Shown piece after piece: positions 1-20,325 of a DNA stretch of 20,325 bases. The translations under genes and the position numbers were made by a program. The notes under the pieces were generated by a model, which made no database searches, was not told the DNA's origin, and saw only the letters and a list, made by a program, of their open reading frames with translations. The stretch spans positions 1 to 20,325 of IMG/VR virus record IMGVR_UViG_3300017727_000229, one strand, 5' to 3'. Every line of letters starts with the position of its first letter. The stretch's first letter is position 1. This DNA is from a virus.

Positions 1-129
1 GCAAAAAGAAGTACTAAATCTGGTCGCAAAACTGTGAGACTCACTTCATCACAGGTAGCAATAGCTAAAAAATTAGGAGTGCCGCTAGAAGAATATGCGA
101 AACAATTAAATATCACGAAGGAGGTATAA
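1..129 (+). CDS. C-terminus of capsid-assembly (scaffold-like) protein, partial
   Basis: Frame 1 is open from the window edge to TAA at 127-129 and gives 42 residues. The tail is basic and then ends in an amphipathic stretch containing VAIAKKLGVPLEEYAKQL. A short helix of this type (A-x-x-LG-hydrophobic-x-x-EEY/F) is common at the C-terminus of phage scaffolding proteins and Mu gpI-type head proteases, where it contacts the capsid protein. The position just upstream of the head genes fits that role. Only the tail is visible, so the scaffold assignment is inference from motif and position. The last codons also contain the ribosome binding site AAGGAGG (118-124) for the next gene. Confidence 0.6.
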   Translation, partial: AKRSTKSGRKTVRLTSSQVAIAKKLGVPLEEYAKQLNITKEV

Positions 130-133
130 GCAT

Positions 134-598
134 ATGGAAAATAATAATGAAAAAAGAACCTCGCGTGCGAGTCAAACTAGAGAAAAAGAATCTAAGAAAA
201 AAGTTTGGTCTCCACCATCAAGTTTAGATGCACCCCCTGCGCCTACAGGATTTCAACATAGGTGGATTAGAGCAGAAACCTTAGGATTTCATGACACTAA
301 GAATGTCGCTGGAAGAATAAGATCAGGATATGAATTAGTTAGATCTGATGAATATCCAGATTCTGATTATCCACAAGTAGAAGATGGCAAATATAAGGGA
401 GTGATCGGAGTTGGCGGCCTTGTGCTGGCAAGGGTACCGGAAGAAATCGCAAAACAACGTACTGACTACTACACTAAGCAAGCAGCAGATAACGTTGAAG
501 CAGTTGATAACGATTTAATGAAGGAACAGCACCCAAGTATGCCTATCAACATTGATAGACAAACTCGTGTAACTTTTGGTGGCTCAAAGAAATCCTAA
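134..598 (+). CDS. Conserved phage head-region protein, unknown function
   Basis: 154 residues, ATG 9 bases after AAGGAGG. The first 25 residues are highly charged and likely disordered. A proline-rich linker (SPPSSLDAPPAPTG, 26-39) follows, then a compact domain with RWIRAE, GYELVRSDEYPD, DGKYKGVIGVGGLVLARVPEEIAKQR and a second charged helix. This domain is familiar from marine phage head modules between the scaffold and capsid genes. The sense is that of a soluble assembly or head-associated protein: no signal peptide, no membrane segment and no enzymatic motif. It sits 4 bases after the scaffold-like gene and before the decoration and capsid genes, so a role in procapsid assembly is plausible but not shown. 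Confidence 0.75.
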   Translation: MENNNEKRTSRASQTREKESKKKVWSPPSSLDAPPAPTGFQHRWIRAETLGFHDTKNVAGRIRSGYELVRSDEYPDSDYPQVEDGKYKGVIGVGGLVLARVPEEIAKQRTDYYTKQAADNVEAVDNDLMKEQHPSMPINIDRQTRVTFGGSKKS

Positions 599-632
599 TT
601 AGGAATTCATGAACCCCAAATTAACTTAAACC

Positions 633-659
633 GTACTGGAGGTCCTTAGGGACAGGTAC
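633..659 (+). promoter_or_regulatory. Stem-loop in leader of the 677 gene
   Basis: Within the 78-base gap before 677, GTAC at 633-636 can pair with GTAC at 656-659. Inside it GTCC (642-645) pairs with GGAC (650-653) around a TTAG loop. The two helices are joined by an asymmetric internal loop. The structure ends 2 bases before the AAGGAG ribosome site (662-667), so it could set translation or protect the 5' end of the mRNA. It resembles elements near 2677 and 2769. No good sigma70 promoter is visible in this gap. Confidence 0.35.
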
Positions 660-676
660 ACAAGGAGAAAATAAAT

Positions 677-1240
677 ATGGCAAATAAAGACAGTGCTTTC
701 GGATTGAGAGCAATTGGAAAAGTTGGTCAGAATAGAGACAACCAAGGTTTAAGTGAATACGATATAAACACTACTACTTCTACAATATACTTTCAGGACC
801 CTGTTAAAGCAGTGGCCGATGGTGGTATAACTGTAGCAGCAGCAGGTGATTTATTGATGGGTTCACTTAATGGTGTTTTCTACACTGATGTAAATACAAG
901 TAAACCTACGTTTGCAAACCATTTCTTAGCTGGCAACACTGCTAGTGATGCAATTGGATTTGTATCAGACGATCCTTATGAAAGATTTGAAATACAATCT
1001 GCTGGATCAGTTACTGGTGCAGATATATTCTTAGTAGCAGATATTGCATATACTGCTGGGGATTCTGCAAACTACGTATCAAAAGCTGAAATATCAGGAA
1101 CTATGGCAACTGGTTCAGCTGCACAATTAAGAATTTTAGGTATATCAAAAGATCCTAGCAATAACGACACTGGCTCTGCCAATGTTAACGTTGTTGTTAA
1201 TATCAATGAGCATACTCTAAATTCTGTTAACGGTATCTAA
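677..1240 (+). CDS. Putative head decoration / capsid-associated protein
   Basis: 187 residues, ATG 9 bases after AAGGAG. The N-terminus (MANKDSAFGLRAIGKVGQ) and the YDI...STIYFQDPVK segment belong to a family found just before the capsid gene in many marine phages. The rest is rich in Gly, Ala, Thr and Asn with alternating beta-type hydrophobics (ADIFLVADIAYTAG, SANVNVVVNIN), expected for an all-beta surface protein. It has no enzymatic motif, cysteine or membrane segment. The place between assembly protein and major capsid is typical of decoration or cementing proteins, which bind the expanded shell. The family assignment is good; the cement role is inference. The gene has its own structured leader, suggesting separate control of expression. 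Confidence 0.7.
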   Translation: MANKDSAFGLRAIGKVGQNRDNQGLSEYDINTTTSTIYFQDPVKAVADGGITVAAAGDLLMGSLNGVFYTDVNTSKPTFANHFLAGNTASDAIGFVSDDPYERFEIQSAGSVTGADIFLVADIAYTAGDSANYVSKAEISGTMATGSAAQLRILGISKDPSNNDTGSANVNVVVNINEHTLNSVNGI

Positions 1241-1258
1241 TCGAATAGGAGATAAATT

Positions 1259-2161
1259 ATGGCGATATCAAGAGGACAACTAGTTAAAGAACTAGAGCCA
1301 GGTTTGAATGCATTATTCGGTCTGGAATACAAACGTTATGAAAATCAGCATGCTGAAATATATGCTACTGAATCATCGGACAGAGCGTTCGAAGAAGAAG
1401 TTATGTTATCAGGTTTTGCTCAAGCACAGACTAAAGCAGAAGGAAGTGGAGTTGTTTTTGACAACGCACAAGAAACTTTCACTGCTAGGTACACTCACGA
1501 GACTGTAGCTTTAGCATTTTCAATCACTGAAGAAGCGGTTGAAGATAACCTATACGACAGACTTGGAAGTAGATATACTAAAGCGTTAGCTAGATCTATG
1601 GCGAACACAAAACAAGTTAAATCAGTACAACCATTAATTAATGGTTTTGGTACATTTACATCAGGTGATAACTCACCGTTGTTTTCAGCTACTCACCCAA
1701 CAATTGGTGGTACTGTATCAAACACATTAGCGGTTGCTGCCGACTTGAACGAAACTTCATTAGAGCAATCATTGATTGACATCAATGCGATGACAGACGA
1801 AAGAGGTCTAAAAATCGCAGCAAGAGGTGTTAAAATGATTGTACCTTCTGAACTTCAGTTCACTGCTGAGAGATTGATGAAATCTCAAGGTAGAGTTGGT
1901 ACTGCTGATAATGACATTAACGCAATCGTTTCTATGGGAATGGTTCCTCAAGGTTACAGAGTGAACAATTTCTTAACTGATCCAGATGCATTTTTCATTA
2001 TCACTGATGTACCTAACGGTATGAAGTACTTTGAAAGAGCAGCTATCAAAACTGCTATGGAAGGTGACTTCGATACTGGTAACGTAAGATACAAAGCTAG
2101 AGAAAGATACTCATTTGGTGTATCTGACTTTAGAGGTATTTTTGCATCACCAGGTGCTTAA
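1259..2161 (+). CDS. Major capsid protein, Mu gpT-like (HK97 fold)
   Basis: 300 residues, ATG 7 bases after AGGAG. The sequence follows the Mu-like major head subunit pattern. It has an N-terminal arm (1-45), EEEVMLSGFAQAQTKAEG leading to an E-loop-like region (about 45-75), then YTHETVALAFSITEEAVEDN and the spine helix DRLGSRYTKALARSMANTKQ (about 75-120). SPLFSATHPTIGG (about 140-152) matches the family's short SxxHP loop, and the C-terminal third (MIVPSELQFTAERLMKS, YFERAAIKTAMEGDF, YKARERYSFGVSDFRGIF) is the A-domain part. This protein would form the icosahedral shell. Length is within the usual range and no N-terminal protease cleavage region is obvious. A strong terminator follows 12 bases downstream, as expected for a highly expressed gene. 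Family confidence is high; it was not confirmed by search. Confidence 0.88.
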   Translation: MAISRGQLVKELEPGLNALFGLEYKRYENQHAEIYATESSDRAFEEEVMLSGFAQAQTKAEGSGVVFDNAQETFTARYTHETVALAFSITEEAVEDNLYDRLGSRYTKALARSMANTKQVKSVQPLINGFGTFTSGDNSPLFSATHPTIGGTVSNTLAVAADLNETSLEQSLIDINAMTDERGLKIAARGVKMIVPSELQFTAERLMKSQGRVGTADNDINAIVSMGMVPQGYRVNNFLTDPDAFFIITDVPNGMKYFERAAIKTAMEGDFDTGNVRYKARERYSFGVSDFRGIFASPGA

Positions 2162-2173
2162 TAATTAATTATT

Positions 2174-2203
2174 TGAGGCGGGACACAATCCCGCCTCATT
2201 TAA
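2174..2203 (+). terminator. Intrinsic terminator after major capsid gene
   Basis: A perfect 10-base-pair stem, TGAGGCGGGA (2174-2183) with TCCCGCCTCA (2189-2198), closes a 5-base CACAA loop. It is the most G+C-rich spot in the neighbourhood. The trailing run is short (TTTAAAA), so termination may be partial and allow some read-through into the small genes. It lies 12 bases after the capsid stop codon. Confidence 0.8.
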
Positions 2204-2219
2204 AATATAGAAAGAAAAA

Positions 2220-2483
2220 ATGACTCAATATAAATACTTAGTAAAAATCTTTACCAAACATTTACAAACTGAATTTGAAATAGAAAGTGATAAAGAGATA
2301 AATAATGCGGATGAGCTAAATAAACCCATTATTGACTTTTTAGGAAAATCTGATATAAAATGGGAAAAAAATGATTTACAGTTTACAAGCACTGGAAATG
2401 ATTTTTATATAACCTATGAGGAGGTTACAAATGGCTCAGGACAACATGGTATTGTTCGCAAAGAAACTGAAACTCGAGTCTAA
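2220..2483 (+). CDS. Small hypothetical protein
   Basis: 87 residues, starting 17 bases after the terminator stem-loop at an ATG preceded by AGAAAGAAAAA, a weak ribosome site. The protein is charged and soluble. It starts with a beta-like strand (YKYLVKIFTKHLQTEFEIES) and has an acidic DELNKPIIDFLGKSDIKWEKND middle. No known motif is visible. Composition and periodicity (alternating K/E with hydrophobics) look like a real small alpha/beta protein. Its last 53 bases overlap the next gene in another frame. Function unknown; head-region accessory is the only contextual hint. Confidence 0.6.
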   Translation: MTQYKYLVKIFTKHLQTEFEIESDKEINNADELNKPIIDFLGKSDIKWEKNDLQFTSTGNDFYITYEEVTNGSGQHGIVRKETETRV

Positions 2484-2643
2484 ATGGAATGAGTTGTTTC
2501 TTGAGAACAGAGGACAAATAACACCAGAAATGTCTGTGATCGGTGATGAAATCAAAAGAGTAATTAGATCCATCATCAGAGAACAAGAAGCAAAAGTTCA
2601 TAATAATCCTAAAGATGGAGAAGTTCATCTTTTTGCTGGTTAG
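2431..2643 (+). CDS. Small helical hypothetical protein
   Basis: 70 residues. The frame is open upstream to ATG 2416, but ATG 2431 is preferred because GAGGAGG (2418-2424) lies 6 bases before it, and starting upstream would put the ribosome site inside the gene. The protein is mostly charged helix (NMVLFAKKLKLESKWNELFLENRG, EMSVIGDEIKRVIRSIIREQEAK) and ends in a short acidic tail. It could dimerise through the helices. It has no recognised family. It overlaps the preceding gene by 53 bases, an unusually long overlap here, so translation is probably linked. Function unknown. Confidence 0.65.
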   Translation: MAQDNMVLFAKKLKLESKWNELFLENRGQITPEMSVIGDEIKRVIRSIIREQEAKVHNNPKDGEVHLFAG

Positions 2644-2689
2644 TTAGAACTTAGACATTTTAGAAAGTGACTTTATTCCTAGGGATTTC

Positions 2690-2718
2690 TTGCACTTTTT
2701 AAAAAATTCATATATAAA
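2690..2718 (+). promoter_or_regulatory. Possible sigma70-like promoter for 2808 gene
   Basis: TTGCAC (2690-2695) and TATAAA (2713-2718) are separated by 17 bases in the 164-base gap 2644-2807. The -10 box is good (5 of 6), the -35 box is weak (3 of 6). The surrounding tract is very AT-rich, which makes chance matches common. Support comes from position: the downstream gene stands alone and ends in a terminator. The start of transcription would lie near 2725, leaving a leader of about 80 bases. Confidence 0.4.
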
Positions 2719-2759
2719 ATAATCACTATACATAAATAAATATTCTGCATAGACGCAGT

Positions 2760-2782
2760 ATAGTCGACGGCCTAGAGACTAT
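2760..2782 (+). repeat. Inverted repeat in leader of 2808 gene
   Basis: ATAGTC (2760-2765) is the exact reverse complement of GACTAT (2777-2782) with an 11-base loop. A second weak pair, CTGC (2745-2748) with GCAG (2755-2758), lies just upstream. The element ends 13 bases before the AGGAG ribosome site (2796-2800). The loop and right arm (GGCCTAGAGAC) resemble the CCTTAGGGAC core of the stem-loop at 633-659. It may form a 5' mRNA structure; its function is not known. Confidence 0.35.
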
Positions 2783-2807
2783 GTAGAATTTAACTAGGAG
2801 AATAATC

Positions 2808-3344
2808 ATGGCAAATACAACCTTTTCAGGACCGGTCATTTCTAAAAATGGCTTTATAACTTTTGGACCTGGATCAGCAAAAGCAATTAACTCAACTGGT
2901 TTAGCTGCAAATACATTAAATTTGACAGTTAATGACCATGCAGGAAGATTGTTAATTTCTCAAGACGCAGACGGTATTTACAAGTTACCAACTATTAACA
3001 GCAATGCTAATGGAGTAACTGCAGGAGATACTGATTATAATAACCCAAATAACATTGGTGCAAGTTTTTATTTTTACATAGACACTGTAGCAACAGATGT
3101 ACAAATCATAACTGATGGAACTGATAAGTTTACAGGTGCAGCTATGATTGCAGTTGATGATGGAGCTAAAAAAGCTTTCTTTCCAGCTGCAGCAAATGAT
3201 GTTTTATCTATGAATGGAACTACTACTGGTGGTATTGTTGGATCTGTGATTCAAGTTACTGCTTTAGAAACAGCTCAATACTTGGTACACAATACTTTGA
3301 TCTTAGGCTCAGGAACTATTGTTACTCCATTTAGCGACACGTAA
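2808..3344 (+). CDS. Putative abundant virion protein, unknown role
   Basis: 178 residues, ATG 7 bases after AGGAG. It starts MANTTFSGPVISKNGFITFGPG, a start shared by many marine phage structural proteins. It is then rich in Ala, Thr, Asn and Gly with beta-type alternation (DAGI-like DADGIYKLP, SFYFYIDTVATDVQIITDG, YLVHNTLILGSG). There is no membrane segment, cysteine or catalytic motif. It is framed by a possible promoter (2690) and a strong terminator (3354), so it looks like an independent transcription unit, a layout often used for proteins needed in many copies. A head decoration or fibre protein is possible; the structural class is the limit of what can be supported. Confidence 0.65.
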   Translation: MANTTFSGPVISKNGFITFGPGSAKAINSTGLAANTLNLTVNDHAGRLLISQDADGIYKLPTINSNANGVTAGDTDYNNPNNIGASFYFYIDTVATDVQIITDGTDKFTGAAMIAVDDGAKKAFFPAAANDVLSMNGTTTGGIVGSVIQVTALETAQYLVHNTLILGSGTIVTPFSDT

Positions 3345-3353
3345 TAAATAATT

Positions 3354-3385
3354 AGTGTGGGCTTCGGCCCACACTCAAAATTTTT
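3354..3385 (+). terminator. Intrinsic terminator with UUCG tetraloop
   Basis: AGTGTGGGC (3354-3362) pairs perfectly with GCCCACACT (3367-3375) around TTCG. In RNA this is C(UUCG)G, an exceptionally stable tetraloop. CAAAATTTTT follows, giving a T run at 3381-3385. It lies 9 bases after the stop of the 2808 gene and ends where the AAGGAG ribosome site (3386-3391) of the next gene begins. Transcription of the next genes therefore needs read-through or another promoter. Confidence 0.85.
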
Positions 3386-3397
3386 AAGGAGAAAATT

Positions 3398-3718
3398 ATG
3401 GCATCAAAAGGTGATATACAAGCTACAAGATCTTCAGCGGCAGCAGGTGCGGCAGCAATTGTTTCACAGCCTATAAGATTAAGAGCTATTTCAATAGCAT
3501 CAAATGGTGGCGGTGCAGGTGTTTTAGAACTTACAACTACTTCTAATAGTGGTGATACATTATTATTTGCGGATGTTCCAACAGGAGATGTCTTTACATT
3601 GAATTTTCCTGAAGATGGAATTTTATTTCCAAAAGGAATTTTTTGTAAAACAAAAACAAATGTAACTGCTTACACATTATTTACAGATAAGTATTCTGGA
3701 CCAGGTTTAACAAGTTAG
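3398..3718 (+). CDS. Small virion protein, first of three tandem paralogs
   Basis: 106 residues, ATG 6 bases after AAGGAG. One beta-type domain with the line PIRLRAISIASNGGGAGVLELTTTS, then DVFTLNFPEDGILFPKGIF and NVTAYTLFTDKYSGPGLTS. The same line recurs at the C-terminus of the next gene (VRLRGLSV, YTMNMPEDGLVFPNGVF, NVTAYTLFTEKFSGEGLT) and, more distantly, in the third gene (PGDGILFKNDVYV). The three therefore arose by tandem duplication. This is the minimal form: one module with no insertion. The module is common in short-tailed marine phages beside head-tail adaptor genes; its exact place in the virion is unknown. It is cytoplasmic until assembly, with no signal or membrane segment. Confidence 0.7.
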   Translation: MASKGDIQATRSSAAAGAAAIVSQPIRLRAISIASNGGGAGVLELTTTSNSGDTLLFADVPTGDVFTLNFPEDGILFPKGIFCKTKTNVTAYTLFTDKYSGPGLTS

Positions 3719-3726
3719 AGGATTAA

Positions 3727-4809
3727 ATGGCTTCAGTTGATTCTCAAGCAACAAGGTCTACACTTCTAAGTGTAGATACTACGCTATCAGAAAATATTAA
3801 CGCAACACAGAATTATATTCCTGTTGCCAGTACCACTAACTTTTCAACTAGTGTTGTTGCGGAGATTGAATCAACTAATGAGGTTGTGAGTTTTGATACA
3901 ATTACTATACAAAAATTAAAACAAACTGGTTTTGCTAGTTCATGGCCTTTAAGAAGAGCTACAAAAACCTCAAGCGCTGGAACAGCACCAGATGGAACAA
4001 ATACAGCAGTTTCAATAGTTCCTACTGTAGATAACAACACTCATAGAATTGATCAAAACCCTGCGGGATTAGCTTCAAGCACTGAATATACTTTCAGTGT
4101 TTATGGAAAACAAAATGGTTACACAGGTCTATCTTTAACTGTTGGACAAGGGTCTAACGTTCCTCAAAATACCACTGCATATTTTGATTTAAATTCTGGA
4201 ACGGTAGCATCAACTGTATCGGGAGTAAGTGCAGCTATACAAGATGCAGGTAATGGGTGGTTTAGATGTGCTATAACATTAACAACTCCAGGTTCTGTTG
4301 TTGTTGACGGAATTTTAATTGGTGTAGGTTCGGATTCTTCTACTTTTTCTTTTGCAGGAAATACAACTGATGGAATTTTAATATGGGGACCACAGCTAGA
4401 AATTTCTTCAAGCGTTACAGGTTTTTTACCAAACGAAACTGATTCAACAACTTATCCAGGTTTAACAACAGTTACAAGAGGCGTAAACGGAACAACTGCA
4501 CAAGCAGCAAGTTCTGGTGATTCAATTCAACAGTTACCTTTTGCTACACCGGTAGACATACCTGTAAGATTAAGAGGTTTATCTGTTTCTCCAGATGGAA
4601 CAGGTGCAGCAAGATTAACTTTATGTGATAACAATGGAGATAGTATATTAGATATAGACACTCCTGATGGAAAAGTTTATACTATGAATATGCCTGAAGA
4701 TGGATTAGTATTTCCAAATGGTGTATTTATATCAAATACAGATAATGTTACTGCATATACATTATTCACTGAAAAATTTTCAGGGGAAGGTTTAACACAT
4801 GGCAGTTGA
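3727..4809 (+). CDS. Virion protein with nested carbohydrate-binding-like domain
   Basis: 360 residues, second of three tandem paralogs. Residues 1-12 (MASVDSQATRS) match the start of the first paralog and residues 271-357 match its C-terminal module. Between them lies a split domain: residues about 22-59 (NYIPVASTTNFS, AEIESTNEVVSFD) and 245-266 (GLTTVTRGVNGTTAQAASSGD) form the two halves of the phage IPVA...F / TRGVNGT domain. Into that split is inserted a jelly-roll carbohydrate-binding-like module, residues about 60-236. Its marks are TAPDGTNTA, THRIDQ, YTFSVYGK, AYFDLNSGTV, GNGWFRCAITLT and ILIWGPQLE. Such modules occur in phage tail fibres and adhesins. The protein probably adds a sugar-binding head to an otherwise structural subunit. 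Family recognition is good; ligand is unknown. Confidence 0.75.
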   Translation: MASVDSQATRSTLLSVDTTLSENINATQNYIPVASTTNFSTSVVAEIESTNEVVSFDTITIQKLKQTGFASSWPLRRATKTSSAGTAPDGTNTAVSIVPTVDNNTHRIDQNPAGLASSTEYTFSVYGKQNGYTGLSLTVGQGSNVPQNTTAYFDLNSGTVASTVSGVSAAIQDAGNGWFRCAITLTTPGSVVVDGILIGVGSDSSTFSFAGNTTDGILIWGPQLEISSSVTGFLPNETDSTTYPGLTTVTRGVNGTTAQAASSGDSIQQLPFATPVDIPVRLRGLSVSPDGTGAARLTLCDNNGDSILDIDTPDGKVYTMNMPEDGLVFPNGVFISNTDNVTAYTLFTEKFSGEGLTHGS

Positions 4810-5098
4810 TGTAGCTAGTACTTTTACAGAAGCTGAAACTACTACTGTTCAAAGTGGTAGAACTAGAGTTTATGGTGTGTATTATACAAACACAGCAACT
4901 TCTGGTGATTTAGTTATTAGAGATGGTGGAGCATCAGGAACTATTAAATTAAAAATTAGAAGTCCGGGTGTTGCAGATTCTTATCAAGTAGATGTACCAG
5001 GAGATGGAATTTTATTTAAAAACGATGTTTATGTTGGCTTTACAACTGAACAAATAACTAGCTGTACAGTTTTTCACAGCGGAGGAAGTAATACTTAA
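4799..5098 (+). CDS. Small virion protein, third tandem paralog
   Basis: 99 residues. The ATG lies inside the end of the previous gene (11-base overlap), so translation is probably coupled. One beta-type domain: GRTRVYGVYYTNTATSGDLVIRDGG, IKLKIRSPG, YQVDVPGDGILFKNDVYVGF, CTVFHSGG. It aligns with the modules of the two preceding genes mainly through the (P)xDGILF motif and the flanking strand order, but is the most diverged of the three. Its stop overlaps the next start (TAATG at 5096-5100). Position directly before the gp4-like adaptor suggests a role at or near the head-tail junction, but this is inference. Confidence 0.65.
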   Translation: MAVDVASTFTEAETTTVQSGRTRVYGVYYTNTATSGDLVIRDGGASGTIKLKIRSPGVADSYQVDVPGDGILFKNDVYVGFTTEQITSCTVFHSGGSNT

Positions 5099-5832
5099 TG
5101 GCAACTTCAGGAACTACAACTTTTGAATCAAATTTTTTTATTGATGATATAATCACTGAAGCCTACGAAAGAATAGGTAGATTTGATTATTCAGGTAATG
5201 ATATAAAAACTGCAAGACGTTCTTTAAATATAATGTTTCAAGAATGGGGTAATAGAGGACTTCATTTTTGGGAAGTAAAAAATAATTCACTTACATTAGT
5301 TGATGGTAAATCAGAATACACAATGTTTAGATCAACTGGGGATGTCCCGGTAGGTGTTACACCAGATGCAACTGCTGTTTTTGGTGTTGATGATATTTTA
5401 GAAGCTGTATATAGAAATTCAGATAATGTTGATTTTTCTTTAACTAAAATTAATAGATCAAACTACCAAGGTTTGTCATCTAAAACTGACACAGGAACAC
5501 CAACACAATATTTTGTTCAAAGATTTATAGATAAAATAACAATCACTTTATATTTAACTCCAGGATCCACTGAAGCCGGAAACTTTATTAACTATTATTA
5601 TGTTAGCAGGATTCAGGATGCAGGAGCCTATTCAAACAATGCTGATGTACCATATAGATTTGTACCTTGTATGGTATCAGGACTTGCATATTATTTATCA
5701 CAAAAATTTTCACCACAAAGAACACAAGAATTAAAATTATTGTATGAAGATGAAATACAAAGAGCTCTTGAAGAAGACGGTTCTTCATCAAGTACATTTA
5801 TAACTCCAAGAACCTATTATGAAGGATTATAA
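5098..5832 (+). CDS. Head-tail adaptor, P22 gp4-like packaged-DNA stabilisation protein
   Basis: 244 residues. The helical N-terminus (IDDIITEAYERIGRFDYSGNDIKTARRSLNIMFQEWGNRG, about 14-55) is the hallmark of the P22 gp4-like adaptor family. So is the following LHFWEVKNNSLTLVDGKSEYTM strand. The middle has VDDILEAVYRN and GTPTQYFVQRFIDKITITLYLTPG. A C-terminal helical part follows (YRFVPCMVSGLAYYLSQKFSPQRTQELKLLYEDEIQRALEED) and then the basic tail TPRTYYEGL. Proteins of this family bind the bottom of the portal ring, close it after packaging and receive the nozzle. Length is above P22 gp4 but usual for the marine family. Start overlaps the previous stop by one base. Confidence 0.85.
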   Translation: MATSGTTTFESNFFIDDIITEAYERIGRFDYSGNDIKTARRSLNIMFQEWGNRGLHFWEVKNNSLTLVDGKSEYTMFRSTGDVPVGVTPDATAVFGVDDILEAVYRNSDNVDFSLTKINRSNYQGLSSKTDTGTPTQYFVQRFIDKITITLYLTPGSTEAGNFINYYYVSRIQDAGAYSNNADVPYRFVPCMVSGLAYYLSQKFSPQRTQELKLLYEDEIQRALEEDGSSSSTFITPRTYYEGL

Positions 5833-6386
5833 TGGGAAATTTATCTAGAGGAAAATACGCACAATTTATTTCAGACCGTTCAGGAATGGCATTTCCATAT
5901 AAAGAAATGGTTGTTGAATGGAATGGTGCACGTGTACATGTTTCAGAGTATGAACCAAAGCAACCACAGTTAGAACCAAAACCAACAGTTGCTGATCCAC
6001 AAGGTCTACAATTTGCAAGACCTGCAAGGACTGAACCTGCTGTTTTAATTTTATTACAAACAAGTCCTTTTGAAACAATTAAGTATTCTGGAAACACTTA
6101 TGTAAATGTTTTTTCTCCTAATCATGATAGATCAACGGGAAATACAATTAGATTTAGAGGTGCAACAGATGCAACTGGTTTTAATAATGTGCCAGTAATT
6201 GATGGTGTAACAGATATTAGTAGTGCAAGTGGTTTTAGTATTGTAGTTGGAAAAATAAATTCTAGTGGTATAGTATCTGATACTACAAATTATTATTACT
6301 TTCAAAGCACTAGTTCAGCGACAAATGGTAATGTAATTGGAGGAGGAGATGGTTGTACAGCAGGACCTGTTAACCTACAAGCATAA
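5832..6386 (+). CDS. Tail/head-completion accessory protein with SHG-type beta domain
   Basis: 184 residues in two parts. Residues 1-66 hold a conserved marine phage block (KYAQFISDRSGMAFPYKEMVVEWNG, VHVSEYEPKQPQLEPKP), which probably folds with or onto the neighbouring adaptor. Residues about 88-182 form a short beta domain: VNVFSPNHDRSTGNTIRFRG, PVIDGVTDIS, FSIVVGKINS, SSATNGNVIGGGDG, GPVNLQA. Its pattern (strand, hxxxTG-x-x-IRFRG, glycine-rich end) also occurs in the gp10-like protein at residues 108-182. It lies between two adaptor-like genes, with one-base overlaps on both sides, so coordinated synthesis is expected. Function is inferred as virion assembly accessory; no catalytic motif is seen. 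Confidence 0.7.
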   Translation: MGNLSRGKYAQFISDRSGMAFPYKEMVVEWNGARVHVSEYEPKQPQLEPKPTVADPQGLQFARPARTEPAVLILLQTSPFETIKYSGNTYVNVFSPNHDRSTGNTIRFRGATDATGFNNVPVIDGVTDISSASGFSIVVGKINSSGIVSDTTNYYYFQSTSSATNGNVIGGGDGCTAGPVNLQA

Positions 6387-7039
6387 TGACATACGATCAA
6401 TTAGTACAAAAAATTAGAGATTATACAGAAGTAGACGCAAATGTTTTAACGCCTACCATTGTCAATGGTATTATTAATGATGCAGAATTTAGAATACTTA
6501 GAGATGTAGATTCTGACAATAATAAAAGATACGATACGGCTAATTTACTTGTTTCCCAAAGATTTATAAATACACCAGCAGATTTATTAGTCGTTAGATC
6601 AGCTCAAATAGTAGACTCTGATGGAAGTGCACAACCTGATAATAGAGAATTTTTAGAATTTAGAGATACTAGTTTTATGTCTGAATATAGTCCTACTACA
6701 GCTATAGGAGTTCCTAAATATTATGGTATGTGGAATGAAAATACTATTGTTTTAGCTCCTGTACCAGACGCTACTTATAAAATTCAATTAAATTATATCT
6801 TGAAACCTACTGGATTATCTAGTACAAATACAACTACATATATAAGTCAAAATTTTCCCAACGGACTTTTATATGCATGTTTAGTTGAAGCATTTTCTTT
6901 TCTAAAAGGGCCTAATGATCTCTTGCAATTATACGAAGGAAAGTATAAACAGGTATTAGAAGGCTTCTCAGTAGAACAAATGGGAAGACGAAGACGAGAT
7001 GAATATCAATCAGGTGTTCCTCGAGTCGGAGGCAAATAA
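6386..7039 (+). CDS. Second head-tail adaptor-like protein
   Basis: 217 residues. The N-terminus MTYDQLVQKIRDYTEVDANVLTPTIVNGIINDAEFRILRDVDS is the helical start of a phage adaptor family. Next come RFINTPADLLVVRSAQIVD, a beta segment (GVPKYYGMWNENTIVLAPVPDATYKIQLNYILKP), and a helical C-terminus (GLLYACLVEAFSFLKGPNDLLQLYEGKYKQVLEGFSVEQMGRRRRDEY). The layout, especially GxPxYY-strand-APxPDxxYxIxLxY followed by the LxLYExKxxxxL helix, parallels the gp4-like protein at 5098. The two are thus probably distant paralogs forming successive rings. The basic RRRR patch near the end may contact DNA or portal. Assignment to adaptor is good, exact ring is not known. Confidence 0.7.
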   Translation: MTYDQLVQKIRDYTEVDANVLTPTIVNGIINDAEFRILRDVDSDNNKRYDTANLLVSQRFINTPADLLVVRSAQIVDSDGSAQPDNREFLEFRDTSFMSEYSPTTAIGVPKYYGMWNENTIVLAPVPDATYKIQLNYILKPTGLSSTNTTTYISQNFPNGLLYACLVEAFSFLKGPNDLLQLYEGKYKQVLEGFSVEQMGRRRRDEYQSGVPRVGGK

Positions 7040-7051
7040 GGAGATAAAATT

Positions 7052-7495
7052 ATGGCAATAACACAAGCAATTGCAAATACATTTAAAAAACAATTACTAG
7101 AAGGAGACATGGAGTTTCAATTTGGTGGTGATAAATTTAAATTAGCTCTCTATACTTCTTCAGCAAATTTAAACGCAGCAACAACTTCTTTTACAACTAC
7201 TGCACAAGTAGGAAATAGTGGAACATACACTTCAGGTGGTGGAGCATTGGTACAACCGAATCCAAGCACTTCAGTTGCGTCAGGTGTTGCGATTGTTGAT
7301 TTTAATGATCTATCATTTACAGGTGCAACAATTACTGCAAGAGGAGCTTTAATTTATAATACTTCTTCAGCTACAACAAATGCAGCTGTTGCAGCACTAG
7401 ATTTTTCAACAGATAAAACTAGCACGAACGGAACTTTTACAATTGTTTTTCCAGCATTCACTACATCAGCAGCTATATTAAGAATCTCTGGCTAA
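7052..7495 (+). CDS. Conserved small virion protein
   Basis: 147 residues, with AAGGAG beginning at the previous stop codon. The line MAITQAIANTFKKQLLEGDMEFQFGGDKFKLALYTSS is a well-known start of a marine phage family. It is followed by VAIVDFNDLSFTGATITARGALIYN and VAALDFSTDKTSTNGTFTIVFPAF. The composition is Ala, Thr, Ser and Gly rich with strong strand alternation, so an all-beta fold is likely. The family is found in tail-region clusters of short-tailed marine phages and is detected in virions in general, but a precise role (tail knob, fibre collar) is not established from sequence. No enzymatic or membrane features. Confidence 0.75.
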   Translation: MAITQAIANTFKKQLLEGDMEFQFGGDKFKLALYTSSANLNAATTSFTTTAQVGNSGTYTSGGGALVQPNPSTSVASGVAIVDFNDLSFTGATITARGALIYNTSSATTNAAVAALDFSTDKTSTNGTFTIVFPAFTTSAAILRISG

Positions 7496-7509
7496 CAAGG
7501 AGGTTTTAA

Positions 7510-8223
7510 ATGTCCGGATGGAATGGTAATTATACTTGGGGCACAGGTGCCTGGGGATTAGCACAAATTAATGTATCTGTAGATCTTACAGGTTTTAATT
7601 TAACTACTAATGACGGTGATCCAACAGTAACTATAGATATAGATGCTAATGTAACAGGTCAATCTCTTACCTCTAATCTTAATAATGTTACAGCTAACGG
7701 AACTGCTAACATTAATTTAACTGGACAAGAATTAACTGTTCAAGAAAATACCCCAAATATTATTACAGATGTAAATGTTAATTTAACTGGACAACAGTTA
7801 AGTTGGACATTTGGTACTTACTCTGTTGCAGCAGGTGGTAGTGTTAATATTATTTCAGGTGGAGAGCATGAACTTGATTTAAATATAGGAACAGTTTCAA
7901 TTGCAGCGAACGCTGATGTTAACTTAACTGGAATTAATTTAACAGCTACGGAAGGAAATGTCCAAGCTGTAACAGGTGTTGAGGTTAATTTAGTAGGTCA
8001 AGAATTAACTATTCAAGAAAATGTCGTAGAAGCTAAAGCAAATGCTGATGTCCTTTTAACTGGAATTAATTTAACAATATCAGAAGGAACATTTAAAACC
8101 ATTATTTGGAATCCTATAAACACTGGCTCAACAACGACTTATACCAATATAAACACAGGTACAACTAGCAATTGGACAAAAATTAACACAGGAACAACTT
8201 CATCCTGGAAAGAGGTTGCTTGA
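7510..8223 (+). CDS. Repeat-built virion protein (22-residue beta repeats)
   Basis: 237 residues, ATG 6 bases after AAGGAGG. The N-terminus (MSGWNGNYTWGTGAWG) is tryptophan and glycine rich. Residues about 20-197 are eight repeats of 22 to 24 residues with consensus xVxLTGxxLTxxEGxxxxxA. The central glycine falls at residues 28, 50, 72, 94, 117, 141, 163 and 185. The C-terminus has three 11-residue repeats ending in an aromatic (NTGSTTTYTNI, NTGTTSNWTKI, NTGTTSSWKEV). Regular 22-residue spacing suggests a beta-solenoid or stacked-strand rod, typical of fibre shafts. No cysteine or catalytic motif. The stop (TGA) overlaps the -35 box of a downstream promoter. Function as an elongated tail or fibre protein is inferred from the repeats. 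Confidence 0.75.
   Translation: MSGWNGNYTWGTGAWGLAQINVSVDLTGFNLTTNDGDPTVTIDIDANVTGQSLTSNLNNVTANGTANINLTGQELTVQENTPNIITDVNVNLTGQQLSWTFGTYSVAAGGSVNIISGGEHELDLNIGTVSIAANADVNLTGINLTATEGNVQAVTGVEVNLVGQELTIQENVVEAKANADVLLTGINLTISEGTFKTIIWNPINTGSTTTYTNINTGTTSNWTKINTGTTSSWKEVA
7567..8100 (+). repeat. Eight tandem 22-24 residue protein repeats
   Basis: Encoded repeats in the 7510 protein, each containing L/V-T-G followed by xxLT. Alternate copies are more alike than neighbours: VNLTGQELTVQENTP and VNLVGQELTIQENVV are one type; ADVNLTGINLTATEG and ADVLLTGINLTISEG are another. At DNA level ttaactggaattaatttaac recurs (7922-7941 and 8057-8076), so recent duplication of a two-repeat unit is likely. Confidence 0.75.
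8113..8214 (+). repeat. Three tandem 11-residue C-terminal repeats
   Basis: Residues 204-214, 215-225 and 226-236 of the 7510 protein read NTGSTTTYTNI, NTGTTSNWTKI and NTGTTSSWKEV. Each has NTG at the start and an aromatic at position 8. Such short W/Y repeats at the end of marine phage structural proteins probably form a capping or trimerising element; this function is inferred. Confidence 0.7.
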
Positions 8224-8248
8224 CAATAATGTCTAAGTTTATTAATAT
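8220..8248 (+). promoter_or_regulatory. Sigma70-like promoter upstream of 8273 gene
   Basis: TTGACA (8220-8225) is a perfect -35 box and TAATAT (8243-8248) a fair -10 box (4 of 6), 17 bases apart. The -35 box overlaps the TGA stop of the preceding gene. Expected transcription start is near 8255, giving a short leader before the ATG at 8273 with AAGGAA at 8259-8264 as ribosome site. It would feed the fibre array downstream. Confidence 0.55.
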
Positions 8249-8272
8249 CTAATACTTTAAGGAATACAAAAT

Positions 8273-8734
8273 ATGGCAAATTCAACATCAGCAAATTTAA
8301 AACTAACGGTTCAGGCAACAGGTGAAAATTCAGGAACTTGGGGTCAAATTACAAATACAAACTTACTTATTTTAGAACAAGCAATTGGTGGTTATGATGC
8401 AGTTGGAGTTACTTCAGGTGCAACTTTAGCTTTTACAAATGGTGCCTTATCCAATGGTAAAAATAAAGTTTTAAAATTAACTGGAACTATCGCTGGAAAT
8501 GTAAATGTAATAGTACCGGATGGAATTGAAAAAACCTACGTTATACAAAATGCAACTACGGGTGCCTTTACAGTGACTGTTAAAACAACCTCTGGAACAG
8601 GGCCTACTTTTTCTGCTACAGATAAGACAAATAAACTTGTATATTCTGATGGAACTGATATTATAGAGTATAGTGATAATTTATCAAATGTCGCAAGTAA
8701 CGGTTTTGCCGTAGCGATGGCAATCGCATTATAA
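8273..8734 (+). CDS. Conserved small virion protein (STSANLKLTVQATGENSGTWG family)
   Basis: 153 residues. The first 40 residues (STSANLKLTVQATGENSGTWG, ITNTNLLILEQAIGGY) are a strongly conserved block of marine phage tail-region proteins. The block ends with the phrase FTNGALSNGKNKVLKLTGTIAGNVNVIVPDGIEKTYVIQNATTGAFTVTVKT. That latter part has the regular strands of a beta-sandwich also seen in fibre-attached domains. The C-terminus (SNVASNGFAVAMAIAL) is hydrophobic. The family is often annotated as tail fibre or structural protein. It is the first gene behind the promoter at 8220. The role is probably part of the tail-fibre collar; this is inferred from context only. Confidence 0.7.
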   Translation: MANSTSANLKLTVQATGENSGTWGQITNTNLLILEQAIGGYDAVGVTSGATLAFTNGALSNGKNKVLKLTGTIAGNVNVIVPDGIEKTYVIQNATTGAFTVTVKTTSGTGPTFSATDKTNKLVYSDGTDIIEYSDNLSNVASNGFAVAMAIAL

Positions 8735-8746
8735 GGAGAAAAATAA

Positions 8747-9073
8747 ATGGCACAAGATTTTACAAGATATAGCGTACAAGCAACAAACAGTGCAGGTACT
8801 ATATTTACAGCAAATTCAAATGATGCTGTTATTGGAATAAGAGTTACAAACACAACAGCTGCAGCAATTACAATTGATGTATTTGTTTCTGTAGGAGGAT
8901 CGACAGATAGATACATTGCAAAAAATTTAAGTGTTCCACCAGCAAGTTCTATTGAGCTTATAACAGGTGGCTCTAAAGTTGTAATGCAGAATACAGATGT
9001 ATTGAAAGTACAAAGTAATACTGCAACATCAGCGGATGTTTATGTGAGCGTCGTTGATTCAATAAGTGCATAA
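8747..9073 (+). CDS. Small beta-sandwich virion protein
   Basis: 108 residues, with AAGGAG overlapping the previous stop codon. Features: SAGTIFTANSNDAVIGIRVTNTTAAAITIDVFVSVGGSTDRYIAKNLSVPPASSIELITGG, then VMQNTDVLKVQSNTATSADVYVSVVDS. This is the arrangement of a widespread small phage structural family: strands around N-x-T turns, then (Q)NxDxLKVQSxTAxSxDVYVSVVD at the C-terminus. The strand order resembles the tandem paralogs at 3398-5098 and the 14472 gene, suggesting the same fold, although similarity is too low to prove descent. No membrane, signal or catalytic features. Probable tail-tip or collar subunit. Confidence 0.7.
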   Translation: MAQDFTRYSVQATNSAGTIFTANSNDAVIGIRVTNTTAAAITIDVFVSVGGSTDRYIAKNLSVPPASSIELITGGSKVVMQNTDVLKVQSNTATSADVYVSVVDSISA

Positions 9074-9082
9074 GGAGAATAA

Positions 9083-9253
9083 ATGGATAGTTTATATACT
9101 ACAACTTACATCGGTAACAAACCAGGTGCAGAGGATATTTATACTCATGCCGAAACAATAGATAATATTATAACGATTGAATCTGCAGTTTTAGCAGGTC
9201 CAGTGACATTTTCAGAAACTGTAACCGTAACAGGAAATTTGGTGATTGTATAA
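9083..9253 (+). CDS. Short fibre-associated protein
   Basis: 56 residues, ATG 6 bases after AAGGAG (9072-9077, within TAAGGAGAATAA). The translation begins MDSLYTTTYIGNKPGAED, has a short helix around HAETIDNIITIESAV, and ends AGPVTFSETVTVTGNLVIV. The C-terminal half has the VTVTGNL strand pattern found at the start of many phage fibre and long-tail-fibre shafts. The stop shares a base with the fibre gene start at 9253, so co-translation with it is likely. It may be a fibre adaptor or a partner of the following fibre. The ORF is short, but ribosome site, coupling and typical strand content support it as real. Confidence 0.6.
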   Translation: MDSLYTTTYIGNKPGAEDIYTHAETIDNIITIESAVLAGPVTFSETVTVTGNLVIV

Positions 9254-10350
9254 TGAGTGAAATAAGAGTTGATAAAGTTAGTCCTAGAACAGGTACTTAT
9301 ATTTCTTTAAATACAGTTGGTCAAAAAAACATCATCATCAATGGTGACATGAGCATAGCACAAAGAGGAACCTCACAAGCAAGTATTAGTGCAAGTGGAT
9401 ATTATACAGTTGATAGATTTCAACAACAAGTAAGCTCTATGGGAACTTGGACACAATCACAATCAACAGATGTACCAACTGGTCAAGGTTTTGCATCATC
9501 ATTAAAAATAGATTGCACAACTGCAGATGCTTCACCATCAGCAAGTGATTTGATTCTTGTACAGCAAAAAATAGAAGGTCAAATGTTACAGTATTTAAAA
9601 AAAGGAACTTCATCTGCTGAAAGTACAACTTTATCTTTTTGGGTGAAATCTAGTAAAACAGGAACTTATATTGCAGAATTATTTGATAATGATAATTCAA
9701 GACAAGTATCACAATCTTATACAATTTCATCTGCTAATACTTGGGAAAAGAAAACTATAACTTATACTGGAGATACATCTGGTGCATTAGATAATGATAA
9801 TGCACAAAGTTTACAATTAGTATTTTGGTTAGGTGTAGGAAGTAATTTTTCATCAGGTACTTTACAAACTTCTTGGACAGCAAATACAAATGCAAACAGA
9901 GCAGTAGGTCAAGTCAACCTTGCAGATAGCACAGCTAACGAATGGTATGTAACCGGAATCCAACTTGAGGCAGGTTCGGTAGCCAGCGACTTTGAATTTT
10001 TACCCGTTGATACTAATATTCAAAGGTGTCGTAGATATTTTGAAAAATCTTCTAACATAGATTCTGCTTTAATAGTAACAAGTCAAGGTATTGTTGGAAT
10101 AAGAGATGGAACAGCTTCAGCAGTTCCTAGGTATTACAATATTCAATATTCTGTTGAAAAAAGAACTACACCAACATTAACAACTTATGACTTGTTGGGT
10201 GCGACAGGTAAATGTAGGAGAGATTCTACCAACGGAGTAGCAACTAGTCCTTTTAGTACAGGTTCGACTTGTTTTAATACCACTTATACAGCAGGAGGAG
10301 TTAGTCATTATGGAATTTTCTTTGGTTGGTATTCGGAGGCAGAGTTATAA
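9253..10350 (+). CDS. Tail fibre with jelly-roll carbohydrate-binding-like domain
   Basis: 365 residues. Residues 1-14 (MSEIRVDKVSPRTG) are an anchor sharing the V-D pattern with the fibres at 10535 and 11392. Residues 26-260 are a conserved phage tail-fibre domain: NIIINGDMSIAQRGTS, VDRF, TQSQSTDVPTGQGF, IEGQMLQYLKKGTSSAESTTLSFWVKSSKTGTYI, TWEKKTITYTGDTSGALDND, VFWLGVGSNFSSGTLQTSW, EWYVTGIQLEAGSVASDFEFLPVD, RCRRYFEKS. This is a concanavalin/jelly-roll fold, used to bind glycans. The remaining 105 residues carry two cysteines (near 319 and 340) and probably form the variable receptor-contacting tip. Role: host recognition at the cell surface. Followed 2 bases later by a small gene that may encode its chaperone. 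Confidence 0.82.
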   Translation: MSEIRVDKVSPRTGTYISLNTVGQKNIIINGDMSIAQRGTSQASISASGYYTVDRFQQQVSSMGTWTQSQSTDVPTGQGFASSLKIDCTTADASPSASDLILVQQKIEGQMLQYLKKGTSSAESTTLSFWVKSSKTGTYIAELFDNDNSRQVSQSYTISSANTWEKKTITYTGDTSGALDNDNAQSLQLVFWLGVGSNFSSGTLQTSWTANTNANRAVGQVNLADSTANEWYVTGIQLEAGSVASDFEFLPVDTNIQRCRRYFEKSSNIDSALIVTSQGIVGIRDGTASAVPRYYNIQYSVEKRTTPTLTTYDLLGATGKCRRDSTNGVATSPFSTGSTCFNTTYTAGGVSHYGIFFGWYSEAEL

Positions 10351-10352
10351 TT

Positions 10353-10535
10353 ATGATTACTAATGTAGAAAAAACTTATGATATAGATGGAGTAACTTTT
10401 AATGGTTACAGAATGACTAAAGATAATATTATATCTTTAGTACCACTAGCAACAGACAACACAGATTACCAAGAAATTCAAGAATGGGTCTCAATAGAAG
10501 GTAACGAAATAATAGATAATGGAGGTTCAGAGTAA
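10353..10535 (+). CDS. Small fibre-partner protein (chaperone-like)
   Basis: 60 residues. The frame is open upstream to TTG 10326, but ATG 10353 is preferred: it has GGAGG (10335-10339) upstream and avoids running inside the fibre gene. Sequence: MITNVEKTYDIDGVTFNGYRMTKDNI, then LVPLATDNTDYQEIQEWVSIEGNEIIDNGGSE. The YQEIQEWVxxGNxIxD end is a pattern found in small proteins encoded behind phage tail fibres. These often act in fibre trimerisation or tip attachment, but the role here is not shown. Its stop overlaps the next fibre start by one base. Acidic and soluble. Confidence 0.6.
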   Translation: MITNVEKTYDIDGVTFNGYRMTKDNIISLVPLATDNTDYQEIQEWVSIEGNEIIDNGGSE

Positions 10536-11092
10536 TGGCATCTATATTAAAAGTAGACCAGCTTAAAGATTCAGGAGGCAATGCAATTATTACCTCAAAT
10601 GGTTCTGGTACATTTACTAGTAGCCTACCTAATACTGGAATTACTGAAGCTGATATGTGGAGAGTAACAGCTAACCAAACATCAAGTGGCTCAAATGCTG
10701 TAACTGCTAATTGGGAAAGAGTAGATACTGACGGATTTGAAAAAATTGGAACTGGTTTGACTGAAAGTTCTGGTGTTTTTAGTTTTCCATCAACAGGAAA
10801 ATATTTAATTACATGGAATATAATGGCTACTGGCTCAAATGCTTCTAATTATGTTGGTTGTGGAATTTATGTAACAACTGATAATTCTTCTTATAATTCA
10901 GCTACTAGAATGTATGATAGTAAAGGAGCAAGTCAGTATACAAGTGTTACTTCATTTCATATTTTTGATGTAACAAATACATCAACTCACAAAATTAAAC
11001 TTTATAGAGATAGTGGAGCTAATGTTAGTTTTGAAGGTAACACAGCAGAAACATTTCAAGGTCTTATAGTTACAAGGTTAGGAGATACATAA
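10535..11092 (+). CDS. Tail fibre with C1q-like tip domain
   Basis: 185 residues. Residues 1-14 (MASILKVDQLKDSG) are the fibre anchor; residues about 20-40 are a short linker. From about 42 the sequence (MWRVTANQTSSGSNAVTANWERVDTDGFEKIG, GVFSFPSTGKYLITWNI, GIYVTTDNSSYNSA, SFHIFDVTNTSTHKIKLYRDSG, FQGLIVTRLGDT) has the regular strands and the central GKYLITW / R-LGD termini of the C1q/TNF-like beta-sandwich. These domains trimerise and are common as phage fibre heads. Role: second receptor-binding fibre. The start shares a base with the previous stop. Domain class is recognised by pattern, not by search. Confidence 0.75.
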   Translation: MASILKVDQLKDSGGNAIITSNGSGTFTSSLPNTGITEADMWRVTANQTSSGSNAVTANWERVDTDGFEKIGTGLTESSGVFSFPSTGKYLITWNIMATGSNASNYVGCGIYVTTDNSSYNSATRMYDSKGASQYTSVTSFHIFDVTNTSTHKIKLYRDSGANVSFEGNTAETFQGLIVTRLGDT

Positions 11093-11093
11093 A

Positions 11094-11390
11094 ATGAATA
11101 GAGATTATTTACAAGAAGCATTACACACTTTTAATGGTGGTAATTGGTATGGTTGGAAAACACATGATGATGATGGAAACAAAATTCCTAACTCTGAACG
11201 TATGCAATACCAACACATTAAAATCATTAAAGATGGTGCAACTATGCCAAGTGAGAGTGATGTTAATGCAAAGATACAAGAATTAAAAGACGCTGAACAA
11301 GCAGCAATAGATAAAAAAGCCTCTGGTAAACAGAAGCTAAAAGATTTAGGATTGGACGACGCAGAAATTAACGCGTTGATAGGAGTATAA
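11094..11390 (+). CDS. Small fibre-partner protein
   Basis: 98 residues, beginning 1 base after the fibre stop, with AGGAG at 11080-11084. N-terminus: MNRDYLQEALHTFNGGNWYGW, then HDDDGNKIPNSERMQYQHIKIIKDGATMPSESDVNAKIQELKDAEQAAIDKKASGKQKLKDLGLDDAEINALIGV. The C-terminal half is a charged helix followed by the LGLxxxEINALIG motif, a common end of small tail proteins in marine phages. The helix could form a coiled coil that assists assembly of the adjacent fibre. No catalytic motif. The one-to-one pairing with a fibre gene in this array supports a fibre chaperone role, which remains inference. Confidence 0.6.
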   Translation: MNRDYLQEALHTFNGGNWYGWKTHDDDGNKIPNSERMQYQHIKIIKDGATMPSESDVNAKIQELKDAEQAAIDKKASGKQKLKDLGLDDAEINALIGV

Positions 11391-11391
11391 T

Positions 11392-11958
11392 ATGAGCAAA
11401 CTTGAAGTCGATGCAATAGAACCTCAATCAGGAACCACTTTAACTATTGGTGCGAGTGGGAACACAATAACTGTTCCTAACGGTTCACTGTCTGGACAAA
11501 ACTATCCTGCTTTCTTTGCAAGATTAGATGGTAGCCAAAGTGTTAGTGATAATACAAATACAAAAGTAACTATAAATGAAGAATATTTTGATACCGATAG
11601 TTGTTTTGACCACACAACTAATTATCGTTTTACACCTAATGTTGCAGGAAAATATTATATTTATGGACAAATTTGGTTAGATACAGGAACTAATGCTAGT
11701 AACTTTAAACTGGGTACTGCTATGATTTATAAAAATGGTGCTTTATTATCAATAAATAGAGTAGATGCTAGAAATAGCTATCTTGGTAGGTTACAGACAA
11801 TAACAACAACCTTTATAGATACTGCAAATGGCTCAACAGATTATTATGAATTATTTGGAAATGTAGATAATAATACAGGCGGTAGTCCAGCATTTTATGC
11901 AACATCTAGTGGCACAGATGGATATACAACTTTCGGTGCATACAGGATAGGAGATTAA
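11392..11958 (+). CDS. Tail fibre with C1q-like tip domain, second type
   Basis: 188 residues, AGGAG in front of the ATG. Residues 1-14 (MSKLEVDAIEPQSG) are the anchor; TLTIGASGNTITVPNGS (16-33) is a short beta shaft common at the start of marine phage fibres. From about 38 it has YPAFFARLDGSQSVSDNTNTKVTINEEYFDTDSCFD, NYRFTPNVAGKYYIYGQIWLD, MIYKNGALLSINRVD, FIDTANGSTDYYELFGNVD and TTFGAYRIGD, again a C1q-like strand layout. It differs from the 10535 fibre in shaft and tip, so the phage carries at least two C1q-type fibres besides the jelly-roll one. Role: receptor binding. Confidence 0.75.
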   Translation: MSKLEVDAIEPQSGTTLTIGASGNTITVPNGSLSGQNYPAFFARLDGSQSVSDNTNTKVTINEEYFDTDSCFDHTTNYRFTPNVAGKYYIYGQIWLDTGTNASNFKLGTAMIYKNGALLSINRVDARNSYLGRLQTITTTFIDTANGSTDYYELFGNVDNNTGGSPAFYATSSGTDGYTTFGAYRIGD

Positions 11959-11960
11959 TC

Positions 11961-12287
11961 ATGGCAAGTTTAAGTAATAAAATAAGAAAATATGTAAATG
12001 CAGAAGTAGATTTCACAACTGATGTAATTCTACAAGATGACAGTAATAGTCAAGGTGCATATATTAAAGAATGGAACTTAGATATTGCTAAACCTACTCA
12101 AGAACAATTAGATGCTTTAGAAACTGAAGCACAAACTTATGAAAACAATCAGCAAATAATTTTAACAAGAAAAAACTTATATGGTTCTTGGGAATCACAA
12201 CTAGAAGAAATTTATGATGATGGTATAGATAGTTGGAAAGCTAGAATACAAAAAATTAAAACAGATAATCCGAAGGAAGCTAAATAA
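11961..12287 (+). CDS. Tail-fibre chaperone-like protein
   Basis: 108 residues, 2 bases after the fibre stop with AGGAG upstream. A first helical and beta part (SLSNKIRKYVNAEVDFTTDVILQDDSN, AYIKEWNLDIAKPTQEQLDALETEAQTYENNQQ) leads to the motif RKNLYGSWESQLEEIYDDGIDSWKARIQKIKTDNPKE. This last motif, (R/K)xxYGSxxxQLxxIYxDGxDxWKxxIxxxKxxxPK, is a familiar end of phage tail-fibre assembly chaperone-like proteins. Its position behind the fibre supports that. Its stop overlaps the start of a short fibre-like remnant (12287). Confidence 0.68.
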   Translation: MASLSNKIRKYVNAEVDFTTDVILQDDSNSQGAYIKEWNLDIAKPTQEQLDALETEAQTYENNQQIILTRKNLYGSWESQLEEIYDDGIDSWKARIQKIKTDNPKEAK

Positions 12288-12319
12288 TGGGTAAACTAGA
12301 AGCATACAAAACCCTGTAG
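12287..12319 (+). pseudogene. Fibre-gene start remnant (10 codons)
   Basis: A 10-codon ORF, MGKLEAYKTL, starts at the previous stop (TAATG). Its first codons match the start of the 11392 fibre (MSKLEVDAIEP), with CTAGAAG against CTTGAAG in DNA, then run into a TAG. It lies exactly where a fourth fibre gene would start in this pattern. It is best explained as the leftover of a fibre gene lost by deletion or replaced by recombination. The following 45 bases (12320-12364) have no gene and only a weak TATAAA. Confidence 0.5.
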
Positions 12320-12364
12320 ATATTTAACTTTATCTCAAAGTCAAAACGGTTTATAAAGATATTT

Positions 12365-14308
12365 ATGCTACAAAAACTTAATTTCAAACCGGGTTTCAAT
12401 AAACAAGTCACAGAATCAGGCGCAGAATCTCAATGGGTAGATGGGGACTTTGTTAGATTTAGGTATGGCTTACCTGAAAAAATAGGTGGATGGTCACAAC
12501 TTACCAATTCTAACAAAACTTTACCAGGCGCAGCGCGTGCACAACATTCTTTTGTATCTTTAAACGGAGAAAAATATGCAGCGATTGGTACATCGCAAGG
12601 TTTATTTTTATATTATAATGAGCAGTTTTATGATATTACTCCTTTAGATACAGCCATCACCGGAGCAACCTTTGATGCTACATCAGGTTCAGCAACGGTC
12701 ACGGTAAATAAAACATCACATGGTCTACAAGAAGGACGTTATGTAACTTTTTCATCTGTTACCGTCCCAACAGGATCTGGTTATGCAACAACCGATTTTA
12801 CTGATAACACTTTTGAAATTACCAATGTTACAGTTAATTCGTTTGATATTATAATGCCTTCAAATTCAGCGGGTACTACATCAGGCACGGGTTCAACAAC
12901 AATTGGTCCTTATGTTATTGTTGGTCCAACTTTTCAAACAGCTAACTTCGGTTGGGGAACATCGTATTGGAATGATTCAACCTGGGGAACAGCAAGAACT
13001 GCAACAAGTGTAGTCCTTGATCCGGGTTTATGGTCTTTAGATAATTTTGGTCAAATACTTATTGCAACTATTTTAAATGGTAAAACATTTACATGGGATG
13101 CAGGAGGTCCAGATGGAAAAGGTGCAAGAGCAACGGTTATGGCTAATGCACCTACTAAAACAAGATTAACACAAGTATCGGATAGAGATAGACATGTATT
13201 TCATTTTGGAACAGAAACTACAATCGGTGATACAACGACTCAAGATCCAATGTTTATAAGATTTTCAAACCAAGAAGATTTTAATACATATACTCCAACT
13301 GCAACCAACACTGCAGGAACCTTTAGATTAGATAAAGGAAATGTTATCGTTGGAGCCGTATCCGGTAAAGATTATACATTAGTATTAACTGATTCATCAG
13401 CTTATGTTATTCAGTTTGTTGGTCCACCTTTTACTTTTTCTGTTAGGCAGGTGGGTACAAATTGTGGTTTAATTGGTCAAAACGCTTTATCATATTCTAA
13501 TGGTGTTGTATTTTGGATGTCAGGTGAAGGTGGATTTTTTATGTATGATGGTACTGTTAAAATGCTACCTTGTCTTGTTGAAGACTTTGTATTTACAACA
13601 ACTGGAGATAATTTAGGGGTTAATTACAGTTCTAGTCAACTAATATATTGTGAACATAATACTTTATATAATGAAATAAACTGGTTTTATCCAAAAGCCA
13701 ACACAACTCAAATAAATAGATGTGTTACTTATAATTATGGTGAAAATTGTTGGACAACATCATCTCTTTCTAGAAGTTCTTATGTTGATCAAGGAGTTTT
13801 TAATAACCCTTACGCAACCGATTATGATAAAACTTTAACTCCTACTTTTCCAATACAAGGAATAAGTAATTTATTCGGTGCATCAATTTACTATGCTCAT
13901 GAAATAGGAACTGATCAAGTGAATAGCATTACTGGTACAACTTCTATTAATGCTTCTATTCAATCAGGTGATTTTGATATTAGTGCAAGGCAAAGTGCTT
14001 TAGGTCAAACAACAGGTGCAGCTGATTTTAGAGGAGATGGTGAATTTATTATGTCTATGAAAAGATTTATACCAGATTTTAAAGTTCTTACAGATGAAGC
14101 TAAAATTACTTTATTATTAAACAATTATCCAAGTGATAAAGCAGTTGGTTCAAATCTTGGTCCCTTTACAGTTTCATCATCTACTGATAAAGTAGATACA
14201 CGTGCTAGAGGAAGATTACTTGCAATTAAAATAGAAAATGATGATGTAGGTCAAACTTGGCGTTATGGCACATTAAGAGTAGATATAAAACCAGATGGAA
14301 GAAGATAA
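12365..14308 (+). CDS. Tail hub/nozzle protein, P22 gp10-like
   Basis: 647 residues. The N-terminus (MLQKLNFKPGFNKQVTESGAESQWVDGDFVRFRYGLPEKIGGWSQL, 1-46) and the C-terminus (RARGRLLAIKIENDDVGQTWRYGTLRVDIKPDGRR) are the hallmark ends of the P22 gp10-like packaged-DNA stabilisation family, whose members make the tail nozzle below the adaptor ring. A short beta domain with SHGLQEGRYVTFS is inserted at residues about 108-182 and recurs in the 5832 protein. The middle has propeller-like repeats (LDPGLWSLDNFGQILIATILNGKTFTWD, VGAVSGKDYTLVLTDSSAYVIQFVG, LSYSNGVVFWMSGEGGFFMYDG). Start: ATG without a clear ribosome site, conserved by the FKPG block. The gene is separated from the adaptor genes by the fibre array. 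Confidence 0.87.
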   Translation: MLQKLNFKPGFNKQVTESGAESQWVDGDFVRFRYGLPEKIGGWSQLTNSNKTLPGAARAQHSFVSLNGEKYAAIGTSQGLFLYYNEQFYDITPLDTAITGATFDATSGSATVTVNKTSHGLQEGRYVTFSSVTVPTGSGYATTDFTDNTFEITNVTVNSFDIIMPSNSAGTTSGTGSTTIGPYVIVGPTFQTANFGWGTSYWNDSTWGTARTATSVVLDPGLWSLDNFGQILIATILNGKTFTWDAGGPDGKGARATVMANAPTKTRLTQVSDRDRHVFHFGTETTIGDTTTQDPMFIRFSNQEDFNTYTPTATNTAGTFRLDKGNVIVGAVSGKDYTLVLTDSSAYVIQFVGPPFTFSVRQVGTNCGLIGQNALSYSNGVVFWMSGEGGFFMYDGTVKMLPCLVEDFVFTTTGDNLGVNYSSSQLIYCEHNTLYNEINWFYPKANTTQINRCVTYNYGENCWTTSSLSRSSYVDQGVFNNPYATDYDKTLTPTFPIQGISNLFGASIYYAHEIGTDQVNSITGTTSINASIQSGDFDISARQSALGQTTGAADFRGDGEFIMSMKRFIPDFKVLTDEAKITLLLNNYPSDKAVGSNLGPFTVSSSTDKVDTRARGRLLAIKIENDDVGQTWRYGTLRVDIKPDGRR

Positions 14309-14472
14309 TGGCTAAAATAACTGCATATATACCAGAACCAAAACAAGAGTATGAAGTAGACAACCAAAGACAAATTTTAGAATCTGTTGAGACTTTAAAA
14401 AACCAACTTAATTTTTCATTTCAAAATGATTTAAAAGAAGAACAAAATACATATAATTATTTTTTATCCTAA
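14308..14472 (+). CDS. Small conserved tail-region protein
   Basis: 54 residues. The frame is open upstream to 14257, but ATG 14308 is preferred since it sits in TAATG with the gp10-like stop and its translation is the conserved form: MAKITAYIPEPKQEYEVDNQRQILESVETLKNQLNFSFQNDLKEEQNTYNYFLS. That block (IPxPKQEYxVDNQRQILESxxTxKNQLNFSFQxDLKxE) recurs in marine phages at this location. It is helical and charged, likely a coiled-coil trimer similar in nature to tail-needle bundles. This is a guess from composition and position, not a recognised family. Coupled to both neighbours by one-base overlaps. Confidence 0.7.
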   Translation: MAKITAYIPEPKQEYEVDNQRQILESVETLKNQLNFSFQNDLKEEQNTYNYFLS

Positions 14473-14807
14473 TGACTATACAATATAAAAGCGAAGTATT
14501 TAATTTAACTACTACTAATTTAACTACAGTGTTGACTATAGCAGTGTCAGCAGTAGCTATTGTTAAAACTGTACAAGCTGTTCATGATACAGCTAGTAAT
14601 GTAGATACCCATTTAGTTTTAAAAAAATCTGGTGGGTCAGACACTAAAATTTCTTATGAAGAATTAAATAAAAGTACATCAGATATGCTTAAAAATACCT
14701 TGAATTTGGAAGCAGGAGATGTTATAAAAATGCAAGCAGGAACAGCAAATCAAATAACAGGTGTTGTAAGTTATGCTTTGATAGACAGATCACAGGAGAA
14801 TGGATAA
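14472..14807 (+). CDS. Small beta-rich virion protein
   Basis: 111 residues. LTTTNLTTVLTIAVSAVAIVKTVQAVHDTASNVDTHLVLKKSGGSDTKISYEELN is followed by LNLEAGDVIKMQAGTANQITGVVSYALIDRSQENG. The layout (strand, short turn with asparagine, LEAGDVxxMQAGTANxxxGVVSYAxIDR) is that of small phage tail proteins found with gp10-like hubs. It shares the alternate-strand plan of the 8747 and 3398-family proteins. No membrane or catalytic features. Coupled to both neighbours (TAATG at either end). Confidence 0.65.
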   Translation: MTIQYKSEVFNLTTTNLTTVLTIAVSAVAIVKTVQAVHDTASNVDTHLVLKKSGGSDTKISYEELNKSTSDMLKNTLNLEAGDVIKMQAGTANQITGVVSYALIDRSQENG

Positions 14808-15040
14808 TGGCAAATGAAGATTTATTAAAAATACACTGTACAACTACAGTGATTATTAGAAATACTAAAACCAATAAAATATATAAAGATGAAACAGAAA
14901 AAGAGTCCGATATAGCTGATCCTAATACTGAAACAACAGCAGAACATATTGCTCAGGATGTTGAAATACAGGTTTCACCTAAAGGATTGAATGCACTACA
15001 GAAAGTAATGAATCAAAAAAATGATAAATCAGACTCCTAA
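14807..15040 (+). CDS. Small conserved hypothetical protein
   Basis: 77 residues. MANEDLLKIHCTTTVIIRNTKTNKIYKDETEKESDIADPNTETTAEHIAQDVEIQVSPKGLNALQKVMNQKNDKSDS. A short beta pair (VIIRNTKTNKIY) leads to an acidic DPNTxTTAEHIxxDVxIxV segment known from marine phage tail-hub regions. A charged helical tail follows. One cysteine; no metal site. The last 20 bases overlap the glycosyltransferase gene in another frame. Function unknown. Confidence 0.65.
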   Translation: MANEDLLKIHCTTTVIIRNTKTNKIYKDETEKESDIADPNTETTAEHIAQDVEIQVSPKGLNALQKVMNQKNDKSDS

Positions 15041-15962
15041 AGGCGGAACAGAACTTCAATTTGAATATTTAAGAAAATATGTTGATCCTAAGTTATTGGA
15101 TCAAGTATCTATTTGCACATCGGTGCCTGAAAAAATTCCGTTAAATCCAAATAAATTAAATATACTTTGGCAAAAAAATTCATATGATCAAGGTAACTTA
15201 GCACCATGGTTTCAAGATAAATCTAATCATCATAAATATGATTGGTATGTATTTAATTCTAATTGGAATTTTGAAAAATTTATAAAGGTATTTGATCTAC
15301 CAACAGAAAAATGTTTAGTAATTAAAAACGGAATAGATACAATTGAACCTATACCTACTATTTATAAAAAAAATGATCCTATAAAAATTATACATCATTG
15401 CACACCTTGGAGAGGACTAAGTGTTTTATTAGGTGCAATGCAACTTGTTAAAAATCCATTAATAACTTTAGATGTTTATTCATCAACAGAAGTATATGGT
15501 AAAAGTTTTTATGATCAAACAGATGATCAATACAAAGAACTTTATGAACAAGCAAAACAATTAAGTAATGTAAATTATATTGGATATAAACCCAATGAAT
15601 ATATTAAAGAAAATTTAAAAGATTATAGATTATTTGTTTACCCAAGTATCTGGGAAGAAACATTTTGTATATCAGCATTAGAAGCTATGGCTGCAGGTCT
15701 ATATTGCGTAATGACAAACTTTGGTGCGTTATATGAAACTTGCGCTGAGTTTCCAATGTATATTCCGTACTCTAACAACTATGAAAATTTAGCTAGAAAA
15801 TTTGCTGCTGGAATAGAGGTTGCTGCACAATCACTTGAAGCACCTGGAATCCAGGATCATTTAAAAATGCAAAAAGATTATGTTAATAGATTCTATAATT
15901 GGAATGTTAAATCAATAAATTGGACTAGATTTTTACAAGGAGCAATTAATGCAAAACAATAA
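15021..15962 (+). CDS. GT-B glycosyltransferase (GT4-like)
   Basis: 313 residues. The PKGGTELQ motif (6-13) is the glycine-rich acceptor-side loop of GT4 enzymes. IHHCTPWRGLSVLLGAMQLV (124-143) is the linker-to-donor-domain start, with Arg131 in the usual donor-phosphate position. FVYPSIWEETFCISALEAMAAGLYCVMTNFGALYET (205-240) contains the EX7E motif (Glu213 and Glu221) that binds the nucleotide sugar. It probably transfers a sugar from an activated donor to an acceptor in the cytoplasm; donor and acceptor are unknown. The enzyme lacks a long leading strand before GGTE, a compact form known in marine phages. It overlaps the previous gene by 20 bases and the next glycosyltransferase by 14, so the two are likely co-expressed. 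Confidence 0.83.
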   Translation: MINQTPKGGTELQFEYLRKYVDPKLLDQVSICTSVPEKIPLNPNKLNILWQKNSYDQGNLAPWFQDKSNHHKYDWYVFNSNWNFEKFIKVFDLPTEKCLVIKNGIDTIEPIPTIYKKNDPIKIIHHCTPWRGLSVLLGAMQLVKNPLITLDVYSSTEVYGKSFYDQTDDQYKELYEQAKQLSNVNYIGYKPNEYIKENLKDYRLFVYPSIWEETFCISALEAMAAGLYCVMTNFGALYETCAEFPMYIPYSNNYENLARKFAAGIEVAAQSLEAPGIQDHLKMQKDYVNRFYNWNVKSINWTRFLQGAINAKQ

Positions 15963-16863
15963 ACCTATTTGGTTCAATGAAAATAATAAAATTAATCCCA
16001 ACAAAGATACTTATCAAACAGAAAAAGTAGAAAAAGTAGATTCTTCTATAACTGAAATTGATTTAAGTTCATCAAAAAAAAATTACAAAATAATGGTATG
16101 TACCCCTTGTCATAGTGAAGTGTCTATGCATTACACGCAAGCAGTATTAAAGTTTCAATTAGATTGTATAAGAAAAAATATACTGGTTAGTTTTACCTTA
16201 TTAAAATCATCATTAGTTACTCAAGGAAGAAATTTATGTGTGGCTGAGTTTTTAAATCATGAAGACAATTATGATTATTTATTATTTATTGATTCTGATA
16301 TTTCTTTTAAAAGTGAAACTATATTTAAAATGATTGAACAAGATAAAGATTTAATTGCATGTCCCTATCCAATGAAGACTTTTGACACAGATAAAATGTG
16401 GAAAAAAATAAAAAAAACAGATGTGGTTAAAACAGAAAAAGATATGTTATCATCAGGATATATGTATCCAATTAAAGTTGATGAAAATGAATTAATAGTT
16501 GATAAAGGAGTTATGAGAGTGACTCATGCGCCAACTGGTTGTATGCTTATTAAGAGAAATGTTATAGAAAAATTAATTAAAAAACACCCTGAATTAGAGA
16601 TATATCAACCAACTGTTATTAATGGTAAAGAAGTTAAAAAAGAAAATTTTTATAATCTATTTGATACATTACACGACACAGAAACTAAAAGATACTTTGG
16701 AGAAGATTTTGGATTTTGTCAAAGATGGACAGATATAGGTGGAGAAGTATATGTTTATATAATGGACTATATATCTCACATAGGAGATCATGAATATTGT
16801 GGTAGATATTATGATCAATTAGTTAATTTAAAACGTGTTGACGTTGATAAAAAAATCAAATAA
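15949..16863 (+). CDS. GT-A fold glycosyltransferase-like protein
   Basis: 304 residues, AAGGAG (15937-15942) 6 bases before ATG. After a charged 45-residue leader, YKIMVCTPCHSEVSMHY opens a Rossmann-like GT-A domain. The metal-binding motif is LLFIDSDISF with Asp115 and Asp117 as DXD. Further marks are QGRNLCVAEF (92-101), HAPTGCMLIKRNVIEKL (193-209), GEDFGFCQRW (251-260) and HIGDHEYCG (277-285), the last giving His277 as the likely C-terminal metal ligand. It probably uses an NDP-sugar and a divalent metal. Together with the GT-B enzyme it may build a two-sugar decoration on virion or host glycans. The target is not identified. Confidence 0.78.
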   Translation: MQNNKPIWFNENNKINPNKDTYQTEKVEKVDSSITEIDLSSSKKNYKIMVCTPCHSEVSMHYTQAVLKFQLDCIRKNILVSFTLLKSSLVTQGRNLCVAEFLNHEDNYDYLLFIDSDISFKSETIFKMIEQDKDLIACPYPMKTFDTDKMWKKIKKTDVVKTEKDMLSSGYMYPIKVDENELIVDKGVMRVTHAPTGCMLIKRNVIEKLIKKHPELEIYQPTVINGKEVKKENFYNLFDTLHDTETKRYFGEDFGFCQRWTDIGGEVYVYIMDYISHIGDHEYCGRYYDQLVNLKRVDVDKKIK

Positions 16864-16871
16864 AGTATAGT
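16844..16871 (+). promoter_or_regulatory. Sigma70-like promoter before internal-protein genes
   Basis: TTGATA (16844-16849) and TATAGT (16866-16871), each 5 of 6 matches to consensus, are 16 bases apart. The -35 box lies inside the end of the glycosyltransferase gene. Expected start near 16878, giving a leader of about 40 bases that contains CAGG (16877-16880) and CCTG (16890-16893) as a weak hairpin. It would start a separate message for the genes from 16920 on. Confidence 0.5.
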
Positions 16872-16919
16872 ATTTACAGGAAATCTACGCCTGCTTAACA
16901 GTATAAACATATTTAAAAC

Positions 16920-18104
16920 ATGGCAATAAACAGATCATTAATAAACAGACAATTACGTATGGGTGGAGGTATAATGAACCTTAGACCCAGAGAAGATTAT
17001 TTTGTTGGGGGTATTGTTAAATCCATTACTAAAGGTATTAAAGGTGCAGTTAAAGGTGCCGCTAAAACTATAAAAAAAGTTGCAAAATCACCTATAGGTA
17101 AAGCAGCTATTATAGGTGGCCTAGGTATGTATGCAGGTGGACTAGGTCCTTTCGCAGGACTTAAAGGTGCAGGTTTTTTAAAAAATATAGGAATTGGTGG
17201 ATTAGCTAAAAAATTTTCTAACATGGGAACATTAGGTAAAACTGCAGCTGTTTTTGCAGGTGGTTCTTTATTAGGTGGTCTTATGTCTAAAGCACAACAA
17301 GGTGATGAAGAAGCAATTGCAGCTACACAAGATGTAGGTTCATTAAGAAGTTATTTAGAATCAGGTTATAGAAATTTAGGTTATGATGAAAAAGAAATTC
17401 CATCTTTAGTGGAACAAGGTGTGTCTGAATATACTTCAGCTTCAGGTGGTTATGCTTCAGGTGGTAGGGTTGAGTATGGTGATGGAACTCCAGATGATTT
17501 ATATAGTAAATCATATGAAAGAGTTATGGAATTAATGGATGAAGGGTACGACTTTGGTTCAGCTGTTAAAAAATATATGGAAGAAACAAGAGATAAAGAA
17601 GCTGATGGCGGTAGAATAGGTTATGCAGGTGGAACACCAAGAATAAGAAATGTGGACACAATGAGCAGAAGCAGTTTAACTAAAGCTTTAAATGCTATGG
17701 AAATACCAGAAACAGATTCTAGAGATTTTGATGATAATAAAATTAGAGAACTTTTAATAAAATTTGCTCCAGATTTGTATAAATCTGGATATGCTAATGG
17801 AGGTAGAATAGGTTATGCTTTAGGTACTCCGGAACAAAATGCTATAAAAGCATCCGGCATCATGAATCTACCATTAAATCAAAACCCTGCAGGAGTGACT
17901 GAATTAGACCTTAGAGAAACAGGTGGATTTATTCCTCCAGTTGGTGTAAAAGAAAAAGCAGATGACATTCCTGCAATGTTAGCAAATAATGAATTTGTAT
18001 TTACAGCAGATGCTGTAAGAGGAATGGGTGAAGGTAATGTCAACAAAGGAGCACAACGTATGTATGACATGATGAAAAAATTAGAAAAAGGTGGTAGAGT
18101 ATAA
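16920..18104 (+). CDS. Putative internal virion / membrane-active protein with GGRIGYA repeats
   Basis: 394 residues. Residues 1-31 (MGGGIMNLRPREDYFVGG) form a conserved start; no ribosome site precedes ATG 16920, while GGAGGT precedes Met19 (ATG 16974), which is an alternative start. Residues 32-126 are a lysine-glycine-alanine amphipathic region with hydrophobic stretches (KAAIIGGLGMYAGGLGPF, GFLKNIGIGGLAKKF, TAAVFAGGSLLGGLM), suited to inserting into membranes. Three copies of A-x-GGR-(I/V)-x-Y-x-x-GTP lie at 178-191, 228-240 and 291-304, separated by short helical domains. The C-terminus (GGFIPPVGVKEKADDIPAMLANNEFVFTADAVRGMGEGNVNKGAQRMYDMMKKLEKGG) is a conserved marine phage block. Probably a virion protein released at infection; the role is inferred. 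Confidence 0.7.
   Translation: MAINRSLINRQLRMGGGIMNLRPREDYFVGGIVKSITKGIKGAVKGAAKTIKKVAKSPIGKAAIIGGLGMYAGGLGPFAGLKGAGFLKNIGIGGLAKKFSNMGTLGKTAAVFAGGSLLGGLMSKAQQGDEEAIAATQDVGSLRSYLESGYRNLGYDEKEIPSLVEQGVSEYTSASGGYASGGRVEYGDGTPDDLYSKSYERVMELMDEGYDFGSAVKKYMEETRDKEADGGRIGYAGGTPRIRNVDTMSRSSLTKALNAMEIPETDSRDFDDNKIRELLIKFAPDLYKSGYANGGRIGYALGTPEQNAIKASGIMNLPLNQNPAGVTELDLRETGGFIPPVGVKEKADDIPAMLANNEFVFTADAVRGMGEGNVNKGAQRMYDMMKKLEKGGRV
17451..17831 (+). repeat. Three GGR(I/V)xYxxGTP motifs
   Basis: Encoded motif copies at 17451-17492, 17601-17639 and 17790-17831: YASGGRVEYGDGTP, ADGGRIGYAGGTP, YANGGRIGYALGTP. Each begins a predicted short domain and follows a charged helix, so they may be linkers or binding loops. 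The same GGRIGYA-type motif is seen widely in marine phage virion proteins. The function is unknown. The final residues of the protein (EKGGRV) look like a broken fourth copy. Confidence 0.7.
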
Positions 18105-18973
18105 TGGCTGAAACAGTTACAAATATAACTAGACCAGCACCTTTTATAGAAGCTGCAGGTAAAACTTATTTAACAGATTTACAAAGAGGAATAGGTTCTT
18201 ATAAAAAAGCTGATTTATCAAAAACATTAGGACCACAATTTGTAGCAGGACTTGATCCTTTACAACAACAGGCCCAAGGTTTAGCAGTATCAGGTATTGG
18301 TGGTTATCAACCATTTCTACAACAAGCTCAAGCAGATGCACAACAAGCTAGTCAATTTGTTGGTCCACAAGCTTACCAACAATTTATGTCTCCGTATCAA
18401 AAAGATATTATTGATACTACTCTTCAAGAATTTGATGTACAATCTGCAAAAGGTTTGCCAGGATTAGCACAAAGAGCAATTAGTGCAGGTGCATTTGGCG
18501 GAGGTAGAGAAGGTGTACAAAGAGCAGAATATCAACAATCTTCTGATAGAAATAGAGCAGCATTGCAAGCGCAATTACTTGGCCAAGGTTTCAGTCAAGC
18601 ACAAGCCGCAGCTGGTCAAGCTTTTGGTCAACAACAACAATTAGCATCGAGTCAATTAGGTTTAGGTCAAGCACAACAAGCATTCTTAGGTCAAGATGTT
18701 GGAGCACTATCAACTTTCGGTGGATTTAACCAAGCTCAAAGACAAGCAGAATTATCTGCTCAACAACAATTAGCACAACAACAAATGATGCAGCCTTTAA
18801 CAGCTGCACAACAATATGGTGCGGGTGTTACAGGTTTAATATCTGGATATCCGGGTCAAACTATGCAACAAACTTCACCTTCACCAACTGCAGTTCAAAC
18901 TGGAATTGGTTTAGGTTCTACCTTAGCTGGTATGTATAGAGCATTTAACACACCAGGTGTATTGAATAGTTAA
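18104..18973 (+). CDS. Glutamine-rich internal virion protein
   Basis: 289 residues, 54 of them glutamine by my count. Its start shares a base with the previous stop. Residues 1-50 form an N-terminal region, and 51-110 a helical, Q-rich segment ending FMSPYQKDIIDTTLQEF. Next is the conserved core AISAGAFGGGREGVQRAEYQQSSDRNRAALQAQLLGQGF (125-163), then long Q/A helices (164-240) and a hydrophobic, glycine-rich end (LISGYPG, GIGLGSTLAGMYRAF). The core is known from marine phages beside other internal proteins. Composition suggests extended helical bundles, like ejection proteins of short-tailed phages that form the channel through the host envelope. The assignment is by context and composition. 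Confidence 0.68.
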   Translation: MAETVTNITRPAPFIEAAGKTYLTDLQRGIGSYKKADLSKTLGPQFVAGLDPLQQQAQGLAVSGIGGYQPFLQQAQADAQQASQFVGPQAYQQFMSPYQKDIIDTTLQEFDVQSAKGLPGLAQRAISAGAFGGGREGVQRAEYQQSSDRNRAALQAQLLGQGFSQAQAAAGQAFGQQQQLASSQLGLGQAQQAFLGQDVGALSTFGGFNQAQRQAELSAQQQLAQQQMMQPLTAAQQYGAGVTGLISGYPGQTMQQTSPSPTAVQTGIGLGSTLAGMYRAFNTPGVLNS

Positions 18974-18974
18974 T

Positions 18975-20141
18975 ATGAGCAGAATATTTAGAAGACCTAT
19001 GTTCAGAAAAGGTGGTCCCATCAATGATGGTATCATGACAGGTATTGTAGATAGAGAAAATCATGCTGAAGATCCTTTTGTAGGTGGCACAGATCAGTTT
19101 CCATATATGGCAAAACCTACTCAGTCTTCACCACAAATGAATTTACCAGATTTAAAATCTATGACAAAAGAAAACATAGATTTATTATTAGAAGCAGCTG
19201 GACCTAGAGGCGGATATGATCCTTTAACAACTTTATTATTAGAGTACGGACCACAAGCAGCTATAGAAAATAGAGGTGGTTCAACTTTACGTAATTTAAT
19301 TGCAGCAGGTGAAAAACCAATTGCAAACTTAATAGCTAGTAAACAAAAAGAAGATGATTTCTTGAGAAGCATCCGGACTCAGGCTACCGGGGCCGCTATG
19401 AAACAAAGAAGTGAATTAGAAGCTTCTGAAAGAGATAGATTATTTAAAACAGAACTAGCAGATAAACAAGCTGAACTAAATAGAGAATTATCTAATGCAG
19501 AAATTATTAATGCTAAAGCAAGAGCTGACGCTAAATACTTACAAGATTTAGAATTACAATCTAAAAAATCTCAATTAGATTACGACACAAGATCTAAATT
19601 ATTAAAAGAAGCTGATGAATTAGAACGTGGAACTACAGAAGATAAAATAAAAGAATTTACTCCTATTTACGCTGAAACTTACGATGATGAAGGCCCTGAT
19701 TTAACTAAAGGTAAAAGAAGAGCAACTTATGAAGTTACAATAAGAAAACAAATAGCTGAAAACTTTGGAGAAAATAAAGTTGGTGGCCATATTGATGTTG
19801 ATGTAGGTAATCAAAAAAAATTAAATTCATTTATGAAAAGTAGAATTAAAGCAGGTGGTGCACAAAAAATATACTACAACGTAAATGATGGCAAAGCATA
19901 TTTATTAACTGAACAAGGTTTACAACCAGTTGATTTAGCTGGAGGAACAGAACAAATAACAGAAGTAACTGAAACAACTCCAGGAGGAGAAACAGAAACA
20001 ATTAAAGAAACTTCTAGTATAGAAGATATATTTTCAGGTGCAGGTGAAACTGAATTAGATAAAAAAATAAAAGACAGAATTGCAAAAAACAAAGAAGCTA
20101 TAGAAGAGGGTCAGTCTACAATTAAAGGTCCTTTCAGATAG
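18975..20141 (+). CDS. Coiled-coil internal virion protein
   Basis: 388 residues, starting 1 base after the previous stop. N-terminus MSRIFRRPMFRKGGPINDGIMTGIVDR (1-27) is a conserved marine phage block; residues 60-125 form a mixed region (DLLLEAAGPRGGYDPLTTLLLEYGP, NLIASKQKEDD). Residues about 125-220 are a long charged coiled coil (ASERDRLFKTELADKQAELNRELSNAE, LDYDTRSKLLKEADELERG). The C-terminus is acidic with Thr/Glu-rich disorder and a final charged helix. It has the look of an internal core or ejection protein. Odd: codons 133-141 (19373-19397) are strongly G+C rich, with codons otherwise rare here. Confidence 0.66.
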   Translation: MSRIFRRPMFRKGGPINDGIMTGIVDRENHAEDPFVGGTDQFPYMAKPTQSSPQMNLPDLKSMTKENIDLLLEAAGPRGGYDPLTTLLLEYGPQAAIENRGGSTLRNLIAAGEKPIANLIASKQKEDDFLRSIRTQATGAAMKQRSELEASERDRLFKTELADKQAELNRELSNAEIINAKARADAKYLQDLELQSKKSQLDYDTRSKLLKEADELERGTTEDKIKEFTPIYAETYDDEGPDLTKGKRRATYEVTIRKQIAENFGENKVGGHIDVDVGNQKKLNSFMKSRIKAGGAQKIYYNVNDGKAYLLTEQGLQPVDLAGGTEQITEVTETTPGGETETIKETSSIEDIFSGAGETELDKKIKDRIAKNKEAIEEGQSTIKGPFR

Positions 20142-20150
20142 GACTTATAG

Positions 20151-20325
20151 ATGGCAGAATTAATCCCATTCAACTCAGCTGAAGCAGATAGTAAAACTAG
20201 TTGGTATAGTGCATTAGGTGCAGGTTTAATATCAGGTTTAATAAAAGTTCCAGAAGGTATTGTATCATTAGGTGCAGAACTAATTGATTTAGGCGCTGAT
20301 ACAGATACAGTTGCATCTGTTGAAA
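20151..20325 (+). CDS. N-terminus of a further internal virion protein, partial
   Basis: The reading frame from ATG 20151 is open to the window end (58 residues). A GGA-containing ribosome site (AGGA at 20140-20143) is 7 bases upstream. Sequence: MAELIPFNSAEADSKTSWYSALGAGLISGLIKVPEGIVSLGAELIDLGADTDTVASVE. The glycine-spaced helix GLISGLIKVPEGIVSLGAELIDLG is a conserved opening of large marine phage virion proteins in this position. Those proteins sometimes continue with a lysozyme or transglycosylase domain, but none is visible in this fragment. Function of the fragment is therefore only guessed. Confidence 0.6.
   Translation, partial: MAELIPFNSAEADSKTSWYSALGAGLISGLIKVPEGIVSLGAELIDLGADTDTVASVE

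Follow-up and report, generated by a model that had tools for sequence, protein, structure and literature searches.

The protein encoded at 3727 has one domain nested inside another and that pair nested inside a third: a jelly roll of carbohydrate-binding type splits a small frame domain, which itself interrupts a copy of a virion module. Its jelly rolls are exchanged in place between genomes, the frame stands as an empty socket in the head-tail adaptors of sister phages, and frame and jelly roll together occur in other carrier genes. We interpret the protein, with a probability of roughly 0.6, as a recombining glycan adhesin plugged into a duplicated virion module, near the neck or the capsid vertices.

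Genome setting and domain architecture

The window, by which we mean the whole stretch of DNA analysed (20,325 nucleotides), is a 20.3-kb virus record. From the major capsid protein gene (1259), the order is several small genes followed by the genes at 3398, 3727, 4799, 5098, 5832 and 6386. The 5098 gene (5098-5832, plus strand) encodes a head-tail adaptor-like protein (phrog_12985) without the frame insertion seen in sister phages at about residues 91-162, and the 6386 gene encodes a second adaptor (Pfam SU10_adaptor). By adaptor, the nearest isolates are the Pelagibacter phages HTVC023P and HTVC027P; both have a gene order similar to that of the window, HTVC023P with additional intervening genes, and the window virus is a marine podophage of this type. 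HTVC023P-type phages are reported to be widespread among viruses of SAR11, a dominant marine bacterial group (PMC9599517). Farther along, two consecutive glycosyltransferase-like genes, recognized by eye at 15021-16863, make an unusual pair for a structural region.

A reading made from the sequence alone had proposed that three tandem genes next to the head-tail adaptor encode copies of one module, the middle copy carrying a nested insertion. The gene order bears out the location, and all three open reading frames are present on the plus strand: 3398-3718 (106 aa), 3727-4809 (360 aa) and 4799-5098 (99 aa). The first encodes a single module, modeled as a β-sandwich (pLDDT 81). The second encodes a cassette-bearing paralogue in the order module, frame, jelly roll, frame, module. 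By sequence, its residues 1-12 (MASVDSQATRS; 3727-3762) are the N-terminal strand of the module. They are followed by the near-invariant N-terminal half of the frame (residues 17-60, 3775-3906; TLSENINATQNYIPVASTTNFSTSVVAEIESTNEVVSF; frame profile positions 1-47) and by the interchangeable jelly roll (residues 61-240, 3907-4446; confident core 62-236), which is delimited by the family match, the model and the exchange boundaries. The C-terminal half of the frame (residues 243-271, 4453-4539; profile positions 43-71), ending GLTTVTRGVNGTTAQAASSGDSIQQLP, then leads into the C-terminal part of the module (residues 273-357, 4543-4797).

That the 3727 protein begins and ends as the 3398 module, as proposed, is confirmed by a QATRS motif common to the N termini of both products and by 52% identity over about 85 aa between its residues 273-357 and residues 19-105 of the 3398 protein (E = 7e-29; E = 4e-26 for the match within the window's own DNA). 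Joined together, residues 1-14 and 269-360 give a single alignment with the 3398 protein of 106 columns at 51% identity. In the 3398 model, QATRS forms the first strand and the next strand starts at residues 20-26, which places the cassette in the loop that joins the first two strands of the module. The frame is recognized inside the 3727 protein by the motifs IPVAST...F and TRGVNGTTA. Its profile hits complete cassettes as two in-order pieces, from position 1 to about 43-48 and from about 40-43 to 71, and the jelly roll lies between the two. This two-piece match, continuous in adaptors, bears out the earlier view that the domain is split by the jelly roll.

Residues 62-236 are predicted as a β jelly roll (pLDDT about 80-90), whereas in the same model, built from 12 sequences, the frame and module are mostly below 50. 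The homology of the two ends with the 3398 protein is therefore taken from sequence; low-confidence strands at 281-287, 295-300 and 306-312 fall where strands 26-35, 41-47 and 54-60 of the 3398 protein would map. Neither module, frame nor jelly roll has a Pfam match above the cut-offs, and no relatives of the 3727 protein were found in bacterial or archaeal genomes.

Relatives of the module and their distribution

The third protein, whose start overlaps the end of the 3727 gene, is a diverged member of the module family. Its similarity to the module is weak in BLAST (33 aa) and clear in profile-profile comparison (95% probability, E = 2.8e-8, 76 columns); HTVC027P gp63 is 55% identical to it. 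It had been read as a third, diverged copy. The distant relationship holds, but since the 4799 type also includes gp63 and a gene of phage 023Pt_psg01, it is not simply a third product of the same event. The stretches read from HTVC027P and 023Pt_psg01 showed no 3398-type gene, and the phage records in GenBank gave a single weak relative of the 3398 protein, in HTVC023P. The 199-aa gp42 of HTVC023P (L102:3429-4028) matches both the 3398 and the 4799 profiles in its C-terminal part and, judged from these matches, is possibly a link between the two types.

The 3398-type bare copy is found in nearly all related loci. A search with the 3398 protein gave 54 loci with a readable interval between that gene and the adaptor, a non-random sample chosen by similarity to the 3398 protein, with adaptors recognized by their frame-free (plain) form. 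In this sample the interval is empty in 38 loci, holds a 4799-type gene in 7, a cassette gene in 7 and both in 2. Several loci (L118, L120-L122, L124 and L125) have the 3398 gene, a 4799 gene 84-88% identical to that of the window and the adaptor without a 3727 gene, the arrangement of the window with its cassette gene missing. The stretches read from HTVC027P and HTVC023P contained no cassette-bearing paralogue; every locus with a cassette is a metagenome contig, and no examined isolate has a cassette.

A tree of modules has one branch, with 100/100 support, that separates the bare copies from the cassette-bearing ones. This supports the gene duplication that had been proposed and indicates that the sampled cassette genes come from one duplicated lineage, not from repeated local duplication. 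The proposal of a stepwise nested gain fares less evenly: the nesting, and a middle domain that exists unsplit on its own, are both seen, but no intermediates of a stepwise order were found, as neither a bare second copy nor a 3727-type gene with an unsplit frame was present at any locus read. Because frame and jelly roll also occur together in unrelated carriers, the unit may have come as one piece, and any order of insertions is an inference.

The frame domain in adaptors and other carriers

The unsplit frame, of about 70 residues, is inserted in many sister-phage adaptors at about residues 89-162, HTVC027P gp64 included. Its profile matches adaptors of 309-319 aa (for example, one of 313 aa) as one continuous piece, whereas adaptors of 242 aa lack the frame, as does that of the window. 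The unsplit frame of the adaptor is thus the empty site for a jelly roll. This continuous form also matches phrog_11439, phrog_1101, phrog_4406 and phrog_9851. At the frame insertion site of the sister phages, the window has a variable adaptor loop (5328-5387, plus strand), where DNA identity to its relative L004 falls to 81% with gaps. The adaptor of phage 023Pt_psg01 (L104:7697-8791, 365 aa) bears a further, different added domain, an extension of about 120 residues at its N terminus.

The next gene downstream of the adaptor, the counterpart of 5832, also encodes an inserted frame in several sister phages. Three consecutive genes, the 3727-type gene, the adaptor gene and the next one, therefore accept the frame; in the loci read, a jelly roll within the frame was seen in this region only in the 3727-type gene. 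The 3′ half of the window's 5832 gene (6048-6347) is hypervariable relative to L004, at 70-85% DNA identity between near-identical flanks. The product of 5832 shares a domain (phrog_28581, with a weak Pfam E1_FCCH match) with residues 96-184 of the protein encoded at 12365-14308, so a variable neck-region domain recurs elsewhere in the window genome.

Frame plus jelly roll also occurs outside this region. In the J-type central tail protein L235 (phrog_31, E = 5e-80), the pair is inserted between the protein's own domains; its DNA is 81% identical to the window over 724 bases, a match with both ends within the frame, and 80% identical to the window's jelly roll. The L226 and L236 proteins are near-identical outside the cassette and have different jelly rolls in the same frame, the L226 gene lying downstream of a phrog_213 portal gene (T4-type) and a phrog_45 tube gene. 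Some 3727-type proteins (L092, L219 and L234) have tandem double cassettes. In one contig, a 3727-type start continues into a J-type gene with 96% identity to L235 (L051:4388-5324; L235:554-1490); it may be a real fusion or a chimaeric contig misassembled through the frame, and because it may be chimaeric it was left out of the evidence. A frame-nested jelly roll is not common to all phages, as the distant phages examined have the jelly roll in other contexts. We tentatively suggest that the frame could be a general exchange socket, whose near-invariant halves would be both structural stalk and recombination arms and through which jelly-roll adhesins may be traded across phage types, among podophage neck or vertex proteins, T4-type structural proteins and J-type tail fibres of marine phages.

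Position in the virion and function of the jelly roll

In the proposed mechanism, the 3398-4799 genes would encode a small family of β-sandwich virion proteins, placed between the major capsid gene and the head-tail adaptors. The duplicated copy, 3727, would be the plug-in adhesin carrier, with the frame in the loop after the first strand of the module and a carbohydrate-binding-type jelly roll inserted in the terminal hairpin of the frame. Docking of the protein in the particle would fall to the module, and the projecting jelly roll would bind glycans on the host surface.

The virion location, which we infer to be a neck collar or a capsid vertex, can be read in two ways. The 3398 protein may be the base, and the 3727 protein the spike-bearing version, of a capsid-vertex head spike like that of the gene transfer agent RcGTA instead of a neck collar. 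The jelly roll matches the RcGTA head-spike fibre, the genes come after the capsid gene, and the 3398 protein resembles pentameric nucleoplasmin-like folds, the HFTV1 turret and the KHP40 cement protein. With Z no higher than 7.9, however, these matches are middling and, as model comparisons, ambiguous; they single out no one virion position, and the presence of the frame in the adaptor and the next gene of sister phages points to the neck. We regard the vertex spike as a credible alternative, at somewhat below even odds.

The jelly roll belongs to phrog_5939 (E = 2e-22 over residues 68-252), a family with 355 matching phage records that is widespread in tail fibres and other virion proteins, with 26-34% identity among the matches listed. 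Its closest solved relative by sequence is the RcGTA head-spike fibre Rcc01080 (E = 9e-20 over 166 aa), which a binding study ties to capsular polysaccharide (PMC10218006; PMC7296036). By structure, the closest solved folds are Pseudomonas phage E217 gp45 and Pa193 gp46 (Z 17-19.6, 183 residues, r.m.s.d. 2.5-2.6 Å), and the model of residues 62-236 also matches CBM22, CBM4 and CBM16 at Z 10-11. Elsewhere in the window, a probable tail protein of 365 aa (9253-10350) has a jelly-roll-like stretch recognized by eye (SFWVKSSKTGTY...WYVTGIQLEAG) and no Pfam match.

The relation to Rcc01080 and the CBM-like fold together lead us to favour a glycan-binding adhesin exposed on the particle. Of the glycan-binding head that had been suggested earlier, the carbohydrate-binding-like jelly roll is upheld by sequence and fold, but carbohydrate binding is a property predicted from homology. 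The jelly roll could instead be an assembly or stabilizing domain that varies by co-evolution with other virion proteins, and the entries of its best structural matches, E217 gp45 and Pa193 gp46, do describe them as baseplate or structural proteins. Yet by sequence its best match is a spike fibre that binds capsule (PMC10218006), the exchange of alleles down to about 30% identity is easier to reconcile with an exposed binding head than with a packed interface, and the 3727-type gene is absent from most related loci. A purely structural role is thus unlikely.

Exchange of jelly rolls

DNA identity between the window and L004 is 97-100% over 2808-3888, 43-82% over 3888 to about 4480 and 95-100% from there to about 5320; overall, both flanks are about 99% identical. 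L006 and L008 have the same pattern of similar flanks and dissimilar jelly rolls. The comparison of the window with L015 is the mirror image, as the cassette has at most 2 differences per ten codons and the module behind it up to 14. At the protein level, the jelly rolls of window/L015 and L008/L015 are 97-98% identical and the modules only 70-73%; for L006/L073 the values are 93% and 69%. Among 16 cassette genes, 10 pairs combine modules of at least 85% identity with jelly rolls below 65%, and 3 pairs show the opposite. Approximately-unbiased tests on the jelly-roll tree reject the groupings given by modules or carriers, namely L006+L008 (p = 2e-4), L013+L015 (7e-7) and L226+L236 (7e-4), and weakly that of the window with L004 (0.043). 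Alleles with identity as low as about 30% are swapped between identical flanks.

Protein-level conservation is highest in the two frame halves (87%). At fourfold-degenerate sites of divergent pairs, which are non-independent, they have 63-65% identity versus 50% in module and jelly roll. This conservation fits crossovers within the frame, which we propose as the probable mechanism from these sequence comparisons, although the excess synonymous identity could also reflect constraint on the DNA. A search for DNA repeats that might explain the exchange gave only short direct ones (13-21 nt), and none of these lies on both sides of the jelly roll. Homologous recombination within the frame would be possible because nearly invariant halves flank jelly rolls that differ; it would swap whole jelly rolls between genomes, occasionally between unrelated carrier genes, and each swap would change binding specificity with assembly undisturbed.

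Two other accounts of this pattern were considered. The swaps might be metagenome assembly chimaeras joined at near-identical frame sequences, since the frame halves are similar enough to mislead assembly and L051 does begin as a 3727-type gene and continue as a J-type tail gene. Each false swap, however, requires two joins within one contig, the combinations recur in separately named assemblies (L006/L007, L004/L005, L013/L014 and L092/L095, some of which may share reads), and swaps are seen in at least five backgrounds and two carrier types, making this account improbable. Faster divergence of the jelly roll under host-driven selection, with no recombination, would fit the window/L004 and L006/L008 comparisons, where identity is low within the jelly roll and high around it, but it is ruled out on its own for window/L015, L008/L015 and L006/L073, whose jelly rolls are alike and modules unlike, and together with the topology tests these reverse pairs leave it scarcely credible as the sole explanation of the exchange.

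Comparison with known systems and implications

Rcc01080 (PDB 6tb9) has a homologous jelly roll, is displayed on the capsid and was shown to bind host capsule (PMC7296036; PMC10218006). Its Ile/Leu-Gly N-terminal peptide anchors on a separate base pentamer (PMC7296036), whereas the jelly roll of the 3727 protein is nested in a frame inside a virion-module copy; an (I/L)-G repeat is absent from the N terminus of the 3727 product, which starts MASVDSQATRSTLLS. E217 gp45 and Pa193 gp46 share the jelly-roll family and fold, but are annotated as baseplate proteins. The closest counterparts in isolates are the syntenic module relatives HTVC027P gp63 and HTVC023P gp42 and the adaptor gp64 of HTVC027P with its unsplit frame.

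The 936 lactococcal siphophages likewise have CBMs on the neck passage structure, the major tail protein and evolved Dit proteins, with variable modules on a constant scaffold, the neck included. These are other phages, folds and carriers, and the available part of that source describes no comparable double nesting through a reusable frame (PMC6669499). No PHROG or Pfam hit in the window suggests the BppU-like ring domain and coiled coil of the 936/P335 neck passage type. Shuffling of phage receptor-binding and neck domains also exchanges binding domains between near-identical scaffolds, but the illustrated neck exchange concerns C-terminal domains, whereas here the domain is internal and bounded by the halves of one small domain (PMC10684548). 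The addition of CBMs to structural proteins (PMC6669499) and the shuffling of binding domains (PMC10684548) are thus already known. In the open-access literature, we found no description of a binding domain nested in a reusable socket and exchanged in place in several unrelated carriers.

The same literature yielded neither a host receptor for HTVC023P-type phages nor binding or virion data on this phage group. The clearly bounded, exchangeable domain of about 180 aa is a concrete candidate for the host specificity of HTVC023P-type phages and can be expressed alone. The frame, as a socket, could mark such heads in unannotated virion proteins. The architecture offers a clean natural case of a phage changing its binding head without disturbing assembly, and exchange of the head is a modular way to alter what the particle may stick to.
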